DNA of 64,000 nucleotides from Pseudomonas sp. EpS/L25. GTDB taxonomy: Bacteria > Pseudomonadota > Gammaproteobacteria > Pseudomonadales > Pseudomonadaceae. Below are positions 1 through 64,000 of the stretch, one piece after another. The DNA lies in contig NZ_LNUP01000002.1 in NCBI RefSeq assembly GCF_001512295.1, positions 524,027-588,026 on the forward strand. The letters run 5' to 3'. The position numbers were made by a program, and so were the translations under genes. The notes beneath the pieces are model-generated. The model did not search any database and had not been told where the DNA came from. It saw nothing but the letters and a program-made list of their open reading frames with translations. The first letter of the stretch is position 1. Every line of letters begins with the position of its first letter.

Positions 1-2
1 TC

Positions 3-773
3 GACAGCCGGGAGAATTTCCAGCGCATCGGCCAGTTCGTCGAGGAGCTGATGCCGGAGGTGGCCTCGCGCCTGGAGCACTATCCGGGCGAACGGCCGAT
101 CTTCGACCTCTATGGCGTGGAAGACGAGATGCAGAAGGCCCTGGAGCGCAAGGTACTGCTCAAGTCCGGCGGCTACCTGGTGATAGATCCCACCGAGGCG
201 ATGACCACCGTCGACGTCAACACCGGCGCCTTCGTCGGCCACCGCAATCTGGAAGAGACCATCTTCAAGACCAACCTGGAGGCGGCCACCGCCATCGCCC
301 GCCAGCTGCGCCTGCGCAACCTCGGCGGCATCATCATCATCGACTTCATCGACATGGAAGACGAAGAGCACCAGCGCCAGGTGATCCGTACCCTGGAAAA
401 GCAGCTCGAACGTGACCACGCCAAGACCAACATCATCGGCATCACCGAGCTGGGCCTCCTGCAGATGACCCGCAAACGCACCCGCGAGAGCCTGTCCCAG
501 GTGCTCTGCGAGCCCTGCGCCAACTGCCAGGGGCGCGGCATCCTGCGTACCGCCGAGACCATCTGCTACGAGATCTTCCGCGAGATCCTGCGCGAGGCGC
601 GGGCCTACCAGGCCAATTCCTATCTGGTGCTGGCCAATCAGAAGGTGGTGGACCGGCTGCTGGACGAAGAGTCGGGCAACGTCGCCGATCTCGAGGCCTT
701 CATTGGCCGTACCGTCAAATTCCAGGTGGAGACCATGTACTCCCAGGAGCAGTACGATGTCGTGCTGCTCTAG
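3..773 (+). CDS. rng: Ribonuclease G, C-terminal part (5' end outside window)
   Basis: C-terminal portion of the RNase E/G endoribonuclease, which cleaves single-stranded AU-rich RNA in 16S rRNA 5' maturation and mRNA turnover. The frame is open from base 3, so the N-terminal S1 domain lies upstream of the window. Visible are the two metal-binding aspartates of the DNase I-like domain, one in VDVNTG (codon 213-215) and one in IIIIDFIDM, and the zinc-link CEPC with a third Cys in CANC (from base 507). It ends shortly after the zinc link, without the long disordered tail of RNase E, so it is RNase G rather than RNase E. yhdP follows 12 bp later, as is usual in pseudomonads. Confidence 0.95.
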   Translation, partial: DSRENFQRIGQFVEELMPEVASRLEHYPGERPIFDLYGVEDEMQKALERKVLLKSGGYLVIDPTEAMTTVDVNTGAFVGHRNLEETIFKTNLEAATAIARQLRLRNLGGIIIIDFIDMEDEEHQRQVIRTLEKQLERDHAKTNIIGITELGLLQMTRKRTRESLSQVLCEPCANCQGRGILRTAETICYEIFREILREARAYQANSYLVLANQKVVDRLLDEESGNVADLEAFIGRTVKFQVETMYSQEQYDVVLL

Positions 774-785
774 GGCTGTCCGGTA

Positions 786-3700
786 ATGTCCCTGCTCAAG
801 CGCGGCGCGCTGATCCTGGAGTTGACCCTGCTCGCCCTGTTGACCCTCTACGTCGGACTCGGCCGCCTGCTCATGCCCTGGGTCGGCGAGTATCGCAACG
901 AGGTCGAGGCACGCGCCGCGACCGCTCTGGGCGAGCCGGTCCGCCTGGGTCGCCTCGAAGGTCGCTGGGCCGTGTGGAATCCGGTGTTGGTGCTGCGCGA
1001 CCTTACCCTCGGCCGGGGCGATAGCGCGGTACAGCTCGACCACCTGAAGGTGGTTCCGGATGTCTTCGCCAGCCTCTGGCATCGGCAACTGCGTCTGAAG
1101 TCCGTGCAGATCGACGGCGTCCACCTGGTCCTGCAGGAGGATGCCCAGGGCCACTGGCAGTTGCGTGGCCTGCCCCCGCGGCAACCGGACACCAAGCCCT
1201 TCGATCCCGCGCCGGTGCTCGACGCCCTGGCCCGCCTGGACCATGCCAGTCTGCTGGACAGCCAGCTCAGCCTGATTCCACGGCAGGGATCGCCGGTCAC
1301 CCTGAGGTATGTCGAGGCCAGCCTGAGTCGGCAACTGAATGGCTCCCTGGCGCTGGCGACGCGCTTCCGGCTGCCCGATGGCGGCACCGTGGCCGCCCAT
1401 CTCGACGCCACGCCACGGCCCCAGGACTGGCGTGCCAGTACCCTGCAGGGCTATGTCAGCCTGCCGGCCAGTGACTGGGCACGCTGGGTCCCGGCGGAAT
1501 TGCTGCAGCAGTGGCAGCTCCGGCGGGCGCAGGCGGAAGGCGAACTCTGGTTCGACTGGGCCGAGGGGCGCCTGCAGCGCTCACGCCTGCAATTGCGCGC
1601 CGCCGAGTTGACCCTGGCCTACGCCGAGCGCGCTCCGGTGCGGTTGGAAGCGCTGCAGCTGGACGTGGCCCAGGACGCTACCGCGGCCCATCAGCAGGCG
1701 GCGCTGGCGCTCAAGGCACGGCTCGATGGCCAGCCCTTGGAAGGAAGCTTCGGCCTGGTCTACGACAGCGCCGCCCAGCACCTGCAGGTGCGCGGTGACC
1801 AGCTCGATCTCGCCCAGGCCGCGCGCCTGGCCAGGGATCTCGCGCCCTTGCCCGCCCCGGTCGCCCAGGCCGTGCAGGCACTGGCCCCCCATGGCCGGCT
1901 GCGCAATCTCAATGCCGATCTCTATCCGCAGAAGCCGCTGGCGGAGCGTCTCACCTACGCCACCAACGTCGAGCGGCTGGGCTTCGCCGCCTACCATGGT
2001 GCACCCGCCGCGGACGGCATCACCGGTAGCCTGAGCGGTAGCCTGGGTAGCGGTGAGCTGCGCCTGGACACCTCGGACTTCATGCTGCACCTGGCCGATC
2101 TCTTCCCCGAGCCCTGGCGCTACCGCACCGCCAAGGCGCGCCTGACCTGGAGTCTCGACGATCAGCGCTTCACCCTGGGCAGTGCCCTGATGCAGGTCAC
2201 CGGCCCGGAAGGCACGGCCAGCGGCGACATGCACATCCAGCTCGGCCTGCACCCGGAAGTGGACAGCTACATGGACCTGCGCGTCGGTCTCAAGGACGGT
2301 GACGCCAGCTACACCCGCAAGTACCTCCCCACCCGCCTGCCGGCGGCGGACTTCAGCCCGGAACTCGCCCAGTGGCTGAGCACCGCCATCGTCGGCGGGC
2401 GCATCGACGAGGCCATCTACCAGTACCAGGGCTCCCTGCGCCACGGTTCGCCAGTCCATTCGCGGACCATGAGCCTGTTCTTCCGGGTGCACGATGCCCA
2501 GCTGGCCTACCAACCGGGCTGGCCGGCCCTGCGCCAGGCCCGGGGTGACGTCTTCATCGAAAACGACGGAGTCAAGGTCCAGGTCCCGGAAGGGCGCATC
2601 CTCGATACCCGGGTACGGGACGTCGAGGCACTCATCCCGCTGCTGCACGACGGCAGCGCCCCCCACCTGCGCCTTACCGCACGCCTCGACAGCAGCGTGC
2701 GCGATGGCTTGAAGATCCTCCAGGAAGCGCCCCTGCCGACCGCCAAGGTGTTCGCCGGCTGGAAGGGGGAGGGGGCGCTCGCCAACAGCGGCCTGAGCCT
2801 GGACATCCCCCTGGCCAAGGCCCAGCCGCCGGTGGTGGTGGTCGATCTGACCGCGGACAAGGCGCGCCTGGAACTGGCGGACCCCAAGCTGACCCTCAGC
2901 GACATCCGCGGCGCCTTTCGCTACGACACCCGCAGCGGCCTAAGCGCGCCGGACATCCAGGCGCGCGCCTTCGATCAGCCGATCCGTGGGCAGGCCCTGG
3001 CGGAAGGCAAGCCCGATGCTCCCCGCACTCGGCTGGTGCTGGACGGTCAGGTGGAGGTGGATCAACTGGCCCGCTGGTTGGGCAGTGGCCGCCGGCCCCT
3101 GCCCGCGCGGGGACTGCTGGGCTATCGCCTGGGGCTGACCCTGGACGACCACAGCGAGCTGGCCGTCACCTCCGATCTGCGCGGGGTACGCATCGATCTG
3201 CCGGCGCCCTTCGGCAAGGGCGCCGATGAGGCCCGCGACGGTTTCTTCAGCCTGGCCCTCAACGACGGTGAGCGACGGGTCGAGGCGACCTACAAGGGCC
3301 TCGCCGATGCCGTGCTGATGGTCGATCCCGCCGCCATCGCCAAGGGCCGTGGCGAGATCGTCCTGGGCGGCGGCACCGCCAATCTACCCACCAGCGCCGG
3401 CTACGACCTGCGCGGGCGTCTGGCGGAATTCGACCTGAGCGCCTGGCAGGGCGTCTATCAGCGCTATCTCGCGCCACCGGCCAGCGACGGCAGTGGCGCC
3501 GGGCAGGGCGGTGGCAACCGGCCCGATGTCTCCAGCCTGGGGCGGGGCGATCTCACCTTCGACCGCTTCCTCGCCTTCGGCCAGGAGATCGACGATCTGC
3601 GCCTCACCTACGAACCCCAGGACAGCGCCTGGCAACTCGGGCTGGCCAGCCAGGCGGTCACCGGTCAGGTACGCATCCCGCGCCAGACCGGCCAGCCAAT

Positions 3701-4619
3701 CGACGTCAACCTGCAGCAACTGCGTATCCCCCAGACCCCGGCTGATCCCTCCGTGGCCAGCGAGGCGCCCCGTCCCGATCCGCTGGCCGACGTGGATCCG
3801 CGCAAGCTGCCGGCGCTCAATCTGGCCATCGACCGCCTGGAGCTGGGCGGTCGGCTGGTCGGTGCCCAGCGTCTGCAACTCAGGCCGTCGCCTTCCGGAG
3901 CCAACTTCAATGCCCTGGACCTGGACCTGCGTGGCCTCAAGGTACAGGGCGCCCTGCGCTGGGAGGGCGCACCCGGGGCGACCCGCAGTTATTACCAAGG
4001 TCGCCTTTCCGGCGGCAACATCGCCGACATCCTGCTGGGCTGGAACTTCGCCTCCAGTGTGACCAGCCGCGATTTCCGCCTGGATGCCCGGGTCGATTGG
4101 CCCGGCTCGCCGGCCTACGTCGCCCTGGCCCGCCTCAACGGCAGCCTCGACGCCCGCTTCAACAACGGCCAGTTGCAGCAGGTGGAGGGCACCGCCTCGG
4201 CGCTGCGCATCTTCGGTCTGCTCAATTTCGAATCCATCCGCCGCCGTTTGCGCCTGGACTTCTCCGACCTGTTCGGCCGTGGCCTGAGCTACGACAGCAT
4301 CACCGGGGTGCTCGACGCCCAGCAGGGCGCCTTCCGCACCCGCAAACCCATCACCCTGACCGGCCCCGGCGCCGAGATGAGCCTGCGGGGGTTACTGGAC
4401 ATGGCCAACAACCAGGTCGATGCCGATCTCAAGGTCGGCCTGCCGGTGAGCAACTCGCTGCCGCTGGCTGCCCTGATCGCCGGTGCGCCGGCCATCGGTG
4501 GAGCCCTGTTCATCGTCGACCGGCTGATCGGCGATCGCCTCACCCGCATGGCCAGCATCAACTACCACATCGAGGGACCCTGGCAGAATCCGACCATGAC
4601 CGCGGGCAAGCGCGATTGA
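786..4619 (+). CDS. yhdP: YhdP family AsmA-like envelope protein
   Basis: Very large (1277 aa) protein of the YhdP/TIGR02099 family. One N-terminal membrane anchor (about residues 9-32, LELTLLALLTLYVGLG then a basic/amphipathic stretch) is followed by a long repetitive beta-rich periplasmic body. By family knowledge, YhdP-type AsmA proteins bridge inner and outer membrane and carry phospholipids to the outer membrane, partly redundant with TamB and YdbH. The length is close to the roughly 1270 aa of the E. coli protein. The C-terminal AsmA-like part (around residues 1120-1260) contains the LNFESIRRRLRLDFSDLF segment typical of the family. It starts 12 bp after rng and is probably co-transcribed with it. 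Confidence 0.9.
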   Translation: MSLLKRGALILELTLLALLTLYVGLGRLLMPWVGEYRNEVEARAATALGEPVRLGRLEGRWAVWNPVLVLRDLTLGRGDSAVQLDHLKVVPDVFASLWHRQLRLKSVQIDGVHLVLQEDAQGHWQLRGLPPRQPDTKPFDPAPVLDALARLDHASLLDSQLSLIPRQGSPVTLRYVEASLSRQLNGSLALATRFRLPDGGTVAAHLDATPRPQDWRASTLQGYVSLPASDWARWVPAELLQQWQLRRAQAEGELWFDWAEGRLQRSRLQLRAAELTLAYAERAPVRLEALQLDVAQDATAAHQQAALALKARLDGQPLEGSFGLVYDSAAQHLQVRGDQLDLAQAARLARDLAPLPAPVAQAVQALAPHGRLRNLNADLYPQKPLAERLTYATNVERLGFAAYHGAPAADGITGSLSGSLGSGELRLDTSDFMLHLADLFPEPWRYRTAKARLTWSLDDQRFTLGSALMQVTGPEGTASGDMHIQLGLHPEVDSYMDLRVGLKDGDASYTRKYLPTRLPAADFSPELAQWLSTAIVGGRIDEAIYQYQGSLRHGSPVHSRTMSLFFRVHDAQLAYQPGWPALRQARGDVFIENDGVKVQVPEGRILDTRVRDVEALIPLLHDGSAPHLRLTARLDSSVRDGLKILQEAPLPTAKVFAGWKGEGALANSGLSLDIPLAKAQPPVVVVDLTADKARLELADPKLTLSDIRGAFRYDTRSGLSAPDIQARAFDQPIRGQALAEGKPDAPRTRLVLDGQVEVDQLARWLGSGRRPLPARGLLGYRLGLTLDDHSELAVTSDLRGVRIDLPAPFGKGADEARDGFFSLALNDGERRVEATYKGLADAVLMVDPAAIAKGRGEIVLGGGTANLPTSAGYDLRGRLAEFDLSAWQGVYQRYLAPPASDGSGAGQGGGNRPDVSSLGRGDLTFDRFLAFGQEIDDLRLTYEPQDSAWQLGLASQAVTGQVRIPRQTGQPIDVNLQQLRIPQTPADPSVASEAPRPDPLADVDPRKLPALNLAIDRLELGGRLVGAQRLQLRPSPSGANFNALDLDLRGLKVQGALRWEGAPGATRSYYQGRLSGGNIADILLGWNFASSVTSRDFRLDARVDWPGSPAYVALARLNGSLDARFNNGQLQQVEGTASALRIFGLLNFESIRRRLRLDFSDLFGRGLSYDSITGVLDAQQGAFRTRKPITLTGPGAEMSLRGLLDMANNQVDADLKVGLPVSNSLPLAALIAGAPAIGGALFIVDRLIGDRLTRMASINYHIEGPWQNPTMTAGKRD

Positions 4620-4677
4620 GCATTGCCCTGCCACCGTACCGCCGCCTAGGATGGACGCTCCTGTCCGGAGAGTGCGC

Positions 4678-5514
4678 ATGTCCATAGCCATCCTGCAGAT
4701 GGTCAGCGGTCCCGCGGTGGCGGCCAATCTGCGCGCCGCCGAGCGGCTGCTCGAACGCGCCGCCAACGCCGGTGCCCAGCTGGCGGTACTGCCGGAGAAC
4801 TTCGTCGCCATCGGTCACCCGGCCCCCGCCGACCTGGCCCGGGCGGAGGCGTGTGGCGAGGGTGAAATCCTGCCCTGGCTTGCCCACCAGGCACGCGAGC
4901 GAGGGTTGTGGCTGCTGGCCGGCACTCTGCCGCTGTTGCCCGACGGCGTCACCGAGGGCAAGCCCTGTGCCTGCTCGCTGCTGTTCGACGATCAAGGGCG
5001 CCGCGTCGCTCGCTACGACAAGCTGCATCTGTTCGACGCCGACGTCAGCGACAGCCAGGGCAGCTATCGCGAATCCGATCACTATGCTGCTGGTGAGACC
5101 TTCACGGTAGTGGATACCCCGGTCGGCCGCCTGGGCCTGAGCGTCTGCTACGACCTGCGCTTTCCCGAACTCTACGGCGCCCTGCGCGCGGCCGGGGCGG
5201 AGCTGATCAGCGCGCCCTCGGCCTTCACCGTGCCCACCGGCCAGGCGCATTGGGAATTGCTGCTGCGCGCCCGGGCGGTGGAGACCCAGAGCTACCTGCT
5301 GGGCGCGGCCCAGGGTGGCGTCCATGCCAATGGCCGCAGCACCTGGGGCCATGCCATGGCGGTGGACCCCTGGGGCGAGGTGCTCGCCGTACAGGCCAGC
5401 GGCGAGGCGGTCCTGCTCATCGAGCGCGATGCCGAGCGCCAGGCCGACTTGCGTCGCCGGATGCCGCTGCAACAACACCGCCGCTTCGCGCCCGCGCGCC
5501 TGGCCGGCGCCTGA
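4678..5514 (+). CDS. Carbon-nitrogen hydrolase, Nit1-like (probable deaminated-glutathione amidase)
   Basis: 278-aa nitrilase-superfamily amidase. The Glu-Lys-Cys catalytic triad is visible: E40 in LPENF, K115 in YDKLHLFD and C157 in [10 protein letters not shown]. The HLFD motif and the GRSTWGHAM segment match the Nit1/Nit2 branch, whose known role is hydrolysis of deaminated glutathione, a metabolite-repair reaction. I chose the ATG at 4678 because GGAGAG lies just upstream; the frame stays open upstream to 4651 without a family match. It lies between yhdP and tldD, the order seen in other pseudomonads. The substrate is inferred from family only. Confidence 0.88.
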
Positions 5515-5633
5515 GTGGCCGAACGCCAATGACGGCCATTGGTCATTTGCATCAGAGACCCGGACTCGCCGCGCGTAGGCTAGGCGCACCCCTTTCATCG
5601 TTCCGACGCCTTCTGGCGTCGTCTGGAGTTTCC

Positions 5634-7079
5634 ATGAGTGATTACCTGACGAGCGTCGGCTCGGCCCTGCTGAGCCCTGGCGGACTGGCCGTCGATGATC
5701 TGCAACCGGTGCTGCAGCGCCTGGCCGGCCCCGGCATCGACGCCGCCGATCTCTACTTCCAGAGCATCGTCTCCGAGTCCTGGCTGCTGGAGGACGGCAT
5801 CGTCAAGGAAGGCGGCTTCCACCTCGACCAGGGTGTCGGGGTGCGGGCGCTGTCCGGCGAGAAGACCGGCTTCGCCTACAGCAACGCCATCACCGGCGAG
5901 GCCCTGGACCTGGCGGCCCAGGCGGCACGCTCCATTTCCCGCAGTGGCGCCGAAGGCCAGGTCCAGGCGTTCCGCGCCGTGGAGCCGGCACAGCGTCTCT
6001 ATGGCCAGGACAATCCCCTCGATGTATTGGATCGCGCCGCCAAGGTGGCCTTCCTGCAGCAACTGGACGAGGCCACCCGCGCCCTCGATCCGCGCATCCA
6101 GCAGGTCACCATCAGCCTGGCCGGCGTCTGGGAGCGGACCCTGGTGGCCGCCGTCGACGGCACCCTGGCCGCCGACGTGCGCCCCCTGGTACGCCTGGGG
6201 GTGAGCGTCATCGTCGAGCAGAACGGTCGTCGCGAGCGCGGCAACAGCGGTGGCGGTGGACGCAGCGACTACCGCTATTTCCAGGCCGACGACCGCGCCC
6301 TCGGCTACGCCCGCGAAGCCGTGCGCCAGGCACTGGTCAATCTGGAAGCCACCGCGGCCCCGGCCGGCACCCTGCCGGTGGTGCTGGGTGCCGGCTGGTC
6401 CGGCGTGCTGCTGCACGAAGCGGTCGGTCATGGTCTGGAGGGCGACTTCAACCGCAAGGGCAGCTCCAACTACAGCGGCCAGCTCGGTCGCCAGGTGGCG
6501 TCCTCGTTGTGCACCATCGTCGACGACGGCACTCTGCCGGATCGCCGAGGTTCGCTGTCCATCGACGACGAGGGCACCCCCAGCGGCTACAACGTGCTGA
6601 TCGAGAACGGCATCCTCAAGGGCTACATGCAGGACAAGCTCAACGCCCGGCTGATGGGCGTGGCGCCCACCGGCAACGGCCGGCGCGAATCCTACGCCCA
6701 CCTGCCGATGCCGCGCATGACCAACACCTACATGCTCGCCGGCCAGAGCGATCCGGCCGAGATCATCGCCTCGGTGGAAAAGGGCATCTACTGCGCCAGC
6801 CTGGGCGGTGGCCAGGTGGACATCACCAGCGGCAAGTTCGTCTTCACCACCAACGAGGCCTACCTGATCGAGAACGGCAAGCTGGGTCGCCCGGTGAAGG
6901 GCGCCACCCTGATCGGCAATGGTCCCGAGGTCATGAACCGGGTGTCCATGGTCGGCAACGACCTGGCGCTGGATGCGGGGGTAGGGACCTGCGGCAAGGA
7001 CGGCCAGTCGCTGCCGGTGGGCGTGGGTCAGCCGACGCTGAAGATCGACGCCATCACCGTGGGCGGCACCGGCGCCTGA
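5634..7079 (+). CDS. tldD: Metalloprotease subunit TldD
   Basis: 481-aa catalytic subunit of the TldD/TldE heterodimeric zinc protease, which degrades unfolded peptides and processes modified peptides such as microcins, and is linked to CcdA turnover. The HExxxH motif is visible as HEAVGH at residues 261-266, preceded by GAGWSGVLL. The gene for its partner, pmbA (tldE), is close by at 7744, separated only by the opposite-strand yjgA. The ATG at 5634 is preceded by CTGGAG and gives the usual family length; the frame is open much further upstream but runs through nit coding sequence in another phase. A short GATGCC repeat follows the stop codon. Confidence 0.95.
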
Positions 7080-7104
7080 TGCCGATGCCGATGCCGATGC
7101 CGGC
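7078..7104. repeat. Hexanucleotide GATGCC repeat, four units
   Basis: Four tandem GATGCC units begin inside the tldD stop codon and fill most of the gap to the convergent yjgA gene. It has no coding role. Slippage here would not change either protein, except possibly by moving the tldD stop region. Confidence 0.8.
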
Positions 7105-7126
7105 CGTGGCCAGGGCCAACGAAAAC

Positions 7127-7651
7127 CTAGCGCAGGCCGCGCTGGGTTTCGTCGAGGGTGCGGATGTACTTGAAGACCTTGCGTGCCGCCGCGGGCGGCT
7201 TGTTGTGCGCCGCCTCGTGCTGGGCATGGCGCACCAGACCGCGCAGGTGCTGGCGGTCGGTCTCCGGGTACAGCGCCACGAAGGCTTCCAGCGCCGCGTC
7301 GCCCTCGGCGATCAGGCGGTCGCGCCAGCGTTCCAGGGCGTGGAAACGCTCGTTGTATTGCCGGGTCGAGCTGTCCATCTGGTCGACCAGCGCCAGGATG
7401 GCTTCCAGATCCTGGTCGCGCATCAGCTTGCCCAGGTACTGGACGTGCCGTTTGCGCGCGATGTGCGTCTTGTGCTTGGGCGCTTCCGCCAGCGCCTTGC
7501 GCAGCGGATCGGTCAGCGGCAGGCGGTCCAGTTGCTCGGCCGGCAGACCGGCCAGGCGTTCGCCGAGGTCCTGCAGCGCATGCAGCTCGCGCTTGACCTG
7601 CGTCTTGCTCTTTTCGCCCAGCGGCGCGTCGTCGTCGTAAGAATCAACCAT
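7127..7651 (-). CDS. yjgA: Ribosome-associated protein YjgA/DarP (DUF615)
   Basis: 174-aa member of the DUF615 family (YjgA, also called DarP), a factor bound to late 50S ribosomal subunit precursors near the peptidyl-transferase centre. The family-typical opening is present (an acidic start followed by [17 protein letters not shown]), as are the [20 protein letters not shown] segment and the C-terminal [11 protein letters not shown]. It is mainly helical and highly charged, with no signal peptide. It lies on the minus strand between tldD and pmbA, an arrangement shared with P. aeruginosa. A CGGACA/TATGAT promoter candidate lies upstream. Confidence 0.92.
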
Positions 7652-7682
7652 GAACTATGGGGTCCAGCTAAGAATGGGCGCC

Positions 7683-7711
7683 ATCATAACGAGTTGCCGC
7701 ACGGTTGTCCG
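7683..7711 (-). promoter_or_regulatory. Candidate sigma70 promoter of yjgA
   Basis: On the minus strand, a -10 TATGAT (7683-7688) and a -35 CGGACA (7706-7711) are 17 bp apart, about 35 bp upstream of the yjgA start. Pattern match only. Confidence 0.4.
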
Positions 7712-7743
7712 GCCTGGCCGGCGCCGTCCGTAAGGAGAACGTC

Positions 7744-9093
7744 ATGAATCGCAACGCTGCCGTGGGTCCCGCCGCGCTTCCCGAATTGCGCGAGCAGGTC
7801 GAGGCCATCCTCGCCGAAGCCCGCCGACAGGGCGCCAGCGCCGGTGAGGTAGCCGTCTCGGTCGACCAGGGCCTATCCACTTCGGTGCGCAAGGGTGAGG
7901 TCGAGACGGTCGAGTTCAACCGCGACCAGGGCTTCGGCATCACCCTCTACGTCGGGCAGCGCAAGGGCTCGGCCAGCACCTCCGCCACCGGTCCGGAGGC
8001 GATCCGCGAGACGGTGGCGGCAGCCCTCGCCATCGCCAAGCACACCTCGGAAGACCCCTGCGCGGGTTTGGCCGACGCCGAGCTGATGGCGCGCGGCGAG
8101 TTGCCCGATCTCGACCTCTACCATCCCTGGGACATCACCCCGGAGCAGGCCATCGAACAGGCGCTGGCCTGCGAAGCGGCGGCCTATGCCGCCGACAGCC
8201 GCATCGGCAACGCCGATGGCACCACCCTCAACACCCACCAGGGTTGCCGGGTGTACGGCAATAGCCACGGCTTCGTCGGCGGCTATGCCAGTACCCGCCA
8301 CAGCCTGAGCTGCGTGATGATCGCCGGCAGCGGCGAGGCGATGCAGCGCGACTACTACTACGACGTCAATCGCGTCGGTCGCGAGCTGATGAGTGCCGCA
8401 GAGATCGGCCGTCGCGCCGCCGAACGCGCCGTGAGCCGCCTGGGTGCACGGCCGGTGCCCACCGCCAAGGTACCGGTGCTGTTCTCCCCGGAAATGGCTG
8501 CGGGGCTATTCGGTACCTTCCTCGCCGCCATTTCCGGTGGCAACCTCTATCGCAAGTCCTCCTTCCTCGAAGGCGCCCTTGGGCAGCAGCTGTTTCCCGA
8601 CTGGCTGACCTTGGACGAAAGGCCGCACCTGCCGCGCGCCCTGGGCAGTGCCGCCTTCGACAGTGAAGGCCTGGCCACCTACGCCAAGCCCTTCGTCGAG
8701 AACGGCCAACTGGTGTCCTATGTTCTCGGCAGCTATTCCGCGCGCAAGCTGGGCATGCAGAGCACCGCCAACGCCGGTGGTGTGCACAACCTGCACGTCA
8801 GCCACGGCGCCGCCGACCAGGCCGAGCTGATCCGCCAGATGGGCACGGGCTTCCTGGTCACGGAGATGATGGGGCAGGGCACCAACCTGGTCACCGGCGA
8901 CTATTCCCGTGGTGCCGGCGGCTTCTGGATCGAGAACGGCGAGATCCAGTTCCCGGTCCAGGAGGTCACCATCGCCGGGCGGCTGGGGGACATGTTCCGC
9001 CAGATCGTCGCCGTCGGCAGTGACGTGGAGCGTCGAGGCAGCCTGCGGACCGGTTCGGTGCTGATCGAGGGCATGACCCTGGCCGGGAGCTGA
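7744..9093 (+). CDS. pmbA: Metalloprotease subunit TldE/PmbA
   Basis: 449-aa non-catalytic homologue of TldD that forms the TldD/TldE protease. Unlike TldD it has no HExxxH motif at the equivalent place, as expected for PmbA. Family segments seen include GFGITLYVGQRKGSAST near the N terminus, STANAGGVHNLHVSHG and the C-terminal TGSVLIEGMTLAG. The ATG at 7744 follows a clear AAGGAG Shine-Dalgarno. The gene is close to tldD but separated from it by yjgA on the other strand, so the two subunits cannot share a simple operon. Confidence 0.95.
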   Translation: MNRNAAVGPAALPELREQVEAILAEARRQGASAGEVAVSVDQGLSTSVRKGEVETVEFNRDQGFGITLYVGQRKGSASTSATGPEAIRETVAAALAIAKHTSEDPCAGLADAELMARGELPDLDLYHPWDITPEQAIEQALACEAAAYAADSRIGNADGTTLNTHQGCRVYGNSHGFVGGYASTRHSLSCVMIAGSGEAMQRDYYYDVNRVGRELMSAAEIGRRAAERAVSRLGARPVPTAKVPVLFSPEMAAGLFGTFLAAISGGNLYRKSSFLEGALGQQLFPDWLTLDERPHLPRALGSAAFDSEGLATYAKPFVENGQLVSYVLGSYSARKLGMQSTANAGGVHNLHVSHGAADQAELIRQMGTGFLVTEMMGQGTNLVTGDYSRGAGGFWIENGEIQFPVQEVTIAGRLGDMFRQIVAVGSDVERRGSLRTGSVLIEGMTLAGS

Positions 9094-9166
9094 AAACGAC
9101 ATCCGGGGAGCCGTCGCGAGAAAATCCGGTCGAAGTCGAGACAGCCCACCCCGTTACTCGTTAGTA

Positions 9167-9185
9167 TCCTAGCAATGCACTAGGA
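9167..9185. promoter_or_regulatory. TCCTAG-N7-CTAGGA dyad upstream of sodA
   Basis: A perfect 6-bp inverted repeat (TCCTAG at 9167-9172, CTAGGA at 9180-9185) lies about 130 bp before sodA and next to a weak -10-like TAGTAT. It could be an operator. I recognise no regulator, and it does not resemble the AT-rich Fur box that controls sodA in P. aeruginosa. Confidence 0.35.
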
Positions 9186-9316
9186 CATAGCCCGCGCGGT
9201 CGGAACCATCGACCGAACGGGCCTACGGTCAGTCGGCGCGCTACTGCGCGCCAGCCGTACTTCCCGTCGCCCCGCCGCGGCGGGTCCATACCAAAGCCAC
9301 CATGGAGACAATCCGT

Positions 9317-9931
9317 ATGTCGCACACTCTGCCTCAGCTGCCCTACGCCTACGACGCGCTGGAACCGCACGTCGATGCCCAGACCATGGAAATCCACCAC
9401 ACCAAGCACCACCAGACCTACATCAACAACCTGAACGCTGCGCTGGAAGGCACCGAGTTCGCCAACCTGCCGGCCGAGGAAGTCGTCCGTCAGCTGGACA
9501 AGCTGCCCCAGGACAAGCGCGGTGCCGTGCAGAACAACGGTGGCGGCCATGCCAACCACAGCCTGTTCTGGACCGTGATGGCCCCCAACGGCGGTGGCAA
9601 GCCCGAGGGCGCCCTGGCCGAGGCCATCGAATCCCAGCTGGGCGGCTTCGACGCCTTCAAGGAAGCCTTCACCAAGGCTGCCCTGACCCGTTTCGGCAGC
9701 GGCTGGGCCTGGCTGAGCGTCACCCCCGCCAAGAAGCTGGTGGTGGAAAGCACCGGTAACCAGGACAGCCCGCTGATGACCGGCAACACCCCGATCCTCG
9801 GCCTGGACGTCTGGGAGCACGCCTACTACCTGCGCTACCAGAACCGTCGTCCCGAGTACATCGGTGCCTTCTTCAACGTGATCAACTGGCCGGAAGTGTC
9901 CCGTCGCTACGAAGCGGCGCTGAACGCCTGA
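9317..9931 (+). CDS. sodA: Superoxide dismutase, manganese type
   Basis: 204-aa cytoplasmic superoxide dismutase. Metal ligands are H27, H81, D164 and H168 (in DVWEHAYYL). The Mn-type signature is clear: NNGGGHANH with G77 and G76, and Q149 in NQDSPL, as opposed to the NNAAQVWNH pattern of Fe-SOD. The ATG at 9317 follows GGAGA. It stands alone between pmbA and npr. In P. aeruginosa the corresponding gene (sodM) closes an iron-repressed fagA-fumC-orfX-sodA operon; those partners are absent here, so control by iron may differ. A bidirectional terminator follows. Confidence 0.96.
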
Positions 9932-9950
9932 ATCGACGTGCAATAGAAAA

Positions 9951-9973
9951 AGCCGCCCTAGGGCGGCTTTTTT
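9951..9973. terminator. Bidirectional terminator between sodA and npr
   Basis: AGCCGCCC and GGGCGGCT form an almost loop-less palindrome around TA, flanked by an A-run on the left and six T on the right. It can end both sodA (plus) and the convergent npr transcript (minus). Confidence 0.9.
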
Positions 9974-10009
9974 CATGGATGAACGACAGGACCTGGTTAC
10001 GGATACCGG

Positions 10010-10282
10010 TCATTCACCTTCGTCGAAGTAGTTGTTGATCAGTTCGACCAGGGCGCGCATGGCGTCGTCGCTCTGCTCGCCCTCCGTCTCCAGTTGCAGC
10101 ACCGTACCCTTGCCGGCGGCCAGCATCATGACCGCCATGATGCTCTTGCCATCCACCGGCGGCTCGCCACTGCGGCCCACCCGCACGCTGGCGGGAAAGC
10201 GACCGGCCACGCCGACGAACTTGGCGGCCGCGCGGGCGTGCAGGCCCAGTTTGTTGATGATGGTGATCTGTTGGGCAGGCAT
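10010..10282 (-). CDS. npr: HPr-like phosphocarrier NPr of the nitrogen PTS
   Basis: 90-aa HPr family protein. The phosphoryl-accepting histidine H15 sits in NKLGLHARAAAKFV, and the conserved DGKSIMAVMMLAAGKG region carries S47. In the nitrogen-related PTS, NPr passes phosphate from EI-Ntr (PtsP) to EIIA-Ntr (PtsN), which is encoded two genes upstream on the same strand. It is the last gene of the minus-strand kdsD-to-npr block, 33 bp after rapZ, and its transcript meets the terminator at 9951-9973. Confidence 0.95.
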   Translation of the reverse strand: MPAQQITIINKLGLHARAAAKFVGVAGRFPASVRVGRSGEPPVDGKSIMAVMMLAAGKGTVLQLETEGEQSDDAMRALVELINNYFDEGE

Positions 10283-10315
10283 TGAGTCTGTCCTTGTCGA
10301 AGCGAAAAACGGGCG

Positions 10316-11170
10316 TCAGAGATCGCGGTGACGGATCTGGACGTTCTTGAGCAGGTCTTTGAGTTCGCGACCCAGGCGGTCGGCCAGGTAGACCGAGCGG
10401 TGATGGCCACCGGTACAGCCAATGGCGACGGTCACATAGGACCTGTTGTTGGCCGCGAAACGCGGCAACCACTTCACCAGATAATCGCGAATGTCATTGT
10501 ACAGGGTCTCTACCTCGGGCTGTTGCTCGAGATATTCCCGCACCTGCGCGTCCAGGCCGGAAAAGTCGCGTAGTTCCGGTTTCCAGTAGGGATTGGGCAG
10601 GAAGCGCACGTCGAACACCATGTCCGCATCCACCGGCAGGCCTCGCTTGAAGCCGAAGGACTCCACCAGATAGGCGGTGCCGGGCTCTGGCGCGTTCAGC
10701 AGGCGCAGCTTGAGGATATCGCGCAGCTGATAGAGATTCAGGTGGGTGGTGTCGATCTTCAGGTCGGACAGATCGGCGATGGGCGACAACAGCACCTGTT
10801 CGTCGTGGATGGCTTCCGCCAGGGATCTTTCCTGGTTGGACAACGGATGCCGACGGCGTGTCTCGGAGAAGCGCTTGAGCAGCGTCTGGTCATCGGCATC
10901 CAGATAGAGGATATCGCAGCGGATGTTGCGGCTGCGCACCTGTTCGAGCAGTTCGGGAAAGCGCTGCAGCTGACTCGGGAGATTGCGTGCATCGATGGAC
11001 AGGGCGACCTTGGGTTGCGGTCGCTCCATGTCGGTCAGGGCGTGCTGGGCGAGATCGGGCAACAGGCTCGCCGGGAGATTGTCGATGCAGTAGAAGCCAT
11101 TGTCCTCAAGCACGTTGAGCGCGGTACTCTTGCCCGATCCGGAACGTCCGCTCACGATGATGAGGTGCAT
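10316..11170 (-). CDS. rapZ: RNase adapter protein RapZ (P-loop nucleotide-binding)
   Basis: 284-aa YvcJ/RapZ family protein. The Walker A motif GRSGSGKST is at residues 8-16; [16 protein letters not shown] and [12 protein letters not shown] are hallmark C-terminal segments. In E. coli RapZ binds GlcZ small RNA and presents it to RNase E to control glucosamine-6-phosphate synthesis; whether this holds in Pseudomonas is unproven. I place the start at 11170 ([13 protein letters not shown]), 1 bp from the end of ptsN. The frame is open further upstream only because it overlaps ptsN in another phase. Confidence 0.94.
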
Positions 11171-11171
11171 G

Positions 11172-11636
11172 TCAGTGTCCGCTCTGGGCCTCGACGACGA
11201 TCTGATAGAGCGCCTGGCTGTCCCTGGCCTTGCGCAGCCGGTCGCGGATGTCCGCGCGATCCAGTATGCCGGCGATCTGACGCAACAGGGTGAGATGTTG
11301 CTCGGTGGCGGCTTCGGGCACCAGCAGGACGAACACCAGGTCCACGGGAGCGCCATCCAGGGAGTCGAAATCCACCGGATGTTGCAGGTGGAACAGCACG
11401 CACAGGGGTTGCTGCAGGCCGGCGAGGCGGCAGTGGGGGATGGCGATGCCATTGCCGAAGCCGGTGGAGCCCAGGCGTTCGCGGGCCATCAGGCAATCAT
11501 AGATGTGCTGGGCGTCGTGGCCGGGCAGTTCCTGCGCGGCCAGTTCGGCGATGCGCTCCAGTACGGCGGCTTTGCTGCCTCCCGGCGCACCCGTCTGGGT
11601 GCGACCGGGGGTCAGGATATTTTCGAGTCTGATCAT
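11172..11636 (-). CDS. ptsN: Nitrogen PTS EIIA component PtsN
   Basis: 154-aa EIIA-Ntr protein, regulator of potassium transport, nitrogen and carbon balance rather than a sugar transporter. The phosphorylated histidine is H68 in [11 protein letters not shown]. The N-terminal [10 protein letters not shown] and the [11 protein letters not shown] segment are typical. It lies between hpf and rapZ, with 18 bp to hpf and 1 bp to rapZ, so these are translated from one message. It pairs functionally with npr at the end of the same block. Confidence 0.95.
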
Positions 11637-11654
11637 AAAGCGGCGATCGAAGCC

Positions 11655-11963
11655 TCAGCGGATGCCTACACCCTGCTGACGTTCGATCGATTTTTCCTTG
11701 TGTTTAATCAGTTGGCGGTCGAGCTTGTCGGCCAGGAGGTCGATGGCGGCATACATGTCGTCGTGCTCGGCATTGGCGACCACCGCCGCGCCGGCAACGT
11801 GGAGAGTGGCTTCGGCTTTGTGCTTGAGCTTGTCCACTTCGAGAATGACCTGCACATTGGTGATCCGGTCGAAGTGTCTTTCGAGGCGGGCGAGTTTCTC
11901 GCCGATGTAGTCACGCAGGGCTTCTGTCACTTCAAGCTGATGGCCGCTGATGTTGACTTGCAT
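11655..11963 (-). CDS. hpf: Ribosome hibernation promoting factor (short HPF)
   Basis: 102-aa short HPF/YfiA family protein that binds the 30S decoding region and promotes 100S dimer formation in stationary phase. Recognisable features are MQVNISGHQLEVTEALRDYI, the basic helix KLARLERHFDRI and the DDMYAAIDLLADKLDRQL segment. It lacks the C-terminal dimerisation domain of long HPF, as expected in gammaproteobacteria. A good AAGGAGAAG Shine-Dalgarno precedes it. It follows rpoN by 88 bp containing a strong hairpin. Confidence 0.95.
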   Translation of the reverse strand: MQVNISGHQLEVTEALRDYIGEKLARLERHFDRITNVQVILEVDKLKHKAEATLHVAGAAVVANAEHDDMYAAIDLLADKLDRQLIKHKEKSIERQQGVGIR

Positions 11964-11988
11964 ACCGCTTCTCCTTATTGCCGGGCTG

Positions 11989-12012
11989 TGTCGGCGAAGC
12001 TGCTCGCCGACA
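11989..12012 (-). other. Intercistronic hairpin between rpoN and hpf
   Basis: A perfect 9-bp stem (TGTCGGCGA and TCGCCGACA) with a 6-base loop. No U-run follows on the minus strand, so it is less likely a terminator than a processing or stabilising hairpin that could set hpf mRNA apart from rpoN. Confidence 0.6.
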
Positions 12013-12051
12013 GGACAAGGGGCACTCGGCTACGGTCGCGACCAGGAGACG

Positions 12052-13548
12052 TCAGATCAGACGCTTGCGTTCGCTGGAGGGAGCGATACCCAAGGATTCC
12101 CGGTACTTAGCCACCGTGCGACGAGCGACTTGGATACCTTGCGATTCCAGTAAACCAGCGATCTTGCTGTCACTCAACGGCTTTTTCGCGTTTTCAGCCG
12201 CCACCAGTTTCTTGATGATCGCGCGGATGGCGGTGGAGGAGCATTCGCCCCCCTCGGCGGTGCTGACGTGGCTGGAGAAGAAGTACTTGAGTTCGTAGAT
12301 GCCACGCGGGGTGTGCATGAATTTCTGGGTGGTCACCCGCGAGATGGTCGACTCGTGCATGCCCACCGCCTCGGCGATGTCGTGCAGGACGAGCGGCTTC
12401 ATGGCCTCTTCGCCGTATTCGAGGAAACCGCGCTGGTGCTCGACGATCTGGGTCGCCACCTTCATCAGGGTCTCGTTGCGGCTCTGCAGACTCTTGATGA
12501 ACCAGCGGGCTTCCTGCAGCTGGTTACGCATGTAAGTGTTGTCGGCGCTGCTGTCGGCGCGCTTGACGAAACCGGCGTACTGGGGATTCACCCGCAGGCG
12601 CGGCACCGCTTCCTGGTTGAGCTCCACCAGCCAGCGCTCGTTGTGCTTGCGGACGATGACGTCCGGCACCACGTATTCGGCATCGCCGGATTCGATCTGG
12701 GAGCCCGGTCGCGGATGCAGGGTTTGGATCAGCTCGATGACCGGCTTGAGCTCCTCTTCCTTGATTTTCATGCGCCGCATCAACTGCGCGTAGTCACGGC
12801 TGCCGAGCAGATCCAGGTAATCACCGACCAGGCGCTTGGCCTCACCCAGCAGGGGCAGGGTGGCCGGCAATTGCGCCAGCTGGATCAGCAGGCATTCGCG
12901 CAGGTTGCGCGCCGCGACTCCGGCAGGCTCGAACTGCTGGACGCGGCGCAGGACCACTTCGACCTCGTCGAGATCGACTTCCAGCTCGGGGTCGAGGGAG
13001 GCATGGATGTCTTCCAGGCTTTCCTGCAGATAGCCGTCGGTGTCGATGCCATCGATGATGGCCATGGCGATCAGGCGATCCAGATCCGACATGGGGGCCA
13101 GATTCAACTGCCAGAGCAGATGGGTCTGCAGGCTCTCGCCGGCCGAGGTGCGGGTGGTGAAATCCCACTCGTCGTCGTCGTTGCTGGGCAGGCTGCTGGC
13201 GCTGGTCTGGTAGATGTCCTCCCAGGCGGTGTCGACTGGCAGCTCGCTGGGAATGCGCTCGCTCCAGTCGGAAGGTTCGTCGGCCATCTCGTTGGTGGCG
13301 ACCGACGTCTCCTTGAAGTTGATCTCGGCACTGCCGGGGTTGGCCAGCTCATCGCTTTCGCTCAGGGGTTCGCTCTGGTCGAAGTCTTCGCCTTCCTCCT
13401 GGCGCTCGAGCATTGGATTGGATTCCAGGGCTTCCTGGATTTCCTGCTGCAGATCGAGCGTGGAGAGCTGGAGCAAACGAATGGCTTGTTGCAGCTGCGG
13501 CGTCATCGTCAGCTGCTGGCCCATCTTGAGGACTAGCGATGGTTTCAT
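12052..13548 (-). CDS. rpoN: RNA polymerase sigma-54 factor
   Basis: 498-aa sigma-54. Region I begins [20 protein letters not shown] and is glutamine/leucine-rich. An acidic region II follows (about residues 50-130, rich in D, E and S). The core-binding and DNA-binding parts come next, ending with the RpoN box [10 protein letters not shown] near the C terminus. It directs transcription of nitrogen, flagellar, pilus and carbon-use genes with enhancer-binding activators. It is preceded by lptB with 102 bp between them, where a minus-strand TATAAT suggests its own promoter, and is followed by hpf-ptsN-rapZ-npr. Confidence 0.97.
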
Positions 13549-13622
13549 GGCTGCGGAATTACACCTTGTCTACCGACGCGAACAGCGCCACCGAACCTCG
13601 CGAAACCTGCGAGCATTAGCAA

Positions 13623-13628
13623 ATTATA
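13623..13628 (-). promoter_or_regulatory. Possible -10 box for rpoN
   Basis: A perfect minus-strand TATAAT lies 75 bp upstream of rpoN in the lptB-rpoN gap. I see no good -35 at the usual distance. Confidence 0.35.
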
Positions 13629-13650
13629 TGCCTTGTTTTGCCCCGTTTGC

Positions 13651-14375
<725 letters not shown>

Positions 14376-14379
<4 letters not shown>

Positions 14380-14915
14380 TGTCCCTGCCCCGGCTGCTGG
14401 TCCTTGGGCTGGATGACCATGTCGATCCGCGGCCGTGGCGTGGTGACCTTGCTGCCGTTGGCGCGGCCGGCATTCACGATCTGGCGCTGGGTGTCGTAGA
14501 CGATCTTCTCGCCTTCGAAGGTATTGCCCTGCTGAACCACCTTGGCCTGGTCGATCAGGATGATGCGGTTTTCCTGGGCGAAGTATTGGATCGTCAGACC
14601 ATAGGCCTTGACGATGTCCTTGTCAGCCGAGGGCTTCTGCTCGTAGTAGGCCGGCTTGCCCACTGCGGTCGCGACCTTGATGTTGCCCTGGTTGTCCTGG
14701 GTCAAGGTCACGGTGTTGCCGGTGATCTTCATGCTGCCCTGGGTGATGACCACGTCACCGCGATACACGGCCACGCCTTGCTTGTCATCGAGCTCGGCGC
14801 TATCGGCCTGCACGCGAATCGGCTGGTTGCGATCGGTCGGCAGGGCCCAAGCCGCGGCACTGCCCAGGGTGGCGCCGAGGGTGAACAGAAAGGGGAGGGT
14901 TTTAACGAACCTCAT
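14376..14915 (-). CDS. lptA: LPS transport periplasmic protein LptA/LptH
   Basis: 179-aa periplasmic bridge protein carrying LPS from LptC to LptD. A signal peptide is evident (basic start, hydrophobic [16 protein letters not shown], cleavage near ALP). The OstA-type fold begins at [20 protein letters not shown], with [14 protein letters not shown] as the next beta repeat. The C-terminal tail is Pro/Gln-rich. It overlaps lptB by 4 bp and lptC by 14 bp. In Pseudomonas the protein is often called LptH. Confidence 0.94.
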
Positions 14916-15474
14916 ACTGGCCTCTTACGTTGGACAGCAGGAGCATTCTGCCGTCTTCTAGATACGCTTTCATGCCGTTGGCCGTGGTCACCCCATTGGC
15001 GGCGTCGATTCTAACGGCTTGCTCGGTCTGCGCATATTGTTTGTCGGGAAAGACCGTCATACGAGTGGTGGTCAGCACCACCGGGCGGCCTTTCGCATCG
15101 GTTCGCTCCACGCGCACGTCGTCGATCAGCTCCGCCTGGCTGCCGCCGGGCGCCACTTCGGCCCGGGCACTGCGGATGTGCCAGGGAAAATCGGTCCCGC
15201 GGAAGGCCAGCATGTCGGGGCGGGTCACCAGGGTGATGTCGGTGGCCGCAACGTGTTCGCTGCGCTCGGCCTTGAGTTCGTATTGGACCTTGCCGTCCAG
15301 GCGGTACTGAATCGTCCGCGTATTGAGCGCATAGCCATCGATGGCGTTGTCTTGCGGAGTCGTCGAGGCCGGGGCATCGACGAAGCGCTGTGGCAGGATG
15401 TTCCAGTAGCCGATCGCGATGAGCGCGGCGGCGATCAGGACCAACAGCACGGGGCGGCGCAAACTGCCAAACAT
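14902..15474 (-). CDS. lptC: LPS export protein LptC
   Basis: 190-aa bitopic inner-membrane protein: one N-terminal transmembrane helix (VLLVLIAAALIAIGYW, about residues 9-24) and a periplasmic beta-jellyroll that receives LPS from LptBFG. The start is taken at 15474 (MFGSLRRPVLL); the frame is open to 15519, but the extra 15 residues put charged sequence before the helix and do not resemble the family. Its usual upstream neighbour kdsC is missing: only 82 bp separate it from kdsD. It overlaps lptA by 14 bp. Confidence 0.9.
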   Translation of the reverse strand: MFGSLRRPVLLVLIAAALIAIGYWNILPQRFVDAPASTTPQDNAIDGYALNTRTIQYRLDGKVQYELKAERSEHVAATDITLVTRPDMLAFRGTDFPWHIRSARAEVAPGGSQAELIDDVRVERTDAKGRPVVLTTTRMTVFPDKQYAQTEQAVRIDAANGVTTANGMKAYLEDGRMLLLSNVRGQYEVR

Positions 15475-15556
15475 GAGGCTACCTGTAGTGGGCCGCGCAA
15501 GGTGGCGGCGGTTGAACACGTTTTTCGAGCACAGCGGTCGTCCAGTATAACCCGGC

Positions 15557-16531
15557 CTACAGCACCCCGGCGCGTAGCAGGTCGCCCATGTTGAGGGCGC
15601 CGATCGGTTGCCGGTCCTCGTCGACCACTACCAGGGCGTTGATCTTGTGCTCTTCCATGATCTTGAGCGCTTCGGCGGCGAGCATCTGCGCCCTGGCCGT
15701 TCGACCGCCACGGGTCATGACGGTTGCGATGGCCGTGGTGCGCACGTCGATGCCGCGATCCAGCGCTCGACGCAGGTCGCCATCGGTGAAGATGCCGGCC
15801 AGCCGGCCGTCGGCGCCGATCACGCTGGTCATGCCCAGGCCTTTGCGCGACATCTCCAGCAACGCATCGGATACCAGGGTGTCCTCGCTCACCTGCGGCA
15901 GGTCGCCGCCGGCGTGCATGACGTTCTCGACCTTGAGCAGCAGTCGCCGACCCAGGGCGCCACCTGGATGGGAGAAGGCGAAATCCTCGGCGGTGAAGCC
16001 GCGGGCTTCCAACAGGGCGATGGCCAGGGCATCGCCCAGGACCAGGGCGACGGTGGTGGATGAGGTCGGTGCCAGGTTGAGCGGGCAGGCCTCGGTGGCG
16101 ACGCTGGTGTCCAAATTGACGTCGGCGGCCTTGGCCAGCGGCGAGGTGGCGTTGCCGGCGAAACTGATCAAGGGCACGCCCAGTCGCTTGATCAGCGGCA
16201 GCAGGGTGAGGATCTCGCTCGAGGTGCCCGACTGCGAGATGGCGATGATGACGTCGTCCCGGGTGATCATGCCCATGTCGCCATGGCTGGCTTCGGCCGG
16301 GTGGACAAAGAAGGCCGGGCTGCCGGTGCTGGCCAGGGTGGCGGCGATCTTGTTGCCGACATGACCGGACTTGCCCATGCCCAGCACCACGATACGGCCT
16401 CGGCATTCCAGCAGCAGGCGACAGGCCTGGGAGAAGGTCGCGTCGACGCGTTCGCCGAGGGCGGCCACGGCCGCTCGCTCTACTTCTATGGTGCGCTTGG
16501 CGGACGCGATGAAATCTATTGAGTCGGACAT
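15557..16531 (-). CDS. kdsD: Arabinose-5-phosphate isomerase (Kdo pathway)
   Basis: 324-aa enzyme converting ribulose 5-phosphate to arabinose 5-phosphate, the first step of Kdo synthesis for LPS. The N-terminal SIS domain (about residues 35-175) contains VLGMGKSGHVGNKIAATLAS and the SQSGTSSEI phosphate-binding motif. Two CBS domains fill the C terminus (about 205-324; GIFTDGDLRRALDRG is diagnostic). KdsA, the next enzyme used in the pathway, is encoded at 59677. KdsC, the phosphatase normally just downstream of kdsD, is absent. Confidence 0.96.
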   Translation of the reverse strand: MSDSIDFIASAKRTIEVERAAVAALGERVDATFSQACRLLLECRGRIVVLGMGKSGHVGNKIAATLASTGSPAFFVHPAEASHGDMGMITRDDVIIAISQSGTSSEILTLLPLIKRLGVPLISFAGNATSPLAKAADVNLDTSVATEACPLNLAPTSSTTVALVLGDALAIALLEARGFTAEDFAFSHPGGALGRRLLLKVENVMHAGGDLPQVSEDTLVSDALLEMSRKGLGMTSVIGADGRLAGIFTDGDLRRALDRGIDVRTTAIATVMTRGGRTARAQMLAAEALKIMEEHKINALVVVDEDRQPIGALNMGDLLRAGVL

Positions 16532-16563
16532 GGGTCAGAAGGCAGGTGACGGAACAATCGGAA

Positions 16564-16569
16564 ATTATA
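16564..16569 (-). promoter_or_regulatory. Possible -10 box for the kdsD operon
   Basis: Minus-strand TATAAT 33 bp upstream of kdsD, with TTGCTG 19 bp further up. It lies in the 201-bp divergent gap to mlaF. Pattern match only. Confidence 0.4.
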
Positions 16570-16732
16570 TGCGCAAAGCCGCGACCGGCAGCAATGTCGT
16601 CTCAGATCTAGGGTATCGACAGACGAATGCTATAGTGCCGCCTTTTTTCACGGGCCGCTGCCAGCGAGCAAGGCGTGCCCTGACGCAGCGGAGCGACGTC
16701 TCCTTGCACAGAGTTGAACCTTAGGAGTTTCG

Positions 16733-17542
16733 ATGACCGTCGATAGCCCGTACGCCGTGGAGTTGAAGGGCGTTTCCTTCAAGCGCGGCACGCGTCTCAT
16801 CTACGACCGGGTCGATATCCGCATCCCGCGGGGCAAGGTCACCGGGATCATGGGGCCGTCCGGCAGTGGCAAGACCACCTTGCTACGGTTGATCGCCGCC
16901 CAGTTGCGGCCAAGCGCCGGCGAGATCTGGGTCAATGGCGCCAACCTGCCGCAGCTGTCCCGCGGCGAACTGTTCGAGATGCGCCGGCAAATGGGGGTGC
17001 TGTTCCAGAGCGGCGCGCTGTTCACCGATCTCGACGTCTTCGAGAACGTGGCCTTCCCCTTGCGCGTGCACACCAAGCTGCCCGAGGAAATGATCCGCGA
17101 CATCGTCCTGCTCAAGTTGCAGGCCGTGGGTCTGCGCGGTGCCGTCGACTTGATGCCGGACGAGCTCTCCGGAGGCATGAAGCGCCGGGTCGCCCTGGCG
17201 CGCGCCATCGCCCTGGACCCGCAGATCCTCATGTACGACGAGCCCTTCGTCGGCCAGGATCCCATCGCCATGGGCGTGCTGGTCCGCCTGATCCGGCTGC
17301 TCAACCAGGCCCTGGGGTTGACCAGCATCGTGGTGTCCCACGACCTCGCCGAGACCGCCAGCATCGCCGACTACCTCTATGTGGTGGGTGATACCAAGGT
17401 GCTGGGGCAGGGCACGCCCAAGGAACTGCGCGAATCCCCGGATCCTCGGGTTCGCCAGTTCATGCAGGGTATCCCCGATGGTCCGGTACCCTTCCACTTC
17501 GCCGCGCCGGAACTGCGCGATGCCTTGCTGGGGAAAAACTGA
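16733..17542 (+). CDS. mlaF: Phospholipid transport ATPase MlaF (Ttg2A)
   Basis: 269-aa ABC ATPase of the Mla system, which maintains outer-membrane lipid asymmetry; the same operon was named ttg2 for toluene tolerance. Walker A GPSGSGKTT is near residues 42-50, the signature LSGGMKRRVALARAIA near 143-158, and Walker B QILMYDEPFVGQDP follows. The start has an AGGAG site. It opens the mlaFEDCB operon and overlaps mlaE by 1 bp. Confidence 0.96.
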   Translation: MTVDSPYAVELKGVSFKRGTRLIYDRVDIRIPRGKVTGIMGPSGSGKTTLLRLIAAQLRPSAGEIWVNGANLPQLSRGELFEMRRQMGVLFQSGALFTDLDVFENVAFPLRVHTKLPEEMIRDIVLLKLQAVGLRGAVDLMPDELSGGMKRRVALARAIALDPQILMYDEPFVGQDPIAMGVLVRLIRLLNQALGLTSIVVSHDLAETASIADYLYVVGDTKVLGQGTPKELRESPDPRVRQFMQGIPDGPVPFHFAAPELRDALLGKN

Positions 17543-18336
17543 TGCGTAAGGTCTCCGCCGTGGAGCGGATTCGTCGGCTGGGCCGCGCCGGGCTGGACGT
17601 CGTGGCGGCCATTGGCCGCTCGGTGATCGTGCTGGTATTGGCCGTGTTCGGCCGCGGTGGCGCGGGCAGCGGTCTGCAACTGTTGGGTAAGCAGCTCTAT
17701 TCGGTGGGCGTGCTGTCGCTGCCCATCATCGTGGTCTCGGGCTTCTTCATCGGCATGGTGATCGCCCTGCAGGGCTATAACATCCTGGTCAAGTATGGCT
17801 CCGAGCAGGCGGTCGGCCAGATGGTCGCCCTGACCCTGCTGCGCGAGCTGGGCCCGGTAGTGACCGCGCTGCTGTTCGCCGGCCGGGCAGGCTCCGCCCT
17901 GACCGCCGAGATCGGCAACATGAAATCCACCGAGCAACTGTCCAGCCTGGAAATGATCGGCGTGGACCCACTCAAGTACATCGTCGCGCCGCGGTTCTGG
18001 GCCGGTTTCATTTCCATGCCGCTGCTGGCCGCCATGTTCAGCGTGGTGGGCATCTGGGGCGCCGCCATGGTCGCCATCGACTGGCTCGGCGTCTACGACG
18101 GCTCCTTCTGGGCCACCATGCAGAACAGCGTGATGCTCAGCGACGTGCTCAACGGCGTGATCAAGAGCCTGGTGTTCGCCTTCGTGGTGACCTGGGTCGC
18201 CGTCTTCCAGGGGTATGACTGCGAGCCGACCTCCGAAGGTATCGGTCGCGCTACCACCCGTACCGTCGTCTATGCGTCGCTAGCCGTGCTCGGCCTCGAC
18301 TTCATTCTTACCGCCCTGATGTTTGGAGATCTCTGA
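17542..18336 (+). CDS. mlaE: Phospholipid transport permease MlaE (Ttg2B)
   Basis: 264-aa inner-membrane permease of the Mla complex (MlaE/YrbE family). Several hydrophobic helices are visible, including LSLPIIVVSGFFIGMVIALQ, and the conserved cytoplasmic region LRELGPVVTALLFAGRAGSA and EIGNMKSTEQ is intact. The C-terminal membrane part ends at FILTALMFGDL. It overlaps mlaF by 1 bp and mlaD by 1 bp, consistent with tight coupling of complex subunits. Confidence 0.96.
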   Translation: MRKVSAVERIRRLGRAGLDVVAAIGRSVIVLVLAVFGRGGAGSGLQLLGKQLYSVGVLSLPIIVVSGFFIGMVIALQGYNILVKYGSEQAVGQMVALTLLRELGPVVTALLFAGRAGSALTAEIGNMKSTEQLSSLEMIGVDPLKYIVAPRFWAGFISMPLLAAMFSVVGIWGAAMVAIDWLGVYDGSFWATMQNSVMLSDVLNGVIKSLVFAFVVTWVAVFQGYDCEPTSEGIGRATTRTVVYASLAVLGLDFILTALMFGDL

Positions 18337-18812
18337 TGCAAACCCGCACCCAGGAAATCGGTGTCGGACTCTTCCTGCTGGCCGGCGTGCTCGCACTGCT
18401 GCTGCTGGCGCTGCGGGTAAGCGGTCTGACGATGAGCGACCATCGCGACACCTACAAGGTCTATGCCTACTTCGACAACATTGCCGGTCTCACCGTCAGA
18501 TCGCGGGTGACGCTGTCGGGCGTGACCATCGGCAAGGTCACCGCCATCGACCTCGACCGCAACAGCTACCGTGGCCGAGTCACCATGCAGATCGACCAGC
18601 AGGTGGACAACCTGCCGACCGACTCCATCGCGTCGATCCTGACCGCCGGCCTGCTCGGCGAGAAGTACATCGGTATCAGCGTCGGTGGCGACGAGCAGGT
18701 GCTCAAGGATGGCTCGACCATTCGTGACACACAATCCTCGCTGGTTCTCGAGGATCTGATCGGCAAATTCCTGCTCAACTCGGTCAATAAAGACTCTTCC
18801 GCCAATAAATGA
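18336..18812 (+). CDS. mlaD: Phospholipid-binding MCE protein MlaD (Ttg2C)
   Basis: 158-aa MCE-domain protein. One N-terminal membrane helix (GLFLLAGVLALLLLALRV, about residues 10-27) precedes the MCE domain, which contains YFDNIAGLTVRSRVTLSGV and LLGEKYIGISVGG. MlaD forms a hexameric ring on MlaFEB that receives lipid from MlaC. It is somewhat shorter than the 183 aa of E. coli MlaD, mostly at the C terminus. Its end slightly overlaps or abuts the mlaC start region. Confidence 0.95.
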   Translation: MQTRTQEIGVGLFLLAGVLALLLLALRVSGLTMSDHRDTYKVYAYFDNIAGLTVRSRVTLSGVTIGKVTAIDLDRNSYRGRVTMQIDQQVDNLPTDSIASILTAGLLGEKYIGISVGGDEQVLKDGSTIRDTQSSLVLEDLIGKFLLNSVNKDSSANK

Positions 18813-18826
18813 TGAGAGGCTTTTCC

Positions 18827-19477
18827 ATGCTCAAGCTAATTCGTCACGGAGTGATCGCGATCCTGGCCCTGCTGCCTCTGGTCTCCCAGGCGGCACCCTC
18901 GGCCCACGACGTGATCCAGCAGACCACCAATACGCTGCTGTCGGACCTCCAGGCCAATCGCGACAAGTATCGCAGCAGTCCGGAAGCCTTCTACGAGTCG
19001 CTGAACACCATCCTCGGTCCGGTGGTGGACGCCGAGGGCATCTCGCGCAGCATCATGACCGTGCGCTACAGCCGCAGCGCTACCCCGGAGCAGATGGCCC
19101 GCTTCCAGGACAACTTCAAGCGCAGCCTGATGCAGTTCTATGGCAACGCCCTGCTGGAATACAACAACCAGGGCATTCGCGTGCTGCCGGAAGGTCCGGC
19201 CGACGGTCCCGACCGCACCAGCGTCGGCATGGAGGTCAAGGGCAACAACGGCGCCGTGTATCCGGTGCAGTACAGCATGGTCAAGCAGGGTGATGACTGG
19301 AAGGTGCGCAACGTCATCATCAACGGCCTGAACCTTGGCAAGCTGTTCCGCGACCAGTTCGCCCAGGCGATGCAGGACAACAACGGCGATCTGAACAAGA
19401 CCATCGACAACTGGGCGGGCACCGTGGCCAAGGCCAAGGATTCTCCCGAGGCCCAGAAGGCCAAGGTCGGTTCGTGA
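18827..19477 (+). CDS. mlaC: Periplasmic phospholipid carrier MlaC (Ttg2D)
   Basis: 216-aa periplasmic shuttle between MlaA at the outer membrane and MlaD. The signal peptide is clear (MLKLIRHGVIAILALLPLVS then QAAPSAHD). The Ttg2D/MlaC domain includes NRDKYRSSPEAFYESLNTIL and VYPVQYSMVKQGDDWKVRNV. I prefer the ATG at 18827, which has GAGAGG 7 bp upstream and begins directly with the signal peptide; upstream ATGs at 18809 and 18812 are possible. It overlaps the GTG start of mlaB. Confidence 0.94.
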   Translation: MLKLIRHGVIAILALLPLVSQAAPSAHDVIQQTTNTLLSDLQANRDKYRSSPEAFYESLNTILGPVVDAEGISRSIMTVRYSRSATPEQMARFQDNFKRSLMQFYGNALLEYNNQGIRVLPEGPADGPDRTSVGMEVKGNNGAVYPVQYSMVKQGDDWKVRNVIINGLNLGKLFRDQFAQAMQDNNGDLNKTIDNWAGTVAKAKDSPEAQKAKVGS

Positions 19478-19788
19478 GCCGCGCCGCCATCACCGGCGAA
19501 GGCGCCCGGCTGCAACTGTCGGGCGTGCTCGACCACGCCACGGTGCCGACCCTGCGCGAGCGGGGTGGGGCGCTGATCGGACAGGGTAGCGGCCCGCTGG
19601 TGCTGGACTGTGCGGCGGTCGAGCGCTCCAACAGCGCCGGCCTGGCGCTTTTGCTGGCCTGGGTGCGCGATGCCCAGGCCGCGGGTCGGTCCTTCACCAT
19701 TGCCAATCTGCCTTCCGAGCTACGGCAGATCGCCGATGTCTCGGATGCCTTGGAGCTCCTTCCTCTCGCGGACCAGGCTCACGCCTAG
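19474..19788 (+). CDS. mlaB: STAS-domain protein MlaB
   Basis: 104-aa single STAS domain (LQLSGVLDHATVPTLRERGG, VLDCAAVERSNSAGLALLLA) that binds MlaF and is needed for transporter assembly and activity. It starts with GTG, overlapping the mlaC stop by 4 bp. It is the last gene of the mla operon here: a palindromic repeat element begins at the last base of its TAG stop, separating it from ibaG and murA, which directly follow it in many relatives. Confidence 0.9.
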   Translation: MSRAAITGEGARLQLSGVLDHATVPTLRERGGALIGQGSGPLVLDCAAVERSNSAGLALLLAWVRDAQAAGRSFTIANLPSELRQIADVSDALELLPLADQAHA

Positions 19789-19941
19789 GCTCCGTCGGAA
19801 AGGTGCCTGCGCTCGGCCGGGCGGTGTTGAAGTCCGCGAGGTAGCCAGCCCGGTCGGGATGCTCGTTTACCACTCGTACACTGAGCGTCCGCCCTCACTT
19901 CACCTTGCCGAGCCTTCGTTCGGCAATTTTCCAGATGAGCC
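19788..19941 (+). repeat. Palindromic intergenic element, copy A (subfamily 2)
   Basis: 154 bp, the most diverged of five related elements. Outer repeats are GGCTCCGTCGGAAAGG on the left and AATTTTCCAGATGAGCC on the right. Apical core ATGCTCGTTTACCACTCGTA is shared with the others. Middle stem TGAAGT pairs with ACTTCA, flanked by GGTG and CACC with an unpaired TT on the left side. It begins at the last base of the mlaB stop codon. Confidence 0.75.
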
Positions 19942-19962
19942 CTAGCGGTCATCGCAGTCGCC

Positions 19963-19998
19963 GTACAGCCGGTTTTTTTGTATGATCGCCGGCTGTAC
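19963..19998. promoter_or_regulatory. 10-bp dyad around a -10-like box, upstream of ibaG
   Basis: GTACAGCCGG (19963-19972) and CCGGCTGTAC (19989-19998) are perfect inverted repeats. TATGAT (19981-19986), a plausible -10 box, lies between the arms. This could be an operator around the ibaG-murA-hisG promoter, or simply a hairpin. The arm orientation (ACAG outward of CTGT) is the reverse of a LexA box. Confidence 0.45.
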
Positions 19999-20018
19999 TA
20001 GATTGCCGAGGTGCCGCC

Positions 20019-21546
<1,528 letters not shown>

Positions 21547-21555
21547 GGACCTCCG

Positions 21556-22188
21556 ATGCTGACCATCGCCCTGTCCAAGGGCCGTATCCTCGACGACACC
21601 CTGCCGCTGCTGGCGGCGGCAGGGATAGCGCCGACCGAGAATCCGGACAAGAGCCGCAAGCTCATCATCCCGACCACCCAGGACGATGTGCGCCTGCTCA
21701 TCGTCCGCGCCACCGACGTGCCCACCTATGTGGAGCATGGCGCCGCGGATCTCGGTGTGGCCGGCAAGGACGTGCTGATGGAGTACGGCGGCGATGGCCT
21801 CTACGAGCCGCTGGACCTGCGCATCGCCTGCTGCAAGCTGATGACCGCAGGCGCCGTGGGCGCTCCGGTGCCACGCGGCCGGCTGCGGGTGGCGACCAAG
21901 TTCGTCAACGTCGCCAAGCGCTACTATGCCGAACAGGGTCGCCAGGTCGACATCATCAAGCTGTACGGCTCCATGGAGCTGGCACCGCTGGTGGGGCTGG
22001 CCGACAAGATCATCGACGTGGTCGATACCGGCAACACCCTCAAGGCCAATGGCCTGGAGCCCCAGGAGCTGATCGCCCATATCAGCTCGCGCTTGATCGT
22101 CAACAAGGCGTCGATGAAGATGCAGCATGGTCGCATCAAGGCCCTCATCGAGACCCTGCGCCACGCCGTCGAAGCGCGCGGCGCCTGA
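21556..22188 (+). CDS. hisG: ATP phosphoribosyltransferase, short form HisG
   Basis: 210-aa catalytic subunit of the first histidine-biosynthesis enzyme. It begins [19 protein letters not shown]. It is the short HisG type lacking the C-terminal regulatory domain, so by family knowledge it needs HisZ (not in this window) for activity and feedback control. [16 protein letters not shown] and the phosphate-binding [16 protein letters not shown] are present. Palindromic element copy B starts at the first base after its stop and parts it from hisD. Confidence 0.96.
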
Positions 22189-22358
22189 GAACCTGTTCAA
22201 AGCCTGCTGCGCGTCGGCCAAACTACGTTAAAAATGGCTTCGGAATGCTCATTTACCACTCGTAAACTCGTTCGCGAGCCCGGTCCGCTTCCTCAGCCAT
22301 TTTCGCGGGGCCGCCTAGGCCTTGTTTGTCTCTAGCTCGCGAGACTTTGAACAGGCTC
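22189..22358 (+). repeat. Palindromic intergenic element, copy B (subfamily 1)
   Basis: 170 bp, starting at the first base after the hisG TGA. Ends GAACCTGTTCAAAG and CTTTGAACAGGCTC are near-perfect inverted repeats. Middle stem AAAATGGCT pairs with AGCCATTTT. Apical core ATGCTCATTTACCACTCGTA is followed by AACTC. It is longer than copy C because of two insertions relative to it: 15 bases (GTTCGCGAGCCCGGT) after GTAAACTC, and about 14 bases after ATTTTCGC. Confidence 0.85.
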
Positions 22359-22509
22359 TAAGGCTGGGCCGGCATGCTGAACGCCGGCCCGGGCTGATTC
22401 CATCCCTCCAGCTTCGCCTATCCGTGCCATAGCCAAATTGTCGGGCGCCCACACGGAGCCGGCTGTTACTCTCGGGCGCCCCTTTCGCTCATCCTGAAGA
22501 GGACTCGCC
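22359..22509 (+). promoter_or_regulatory. hisD leader: hairpin and two GC palindromes
   Basis: After element B, this 151-bp stretch completes the only gene-free gap over 300 bp. It holds a hairpin GGGCCGGC/GCCGGCCC (22366-22390) and two identical TCGGGCGCCC repeats (22441-22450 and 22472-22481) spaced 31 bp, each containing the palindrome GGGCGCCC. A promoter or operator for hisDC is likely here, but I see no convincing -35/-10 pair. Confidence 0.4.
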
Positions 22510-23829
22510 ATGACCGCTCCGCTCGCCATCCGCCGACTCGCTGCCGCCGCTCCGGATTTCGCCGAGCATCTGGATCATCTGCTGAGCTGGGAAGGGGTGT
22601 CCGACGCCGATATCAACCAGCGGGTCCTGGCGATCATCGCCGACGTGCGCCACCAGGGCGACGCCGCGCTGCTCGAATACACCCGCCGCTTCGATGGCGT
22701 CCAGGCGACGGCCATGAGCGATCTCATCCTGCCGCGCGCGCGCCTCGAAGAAGCCCTGACCCGCATCACGCCGGAGCAGCGCACCGCGCTGGAAGCCGCA
22801 GCCGAGCGCGTCCGCAGCTATCACGAGAAGCAGCGCCAGGACTCCTGGCAATACCGGGAAGCCGACGGGACCGTGCTCGGCCAGCAGGTTACTCCGCTGG
22901 ATCGTGCCGGTCTCTATGTGCCCGGTGGCAAGGCTTCCTATCCCTCCTCGGTGCTGATGAACGCCATTCCCGCCAAGGTCGCTGGCGTGTCCGAGGTGGT
23001 CATGGTGGTGCCCACGCCCCGCGGCGAGCTCAATGAACTGGTGCTGGCGGCGGCGGCCCTGGCCGGCGTCGATCGCGTCTTCACCATCGGTGGCGCCCAG
23101 GCCGTGGCCGCCCTGGCCTATGGCACCGAGAGCGTGCCGCCGGTGGACAAGATCGTCGGCCCCGGCAACATCTATGTCGCCACCGCCAAGCGCCACGTGT
23201 TCGGCAAGGTCGGTATCGACATGATCGCCGGTCCCTCGGAAATCCTGGTGGTCTGCGACGGCCAGACCGATCCCGACTGGATCGCCATGGACCTGTTCTC
23301 CCAGGCCGAGCACGACGAAGACGCCCAGGCCATCCTGGTCAGCCCGGACGCCGCCTTCCTCGACGCCGTGGCGGCCAGCATCGCCCGGTTGCTGCCGGAG
23401 ATGGAGCGCGCCGACATCATCCGCGCCTCCCTGGAAGGCCGCGGTGCCCTGATCCAGGTCGCCGACATGGCGCAGGCCATCGAGGTGGCCAACCGCATCG
23501 CCCCCGAGCATCTGGAGCTGTCCGTCGCCGAGCCAGAGCAGTGGCTGCCCAAGATCCGCCATGCCGGTGCCATCTTCATGGGTCGCTACACCGCAGAGGC
23601 CCTGGGCGACTATTGCGCCGGCCCGAACCACGTACTGCCCACCTCGGGCACCGCGCGTTTCTCGTCGCCCCTGGGCGTGTACGACTTCCAGAAGCGCTCC
23701 TCGATCATCCACTGCTCGGCCACCGGCGCTTCTGCGCTGGGCCGGGTCGCCTCGGTCCTGGCGCGCGGCGAGTCCCTGACCGCCCACGCCCGCAGCGCCG
23801 AATACCGCATTCAGGAGGAGCAGGCATGA
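22510..23829 (+). CDS. hisD: Histidinol dehydrogenase HisD
   Basis: 439-aa zinc enzyme performing the last two oxidations of histidine synthesis (histidinol to histidine). Family signatures include [37 protein letters not shown] and the EHDEDAQ metal/catalytic region; SEHLEL-type residues appear as PEHLELSV. The ATG follows GAAGAGGA. hisC overlaps its stop by 4 bp. It is separated from hisG by 321 bp carrying element B and a hairpin, so hisDC probably has its own promoter. Confidence 0.97.
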
Positions 23830-24881
23830 GCGACCTCTGGAGTCCCTTCGTCAGGAACCTGGTGCCCTATGTGCCGGGCGAGCAGCCCAAGCTGACCAAC
23901 CTGGTCAAGCTCAACACCAACGAGAACCCCTACGGCCCGTCGCCGCAGGTGCTGGAGGCCATCCGCGCCGCGGCCACCGACGACCTGCGTCTCTATCCCG
24001 ATCCGAACGGCCAGGCGCTCAAGGATGCGGTCGCTCGCTATTACGGCATCCAGAGCGAGCAGGTCTTCGTCGGCAATGGTTCGGACGAAGTCCTGGCGCA
24101 CATCTTCCTGGGCCTGTTCGGCCACGGCCGGCCGATCCTCTTCCCGGATATCAGCTACAGCTTCTATCCGGTGTATTGCGGCCTCTACGACATCGCCTTC
24201 GAGACGCCGGCGCTGGACGAGGATTTTCAGATCGTCCCGGAAGACTATCTGCGGCCCAATGGCGGCATCATCTTCCCCAATCCCAATGCGCCCACCGGTA
24301 GCGCCCTGGCGCTGGACGCCATCGAGCGCGTTCTGGCCGGCAATCCCACCTCCGTGGTGGTGGTGGACGAGGCCTATGTCGACTTCGGTGCCGAATCGGC
24401 GGTCGCCCTGATCAATCGCTATCCCAATCTGGTGGTGACCCAGACGCTGTCCAAGTCGCGTTCCCTGGCCGGGCTGCGCGTGGGCCTGGCCATGGGGCAG
24501 GCGCCTTTGATGGAAGCCCTGGAGCGGATCAAGAACAGCTTCAACTCCTACCCGCTGGACCGCCTCGCCCTGGCCGGCGCGGTGGCCGCCTTCGAGGATC
24601 GCGGCTATTTCGACGAGACCTGCCGGCAGGTGATCGAGAGTCGGGAGGGGCTGGTGAGTGCGTTGCTGGAGCGCGGCTTCGAAGTACTGCCTTCGGCGGC
24701 GAACTTCATCTTCGCCCGTCATGTGCAGAAGGGCGGTGCGGCACTGGCGGCGGGACTGCGCGAGCATGGCGTCATCGTTCGCCACTTCAGCCGCCCGGAG
24801 CGCATCGCCGACTTCCTGCGCATCACCATCGGCACCCCGGCGCAGAACCAGGCGTTGATCACTGCGCTCGATACTCTCTGA
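23826..24881 (+). CDS. hisC: Histidinol-phosphate aminotransferase HisC
   Basis: 351-aa PLP-dependent fold-type I aminotransferase that converts imidazole-acetol phosphate to histidinol phosphate. The PLP lysine is K210 in [25 protein letters not shown] near the N terminus and PNPNAPTGS are typical. The ATG at 23826 overlaps the hisD stop by 4 bp and has an AGGAGGAG site inside hisD. Element C begins at the first base after its TGA and fills the gap to convergent algW. Confidence 0.96.
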
Positions 24882-25020
24882 GAGTCTATTCAAAGGCTGC
24901 TGCGCGTCGGCCAAACGGCGTTGAAAATGGCTTCGGATGCTCATTTACTACTTGTAAACTCCGCTTCCTCAGCCATTTTCGCCTTGTTTGTCTCTAGCTC
25001 GCGATCCTTTGAACAGGCTC
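24882..25020 (+). repeat. Palindromic intergenic element, copy C (subfamily 1)
   Basis: 139 bp, compact reference copy. Left end GAGTCTATTCAAAGG and right end CCTTTGAACAGGCTC pair 13 of 15. Inside, CAAAC/GTTTG, GGCG/CGCC and GAAAATGGCT/AGCCATTTTC extend the stem, with an unpaired TT left of GAAAA. The apical hairpin is TTTAC-TACTT-GTAAA. It occupies essentially the whole gap between the stop codons of convergent hisC and algW. Confidence 0.88.
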
Positions 25021-25023
25021 TCG

Positions 25024-26145
<1,122 letters not shown>

Positions 26146-26262
26146 CGGTCACATCCTTGAATTTGTCCGCCCGGGACATGGCGGATAAGCTGGCGGGCAT
26201 TATAAGGAGCGGCGCGGCCCTGGGAACCCGGCGCAGCGCCCTCGACGAGGAGGTATCCGCGC

Positions 26263-27018
26263 GTGACCCTGTCCCTTGATGAACTGGTGATGACTGCCGA
26301 TCGCTACCTGGAGAGCGCCCGCATCCAGGATTATTGCCCCAATGGCCTGCAGGTCCAGGGTCGCGCTCAGGTGCGACTGCTGGTCACCGGCGTGACCGCC
26401 TCCCAGCGACTGCTGGACGCCGCCGTGGCCGCCGGGGCCGATGCCGTCCTAGTGCATCACGGCTATTTCTGGAAAAACGAGGATGCCCGGCTGATCGGCA
26501 TGAAGCACCGGCGGATCAAGACGCTGCTCAGCCACGACATCAGTCTGCTGGCCTACCACTTGCCGCTGGACGTCCATCCCGAGGTGGGCAACAACGTGCA
26601 ACTGGGACGGCGCCTGGGCCTGCAGAACATCGCGCCGCTGCCGGGCGACGCCAAGAACCTGATCTGGCAGGGCGAGCTAGCCGACGCCCTTTCTGCCGTG
26701 GCCTTTGCGCAGCGCGTCGCCAGCACCCTGCAGCGCGAACCCCTGGTGGTCGATGGCGGCCGGTCGATCCGCCGACTGGCCTGGTGCACGGGCGGCGCCC
26801 AGGGCTACATCGACCAGGCCATCGCCGCTGGCGTGGATGCCTACCTGACCGGTGAAGTCTCCGAGCAGACGGTACACAGCGCCCGGGAGAACGGCGTGAG
26901 CTTCTTCGCCGCAGGTCACCACGCCACCGAGCGCTACGGGGTGCAGGCGCTGGGGGATTATCTGGCCACGCAACTGGGGATCGAGCATCGCTTCATCGAC
27001 TGCGACAACCCGGCCTGA
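26263..27018 (+). CDS. Nif3-like dinuclear metal center protein (YbgI/DUF34)
   Basis: 251-aa Nif3/YbgI family protein of poorly defined function, often discussed as a GTP cyclohydrolase I type 2-like or metal-dependent hydrolase. Metal ligands typical of the family are visible: HHG in ADAVLVHHGYFW, the HLPLDVHPEVGNN segment and the C-terminal FFAAGHHATERYG. The start is GTG at 26263 with a strong GAGGAGG 10 bp upstream. It is divergent from algW and 166 bp upstream of cysD. In P. aeruginosa I recall a lytic-transglycosylase gene between this gene and cysD; none is here. Confidence 0.9.
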   Translation: MTLSLDELVMTADRYLESARIQDYCPNGLQVQGRAQVRLLVTGVTASQRLLDAAVAAGADAVLVHHGYFWKNEDARLIGMKHRRIKTLLSHDISLLAYHLPLDVHPEVGNNVQLGRRLGLQNIAPLPGDAKNLIWQGELADALSAVAFAQRVASTLQREPLVVDGGRSIRRLAWCTGGAQGYIDQAIAAGVDAYLTGEVSEQTVHSARENGVSFFAAGHHATERYGVQALGDYLATQLGIEHRFIDCDNPA

Positions 27019-27030
27019 GCGTCATAAGCA

Positions 27031-27080
27031 TAGAACTTCTGGTTCTAAATGGGCGGGCAGGCCATAACCGTAGCCTATGG
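27031..27080 (+). promoter_or_regulatory. Inverted repeats and weak -10 upstream of cysD
   Basis: TAGAAC (27031-27036) and GTTCTA (27042-27047) form a perfect dyad. CCATA and TATGG (27062-27066, 27076-27080) form a second. TATGGT at 27075-27080 could be a -10 box with no -35, as for an activator-dependent promoter. CysB is the expected activator of cysDN by family knowledge; its binding here is inferred. Confidence 0.35.
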
Positions 27081-27184
27081 TAAGGTTGAGTTTCGTCCAC
27101 GGCCCGCCCCGTCCGGTGCATTCAGGCGACTGGATGCCGCAACGGACACCTCTTCAGGCCACCTTTCTGCAATCGTGAGTAGCC

Positions 27185-28102
27185 ATGCTCGACAAACAGA
27201 CGCACCTCAAACAACTTGAGGCGGAAAGCATCCACATCATCCGTGAAGTGGCCGCCGAGTTCGACAATCCGGTCATGCTGTATTCCATCGGCAAGGACTC
27301 GGCCGTGATGCTGCACCTGGCCCGCAAGGCCTTCTTTCCCGGCAAGCTGCCATTCCCGGTACTCCACGTGGACACCGGCTGGAAATTCCAGGCCATGTAC
27401 GAATTCCGCGACCGCATGGTCGCCGACATGGGCCTCGACCTGCTGGTGCACAAGAATCCGGAAGGGGTCGCCCAGGGTATCAATCCCTTCACCCATGGCA
27501 GCGCCAAGCACACCGACATCATGAAGACCCAGGGCCTCAAGCAGGCGTTGGACAAGTACGGTTTCGACGCCGCCTTCGGTGGTGCCCGCCGCGACGAAGA
27601 GAAGTCCCGTGCCAAGGAGCGCGTCTATTCCTTCCGCGACAGCAAGCACCGCTGGGACCCGAAGAACCAGCGTCCCGAGCTCTGGAACATCTACAACGGC
27701 AAGACCAACAAGGGCGAGTCGATCCGGGTGTTCCCGCTGTCCAACTGGACCGAGCTGGACATCTGGCAGTACATCTATCTCGAAGGCATCCCGATCGTGC
27801 CGCTGTACTTCGCCGCCGAGCGCGAGGTGATCGAGAAGAACGGCACCCTGCTCATGATCGACGACGACCGTATCCTCGAGCACCTCTCGCCCGAGGAGAG
27901 GGCGCGCATCCACAAGCGCCAGGTGCGCTTCCGTACCCTTGGCTGCTACCCCCTGACCGGTGCGGTGGAGTCCCAGGCGACCACGCTGACGGACATCATC
28001 CAGGAGATGCTGCTCACCCGCACCTCCGAACGCCAGGGCCGGGTCATCGACCACGATGGCGCCGGGTCCATGGAAGAGAAGAAACGTCAGGGGTATTTCT
28101 AA
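27185..28102 (+). CDS. cysD: Sulfate adenylyltransferase subunit 2 CysD
   Basis: 305-aa small subunit of ATP sulfurylase, which makes adenosine 5'-phosphosulfate from sulfate and ATP. The PP-loop-like [20 protein letters not shown] motif is near residues 38-57; [16 protein letters not shown] and the C-terminal [12 protein letters not shown] are hallmark segments. It is followed 1 bp later by cysNC, encoding the GTPase large subunit, so both halves are made together. Expected control is by CysB and sulfur limitation. Confidence 0.98.
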
Positions 28103-28103
28103 G

Positions 28104-30002
28104 ATGTCGCACCAATCCGATCTGATCGGCCAGGACATCCTGGCCTACCTCGCGCAGCACGAACGCAAGGAGCTGCTGCGCTTTCTTACCTGCGGCAACG
28201 TCGACGACGGCAAGAGCACCCTGATCGGGCGCCTGCTGCACGATTCCAAGATGATCTACGAGGATCACCTGGAAGCCATCACCCGCGATTCCAAGAAGGT
28301 AGGGACCACTGGCGAGGAGGTCGACCTGGCGTTACTGGTGGACGGCCTGCAGGCCGAGCGCGAGCAAGGCATCACCATCGACGTGGCCTATCGCTACTTC
28401 TCCACCGCCAAGCGCAAATTCATCATCGCCGATACCCCCGGCCATGAGCAGTACACGCGCAACATGGCCACCGGTGCTTCCACCTGCGACCTGGCGATCA
28501 TCCTGGTCGACGCCCGCTACGGTATCCAGACCCAGACCCGGCGGCACAGCTATATCGCCTCGCTGCTGGGCATCAAGCACATCGTGGTCGCCATCAACAA
28601 GATGGACCTGCTGGGCTTCGACGAAGCGGTGTTCAAGCGCATCAAGGACGACTACCTGGCCTTCGCCCAGCGCATCGACCTGAACGCCAAGGACATCCAT
28701 TTCGTCCCCATGTCGGCGCTCAAGGGCGACAACGTGGTGAACCGCAGCGAGCAGACGCCCTGGTACAGCGGCAAGCCGCTGATGGAAATCCTCGAGACCG
28801 TGGAAATCGCCGCGGACCGCAACCTGGACGACCTGCGCTTTCCGGTGCAGTACGTCAACCGGCCCAATCTCAACTTCCGCGGCTTCGCCGGCACCCTGGC
28901 CTCGGGCGTGGTCACCAAGGGCGATGCCGTGGTGGTCCTGCCGTCGGGCAAGGGCAGCCGGGTCAAGTCCATCGTCACCTACGAAGGCGAGCTGGAACAG
29001 GCCGGTCCTGGCCAGGCGGTGACCCTGACCCTGGAAGACGAGATCGACATCTCCCGTGGCGATGTCCTGGTGCATGCCGACAATCGTCCGCAGGTGACCG
29101 ACAGCTTCGAGGCCATGCTGGTATGGATGGCCGAGGAGCCCATGCGCCCGGGCAAGAAATACGACATCAAGCGTGCTACCAGCTATGTGCCGGGTTCGCT
29201 GCCGAGCATCGTGCACACCGTGGACGTCAACACCCTGGAGCACGGCGCTGCCAGCGAACTCAAGCTCAACGAGATCGGCCGGGTCAAGGTGGCCCTGGAT
29301 GCCGCCATCGCCCTGGACGGCTATGGCGTCAACCGCACCACCGGCGCCTTCATCGTCATCGACCGCCTGACCAACGGCACCGTGGGTGCCGGCATGATCA
29401 TCGCCGAGCCGATGGGCACGAGGGGCCACGGCCAGGGCGCGCACCAGCTGCACGTCGGCACCAGCGAGCGCGCTGCCCGTTTCGGCCAGCAGCCCAGTAC
29501 CGTGCTCTTCACCGGTTTGTCCGGTGCGGGCAAGACCACCTTGGCCTATGCCCTGGAGCGCCGGCTGTTCGATGCCGGTCGTGCGGTCTTCGTGCTGGAC
29601 GGCCAGAATCTGCGCCATGACCTGAACAAGGGGCTACCGCAGGATCGCGCCGGTCGTCGCGAGAACTGGTTGCGTGCCGCCCAGGTGGCCCGCCAGTTCA
29701 ACGAGGCCGGCCTGATCGCCCTGGCTGCCTTCGTCGCCCCGGACGCTGAAGGCCGGGCCCAGGCCCAGGCGCTGATCGGTGCCGAGCGCCTGCTGACGGT
29801 GCACGTCAAGGCATCGCCGGCAGTCTGCGCCGAGCGTGATCCGCAGGGGCTCTATGCCGCAGGTGGCGACAACATCCCCGGCATCTCCTTCGCCTACGAT
29901 GCGCCGGAAGATGCCGATCTGGTGATCGATACCGAGCAGCTGTCGGTAGAGGAGGGCGTCCAGCAGATCCTCGACGTCCTGCGCCGCCGCCAGGTGATCT
30001 AG
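28104..30002 (+). CDS. cysNC: Bifunctional CysNC: sulfate adenylyltransferase GTPase subunit plus APS kinase
   Basis: 632-aa fusion. The CysN part (about 1-450) is an EF-Tu-like GTPase with G1 GNVDDGKST (31-39), switch region [26 protein letters not shown] and NKMD. The CysC part (about 465-632) has Walker [10 protein letters not shown] at 471-479 and phosphorylates APS to PAPS. Two CysC positions differ from E. coli: the usual DGDN reads LDGQNLRH, and the site of the phospho-serine reads [10 protein letters not shown], with Ala in place of Ser. The fusion is usual in Pseudomonas; I think the substitutions may be too. Start at 28104 (MSHQSD), 1 bp after cysD. Confidence 0.96.
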
Positions 30003-30011
30003 GCCAGTCGA

Positions 30012-30049
30012 GCATGAAAAAACCCGCCTGATGGCGGGTTTTTTCATGC
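30012..30049. terminator. Strong bidirectional terminator after cysNC
   Basis: GCATGAAAAAACCCGCC and its exact complement GGCGGGTTTTTTCATGC form a 17-bp perfect inverted repeat around TGAT. The symmetric A and T runs serve cysNC on plus and the convergent small gene on minus. Confidence 0.95.
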
Positions 30050-30053
30050 GCGC

Positions 30054-30365
30054 TTACCAGCGCGGCGGGCCATAGTAATAGGCCCCGGGCGGCGGGCCGT
30101 AGTACACGGGGCGTGGCTCCACCACGCGATACTCGTAGACCGGCGCCGGCTCGTAGTAGACCACGCGCGGCGGGGGTGGCGGGGGCGGTCCCTGCACGTA
30201 CACCGGCTCGCGGGCATAGGAATTGGAAACGATGGCACCGCCTACCACGGCGCCCACCACCGCACCGAGAAAGGCAGGGCCCGCGCCACGGCCATGGGCG
30301 GACGCCTGGCCGGCGATGGCGAGGCAACTGGCAAGCACCACGACCTGAGTGATGCGACGTAGCAT
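30054..30365 (-). CDS. Small secreted Pro/Tyr-rich protein with glycine-zipper segment
   Basis: 103-aa protein I do not recognise by function. A signal peptide is clear (MLRRITQVVVLASCLAIAG then QASAHG). The mature part starts with a small glycine-zipper-like hydrophobic stretch (AFLGAVVGAVVGGAIVSN) and continues as a Pro/Tyr/Val-rich tail with a run of seven Pro and several YYEP, YYGPPPG repeats. There is no lipobox Cys at the cleavage site. The start at 30365 has AGGAG at a good distance; an upstream ATG (30371) is too close to it. Similar small envelope proteins occur in pseudomonads. It lies at the junction of two gene blocks. Confidence 0.75.
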   Translation of the reverse strand: MLRRITQVVVLASCLAIAGQASAHGRGAGPAFLGAVVGAVVGGAIVSNSYAREPVYVQGPPPPPPPRVVYYEPAPVYEYRVVEPRPVYYGPPPGAYYYGPPRW

Positions 30366-30575
30366 GATCATTCTCCTGCGACCCGGGGTAATGAAACCGG
30401 GTATGTCTATCAGACCGCAACGGCGGCGAGTCGCCTAGGGCGCCTCGGGTAAAGTTTCGGTAAAACCAAATTCGCGGACGTCAGTCCCAACAACCCGAGG
30501 TCGACGTGTCCCCGCGACCCTGGGGCGCATCTCTGTATTAGGTACCGCCACCGGTGCCCTGACCGCGAGACAGCC

Positions 30576-32210
30576 GTGCAGATTCTCTATACCGCCTTGA
30601 TCCTGCTGCTGATGGTGGGTGCCACCCGCCTCAGCGCCCATCTCATTCCCATTCCGCTGCCCCTGATCCAGGTGGTGGTCGGTGCTTTGCTCGCCTGGCC
30701 GACCCTGGGGCTGCATGTCGCCCTGGACCCCGAGCTGTTCCTGCTGCTGTTCATCCCGGCGCTACTGTTCTCCGATGGCTGGCGCATGCCCAAGCGCGAA
30801 TTCTGGCGGCTGCGGCGGCCCATCTTCATCCTCGCCTTCGGCCTGGTGTTCCTCACCGTCCTGGGTGCCGGCTGGTTCCTGCACTGGATGCTCAAACTGC
30901 CCTGGGCCGTGGCCTTCGCCCTGGCAGCGGTGCTGTCGCCCACCGATGCCGTGGCGGTGTCCAGCATCGTCCGCGGACGGCTACCCAGCGCGCTGCTACA
31001 CGTCATCCAGGGGGAGGCGTTGCTCAACGATGCCTCCGGCCTGGTGACCTTCAAGTTCGCCGTGGCGGCGGCCCTGACCGGCGTCTTCTCCCTGAGCCAG
31101 GCGAGCCTGAACTTCGTCGTCGTCGCCGTGGGTGGCGCCCTGATCGGGGCGGTGCTCAGCTGGCTGGTCGGACGGGCCCGCGCCTGGATGGTGGTGCGCC
31201 ACGGCTGGAGCGATGCCGCGCCCCATGTGGTCTTCATGCTGCTGCTGCCCTTCGCTGCCTACGTGCTGGCGGAGCGTCTGGGCGTCTCGGGCATCCTCTC
31301 GGCGGTGGCCGCCGGCATGATGCAGAGTCGGGTCGACCTGCTCCCGCGGCAGACCGCCACCCGCCTGCTCAACCACAGTGTCTGGGGGCTGGTGGAGTTC
31401 GCCTTCAACGGCCTGGTCTTCCTCATTCTCGGCCTGCAACTGCCCGATATCCTGGCGGCGGCGCTGCCGGCGTCCCAGGCGCTCTGGCCGGCCGCGGGCT
31501 GGCTGGCGCTCTATGTGCTGGGTGCCTACGGGGTGATCATGGCGATTCGCTTCGCGGTCATCCTCGGCTATTGGCGCCTGACCCAACCCAGCGAAGGCCC
31601 CATGACCCTCGCTGGCGACCCCCGCCTCATCGCCGCCATCGCCTCGCTCAGTGGCGTGCGCGGGGCGGTGACCCTGGCCGGCGTGCTGTCCCTGCCGTTG
31701 GTGCTGTCGGATGGCACGCCCTTCCCGTTGCGGGACGTGCTGGTGTTCATCGCCGCGGGCGTGATCCTGCTGTCGCTGGTGGTGGCGAGCATCGGCATTC
31801 CGCTGTTGCTGGCGCATCTGCCGGAACAGTCCAACGACCTGCTGGAGCGGGAACGCTGCGAGGTGCGGATCAATGCCGCCCGGGCGGCCATCACCGCGCT
31901 GGAGGGCGTTGAGTCCAGCGAGGACGATGAGCCGGCGCGAGCCGCGCTGCAGGCTGAGATCAAGGCCGGCATCATCGCGGAGTTCCGCGACGAGCTGAGT
32001 TCGGCCGATGACAGCGAGGATGCGCGCTCACTGGCGCGGCTGAGGGATACGCTGGATGGCGAGCTGCGCCTGCTCGCCATCCGTGCCCAGCGTCGCGAAC
32101 TCTATCGACTGCGTATCGCCGGGGTGATCGACGACCTGGTGGTCAACGAATTCCTGCGCGAGCTGGACATCCAGGAGACCGCGCTGATGCGCGATCAGGG
32201 CAACCGCTAG
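30576..32210 (+). CDS. CPA1 family Na+/H+ antiporter (NhaP/YjcE-like)
   Basis: 544-aa membrane protein with about 12 hydrophobic helices in the first 420 residues and a charged cytoplasmic tail rich in Glu/Asp/Arg. CPA1 features are present: SPTDAVAVSS with D124, the GEALLNDASG segment with N151/D152, and GVRGAVTLAG near residue 360. It exchanges monovalent cations for protons in pH and salt homeostasis; exact ion choice is not readable. Translation likely starts at GTG 30576. Its TAG stop shares a CTAG with the opposite-strand stop of dapC. Confidence 0.88.
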   Translation: MQILYTALILLLMVGATRLSAHLIPIPLPLIQVVVGALLAWPTLGLHVALDPELFLLLFIPALLFSDGWRMPKREFWRLRRPIFILAFGLVFLTVLGAGWFLHWMLKLPWAVAFALAAVLSPTDAVAVSSIVRGRLPSALLHVIQGEALLNDASGLVTFKFAVAAALTGVFSLSQASLNFVVVAVGGALIGAVLSWLVGRARAWMVVRHGWSDAAPHVVFMLLLPFAAYVLAERLGVSGILSAVAAGMMQSRVDLLPRQTATRLLNHSVWGLVEFAFNGLVFLILGLQLPDILAAALPASQALWPAAGWLALYVLGAYGVIMAIRFAVILGYWRLTQPSEGPMTLAGDPRLIAAIASLSGVRGAVTLAGVLSLPLVLSDGTPFPLRDVLVFIAAGVILLSLVVASIGIPLLLAHLPEQSNDLLERERCEVRINAARAAITALEGVESSEDDEPARAALQAEIKAGIIAEFRDELSSADDSEDARSLARLRDTLDGELRLLAIRAQRRELYRLRIAGVIDDLVVNEFLRELDIQETALMRDQGNR

Positions 32211-33400
32211 CGGCGGCAGAAGCGGCGGATACGCTCAGCTGCTTCCACGCACTCTGCCAGGGGAGCGACCAGGGCCATCCGCACCCGACCGGCGCCGGGA
32301 TTGGCGCCAGCCACCTCGCGCGACAGGTAGGAGCCCGGCACGACCGTGACATGCTCGGTGGCGAACAGCTCGCGGGCGAAGGCTTCGTCATCGCCCGGGG
32401 TCTTCGCCCAGAGATAGAAGCCGCCATCGGGCAGGGACACTTCCAGGCTGCCCTGCAGGATATCCAGCACGGCAGCGAATTTCTGTCGGTAGAGTTCGCG
32501 GTTTTCGCGCACATGGGCTTCGTCGCGCCAGGCCACGGCGCTGGCCTTCTGTACCTGCACCGGCATGGCGCAGCCGTGGTAGGTGCGATAGAGCAGGAAG
32601 CGCTTGAGGATGGCGGCATCGCCCGCGACGAAGCCCGACCTCATGCCTGGCAGGTTGGAACGCTTGGACAGGCTATGGAAGACCACGCAGCGGGCGAAAT
32701 CGCTGCGACCCAATTCGGCGCAGGCGGTGAGCAGCCCAGGCGGCGGGTTGCCTTCATCGAAATAGAGTTCGCTGTAGCATTCGTCGGCGGCGATGACGAA
32801 GTCGTGGTGATCGGCCAGAGCGATGAGCTTCTTCTGGGTCTCCAGGGGCAGCAAGGCGCCGGTGGGATTGCCGGGGGAGCAGAGGAACAGCAGCTGGCAG
32901 CGCTGCCAGACGTCATCCGGCACGCTGTCGAAGTCGGGGTTGAAGCCGTTCTCCGCCAGGCAGGGCAGGTAGTAGGGCTCGGCGCCAGCCAGCAGGGCGG
33001 CCCCTTCATAGATCTGGTAGAAGGGATTGGGGCTCAGTACCAGGCCGGCCTTGCTGCGATCCACCACCGCCTGGGTGAAGGAAAAAAGCGCTTCCCGGGT
33101 GCCGGTCACCGGCAGCACGTGGCGCGCCGGGTCGAGCCAGCCCGCCGGGACGGCGAAACGCTGGCTGGCCCATGACGCGATGGCCTCGCGCAGGTCGGCG
33201 ATGCCCAGGGTGGTGGGATAGACCGCCAGCTGGTCCAGATTCGCCGTCAGCGCTTCGGCGACGAAGGCGGGCGCCGGATGCTTGGGCTCACCGATCGATA
33301 GCGGGATGGGTCTGATCGAGGCCGGCGGGGTGACGCCGGCGAACAGGGCGCGGAGTTTCTCGAACGGGTAGGGGTGCAGCAGATCGAGGGTGGGGTTCAT
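32207..33400 (-). CDS. dapC: Succinyldiaminopimelate transaminase DapC
   Basis: 397-aa PLP aminotransferase of lysine and diaminopimelate synthesis, making N-succinyl-LL-DAP. It begins MNPTLDLLHPYPFEKLRALF; SIGEPKHPAPAFV, CSPGNPTGALLPLE, ADECYSELYFDEGNPP and the PLP-lysine region SLSKRSNLPGMRSGFVAGD are typical. The start at 33400 is chosen because upstream sequence in this frame overlaps glnD and has no family match. It is 26 bp downstream of glnD in the minus-strand map-glnD-dapC run. Its stop overlaps that of the convergent antiporter gene. Confidence 0.93.
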   Translation of the reverse strand: MNPTLDLLHPYPFEKLRALFAGVTPPASIRPIPLSIGEPKHPAPAFVAEALTANLDQLAVYPTTLGIADLREAIASWASQRFAVPAGWLDPARHVLPVTGTREALFSFTQAVVDRSKAGLVLSPNPFYQIYEGAALLAGAEPYYLPCLAENGFNPDFDSVPDDVWQRCQLLFLCSPGNPTGALLPLETQKKLIALADHHDFVIAADECYSELYFDEGNPPPGLLTACAELGRSDFARCVVFHSLSKRSNLPGMRSGFVAGDAAILKRFLLYRTYHGCAMPVQVQKASAVAWRDEAHVRENRELYRQKFAAVLDILQGSLEVSLPDGGFYLWAKTPGDDEAFARELFATEHVTVVPGSYLSREVAGANPGAGRVRMALVAPLAECVEAAERIRRFCRR

Positions 33401-33426
33401 CGTCGGGAGATCCTTCGTTCGAGGCG

Positions 33427-36126
33427 CTAGATGCTGATGCGAGAGAGCGGTACCTGGCTGTCCGGCTCGCCCAACTGCTTGATCAGCGCCTGTTGCAGGG
33501 CGGTGCACAGCTGCGGGTCCGACAGCGGTCGGCCGTCCGCGTCGGTGACGTAGAAGACGTCCTCCACGCGCTCGCCGAGGGTGGCGATCTTGGCGTTGAG
33601 TACCGAGAGGTCGAAGTCCAGGAAGATGCGCCCCACCCGGGCCAGCAGGCCGGGGCGGTCCGGCGCCGTCAACTCGATCAGGCTGGCCGAGCGGGCGGTC
33701 TCGGTATAGATGTTCACCTGGGGGGAGAAGGCGAAATGCTTGAGCTGCCGCGTGACGCGCCGGTTGATGATGCTCGGGTATTCCTCGGGGTGCTTCAGCG
33801 CCTCGATCAGGCCTGCGCGAATCTGCGCGATACGGGCCGGATTGTTGCCGATGGAGCCGCCATCGGTGTCCAGCACGATGTAGGTGTCCAGGGTGAACTG
33901 GCTGGTGGAGGTGATGATGCGCGCGTCCTGAATGTTCAGGTTGAGCTGGTCCATCACCGCCACGGTCACCGCGAAGAAATCATGCTGGTCGGCGGCATAG
34001 ATGAAGATCTGGGTGCCGCCCTCGGAGTCGCGTTGGGTGGTTTCCCGGATCAGCACCAGGGGCTCGGCCACATCGCCATGACCGAGGATGGCCTCGGTGT
34101 GCCAGGCGACGTCCAGGGCGGTATGGCGCAGGAAATAGGCATCGCCCAACTGCGACCATAGCTGTTCGGCGTCATCCGCATCGATGCCGCGGCGCATCAG
34201 GGTGTCCAGCGCCGATTGCTGGGTGCTGCGGATCTGTTCTTCGCGATTGACCGGATTCTCCAGGCCCCGGCGCAGGGCGCGCTTGGTCTCGGTGTAGAGC
34301 TGGCGGAGCAGGGTGGCGCGCCAGGAGTTCCACAGCGAGGGGTTGGTCGCGGTGATGTCGGCTACGGTCAGGACGTACAGATAGTCCAGGTGCGTATGGT
34401 CACCGACGGTGAGGGCGAAATCGTGGATCACCTGCGGATCGGACAGGTCCTTGCGCTGCGCGGTAGTCGACATCACCAGGTGGTTGCGCACCAGCCAGCT
34501 GACCAGGCGGGTGTCCCAGTCGGGCAACTGATGGCGACGCCCGAAGGCTTCCACGTCTTCCGCGCCGAGCTCCGAATGATCGCCACCACGCCCCTTGGCG
34601 ATGTCGTGGTAGAGGCCGGCGATGTAGATCAGCTCCGGCTTGGGCAACTTGTGGATCACCCGGGTGGCCAGCGGATACTTCTCGGCCAGCACGTCGTAGC
34701 TCATCTTGCGCAGGTGTTTGATGAGATTCAGGGTGTGGGCGTCGACCGTATAGATGTGGAAGAGATCGTGCTGCATCTGGCCGACGATCTGGCCGAATTC
34801 GGGCAGGTAGAGTCCCAGCAGTCCATAGCGATTCATCCGCCGCAGATTGCGATGGATGCCGGATTCGCTCTTGAGCAGCTCGATGAACAGGCTGGTGTTG
34901 CGGATGTCCTGGCGGAAGGCGTCGTCGATCAGGTGGCGGCTGTCACGCAGCAGGCGGATGGTGCCGGCGCTGGGGCCCTTGATCGCGGGATTCTGCGCCA
35001 GCAGGACGAACAGCTCCATCAGGGCGAACGGCGTGCGCAGGAACACCTGCGGGTGGATCACCTCGAGGTAGCCGTTACGCACCTGGAATCTGTTGTTGAG
35101 CGGGGTCACCGCGTTGGGCGCCTGCTCGTCGCGCAGATTCACTTCCTCGAAGTGTTGCATCACCACGTCGCTCAGCTGGGAGACGTCCATCACCACGCGG
35201 TAGTACTTCTGCATGAAGCGCTCCACCGCCAGCTTGGCATCGTTGTCCTCGTAGCCGAGCAAGTTGGCGATCCGCCGCTGGTGATCGAACAGCAGCCGGT
35301 CCTCGGGTCGCCCTGCCAGCATGTGCAGGGCGTAGCGCACCTTCCAGAGATACTCCTGCGCCGAGGTCAGCAGGCTGCATTCGCTCTCGGTCAGGAAACC
35401 CTGGCCTACCAGGGCCTGCAGGTTGAGGGTGCCGAACTGGCGACGGGCGATCCACAGTATCGTCTGGATATCGCGCAGGCCGCCGGGCGAGCCCTTGACG
35501 TTGGGTTCGAGGTTGTACTCGGTGTCGTTGTACTTGGCGTGGCGCGCGCTCTGCTCGGCGCGCTTGGCGAGGTAGAAAGCGCGCCCGGGCCAGAGATGCT
35601 CCACGCTGGTGGCTGCCAGCATCGCCTGCCGCAGATGCTCGGGGCCGGCCAGGGTGCGGCTTTCCATCAGGTTGGTGATCACCGTCAGATCGGCCAGTGC
35701 CTCGGTCGCGCATTCGCGCAGGGATCTCACGCTCTGCCCGACGGCCAGGCCGACGTCCCACAGCAGGGTCAGGAAGCCTTCGATGGAGTCACGGAAGCGC
35801 TCCTGCTCCTCCTCGGCCAGCAGGATCAGCAGGTCGATGTCGGAATGCGGATGCAGCTCACCCCGGCCGTAACCGCCGACGGCGAGCAGGGCGATACCGT
35901 CGCCCGGCCAATCGAAGCGATTCCAGGCCGCGGTCAGCATCTGGTCGATGAACCAGGCGCGATCCTCGACCAGCCGCCGCACGCTGCGACCCGCCAGGAA
36001 GCGCTCATCGAGGGTGGCGTTCGCGGAACGGATGAATTTCTTGAAGGCCGCGATGGGGCTGGCTTTCAGCGAAAGCTCAGCCTGAAACTGGCCGGCGTCG
36101 AACAACTCCGAATCGACCTGGGGCAT
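33427..36126 (-). CDS. glnD: Bifunctional [PII] uridylyltransferase/uridylyl-removing enzyme GlnD
   Basis: 899-aa sensor of glutamine that uridylylates PII (GlnB/GlnK) and removes the group again. Nucleotidyltransferase motif [19 protein letters not shown] is at about 84-102. The HD phosphohydrolase domain around residue 510 shows [18 protein letters not shown]. Two C-terminal ACT domains (about 705-785 and 815-890) bind glutamine; [20 protein letters not shown] belongs to the second. It starts 10 bp after map. It links nitrogen status to the PtsN/NPr and RpoN functions encoded elsewhere in the window. Confidence 0.97.
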
Positions 36127-36136
36127 GGGCGCTCAC

Positions 36137-36919
36137 TCACGCAGAAACGCGGGGAAAGGTTTCGTCCTTTCTCAGGGTCAGGATCTCGTAACCCTCTTCG
36201 GTGACCAGCACCGTGTGCTCCCACTGCGCGGACAGCTTGCGGTCCTTGGTGATGGCGGTCCAGCCATCGCCCAGCAGGCGGGTCTCGTAGCGCCCCTGGT
36301 TGATCATCGGCTCGATGGTGAAGATCATCCCGGCCTGCAGCTCCAGGCCCGTGCCGGCGCGCCCGTAGTGCACCACCTGCGGCTCCTCGTGGAAACCCTT
36401 GCCGATGCCGTGGCCACAGTATTCGCGCACCACCGAGAAGCCGTTCTTCTCGGCGTGCTTCTGGATGATCTCGCCGATGTCGCCCAGGCGCGCACCCGGG
36501 CGGACGAGGGAGATACCTTTATAGAGGCACTCCTGGGTGACCTGGCACAGCCGATCCGCCCACTCGGGCACGTCGCCCACCAGGTACATCTTGCTGGTGT
36601 CGCCGTGGTAGCCGTCCTTGATGACGGTGATGTCCACATTCATGATGTCGCCGCTCTTGAGCGGCTTGTCATTGGGAATGCCATGGCAGACCACGTGATT
36701 CAACGAGGTGCAGATGGATTTCGGATAGCCCTTGTAGTTCAGCGGCGCGGGGATGGCCTGCTGCACGTTGACGATGTAGTCGTGGGCCAGGCGATCCAGT
36801 TCCTCGGTAGTGATGCCGGGACGCACATGCGCGTCCAGCATTTCCAGCACCTCGGCGGCCAACTGGCCGGCGACGCGCATCTTGGCGATGTCTTCAGGGG
36901 TCTTCAGGATGACGGTCAT
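36137..36919 (-). CDS. map: Methionine aminopeptidase, type I
   Basis: 260-aa enzyme removing the initiator Met from nascent proteins. The pita-bread metal ligands can be followed through DIMNVDITVIKDGYHGDTSKM (two Asp), CGHGIGKGFHEEP (His), FTIEPMI (Glu) and WEHTVLVTEEG (Glu near the C terminus). There is no N-terminal zinc domain, so it is type Ia. It is divergent from rpsB with a 286-bp gap, a very common arrangement, and heads the map-glnD-dapC run. Confidence 0.97.
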   Translation of the reverse strand: MTVILKTPEDIAKMRVAGQLAAEVLEMLDAHVRPGITTEELDRLAHDYIVNVQQAIPAPLNYKGYPKSICTSLNHVVCHGIPNDKPLKSGDIMNVDITVIKDGYHGDTSKMYLVGDVPEWADRLCQVTQECLYKGISLVRPGARLGDIGEIIQKHAEKNGFSVVREYCGHGIGKGFHEEPQVVHYGRAGTGLELQAGMIFTIEPMINQGRYETRLLGDGWTAITKDRKLSAQWEHTVLVTEEGYEILTLRKDETFPRVSA

Positions 36920-37056
36920 CGGAAATCTCTAGGTATCACGCCGGGTGTTAGCTTTCGATCCGCTATTCTATCAGGTCTGGCGGTCGCGCTGGAGCTGCCG
37001 CGGCATCGGTTGCGCCCGGCAGTCGGCAATCGCCGCTGGTGGTATGCCGCGAGGCG

Positions 37057-37065
37057 TGATATAAA
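37057..37065 (+). promoter_or_regulatory. Extended -10 promoter candidate for rpsB-tsf
   Basis: TGATATAAA gives an extended -10 (TGN then TATAAA) followed by a GC-rich discriminator GTCGCGCGC, typical of growth-rate and ppGpp-controlled ribosomal promoters. It lies about 140 bp before rpsB, leaving a leader with a GGGG-TCAAG-CCCC hairpin. S2 represses its own leader in gammaproteobacteria; that control here is inferred. Confidence 0.5.
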
Positions 37066-37205
37066 GTCGCGCGCTTTTTCGGGGTCAAGCCCCTTGATGC
37101 GCTCCTAACCCCACACACGCATCGACACGATGACCTGGGTGCTTCCCGATGGGAAGTTGGTCATTGGGATGCGTGGAGGCCCAACCCGACTACGAGGAAC
37201 ATCTA

Positions 37206-37943
37206 ATGTCTCAAGTCTCCATGCGTGACATGCTGAAAGCCGGCGTGCATTTCGGCCACCAAACCCGTTACTGGAACCCGAAGATGGGCAAGTACATCTT
37301 CGGCGCGCGCAACAAGATCCACATCATCAACCTCGAAAAGACCCTGCCGATGTTCAACGAGGCCCTGACCTTCGTTGAGCGCCTGGCTTCCGGCAAGAAC
37401 AAGATCCTGTTCGTCGGCACCAAGCGTTCCGCCGGCAAGATCGTGCGCGAAGAAGCCGCCCGTTGCGGTCAGCCCTTCGTCGACCATCGCTGGTTGGGCG
37501 GCATGCTGACCAACTACAAGACCATCCGTGCCTCGATCAAGCGTCTGCGCGATCTGGAAATCCAGTCCCAGGACGGTACTTTCGACAAGCTGACCAAGAA
37601 AGAAGCCCTGATGCGTACCCGTGACCTCGAGAAGCTCGAGCGCAGCCTGGGTGGTATCAAGGACATGGGCGGCCTGCCGGACGCGCTGTTCGTCGTCGAT
37701 GTCGACCACGAGCGCATTGCCATCACCGAAGCCAACAAGCTGGGCATCCCGGTCATCGGCGTCGTCGATACCAACAGCAGCCCGGAAGGCGTGGACTACG
37801 TCATTCCCGGTAACGACGACGCCTTCCGCGCCGTTCAGCTGTACCTGAGCAGCGTCGCCGACGCTGTGATCCGTGGCGGCAGCAACGCCGGCGCGGGCGA
37901 AGCTTTCGTCGAAGAAGCCGCTGCCGAAGCCGTCGAGGGCTAA
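37206..37943 (+). CDS. rpsB: 30S ribosomal protein S2
   Basis: 245-aa S2, one of the last proteins to join the 30S subunit. It begins [58 protein letters not shown] and [20 protein letters not shown] are diagnostic. The start at 37206 is preceded by a GAGGAAC site; the frame is open upstream but not conserved. An Ala/Glu-rich tail ends the protein. tsf follows after a terminator-like hairpin. Confidence 0.98.
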
Positions 37944-37982
37944 GCGAAACGACCCTCCGGGTCGAGTGGTTCGACGTGCGAG

Positions 37983-38004
37983 AAGGGGGCCTAGCCCCCT
38001 TTTT
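37983..38004 (+). terminator. Terminator/attenuator between rpsB and tsf
   Basis: AAGGGGGC and GCCCCCTT form a tight stem around CTA, continuing into five T. Sitting between two genes that are normally co-transcribed, it probably lowers tsf relative to rpsB by partial termination. Confidence 0.85.
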
Positions 38005-38075
38005 GCCTACTAGCGTTTCATTGGCTCCGTCATCGTGCGGAGTGACCTCGAAACCGTTTCAAGAGGATTTCAAAC

Positions 38076-38945
38076 ATGGCAGAAATCACTGCAGCCCTGG
38101 TCAAAGAACTGCGCGAGCGTACCGGCCAAGGCATGATGGATTGCAAGAAGGCCCTGGCCGCTGCCGGTGGCGACATCGAGAAGGCCATCGACGACATGCG
38201 TGCCGCTGGCGCCATCAAGGCCGCCAAGAAAGCCGGTAACGTGGCTGCCGAAGGCTCCATCGCGGTCAAGGTCGCCGACGACCACAAGGCTGCCGTCATC
38301 ATCGAAGTCAACTCCCAGACCGATTTCCTGGCTCTGCAGGACGACTTCAAAGGCTTCGTTGCCGCCAGCCTGGACAAGGCCTTCGCCGAGAAGATGAGCG
38401 ATGCCGCTCCGCTGATCGCCGCTCAGGAAGGTGCTCGTGAAGCCCTGGTCGCCAAGTGCGGCGAGAACGTCAACATCCGTCGCCTGACCCGCGTCGAAGG
38501 CGATGTGGTTGGCGCCTACCTGCACGGTCATCGCATCGGTGTGGTCGTCACCCTGCAAGGCGGCACCGCCGAACTGGCCAAGGAAATCGCCATGCACGTC
38601 GCGGCGAGCAACCCCCAGTTCCTGAACCCCTCCCAGGTTTCCGAAGACGCCATCGCCAAGGAAAAGGAAATCTTCCTGGCGCTGAACGCCGACAAGATCG
38701 CCGGCAAGCCGGAGAACATCGTGGAGAACATGGTCAAGGGCCGCATCAACAAGTTCCTGGCCGAAGCCAGCCTGGTCGAGCAGCCTTTCATCAAGGACCC
38801 GGACGTCAAGGTCGGCGAGCTGGCTAAGAAAGCCGGTGCCGAGATCGTCTCCTTCGTACGCTACGAAGTGGGTGAGGGCATCGAGAAGGCCGAAGTCGAC
38901 TTCGCTGCCGAAGTCGCTGCCCAGCTGGCTGCCAGCAAGCAGTAA
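38076..38945 (+). CDS. tsf: Elongation factor Ts
   Basis: 289-aa guanine-nucleotide exchange factor for EF-Tu. It opens MAEITAALVKELRERTGQGM with MDCKKALAAAGGDIEKAIDD, the N-terminal UBA-like domain, then the core with the TDFLAL segment (VNSQTDFLALQDDFKGF) that contacts EF-Tu. The length is normal. It is the second gene of rpsB-tsf and is followed by a clear terminator. Confidence 0.98.
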   Translation: MAEITAALVKELRERTGQGMMDCKKALAAAGGDIEKAIDDMRAAGAIKAAKKAGNVAAEGSIAVKVADDHKAAVIIEVNSQTDFLALQDDFKGFVAASLDKAFAEKMSDAAPLIAAQEGAREALVAKCGENVNIRRLTRVEGDVVGAYLHGHRIGVVVTLQGGTAELAKEIAMHVAASNPQFLNPSQVSEDAIAKEKEIFLALNADKIAGKPENIVENMVKGRINKFLAEASLVEQPFIKDPDVKVGELAKKAGAEIVSFVRYEVGEGIEKAEVDFAAEVAAQLAASKQ

Positions 38946-38968
38946 GATCGGCATCCGCTGATGACCAG

Positions 38969-39000
38969 GAGGCCGCCCGCTTCGAGCGCGCGGCCTCTTT
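38969..39000 (+). terminator. Terminator after tsf
   Basis: GAGGCCGC and GCGGCCTC enclose an inner CGCT-TCG-AGCG hairpin with one C/C mismatch, followed by TTT. It ends the rpsB-tsf unit before pyrH. Confidence 0.8.
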
Positions 39001-39137
39001 GTCAAATTGGAAGGCACGTCTAGTTTCTCGCCTCCCAAGGAGTTTTTTGCCGATTGGAGTGAACGCAACTACGGTTGCGCTTTCCTATCGCTGGATCAAA
39101 ATCCCCCGCACATGTTCATCGCCACAGGAGAGAGTGA

Positions 39138-39881
39138 ATGGCACAGCAGATGAGTGGTCGCCAACCCCGTTACAAGCGTATTCTGCTGAAGCTCAGTGGC
39201 GAAGCCCTGATGGGAAGTGAAGACTTCGGGATCGACCCGAAGGTGCTGGACCGCATGTCGCTGGAGATCGGGCAACTGGTGGGTATCGGTGTCCAGGTCG
39301 GCCTGGTGATCGGCGGTGGCAACCTGTTCCGCGGCGCGGCCCTGTCCGCAGCCGGCATGGATCGCGTCACGGGCGACCACATGGGCATGCTGGCCACGGT
39401 GATGAATGCCCTGGCCATGCGCGATGCCCTGGAGCGCTCCAACATTCCCGCGACGGTGATGTCCGCGATCTCCATGGTCGGTGTGACCGACCAGTACGAC
39501 CGCCGCAAGGCGCTGCGCCAGCTGAAGGATGGCGAGGTCGTCATCTTCTCCGCGGGTACCGGCAACCCCTTCTTCACCACCGATTCGGCCGCCTGTCTGC
39601 GGGCGATCGAGGTGGAAGCCGACCTGGTGCTAAAGGCCACCAAGGTGGATGGTGTATACACGGCGGATCCCTTCAAGGATCCCAATGCCGAAAAATTCGA
39701 GCGTCTCACCTACGATGAGGTGCTCGACCGCAAACTGGGCGTCATGGATCTCACGGCCATCTGTCTCTGCCGTGACCACAGCATGCCCCTGCGGGTCTTC
39801 AACATGAACAAGCCCGGCGCCCTGCTCAACATCGTGGTGGGTGGCGGCGAGGGTACCCTGATCGAGGAGGGAACAGCATGA
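39138..39881 (+). CDS. pyrH: UMP kinase PyrH
   Basis: 247-aa amino-acid-kinase-family UMP kinase, allosterically controlled by GTP and UTP. It begins [20 protein letters not shown] with the ATP-site [14 protein letters not shown] and [17 protein letters not shown] motifs. It overlaps frr by 4 bp and opens the long pyrH-to-rnhB run. The 192-bp gap before it carries the tsf terminator and a small CGCAAC-TACG-GTTGCG hairpin (39064-39079). Confidence 0.98.
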
Positions 39882-40435
39882 TCGACGAAATCAAGAAGGA
39901 CGCGCAGGCGCGCATGACCAAGACCCTGGAGGCGCTGGGTCACACCTTTGCCAAGATTCGCACCGGACGTGCCCATCCAAGCATCCTGGATAGCGTCATG
40001 GTTTCCTACTACGGCAGTGATACCCCGCTGCGCCAAGTAGCCAACGTCACCGTCGAGGACTCGCGCACCCTGGCGCTGAGCGTGTTCGACAAGAGCATGA
40101 TCCAGGCCGTGGAAAAGGCCATCATGACCTCGGACCTCGGGCTGAACCCGGCGACCGCGGGCACCACCATCCGCGTGCCGATGCCGGCGCTGACCGAGGA
40201 AACCCGCAAGGGTTACACCAAGCAGGCCCGTGCCGAGGCGGAGCAGGCGCGCGTGTCGGTGCGCAACATCCGTCGCGATGCCCTGGCCCAGCTCAAGGAT
40301 CTGCTCAAGGAAAAGGAAATCAGCGAGGACGAAGACCGCCGTGCGCAGGACGAAGTCCAGAAGCTGACGGACAAGTACGTCGCCGAGGTGGACAAGGCTC
40401 TGGAGGCCAAAGAAGCCGACCTGATGGCCGTTTGA
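39878..40435 (+). CDS. frr: Ribosome recycling factor
   Basis: 185-aa RRF that splits post-termination ribosomes with EF-G. It begins [40 protein letters not shown] and the three-helix bundle with [20 protein letters not shown] are diagnostic. It overlaps pyrH by 4 bp, the usual arrangement, and uppS follows closely. Confidence 0.98.
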
Positions 40436-40453
40436 CAACGATTGGGACGTAGC

Positions 40454-41203
40454 ATGGGCATGAGCAAGCCAGGCAAGGTGGTGCCGCGTCACGTGGCGAT
40501 CATCATGGACGGGAACAATCGCTGGGCGCGCCGTAGGTTGCTGCCCGGTGTCGCCGGTCACAAGGCCGGGGTCGATGCCGTACGGGCGGTCATCGAGGTC
40601 TGCGGCGACGCGGGCGTCGAGGTGCTCACGCTGTTCGCCTTTTCCAGCGAGAACTGGCGGCGCCCGGCCGACGAGGTCGGGGCCCTGATGGAGCTGTTCC
40701 TGTCCGCCCTGCGCCGGGAAGCCAAGAAGCTGCATCAGAACGGCATCCGCCTGCGCATCATCGGCGACCGCTCGCTGTTCCATCCGGAGCTGCAGGCCGC
40801 CATGGCGGAAGTCGAGGCGCTCACGGCCCATCACACCCGTTTCGTGTTGCAGATCGCCGCCAACTACGGCGGCCAGTGGGATATCACCCAGGCCGCCCAG
40901 CAGCTGGCGTCGCAGGTCCAGCAGGGTAGCCTGCAGCCGGCGGACATCACGCCGGAGTTGCTGCAGGGATGTCTCGCGACCGCTGACTTGCCGTTGCCCG
41001 ATCTGTGCATCCGTACCGGTGGCGAGCGGCGGGTGAGCAACTTCCTGCTCTGGCAGATCGCCTACGCCGAGCTATATTTTTCCGACCTCTTCTGGCCGGA
41101 CTTCAAGCACGAAGCCATGCAGGCAGCCCTGGCTGACTTCGCCACTCGCCAGCGGCGTTTCGGCCGGACCTGCGAACAGGTGGAAGCGGAGCTACGCGCC
41201 TAA
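40454..41203 (+). CDS. uppS: Undecaprenyl diphosphate synthase (cis-prenyltransferase)
   Basis: 249-aa enzyme building C55 undecaprenyl diphosphate, the lipid carrier for peptidoglycan and O-antigen. Motifs: HVAIIMDGNNRWARRR with the catalytic Asp, FAFSSENWRRP, and the C-terminal RTGGERRVSNFLLWQIAYAE. I take ATG 40454 as the start; ATG 40460 is an alternative. The final A of its stop is the first base of cdsA. Confidence 0.97.
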   Translation: MGMSKPGKVVPRHVAIIMDGNNRWARRRLLPGVAGHKAGVDAVRAVIEVCGDAGVEVLTLFAFSSENWRRPADEVGALMELFLSALRREAKKLHQNGIRLRIIGDRSLFHPELQAAMAEVEALTAHHTRFVLQIAANYGGQWDITQAAQQLASQVQQGSLQPADITPELLQGCLATADLPLPDLCIRTGGERRVSNFLLWQIAYAELYFSDLFWPDFKHEAMQAALADFATRQRRFGRTCEQVEAELRA

Positions 41204-42018
41204 TGCTGAAACAGCGAGTTATCACGGCGATGGTGCTGTTGCCCATCGCTCTGGCCGGGTTTTTCTGGCTGGAAGGGGCGGCGTTCGCGCTGTTCATCGG
41301 TGCGGTGGTGGTGCTGGGCGCCTGGGAATGGTCCCGCCTGGCCGGTCTCGAGGCGCAGCCCCTGCGCTGTGCCTACGCCGCCATCGTCGCGCTGGCGCTG
41401 TTGGTGTGCTGGACGCTTCCCGCGGGTGCTCACGGACTGCTGTTCATCAGCCTCGCCTGGTGGCTGTACGCGACCGTGCTGGTGCTGACCTATCCGGACA
41501 GTGCTCGCGCCTGGCAGGCGCCCTGGCGGCGGCTGCTCATCGGGCTGGTGGTGCTGGTCCCGGCCTGGCAGGGTCTGATGCTGCTCAAGGCGGCACCGGG
41601 CGGCAATCTGCTGATTCTCGAAGTGATGATGCTGGTCTGGCTGGCCGACATCTTCGCCTATTTCTCCGGACGGGCCTTTGGCAAGCGCAAGCTGGCGCCG
41701 GCCGTGAGCCCCGGCAAGAGCTGGGAAGGCCTCTATGGTGGCCTGGCCGCCGCGCTGGTCGCGACCCTGGTGCTCGGCCTGGTCCGCGGTTGGGGGCTGG
41801 GCGATCTGCTGCAGGCGCTCATCGGTGCCGCCTGCGTGGTGCTCATCTCCGTCGTCGGTGATCTCACCGAAAGCATGTTCAAGCGCCAGGCCGGCCTCAA
41901 GGACAGCAGCCAGCTGCTGCCGGGGCATGGCGGGGTGCTGGATCGTATCGACAGCCTGACGGCCGCGGTACCGCTGTTCGCGCTACTGCTCTGGTGGGCT
42001 GGCTGGGGTGTGCAGTGA
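41203..42018 (+). CDS. cdsA: Phosphatidate cytidylyltransferase CdsA
   Basis: 271-aa inner-membrane enzyme forming CDP-diacylglycerol for all phospholipids. There are several hydrophobic helices and the CDP-alcohol-type signature near the C terminus, [20 protein letters not shown] followed by [14 protein letters not shown] with metal-binding Asp residues. It overlaps uppS by 1 bp, and dxr begins inside its last codons. Confidence 0.96.
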
Positions 42019-43196
42019 GTCTCCAGCGCCTGTGCGTTCTTGGCGCCACCGGGTCCATCGGCGCCAGTACCCTGGACGTGGTGGCGCAGCATCCGCAGCG
42101 GTACGAAATCTTCGCCCTCAGCGGCCATCGCCGTCTGGATGAGCTGGCCGAACTCTGCCAGAGGTTCCGCCCGCGTTGCGTAGCCGTGCCGGATGAGGCT
42201 TCCGCCGAGCGCTTGCAGCTGCTGCTCCAGACGGCCGGCGCCTCGCCCGACATCCTCATCGGCGAGTCCGGGCTGGAGGCCATTGCCGCCCACCCGCAGG
42301 TCGATACCGTCATGGCGGCGATCGTCGGTGCGGCGGGCCTCAAGCCCACGCTGGCGGCGGTCAAGGCCGGCAAGCGGGTACTGCTCGCCAACAAGGAAGC
42401 GCTGGTCATGAGCGGTGCGCTGTTCATCGAGGCCGTGCGCGCCAGTGGCGCGACGCTGCTGCCGATCGACAGCGAGCACAATGCCATCTTCCAATGCCTG
42501 GCCGATCCTGCCACGCCGGGTCTGGCCGCCAAGGGCGTGCGTCGCATCCTGTTGACTGCCTCGGGTGGCCCCTTCCGCCAGACGCCTGCCGAGCTGTTGC
42601 GGGATGTCACTCCCGATCAGGCTTGTGCCCATCCCAAGTGGTCCATGGGGCGCAAGATCTCGGTGGATTCCGCGACCCTGATGAACAAGGGGCTCGAACT
42701 GATCGAGGCCTGCTGGTTGTTCGATGCCGCCCCGGCTCAGGTCGAAGTGGTCATCCATCCCCAGAGTGTCATCCACTCCCTGGTGGACTACGTGGACGGC
42801 TCGGTGCTGGCTCAGCTGGGCAATCCCGACATGCGTACGCCCATCGCCCATGCCCTGGCGTGGCCGGAACGCATAACGTCCGGCGTCGCGGCGCTCGATC
42901 TGTTCGAGATCGGTCGGCTCGAATTCGAGCGGCCCGATGAAGAGCGCTTTCCTTGTCTGCGCCTGGCGCGCGAGGCGGCCCAGGCGGGCGGCTGCCTGCC
43001 GGCGACGCTCAATGCGGCCAACGAAGTCGCCGTCGAGGCCTTCCTCGCAGGTCGGTTGGGCTTCACCGAAATCCCCCGGCTGATCGAATCGGTGCTCCAG
43101 CGCACGGTACCGTGCCCGGCGGACAATCTCGACACGGTCTTCGCGGCCGACGCCACCGCTCGGCGGTTGGCGCAGGCCTGGTTGTCGAGTCGCTGA
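42015..43196 (+). CDS. dxr: 1-deoxy-D-xylulose 5-phosphate reductoisomerase
   Basis: 393-aa NADPH enzyme of the MEP isoprenoid pathway, making MEP, the substrate used by IspD encoded at 62482. Motifs: [15 protein letters not shown] for [25 protein letters not shown] and [20 protein letters not shown]. It starts with GTG at 42015, overlapping the cdsA stop by 4 bp. Its isoprenoid products feed uppS upstream. Confidence 0.96.
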
Positions 43197-43262
43197 TCCG
43201 GCGCCTCGACACCCGGTCCGCGAGTCCGCAGAATCTGCACACTGAGGTAGCGGAGGCAGCCA

Positions 43263-44615
43263 ATGTCCATCCTGTACACGATTCTGGGAACCCTGGTCGC
43301 CCTAGGCGTCCTGGTGACCATCCATGAGTACGGCCATTTCTGGACGGCGCGGCGTTGCGGCGTCAAGGTGCTGCGCTTCTCGGTAGGCTTCGGCAAGCCC
43401 CTGCTGCGCTGGCACGACCGCCACGGCACCGAATTCGTGGTCGCGGCCATTCCCCTGGGTGGCTACGTCAAGATGCTGGACGAACGCGAGGCGCCGGTGC
43501 CGCCAGAAGAGCAGCACGCCGCCTTCAATCGTAAGACCGTTCGCCAGCGTATCGCCATCGTCGCCGCCGGACCCATCGCCAACTTCCTGCTGGCCATCCT
43601 GTTCTTCTGGTTGCTGGCCATGCTGGGGTCCCAGCAGCCGCGTCCGGTGGTGGGTGCGGTCGTTGCCGGCACGCTGGCGGCCCAGGCGGGTATCCCGGTC
43701 GGCGCCGAATTGACCGCGGTCGACGATGAGCCGGTGGACAGCTGGTCGGCGGTCAACCTGCGACTGGTCGATCGGCTGGGCGAGAGCGGGCCGCTGCGGC
43801 TGAGCTACGTCGTTCCTGGCACCACGGCGGAGCAGGGTAGCGTCATCGAGCTGCAGTCCTGGCTGCGCGGTGCCGAGGATCCGGATCCCATCCAGGCCCT
43901 GGGGCTGCGACCCTGGCGGCCCCGCATGCCGGCGGTCTTCGCCGAACTCGATCCCGCGGGTCCTGCCCAGGCGGCCGGCTTGCAGACCGGCGACCGCCTG
44001 GTCGCCCTGGACGACCAGGCCATCGACGACTGGCAGCAGGCCGTGGAGTGGGTGAGGGCTCATCCCAATCGTCAGATCAAACTGACCTACGAGCGCCAGG
44101 GTCAGCAGCACGATGTCTCCCTGCGTCTGGGCGCGCGGCGGGTCGATAACGCCGAGGCGGGCTACCTCGGTGCCGGTGTGGCCCCGGTCAAGTGGCCCGC
44201 GGAAATGGTTCGCGAAATCAGCTACGGACCCGTGGCAGCCGTGGGCGAAGGCATTGCCCGTACCTGGCAGATGAGCGTGCTGACGCTGGTTTCCCTGAAG
44301 AAGATGCTCTTGGGAGAGCTGTCGGTAAAAAACTTGAGCGGGCCGATAACCATTGCTAAAGTGGCGGGCGCTTCCGCTCAGTCGGGCCTGGGGGATTTTC
44401 TCAATTTCCTGGCGTACTTGAGCATAAGCCTGGGGGTTCTGAATCTGTTGCCTATCCCCGTGCTCGACGGTGGTCACCTGGTGTTCTACTTCGTCGAGTG
44501 GATTCGCGGGCGGCCCTTGTCCGAGCGCGTGCAGACCTGGGGCATGCAGATCGGTATTAGCCTCGTCGTGGGTGTGATGCTGCTGGCCTTGGTCAATGAC
44601 CTCGGTCGCCTCTGA
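43263..44615 (+). CDS. rseP: Intramembrane site-2 metalloprotease RseP (MucP)
   Basis: 450-aa zinc protease of the inner membrane. The HExxH motif is H21-E-Y-G-H25 in the first helix; the third ligand lies in LLPIPVLDGGHLVFY near the C terminus. Two PDZ domains lie between (about 110-200 and 205-300). In Pseudomonas it makes the second cut in MucA after AlgW, releasing sigma AlgU; algW is at 25024. It follows dxr by 66 bp and is followed by a terminator before bamA. Confidence 0.96.
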   Translation: MSILYTILGTLVALGVLVTIHEYGHFWTARRCGVKVLRFSVGFGKPLLRWHDRHGTEFVVAAIPLGGYVKMLDEREAPVPPEEQHAAFNRKTVRQRIAIVAAGPIANFLLAILFFWLLAMLGSQQPRPVVGAVVAGTLAAQAGIPVGAELTAVDDEPVDSWSAVNLRLVDRLGESGPLRLSYVVPGTTAEQGSVIELQSWLRGAEDPDPIQALGLRPWRPRMPAVFAELDPAGPAQAAGLQTGDRLVALDDQAIDDWQQAVEWVRAHPNRQIKLTYERQGQQHDVSLRLGARRVDNAEAGYLGAGVAPVKWPAEMVREISYGPVAAVGEGIARTWQMSVLTLVSLKKMLLGELSVKNLSGPITIAKVAGASAQSGLGDFLNFLAYLSISLGVLNLLPIPVLDGGHLVFYFVEWIRGRPLSERVQTWGMQIGISLVVGVMLLALVNDLGRL

Positions 44616-44632
44616 CACTCTGCTGATTGCCG

Positions 44633-44666
44633 AATCTGCCGCCCAGTGCGGCAGATTCTTTATTTG
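44633..44666 (+). terminator. Terminator/attenuator between rseP and bamA
   Basis: GAATCTGCCGC and GCGGCAGATTC form an 11-bp perfect stem around CCAGT, followed by TTTATTT. A strong intrinsic terminator inside the envelope gene cluster implies partial termination or a separate promoter for bamA. Confidence 0.9.
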
Positions 44667-44688
44667 CCAGTTGGAATAAAAGGGACTC

Positions 44689-47058
44689 ATGAAACGCCTG
44701 CTGCTACCTGCGGTAATAGCCGCGCTGATGATCGGCGAGGTACACGCCGAGTCCTTCACCATCTCCGATATCCGTGTCAACGGACTGCAACGAGTATCGT
44801 CCGGCAGCGTCTTCGGTGCCCTGCCGCTGAACGTCGGCGAGGCCGTCGACGACAACAAGCTGGCCGAAGCCTCCCGGTCGCTGTTCCGCACCGGTTTCTT
44901 CCAGGACATCCAGTTGGGCCGTGACGGCAACGTCCTGGTGGTCAACGTCGTCGAGCGTCCGTCCATTTCCAGCATCACTTTGGAAGGGAACAAGGCGATC
45001 TCCACCGATGACCTGATGAAAGGGCTCAAGCAGGCCGGCCTCGCCGAAGGCGAGATATTCCAGCGCGCGACGCTCGAAGGCGTCCGCAACGAGCTGCTGC
45101 GCCAGTACGTCGCCCAGGGGCGCTATTCCGCCAGCATCGACACCGAGGTGGTGCCCCAGCCGCGCAACCGCGTGCAACTGAAGATCACCATCAACGAGGG
45201 CGAGGTGGCTACCATCTCCCACGTCAACGTGGTGGGCAACACGGTCTTCCCCGAAGACGATCTGACCTCGCTGTTCGAGCTCAAGCCGAGCAACTGGCTG
45301 TCGTTCTTCCGTAACGATGACAAGTACTCTCGGGAAAAGCTGTCGGGTGACCTGGAGCGACTGCGCTCCTACTACCTCGACCGTGGCTACATCAACATGG
45401 ACATCACCTCGACCCAGGTGTCCATCACGCCCGACAAGAAGCACGTCTACATCACGGTCAACGTCAACGAAGGGCAGAAGTACACCGTTCGTGAGGTAAA
45501 GCTGTCCGGTGACCTCAAAGTGCCGGAGGAAGAGCTGCGCAAGCTGATGCTGGTCCAGCCGGGCCAGGTCTTCTCGCGCAAGGTGATGACCACCACCTCG
45601 GACCTGATCACTCGCCGTCTGGGCAACGAGGGTTACACCTTCGCCAACGTCAACGGTCTGCCCGAGCCCCACGACGACGATCACAGCGTGTCCCTGACCT
45701 ACGTGGTCGATCCGGGCAAGCGCGCCTACGTCAATCGCATCAACTTCCGCGGTAACACCAAGACCGAGGACGAGGTGCTGCGTCGCGAGATGCGCCAGAT
45801 GGAAGGTGGTTGGGCTTCCACCTATCTCATCGACCAGTCCAAGACTCGTCTCGAGCGTCTGGGCTACTTCAAGGAGGTCAAGGTCGAGACGCCTCAGGTG
45901 CCTGGCACCGACGACATGGTCGACGTGAACTACAACGTCGAGGAGCAACCCTCCGGCTCCATCACCGCCAGCGTCGGCTTCGCCCAGAGCGCCGGCCTGA
46001 TCCTCGGTGGTTCCATCAGCCAGAACAACTTCCTGGGTACCGGTAACCAGGTCAGCATCGGTCTGACCCGCTCCCAGTACCAGAGCCGCTACAACTTCAG
46101 TTTCACCGATCCCTACTTCACGCCAGACGGCGTGAGCCTTGGCTACAACATCTTCTATCGCAGCACCGACTACAGCAAGCTGTACGACAGTGACGTCTCC
46201 TATTACTCGATCAACAGCCTGGGTACCGGTGTCACCCTGGGTTATCCGATCAGCGAGACCTCGCGTCTGACCTACGGGCTGAGCGTGCAGAACGACGAGA
46301 TCAACCCCGGTACCTACAGTGCCGACGAGATCTATGACTTCGTCGAGCGCGAAGGGAAGGACTTCACCAACTTCAAGGCCAGCATCGGCTGGTCGAGCTC
46401 CACGCTCAACCGTGGCGTCTTGCCGACCCGGGGTGCTTCCCAGAGCCTGACCGGCCAGATCACCATCCCCGGCAGCGACCTGAGCTTCTACAAGCTCGAC
46501 TACCGTGGCCAGCTGTTCACGCCGCTGACCGATAACACCGCGTTGCGCTTCCACACCGAGCTGGGTTACGGCGACGGCTATGGCAGCACCGATGGCCTGC
46601 CGTTCTACGAGAACTACTACGCCGGTGGTTTCAACTCCGTGCGCGGCTTCGAAGACAGCAGCCTGGGCCCACGCACCACGCCGCCGGGGAATCCGCCGAC
46701 CTATGGCGCCCAGGGTCAGGGCTACCGCGATCGCGACAAGTCCGAGGCCTTCGGTGGTAACGTCCTCATCACCGGCGGCGTGGAATATCTCTTCCCGCTA
46801 CCCTTCGTGAAGGATCAGAAGTCCCTGCGCACCGTGCTGTTCTGGGACGTGGGTAACGTGTTCAGCACCAAGTGCTATCTGAACACCACGCAGAATTGCG
46901 GCGACGTCAGCCTCTCGAACATGGCGAGCTCGGTCGGCGTCGGTTTGACCTGGGTAACCGCCCTGGGTCCGCTGAGCTTCAGCCTCGGCGTGCCGGTCAA
47001 GAAGCCGGGCAATTCCGATCCGCAGGTCTTCCAGTTCTCGCTGGGTCAGACGTTCTGA
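44689..47058 (+). CDS. bamA: Outer membrane protein assembly factor BamA
   Basis: 789-aa essential core of the BAM complex. A signal peptide (MKRLLLPAVIAALMIGEVHA) precedes five POTRA domains (about 22-420) and a 16-strand beta-barrel. The L6-type motif VRGFEDSSLGP is visible (NSVRGFEDSS), and the protein ends in Phe (SLGQTF), the standard outer-membrane signature. The chaperone gene skp follows 38 bp later, and lpxD after that. The upstream hairpin suggests tuned expression. Confidence 0.98.
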   Translation: MKRLLLPAVIAALMIGEVHAESFTISDIRVNGLQRVSSGSVFGALPLNVGEAVDDNKLAEASRSLFRTGFFQDIQLGRDGNVLVVNVVERPSISSITLEGNKAISTDDLMKGLKQAGLAEGEIFQRATLEGVRNELLRQYVAQGRYSASIDTEVVPQPRNRVQLKITINEGEVATISHVNVVGNTVFPEDDLTSLFELKPSNWLSFFRNDDKYSREKLSGDLERLRSYYLDRGYINMDITSTQVSITPDKKHVYITVNVNEGQKYTVREVKLSGDLKVPEEELRKLMLVQPGQVFSRKVMTTTSDLITRRLGNEGYTFANVNGLPEPHDDDHSVSLTYVVDPGKRAYVNRINFRGNTKTEDEVLRREMRQMEGGWASTYLIDQSKTRLERLGYFKEVKVETPQVPGTDDMVDVNYNVEEQPSGSITASVGFAQSAGLILGGSISQNNFLGTGNQVSIGLTRSQYQSRYNFSFTDPYFTPDGVSLGYNIFYRSTDYSKLYDSDVSYYSINSLGTGVTLGYPISETSRLTYGLSVQNDEINPGTYSADEIYDFVEREGKDFTNFKASIGWSSSTLNRGVLPTRGASQSLTGQITIPGSDLSFYKLDYRGQLFTPLTDNTALRFHTELGYGDGYGSTDGLPFYENYYAGGFNSVRGFEDSSLGPRTTPPGNPPTYGAQGQGYRDRDKSEAFGGNVLITGGVEYLFPLPFVKDQKSLRTVLFWDVGNVFSTKCYLNTTQNCGDVSLSNMASSVGVGLTWVTALGPLSFSLGVPVKKPGNSDPQVFQFSLGQTF

Positions 47059-47096
47059 CCCAGGCTACACCTTTGCGCTTCACGCAGGAGTCAACT

Positions 47097-47600
47097 GTGC
47101 ACAAGTACACCCGTTACGCTCTGTTCGCTGCCGTTCTCGTCGCTGCTCCGGTGTTCGCCGACACCAAGATCGCGGTCCTCAACTATCAGATGGCCCTGCT
47201 GGAATCGGACGCCGCCAAGAAGTACGCGGTCGACTCCGAGAAGAAGTTCGGTCCCCAGCTGAACAAGCTCAAGACCCTGGAAAGCTCCGCCAAGGACATC
47301 CAGGACCGGCTGAACAAGGGCGGCGACAAGATGGCCGAGGCCGAGCGTACCCGTCTGGAGAACGACTTCCGCCAGAAGGCACGTGACTTCCAGTTCCAGT
47401 CCAAGGAACTCAACGACGCCAAGGCTGCCTCCGATCGCGACATGCTCAAGCTGCTCAAGCCGCGCCTGGACAAGGCCGTGGAAGAGGTGTTGAAGAAGGG
47501 CGATTACGATCTGGTACTCGAGCGTGGTGCCGTGGTCGACGTGAAGCCGCAGTACGACATCACCCGCCAGGTGATCGAGCGGATGAACGCAGGTCGTTAA
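47097..47600 (+). CDS. skp: Periplasmic chaperone Skp/OmpH
   Basis: 167-aa OmpH-family chaperone that holds unfolded outer-membrane proteins for BamA. A signal peptide is present ([20 protein letters not shown]), then [20 protein letters not shown] and a long charged helical hairpin (about 50-130) that forms the tentacles. It starts with GTG at 47097 after CAGGAG. The stop overlaps the lpxD start by 1 bp. Confidence 0.94.
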
Positions 47601-48673
47601 TGAGCCATCCGACCTTCACGCTGGGCGAACTGGCGCAGTGGCTGGAAAGCCGCCAGTTGACCGCGGAGTTGCGCGGATCGCCCGAGCGCGTGGTGACCGG
47701 CCTGGCCACCCTGCCGGAAGCCGGTCCCGACCAGTTGAGTTTCCTCGCCAATCCGCAATACCGCCGTTACCTGCCCGATACCCGGGCTGGTGCGGTGCTG
47801 TTGTCGGAAAAGGACGCCGACGGCTATGCCGGCGACGCCCTGATCCTGGCCAACCCCTATCTCGCCTACGCGCGGTTGTCCCATCTGTTCGACCGCAAGC
47901 CGCGTAGCGCGGCTGGCATCCATCCCACGGCCGTGGTCGCGGCGGATGCCGTCGTCGATCCGACCGCCGCCATCGGTCCCTACGTGGTGATCGAGGCGCA
48001 GGCACGGATCGGTGCCGGTGTCAGCCTGGGTGCCCACTGCGTGGTGGGTGCGCGTAGCGTCATCGGCGCCGACAGCTGGCTGGCGCCACGGGTCACCCTC
48101 TATCACGACGTGATCCTCGGCGAACGCGCCGTGGTGCAGTCCGGGGCCGTAATCGGGGCCGAAGGCTTCGGTTTCGCCAACGAGCGTGGCCAGTGGCAGA
48201 AGATCGCCCAGTTGGGTGGCGTGTTGATCGGTGATGACGTCGAGATAGGTGCCAATACCACCATTGATCGTGGCGCCCTGGCCAATACCGTCATCAGCGA
48301 CGGCGTCAAGCTGGATAACCAGATCATGATCGCGCACAACGTCCAGGTCGGTGAGCACACCGCCATGGCTGCCTGCGTGGGCATTTCCGGCAGTACCAAG
48401 ATCGGCAAGCACTGCACCATCGCCGGTGGCGTGGGCATGGTTGGTCACATCGAGGTATGCGACAACGTCTTCGTCACCGGCATGACCATGGTGACGCGCT
48501 CCATCACCGAGCCAGGCGCCTATTCCTCCGGTACGGCCATGCAGCCGGCCGGGGAATGGAAGAAGAGCGCGGCGCGCATTCGCCACCTCGACGACATGGC
48601 TCGCCGTCTGCAACATCTGGAAAAAATCGTTGCTACCGTGACCTCGCGGGATGACGCTGCTTCTGATGCTTGA
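47600..48673 (+). CDS. lpxD: UDP-3-O-acylglucosamine N-acyltransferase LpxD
   Basis: 357-aa acyltransferase of lipid A synthesis, adding the second 3-hydroxyacyl chain at N2. It has an N-terminal uridine-binding domain ([16 protein letters not shown]) and a left-handed beta-helix of hexapeptide repeats (about 105-300) with catalytic His in [17 protein letters not shown]. The C-terminal helix ends at DDAASDA. It sits between skp and fabZ, the standard order. Confidence 0.97.
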
Positions 48674-48718
48674 TTGCGCATCGGATGTTTCCCCTTTTTG
48701 AACAGGCCTTCCCCGACC

Positions 48719-49155
<437 letters not shown>

Positions 49156-49159
<4 letters not shown>

Positions 49160-49932
49160 CGTTGATCGACTCCAGGGCTATCGTCGACCCCCAGGCACGG
49201 CTCGCCGCCGATGTCCAGGTCGGCCCCTGGTCGATCATCGGGCCGGATGTCGAGATAGGCGAGGGGACCGTGATAGGTCCGCACGTCATTCTCAAGGGCC
49301 CGACCGTCATTGGTCGTCACAACCGGATTTACCAGTTTTCCTCGATCGGCGAAGACACGCCCGATCTGAAGTACCGGGGTGAGCCGACACGGCTGCGTAT
49401 CGGCGATCACAACGTCATTCGCGAAGGGGTCACCATCCATCGCGGTACTGTGCAGGATCGTGAAGAGACCACCATCGGTGACCACAATCTGCTGATGGCC
49501 TATGTGCACATCGGGCACGACAGCGTGATCGGCAACCATTGCATCCTGGTCAACAACACTGCGCTCGCCGGGCACGTGCATGTGGACGACTGGGCGATCC
49601 TGTCCGGCTATACCCTGGTGCACCAGTTCTGCCGCATCGGCGCCCACAGCTTCTCGGGCATGGGTACCGCGATCGGTAAGGACGTACCGGCCTACGTGAC
49701 GGTGTTCGGCAACCCGGCCGAAGCGCGCAGCATGAACTTCGAAGGCATGCGTCGGCGTGGTTTTTCGACCGAGGCCATCCAGACGCTGCGGCGCTGCTAC
49801 AAGGTGGTCTACCGCCAGGGCCTGACCGTCGACGAGGCCCTGCGCGAACTGGAGCCCGTGGCCCAGCAATTTCCCGAAGTGGCGGTGTTCCGCGATTCCA
49901 TCCAGAGTGCCACGCGTGGCATCACCCGCTGA
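49156..49932 (+). CDS. lpxA: UDP-N-acetylglucosamine acyltransferase LpxA
   Basis: 258-aa first enzyme of lipid A synthesis. Left-handed beta-helix hexapeptide repeats run from about residue 8 to 185; the catalytic His lies in [16 protein letters not shown]. The C-terminal helical part includes [20 protein letters not shown]. It overlaps fabZ by 4 bp and lpxB by about 17 bp, showing tight coupling in the lpx cluster. Confidence 0.97.
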
Positions 49933-51076
49933 GTTCGCCCAGCGTCCCCTGCGGGTGGCGCTGGTGGCAGGAGAGGCGTCGGGTGACCTGCTGGGCGCCG
50001 GTCTCATGCAGGCGTTGCGCGCGCAGCATCCGCACATCGAATTCATGGGCGTCGGCGGACCGCGGATGGAAGCCGAGGGCCTGGTATCCGAGTTTCCCAT
50101 GGAGCGCCTGGCGGTCATGGGGCTGGTCGAGGTGCTTGGTCGTCTGCGTGAACTCCTGGGTCGGCGCAAGGCGCTGATCGCCCAGTTGCTCGCGGCTCGA
50201 CCGGACGTCTTCATCGGCATCGATGCCCCGGATTTCGTCCTGGAGATCGAGGCCCAGCTGCATGGTGCCGGGATACCAGCGGTGCACTACGTCAGTCCTT
50301 CGGTGTGGGCCTGGCGGCAAAAGCGGGTGCTGAAGATTCGCGACGGCTGCGACCTGATGCTGACCCTGTTCCCCTTCGAAGCCCGCTTCTACGAAGAGCA
50401 GCGGGTGCCGGTGCGCTTCGTTGGCCATCCGCTGGCCGACACCATTCCCTTCGACAGCGACCGCCGGGCGGCCAGGCAGTCCCTGGGGCTGCCGGAAGAG
50501 GGGAAGGTTATCGCCCTGCTGCCTGGTAGTCGCGGTGGTGAGGTGGGGCGCCTGGGTGCGCTATTCCTGGATGCTGCGGCGCTATTGTTGGCCAAGCGTC
50601 CCGACGTGCGCTTCGTGCTGCCCTGTGCCAATGCCGCGCGGCGGGCGCAGGTGGAGCAACTGCTGGAAGGGCGACCGCCTTTGCCGCTGCTGTTGACCGA
50701 TGGTCGTTCCCACGAGGTACTGGCCGCCTGTGATGGCGTGCTGATCGCTTCGGGCACCGCGACCCTGGAAACGTTGCTGTTCAAGCGGCCCATGGTGGTG
50801 GCCTATCGGGTGGCACCCCTGACCTATCTGATCCTCAAGCAGTTGGTGAAGAGTCCCTATATCTCGCTGCCCAACCTGCTGGCTGGGCGCAAGCTGGTGC
50901 CCGAGTTGATCCAGCACGAGGCGACGCCGGAGCACCTGGTGGCCGAGCTGCTGCCATTGCTGGAGCGGCCGGAGCAGCAGACCGACAGTTTCGCTGCCAT
51001 CCATCACAGCCTGAGACGCGATGCGTCGGTACAGGCGGCCAGCGCCGTGCTAGCGCTCTTGCGGGAGCGCGGCTGA
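49916..51076 (+). CDS. lpxB: Lipid-A-disaccharide synthase LpxB
   Basis: 386-aa GT19 glycosyltransferase joining UDP-2,3-diacylglucosamine and lipid X. Motifs: [34 protein letters not shown] and [13 protein letters not shown]. The start is probably GTG 49916 with AGAG 8 bp upstream; GTG 49907 is also possible, and both overlap lpxA. The rnhB ATG overlaps its stop by 1 bp. Confidence 0.95.
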
Positions 51077-51711
51077 TGCAGCTGGGGCTGGATTTCAACC
51101 TAGTGGAGGCGCTGGTTGCCGGGGTGGACGAAGTGGGTCGCGGTCCGCTGTGCGGCGCCGTAGTCACGGCTGCGGTGATCCTCGATCCGGGTAAGCCCAT
51201 TCTAGGGCTGAACGATTCGAAGAAGCTGTCGCTGACTCGCCGTGAGGCCCTGTTCGACGAAATCCAGGAAAAGGCCCTGGCCTGGTGCGTTGCCCGGGCC
51301 GAGGTCGCCGAGATCGACAGGTTGAACATCCTGCACGCCACCATGCTGGCCATGCAGCGCGCCGTGGAAGGCCTGGCGGTCCAGCCACGGTTGGCGTTGA
51401 TCGATGGCAATCGCTGTCCCAAGCTGGCCGTGCCCAGTTCGCCGGTGGTGAAGGGCGATAGCCAGGTGCCGGCGATCGCCGCCGCCTCGATCCTGGCCAA
51501 GGTGACCCGCGACCGCGAAATGCAGGTCTTGGATGCGCTCTATCCGGGCTACGGCCTGGCCGGCCACAAGGGCTATCCCACGGCCGAGCATCTGGATGCC
51601 CTCCGGCGCCTGGGGCCGACGCCCATTCACCGGCGTTCCTTCGCGCCGGTACGGGACGCCTGGCTGGCGCTCGAGACCCAGGCCTCGACCCAGATCATCG
51701 CGACCTACTGA
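51076..51711 (+). CDS. rnhB: Ribonuclease HII
   Basis: 211-aa RNase H type 2 that removes ribonucleotides and RNA primers from DNA. The signature [20 protein letters not shown] holds the first Asp and Glu; further acidic residues follow in ALIDGN and DALYPGYG. It is the last gene of the pyrH-to-rnhB run. Element D starts 25 bp after its stop. Confidence 0.97.
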
Positions 51712-51736
51712 CAGCCGTCGCAGCGGTCTGCCCCTA

Positions 51737-51893
51737 GGCTTATGTCTGAAAAGTGCCTGTGCTCGGCCATGTGGCGTTAATAGTCCGCTGGGTCGCCAGT
51801 CCGATCGGAATGCTCATTTACCATCCGTAAACTCCGCTTCCTCACGGATTTTTGCCAAGCCTGACCGTCACTCGACTACTTTTCAGACAAGCC
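51737..51893 (+). repeat. Palindromic intergenic element, copy D (subfamily 2)
   Basis: 157 bp between rnhB and dnaE. Ends GGCTTATGTCTGAAAAGT and ACTTTTCAGACAAGCC pair perfectly apart from an extra AT. The apical core matches the other copies (GGAATGCTCATTTACCATCC then GTAAACTCCGCTTCCTCA), hairpin TTTAC-CATCC-GTAAA. The middle stem has a different sequence from copies B and C (AGTCCG with CGGATT) but still pairs. An unpaired GTT lies on the left side. Confidence 0.85.
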
Positions 51894-51910
51894 CAGGCTC
51901 GACTATCCGG

Positions 51911-51916
51911 TACAAT
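51911..51916 (+). promoter_or_regulatory. Candidate -10 box for dnaE
   Basis: TACAAT 32 bp before the dnaE start, followed by CTCGCGCC. Any -35 would fall at the right end of element D (near CAGACAAGCC), so the element may contribute to this promoter. No good -35 match is visible. Confidence 0.4.
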
Positions 51917-51947
51917 CTCGCGCCTCAAGCATCAAGGGGTCTTTGCC

Positions 51948-55469
<3,522 letters not shown>

Positions 55470-55472
55470 TGC

Positions 55473-55491
55473 GGAGCGCCCTGCGCGCTCC
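55473..55491 (+). terminator. Possible weak terminator after dnaE
   Basis: GGAGCGC and GCGCTCC form a 7-bp stem around CCTGC, 4 bp after the stop. The downstream TTGCCCGTTT is only partly T-rich. Confidence 0.4.
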
Positions 55492-55625
55492 TTGCCCGTT
55501 TCCGTCAGGAGTCGGTTGGCCGTCTCGTACGGCCGCAGTCTCGACCTGTTGCGCGCTATCCCTTAAGGTATGCGCCCCGGCCCCTGGCTCTCCCTTTAGC
55601 TTGCAGAACGCAAAAACGGATGCCC

Positions 55626-56576
55626 ATGAACCCGAACTATCTCGATTTCGAACAGCCTATCGCCGATCTCCAGGCCAAGATCGAAGAACTTCGACTGGTC
55701 GGTAACGACAATGCGCTGAACATCAGTGACGAGATCGCCCGGTTGCAGGAGAAGAGCCAGGCGCTCACCAAGAGCATCTTCAGCGACCTGTCCAGCTGGC
55801 AGGTGGCTCGTCTGGCGCGTCATCCGCTGCGTCCCTACACCCTCGACTACATCGGCTACCTGTTCAGCGATTTCGAAGAGCTGCACGGTGATCGCCACTT
55901 CGCCGACGACCCGGCCATCGTGGGGGGCATCGCCCGCCTGGACGGTCGCCCGGTGATGATCATCGGCCACCAGAAGGGTCGTGAAGTGCGCGAGAAGGTG
56001 CGCCGCAACTTCGGCATGCCGCGTCCGGAAGGCTATCGCAAGGCCTGCCGCCTGATGGAAATGGCCGAACGCTTCAAGATGCCGATCCTGACCTTCATCG
56101 ACACCCCCGGCGCCTACCCGGGCATCGACGCCGAAGAGCGTGGCCAGAGCGAAGCCATCGCCTGGAACCTGCGCGTCATGGCGCGGTTGAAGACCCCCAT
56201 CATCGCCACCGTGATCGGCGAAGGTGGTTCCGGCGGTGCCCTGGCCATCGGTGTCTGCGACCAGCTCAACATGCTGCAGCATTCCACCTACTCGGTGATC
56301 TCGCCGGAAGGTTGCGCGTCCATCCTGTGGAAGACCGCCGAGAAGGCGCCCGAGGCCGCCGAGGCCATGGGCATCACCGCCGAGCGGCTGAAGAGCCTGA
56401 ATATCGTCGACCAGGTCATCGACGAGCCCCTGGGTGGCGCCCACCGCGATCCCCAGGCCATGGCTGCCAGCCTGCGCAACGCGCTGCTGCAGCAACTCGA
56501 CGAGCTCAAGGGCTATGACGTGCCGGCGCTGCTGGAACGTCGCTACGAGCGCCTGATGAGCTACGGCATCGCCTGA
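55626..56576 (+). CDS. accA: Acetyl-CoA carboxylase carboxyltransferase subunit alpha
   Basis: 316-aa alpha subunit of the carboxyltransferase that makes malonyl-CoA. It begins [60 protein letters not shown] and [13 protein letters not shown] are diagnostic. ATG 55626 is preferred over 55620 because relatives begin [10 protein letters not shown]. tilS follows 10 bp later. Confidence 0.97.
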
Positions 56577-56586
56577 TCCTGCCGGC

Positions 56587-57889
56587 ATGGGTCTGCTGGA
56601 CCGGCTGCACGCCCGCCTGGAGCGGCAGCCGCCTACCTGTCACTGGCGGGTAGGTTTCTCCGGCGGACTCGACTCCACCGTCCTGCTGCATCTCTTCGCC
56701 CGGCTGCGTGAGCAAGGTCTGGCGGGCGAAGTGCAGGCGGTGCACGTCCACCATGGTTTGCAGCCCGCGGCGGATGCCTGGGTCGAGCACTGTGGGCGGG
56801 TCTGTGCAGCGCTGGACGTACCCCTCGTCACCCGCCACGTCCGTACCGACAAGATGGCCAGCCTCGAACGCGCTGCCCGGGAGGCGCGCTATGCCGCCTT
56901 CGCTGAGGTCTTGCCGATCGGCGGCTGTCTGTTGCTGGGGCAGCACCGTGACGACCAGCTGGAAACGCTGCTCCAGCGGCTGGTGCGCGGCGCCGGTGTG
57001 AAGGGCCTGGCCGGCATGCCGGAGACCCGCCCACTGGCCAGGGGCCGCCTCTGGCGTCCCCTGCTGGACGAGCCACGGGCCGCGTTGCTGGCTTACGCAG
57101 AGGCCGAAGGGCTTCACTGGATCGAAGATCCCAGCAACGCCGATACCCAGCTGGATCGCAATTACCTGAGACACGAGATAATGCCGCGGCTGCGCAACCG
57201 CTGGCCCGGCGTCGATCGGGTCATGGCCCGCAGTGCCAGGCACCTGGCCGAGGCCGAGGAGTTGCTCGGTGAACTGGCGCGCCTTGATCTGCGGCAGGCC
57301 CAGACCGGCCAGCGGGCGTTCGCCTGGGTCCCTTTGCCCAGCCTGATGCTGGCGCCCTTGCAGGCCCTGAGCGACGCGCGCCAACGCAACCTCCTGCGCA
57401 CCTGGCTGGCGCCCCTGGCGCGCCAGCCCGACAGCGCCCATTGGGTCGGCTGGCAGGCGCTGCGCGAGGGCGGTGAGGCCAGCGATCCCTGTTGGCGGCT
57501 GGAGGGTGGCGCGGTGCGGCGCGGGGCAGGGCAGCTCTGGTGGGTGCCCGACGCCTGGCAGGCCGAGCTTCGCCCTCTGGCGATCGGGACGCGGCAAACC
57601 ACCCTGGACCTGGCCGGCAACGGTCGGCTGCGCTTCGTCGGCGTGGACGCCCAGCCCGGCTGGCGGATCGCCTATCGTCAGGGCGGCGAGCAACTGGTGG
57701 TGCCCGGACGTGGCCATCGTGATCTCAAGCGCCTGCTCAACGAGCGTGGAGTGCCGACCTTCCTGCGGGGACGGTTGCCGCTGCTCTGGCAGGGCGACGA
57801 ACTGCTGGCCGTGGCCAACCTCCCAGGCCTGAACGGCCTGCCAGGGGGCGGGCGGCTTGAGTGGCAGCCCGCAGACGGTGTGGCCGGGT

Positions 57890-57903
<14 letters not shown>
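56587..57903 (+). CDS. tilS: tRNA(Ile)-lysidine synthetase TilS
   Basis: 438-aa enzyme that converts C34 of the CAU-anticodon tRNA-Ile to lysidine. The ATP PP-loop SGGLDST is at residues 25-31; HVHHGLQPAADAWVEHC, GQHRDDQLETLLQRLVRGAG and DPSNADTQLDRNYLRHEIMP are family signatures. The C-terminal substrate-binding domain has RDLKRLLNERGVPTFLR. It follows accA closely, as in other pseudomonads. Confidence 0.96.
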
Positions 57904-62037
<4,134 letters not shown>

Positions 62038-62052
62038 GGGCTGCGCGAGTGC

Positions 62053-62080
62053 GGAGGCGGGGATTCGGTCCGTCGCCTCC
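62053..62080 (+). other. Hairpin in the eno-ftsB gap
   Basis: GGAGGCG and CGCCTCC form a 7-bp stem with a 14-base loop just after eno. No T-run follows, so it is likely an mRNA 3'-end stabiliser or incidental. Confidence 0.4.
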
Positions 62081-62098
62081 TGAATCGTCTGACGAACC

Positions 62099-62150
62099 AC
62101 AGGATAGATGCCCAGTTTACAAGCGTAGAGCTGGGCTTCTATCCTGTTTT
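62099..62150 (+). terminator. Long-stem terminator after eno
   Basis: ACAGGATAGATGCCCAG pairs with CTGGGCTTCTATCCTGT in 16 of 17 positions, and an inner TTTAC/GTAGA stem extends it. TTTTC follows. It parts eno from ftsB-ispD, leaving 53 bp for an ftsB promoter. Confidence 0.85.
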
Positions 62151-62203
62151 CGTCTTTGCTGCCGCCTTTGTGGCATCCATCGTCCACGAATCCGTTGCTA
62201 TCC

Positions 62204-62482
62204 ATGCGAAGTCCCTACTGGCTGTTTCCCTTCCTGCTCCTGCTGCTCGGCGGTCTCCAGTATCGCCTGTGGATCGGTGACGGCAGCTTCGCCCAGGTTC
62301 GCGAACTCAAGCAGCAGATCGCTGAACAGAGCGGCGAGAACAAGCGCCTGCTGGAGCGCAACGAGATCCTCGAAGCCGAGGTCGTCGAGCTCAAGAAAGG
62401 CATGGAGACCGTCGAGGAGCGTGCGCGCCACGAACTCGGCATGGTCAAACAGGGCGAAACCCTCTTTCTGCAATCCAAATAA
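62204..62482 (+). CDS. ftsB: Cell division protein FtsB
   Basis: 92-aa bitopic divisome protein. It has a short cytoplasmic start, one membrane helix (YWLFPFLLLLLGGLQYRLWI, about 5-24) and a periplasmic coiled coil (about 30-70, RELKQQIAEQSGENKRLLER) that pairs with FtsL. ATG 62204 is chosen: the upstream frame to 62156 is non-conserved. It overlaps ispD by 1 bp, the usual eno-ftsB-ispD order. Confidence 0.95.
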   Translation: MRSPYWLFPFLLLLLGGLQYRLWIGDGSFAQVRELKQQIAEQSGENKRLLERNEILEAEVVELKKGMETVEERARHELGMVKQGETLFLQSK

Positions 62483-63183
62483 TGTCCCTCCTGCCTTCCT
62501 TCTGGGCGGTCATTCCCGCCGCGGGCGTGGGTACGCGGATGCGTGCCGACCGACCCAAGCAATACCTCGATCTGTGCGGCCGCAGCCTGCTGGAGCGTAC
62601 CCTCGATTGTTTTCTCGACCACCCGCGACTGCGTGGCCTGGCGGTGAGCCTGGCGCCTGAAGATCCCTGGTGGCCGACGTTGGTTTGCGCCCGTGATGCT
62701 CGCATCCTGCGGGCGCCGGGCGGCCGCGAGCGTGCCGACTCGGTGCTCGGCGGCCTGCTGCTGTTGAGCGAGCGTGGCGCTAGCGACGCTGACTGGGTGC
62801 TGGTGCATGATGCCGCGCGGCCCAATCTGCGCCGTGATGATCTGGACCGCCTGCTGGCCGAGCTGGCCCAAGACTCGGTGGGTGGCCTCTTGGGCGTGCC
62901 GGCACGGGATACCCTCAAGCGCGTCGGCCGTGATGGCCGGATCAGTGAAACCGTGGATCGTAGCCAGGTATGGTTGGCCTACACACCGCAGATGTTCCGT
63001 CTCGGCGCGCTACGCGAGGCGCTGAGCGCTGGCCTGGCAGCAGGCGCCGCCATCACCGACGAGGCCTCGGCCATGGAGTGGGCCGGGCATGCGCCGCGCC
63101 TGGTCGAGGGGCGGGCGGACAACATCAAGGTCACCACCCCTGAAGACCTACAGCGGCTGCAGGTGGTCTTCGCCAAAGGCTGA
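62482..63183 (+). CDS. ispD: 2-C-methyl-D-erythritol 4-phosphate cytidylyltransferase IspD
   Basis: 233-aa MEP-pathway enzyme forming CDP-ME. The CTP-binding motif is AAGVGTRMRADRPKQYLDL; LVHDAARPNLRRDDLDRLL, PARDTLKRV and QTPQ-type YTPQMFR are present, with DNIKVTTPEDLQRLQ near the C terminus. It takes the product of Dxr (42015). ispF, its frequent neighbour, is not adjacent; a convergent LysR gene follows 46 bp later. Confidence 0.96.
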   Translation: MSLLPSFWAVIPAAGVGTRMRADRPKQYLDLCGRSLLERTLDCFLDHPRLRGLAVSLAPEDPWWPTLVCARDARILRAPGGRERADSVLGGLLLLSERGASDADWVLVHDAARPNLRRDDLDRLLAELAQDSVGGLLGVPARDTLKRVGRDGRISETVDRSQVWLAYTPQMFRLGALREALSAGLAAGAAITDEASAMEWAGHAPRLVEGRADNIKVTTPEDLQRLQVVFAKG

Positions 63184-63229
63184 GATGCAGGCCACCAGAT
63201 GCCTTGACGAGACGGCGAGATCACTGCGC

Positions 63230-64000
63230 TCAGCCGCTGGCTGAACGGCGACCGCCTGGTCGCGGGCTGCTCAAGCCCTGTTTGAGGTGCTCTACCAGCA
63301 GCCTGATCTTCGGCGAGAGAAAGCGCCGCTGCGGATAGAGCGCCCAGACCGCGCTATTGGGTGGCTGCCGATTGTCCAGCAGGGCGCGCAACTCGCCCCG
63401 GGCCAGGTGCGGCAGCACATAGTAGTCCGGCAACTGGCACAGGCCGAAACCGCGCAGGGCGGCGTCCAGCACCGCCTGGCCGCTGTTGCAGCGCCACGAG
63501 CCCTGGACGCGGTGCAGCACCTCGCGGTCGTTTTCGCGAAAGCTCCAGATGTCGCTGGTGCCGACCAGGCAGCGGTGGCGGCTGAGTTCCGACAGGGTAT
63601 GAGGCGCGCCGAAGCGCTCCAGATAGCTCGGCGCGGCGCATAGATAGAGCTCGCGCGGCGCCAGGCGCGTCGCCACCAGGCGGGAATCGGCCAGGCGACC
63701 CAGGCGGATGGCCAGGTCGTAGCCTTCGTGAAGCAGGTCGACCGTGCGATTGGTCAGGTCCAGTTCCAGGCTCACCTCGGGATAGCGGGCGAGGAAGTCG
63801 TTGACCAGGGGGACGACGAATCTCTCGCCATAGGTAACAGCGCAGGTCATGCGGATCAGGCCTTTTGGCTGGCTGGAGAGATCACTCACCTCGCGCAGGG
63901 CTTCGTCGCGGGCCTCCTGCAGTCGGCGGCAGTGTTGCAGAAAGGTATGGCCGGCTTCGGTGAGCGCCACGCTGCGAGTGCTGCGATAGAGCAGGCGGGC
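63230..64000 (-). CDS. LysR family transcriptional regulator (N terminus outside window)
   Basis: About 257 codons of a LysR-type regulator. The frame runs off the right edge, and its start and most of the HTH lie outside. The C-terminal part of the HTH is visible as RLLYRSTRSVALTEAGHTFL, followed by the linker helix and an effector domain (GLIRMTCAVTYGERFVVPLV, YDLAIRLGRLADSRLVATRL) of the CrgA/PA-type subgroup. In P. aeruginosa a LysR regulator of formaldehyde/glutathione-dependent dehydrogenase sits near here; that role is only an inference. The tail is Arg/Pro/Ser-rich. Confidence 0.9.
   Translation of the reverse strand, partial: ARLLYRSTRSVALTEAGHTFLQHCRRLQEARDEALREVSDLSSQPKGLIRMTCAVTYGERFVVPLVNDFLARYPEVSLELDLTNRTVDLLHEGYDLAIRLGRLADSRLVATRLAPRELYLCAAPSYLERFGAPHTLSELSRHRCLVGTSDIWSFRENDREVLHRVQGSWRCNSGQAVLDAALRGFGLCQLPDYYVLPHLARGELRALLDNRQPPNSAVWALYPQRRFLSPKIRLLVEHLKQGLSSPRPGGRRSASG

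Follow-up and report, generated by a model that had tools for sequence, protein, structure and literature searches.

The window, by which we mean the whole 64-kb stretch of DNA analysed here, belongs to a 5.4-Mb genome in 18 contigs (G000) and contains five dispersed palindromic elements, copies A to E. A common core is present in all five, at the positions given in a preliminary description of the sequence. Copy C (24882..25020, forward strand) is a 139-nt element with terminal inverted repeats (TIRs) of type 1, GAGTCTATTCAAAG and CTTTGAACAGGCTC, and without a side module. Its core (24938..24964, forward strand) reads TGCTCA-TTTAC-N5-GTAAA-CTCCGC and is the portion that recurs across phyla. 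The left target copy of C, TGA (24879..24881, forward strand), is also the stop codon of the open reading frame (ORF) 23541-24881; the right flank is TCG, so that a perfect duplication is no longer present there. Copy B (22189..22358, forward strand) is a type-1 element of 170 nt with two modules, alpha at the apex and gamma in the 3' arm. Its left target copy, TGA (22186..22188, forward strand), is the stop codon of ORF 21556-22188 and differs from the right flank, TAA (22359-22361). The third type-1 element is copy E (60526..60664, reverse strand), which has 139 nt, is inverted and follows immediately after the stop of ORF 59671-60525. The ends of the remaining two copies are type-3-like. 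Copy A (19788..19941, forward strand) is degenerate, has CTAG at both borders and starts at the TAG stop of ORF 19474-19788, and copy D (51737..51893, forward strand) has the ends GGCTTATGTCTGAAAAG and CTTTTCAGACAAGCC, the borders CTAG and CCAG, and a CTGGGTCGCCAG side module. For four of the five copies, the start coincides with or directly follows the stop of an ORF longer than 100 codons (stops at 19788 for A, 22188 for B, 24881 for C and 60525 for E).

The five copies had been described as each folding end to end into one long hairpin, which is roughly right. As RNA, copy C on both strands and copy E fold in this way (z = -6.3, -6.7 and -5.9; all 200 shuffles were less stable), whereas the minimum-energy folds of copies A and B are branched. 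The reported weakness at the top of copy A is real, as its apical stem is broken (GTTTAC versus GTACAC). The statement that no transposase is nearby holds for the two models searched: DDE_Tnp_1 matches 5 places in the genome and the IS5-family model NF033580 matches 46, none of them in the window. The sole Rfam match of the window at the gathering score is a t44 RNA (37094-37185, forward strand, 76 bits), which lies away from the copies.

The expectation of hundreds of copies genome-wide proved correct. TGCTCATTTACN5GTAAAC is found 219 times in G000 at two mismatches or fewer (113 forward and 106 reverse), with a reversed-pattern control of zero, and a longer exact core occurs 74 times. Further copies, sought as support for a family, also occur in related genomes: 35 of 57 relatives have the core. 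The anatomy was analysed in 119 distinct copies from G000. Type-1 ends (GAGCCTGTTCA...) are present in 81 of them, a figure that retains a few copies with doubtful ends (e.g. L048 and L119), and type-2 ends (GTTCTGTACGAAAA...) in 19. The end rule left another 19 copies unassigned, 9 of which have type-3 ends (TGTCTGAAAAG) under a looser test; three TIR sets are present in this genome. The base form of the element is 139-140 nt long with ends GAGCCTG... or GTTCTG..., and the elements overall measure about 140-240 bp. The idea that the core is better conserved than the arms within the genome was rejected, the conservation values being 0.92, 0.92 and 0.91 in 30 copies found by BLAST. A strand bias along the complete genome G003 was also rejected: for its 68 places, the best arc contrast was matched by 483 of 2000 shuffles, in a scan in which the first 3 kb of the contig were not recognisable as an origin.

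The flanks of the copies reveal how they were inserted. Identical 3-bp flanks surround 43 of the 81 type-1 copies, every one being TAA, TGA, TCA or TTA, and are absent in the other 38; shuffling of the right flanks gives a mean of 13.3 and a maximum of 24 identical pairs in 2000 rounds. The type-1 consensus is C-TNA-[element]-TNA-G with the target C-TNA-G, and type-2 copies have CTAG-like flanks. Empty orthologous sites exist as well. Site B is empty in G007 (GCCTGA GTCCT GGCCGG) and in G004 (GCCTGA GTGTCT GGCCGG) and filled in G003 (GCCTGA-[element]-TGG GTCCT GGCCGG), and filled B sites carry TGA-[element]-TNN. Site C is filled in G000 and G004 and empty in G006-G011; in G003 a separate type-2-like element lies a few bases off in the opposite orientation, and G002 retains an apex-less remnant. 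Insertion polymorphism (sites B and C) and target-site duplication (type-1 flanks), both criteria for MITEs, are thus found, and by the features tested the family consists of MITEs. This mobile nature had been missed in the preliminary description, which overlooked the TIRs, the target duplications, the empty sites and the different TIR types of the five copies, together with the same-ended IS5-family insertion sequences (ISs) of the genus and the presence of the core in several phyla.

Whichever base stands in the middle, TNA reads as a stop codon on one of the two strands. The TNA target ends a coding-like ORF of at least 100 codons in 36 of the 81 type-1 copies; for the CTNAG sites of the window the figure is 11 of 84. 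The off-frame control of this test is high (24 of 81), which makes it noisy, and stop placement in type 2 amounts to 5 of 19. According to a crude gene caller, 82 copies have an upstream gene, and 45 of these lie at most 6 nt from its stop. This caller was wrong for some neighbours, missing the gene left of C and the one right of D, and no reliance was placed on the orientations it assigned (58 tandem, 24 convergent, 11 divergent, 19 edge and 3 inside, with 4 of 119 copies too near a locus end). The proximity to gene stops in both counts, and the strong hairpin of copy C on both strands, would suit elements that are kept as 3' gene-end devices, i.e., portable terminators or mRNA stabilisers that spread by transposition and are retained for their use. 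We consider this rather doubtful, because target choice and the loss of harmful insertions can explain the position, and because a terminator scan found no excess in the 7-kb stretch with A, B and C (4 versus 3.0 expected, one of them inside B) or in L156 (1 versus 3.0 expected). On the basis of this simple scan, the terminator reading was dropped as the main one and retained as a rival. Since TNA is a stop on one strand, a gene that receives an insertion at its own stop stays whole, and a TNA target at stop codons may provide simple entry to a dense genome without gene breakage.

The stems of the elements covary. In an alignment of 20 distinct type-1 copies of exactly 140 nt (A2; copies C and E of the window have 139 nt), standard pairs fill 97.4% of the cells of the end-to-end structure, which was derived from the same copies, versus 27-51% in slid controls. 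Changes on both sides occur in 13 of 52 pairs and in 62 cells, versus 22.1 cells in shuffled alignments (0 of 500 as high) and 2-6 in slid ones. A second alignment (A1) contains 28 copies from 25 genomes, i.e., 24 of 35 copies extracted from other genomes and 4 from G000. Here, 13 of 21 pairs have double changes, with 97 cells versus 30.6 shuffled and 21-33 slid; the pairing in this alignment may be inflated by the omission of L132, L139, L144, L145, L146, L157, L160 and L228-L231, the arms of which could not be aligned by eye. The number of pair types is not above the shuffles in either alignment (186 of 500 as high for A2 and 103 of 500 for A1). The invariance of the apical helix in A1 was not used as evidence, because the exact search pattern imposes part of it.

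Five optional modules, recognised in the 119 copies by short strings with few mismatches allowed, are located at fixed places within the element. The most frequent is alpha, which lies beside the apex (56 copies), followed by beta-short (52), beta-long (32), delta, of about 60 nt (27), and gamma (23); 41 copies have no module. All five are found in type-1 and type-3 copies, and alpha, beta-short and delta in type 2 too. Alpha and beta-short occur together in 41 copies, gamma and delta together in none of the 119. At the orthologous site B, alpha and gamma are present in G000, G002 and G009, only gamma in G008, and neither in G003, G006 and G011. Because orthologous copies differ in this way, modules come or go in place.

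ISs with the ends of types 1 and 2 exist within the genus. An 846-bp IS in G006, flanked by TTA on either side, is identical to the type-1 copy L050 in 17 of 17 positions at the right end and 16 of 17 at the left end; its transposase is in pieces and scores above the cut-off for DDE_Tnp_1 and below it for NF033580. The same genome contains a 908-bp IS, in which both ends are identical to the type-2 copy L107 (16 of 16 each) and the transposase is above the cut-off for NF033580. Type-2 ends adjoin transposases in G000 and G010 too, and type-3 ends flank transposases at three places in G000 (L161/L163, L162 and L165), the ends in L162 having 0 and 1 mismatches of 15 relative to the type-3 string. 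The G000 transposases beside type-2 and type-3 ends score above the cut-off of NCBIfam NF033580, the IS5 family. Beyond the 16-17 terminal nt, the similarity between MITE and IS is at background for types 1 and 2, and a base-by-base comparison of the type-3 copy L110 with its IS gives a match over only 10 bases near one end. The core is absent from all three ISs compared. Ordinary internal-deletion MITEs, in which every TIR type would be an internally shortened copy of the corresponding IS and convergence or later recombination would account for the common core, would be compatible with the 16-17 identical terminal nt, and the occurrence of modules in several types does make exchange between types likely. 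This reading nevertheless fails already for the three ISs, which lack the core and the interiors of which are missing from the compared MITEs, and it is further contradicted by the same asymmetric core in very distant genomes; we regard it as highly improbable.

Copy number does not follow the ISs that are present today. Six of 13 genus genomes (G002, G003, G007, G008, G009 and G011) are without an NF033580 match and contain 35 to 68 cores each at one mismatch or fewer, whereas G005, G001 and G012 have many NF033580 matches and only 7, 2 and 1 cores, respectively. Among 30 IS loci from 12 genomes of other genera (18 searched), no convincing match to the ends was found. The nearest, scored over 15 + 15 positions, were G221 (1 + 4 mismatches), G147 (3 + 3) and G167 (5 + 2), in a comparison that took only the best-scoring transposases and in which DDE_Tnp_1 includes other IS families. 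Many partial IS5-family matches were also noticed at the ends of the G000 contigs C1, C2, C4, C5, C6, C9, C10, C11 and C15, so that a multi-copy IS5-family element probably interrupts the assembly there. Remains of type-2 and type-3 ISs adjoin an IS630-family transposase frame of 387 residues (L162:279-1439), which has CTAGTGTGGTGTTTCAGAAAT inverted repeats on either side.

The core is widespread beyond the genus. Exact matches to CTCATTTACN4-6GTAAACTNCGC are present in 58 of the 369 Gammaproteobacteria genomes searched, the own genome included (50 of 272 genera), with a reversed control of zero, and a phylum-wide draw detected the core in 32 of 398 genomes, 8 of them outside the Gammaproteobacteria. 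When named genomes were scanned with a pattern of 26 fixed bases, at least 120 stretches matched. Among the matches listed are Pseudomonas, Halomonadaceae, Marinobacter, Nitrosomonas, Chromatiales and Mariprofundales, as well as one Desulfobacterales MAG (4 loci) and 18 Bacteroidota MAG loci, mostly from ruminant gut according to their titles. The core is present in 3 to 46 copies in each of the 8 Bacteroidota MAGs counted, and in 59, 176 and 169 copies in the Desulfobacterales, Mariprofundales and Nitrosomonadales MAGs, respectively. MAG mixing is an unlikely source of the distant copies, because 8 MAGs hold several copies each, most with their own kind of ends. In the Mariprofundales MAG and in one Alistipes MAG, head-to-tail pairs or triples about 109-138 bp apart were observed (L305 around 3907-4046; G798 contigs C23, C61 and C71).

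Most of 41 chosen loci have CGTT-stem-CTCAAAATG-core-CTTTTTCG-stem-GCCT in common and differ in their ends; in the Mariprofundales copies, CGTT and the core are not separated by a stem. Of the 156 loci scanned, 119 were called as having terminal repeats that agree in at least 13 of 16 positions. These repeats form 51 loose clusters; the call was automatic and rough, and inner arms are picked up as well. Identical 4-bp flanks are present in 30 of these 119 loci (many CTAG, CTAA, TTAG or TTAA) and TNA triplets in 5, with a scoring that favours such flanks. Searches with an exact core are unable to tell whether the core is the best conserved part. Support for this comes, in one record, from BLAST, in which the core is not fixed: L156, itself found by its core, aligns with a Halomonas replicon over 90 nt of the interior only (90.0%), and copy C aligns with the same Halomonas record at 79.1% over the interior, the ends remaining unaligned. 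A match on a P. veronii plasmid covers the ends too (72.7% over 99%), so that the ends are not always different. Among 72,556 plasmid and 50,697 phage records, copy C matches one plasmid and no phage, whereas L156 matches 3 plasmid records; the exact core is present in 9 stretches among 2.9 million viral contigs; the family is mainly chromosomal.

The recurrence of the core across phyla with different ends, and its persistence in the six genus genomes that lack an NF033580 match, could also indicate that the core is the real recognition unit, i.e., that the elements are mobilised or maintained by a core-binding protein, be it a transposase, a recombinase or a replication factor, with the IS5-like ends being secondary. 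We judge this unlikely, because the target duplications and the empty sites are located at the TIRs, and ISs of the genus have the same TIRs as types 1 and 2.

Previously described repeat families were compared with the elements. Rfam gave no match on the copies at the gathering score and only chance-level matches at permissive E-values. A search of the main text of openly licensed papers, with the core letters in either orientation and by topic, gave no fitting paper among the matches listed. Within this scope, the earlier view of a dispersed palindromic family without a named match is supported, and the family may have been described before under another name. The elements resemble bacterial IS5-family MITEs in being short and polymorphic in insertion, with TIRs that equal those of ISs of the genus and a TNA or CTAG-like duplication, and differ from them by an interior that is foreign to the compared ISs and common to three TIR types and to several phyla, and by the optional modules. 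The centre of the animal CORE-SINEs, which are RNA-copied retroelements, is conserved while their ends differ with the mobilising partner; the likeness is one of working only, and no relation is claimed. REPs and REPINs with their RAYT transposases are likewise high-copy, palindromic and often located behind genes, but REPs are reported to be 20-40 bp long with an unpaired GTAG or CGTC end motif (PMC3733652, PMC3116915). The elements described here, with about 140-240 bp, TIRs and target duplications, do not conform to the REP unit, and the CGTC in type 1 is inside the 5' arm and not at the end. The R0-R200 and IR1_g repeats of Pseudomonas fluorescens, as described by Silby et al., are also high-copy and intergenic with inverted ends, show a tail-to-tail bias and are suspected MITEs; they were compared by description only (PMC2718517). 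Coxiella QMITE1 and QMITE2 are bacterial MITEs with strong hairpins too, and QMITE2, like the present elements, is found mainly outside coding sequence, in 3' untranslated and intergenic regions. They are set apart by their description: QMITE1 has 300-400 bp, whereas QMITE2 contains a GTAG REP and has direct repeats that are 7-11 nt long and vary in sequence (PMC5896051). A further MITE/REP paper was among those from the topic search (PMC10969869).

What appears unusual in this family is that one interior is common to several sets of ends and to distant bacteria. We consider it likely, judging from the sequence comparisons, that an old MITE lineage retains its core, with its ends being altered to fit whichever IS5-type transposases are resident. 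IS5-family transposases would act in trans on the elements at their TIRs, and insertion would duplicate a 3-bp TNA target in type 1 or a 4-bp CTAG-like target in types 2 and 3, copies that land elsewhere in genes presumably being lost. The interior would not be a shortened IS but one old structured unit, CGTT-stem-CTCAAAATGCTCATTTAC-N5-GTAAACTSCGCTTTTTCG-stem-GCCTTG, which may persist while the ends are exchanged to fit the transposase at hand. More tentatively, and with somewhat less than even confidence, we suggest that the structured core of about 65 nt is a selfish unit that has persisted across at least three phyla and has repeatedly adopted the terminal repeats of resident IS5-type elements, as a DNA-transposon counterpart of the CORE-SINEs, its sequence being retained because the core is read by a widely conserved factor, either of the host or of transposition. 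MITEs are usually viewed as dead-end fragments of one IS. If the centre is indeed kept while the ends change, a non-autonomous bacterial element can outlive, and switch between, transposases, and what reads the core would then be open to test.

The compensatory changes in the stems and the modules probably arise from recombination between copies or from template switching within the palindrome, and the same two processes may account for the gain and loss of modules. The module differences at one orthologous site would provide a good natural system for studying palindrome recombination or template switching. As a minor observation, beta-long from the 5' arm (GGCCTAGGCGGCCCC) and gamma from the 3' arm are reverse complements of each other, but out of register, e.g. 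in L014 and L021; the two modules co-occur in 10 of the 119 copies, and their relation is what template switching in a palindrome would give.
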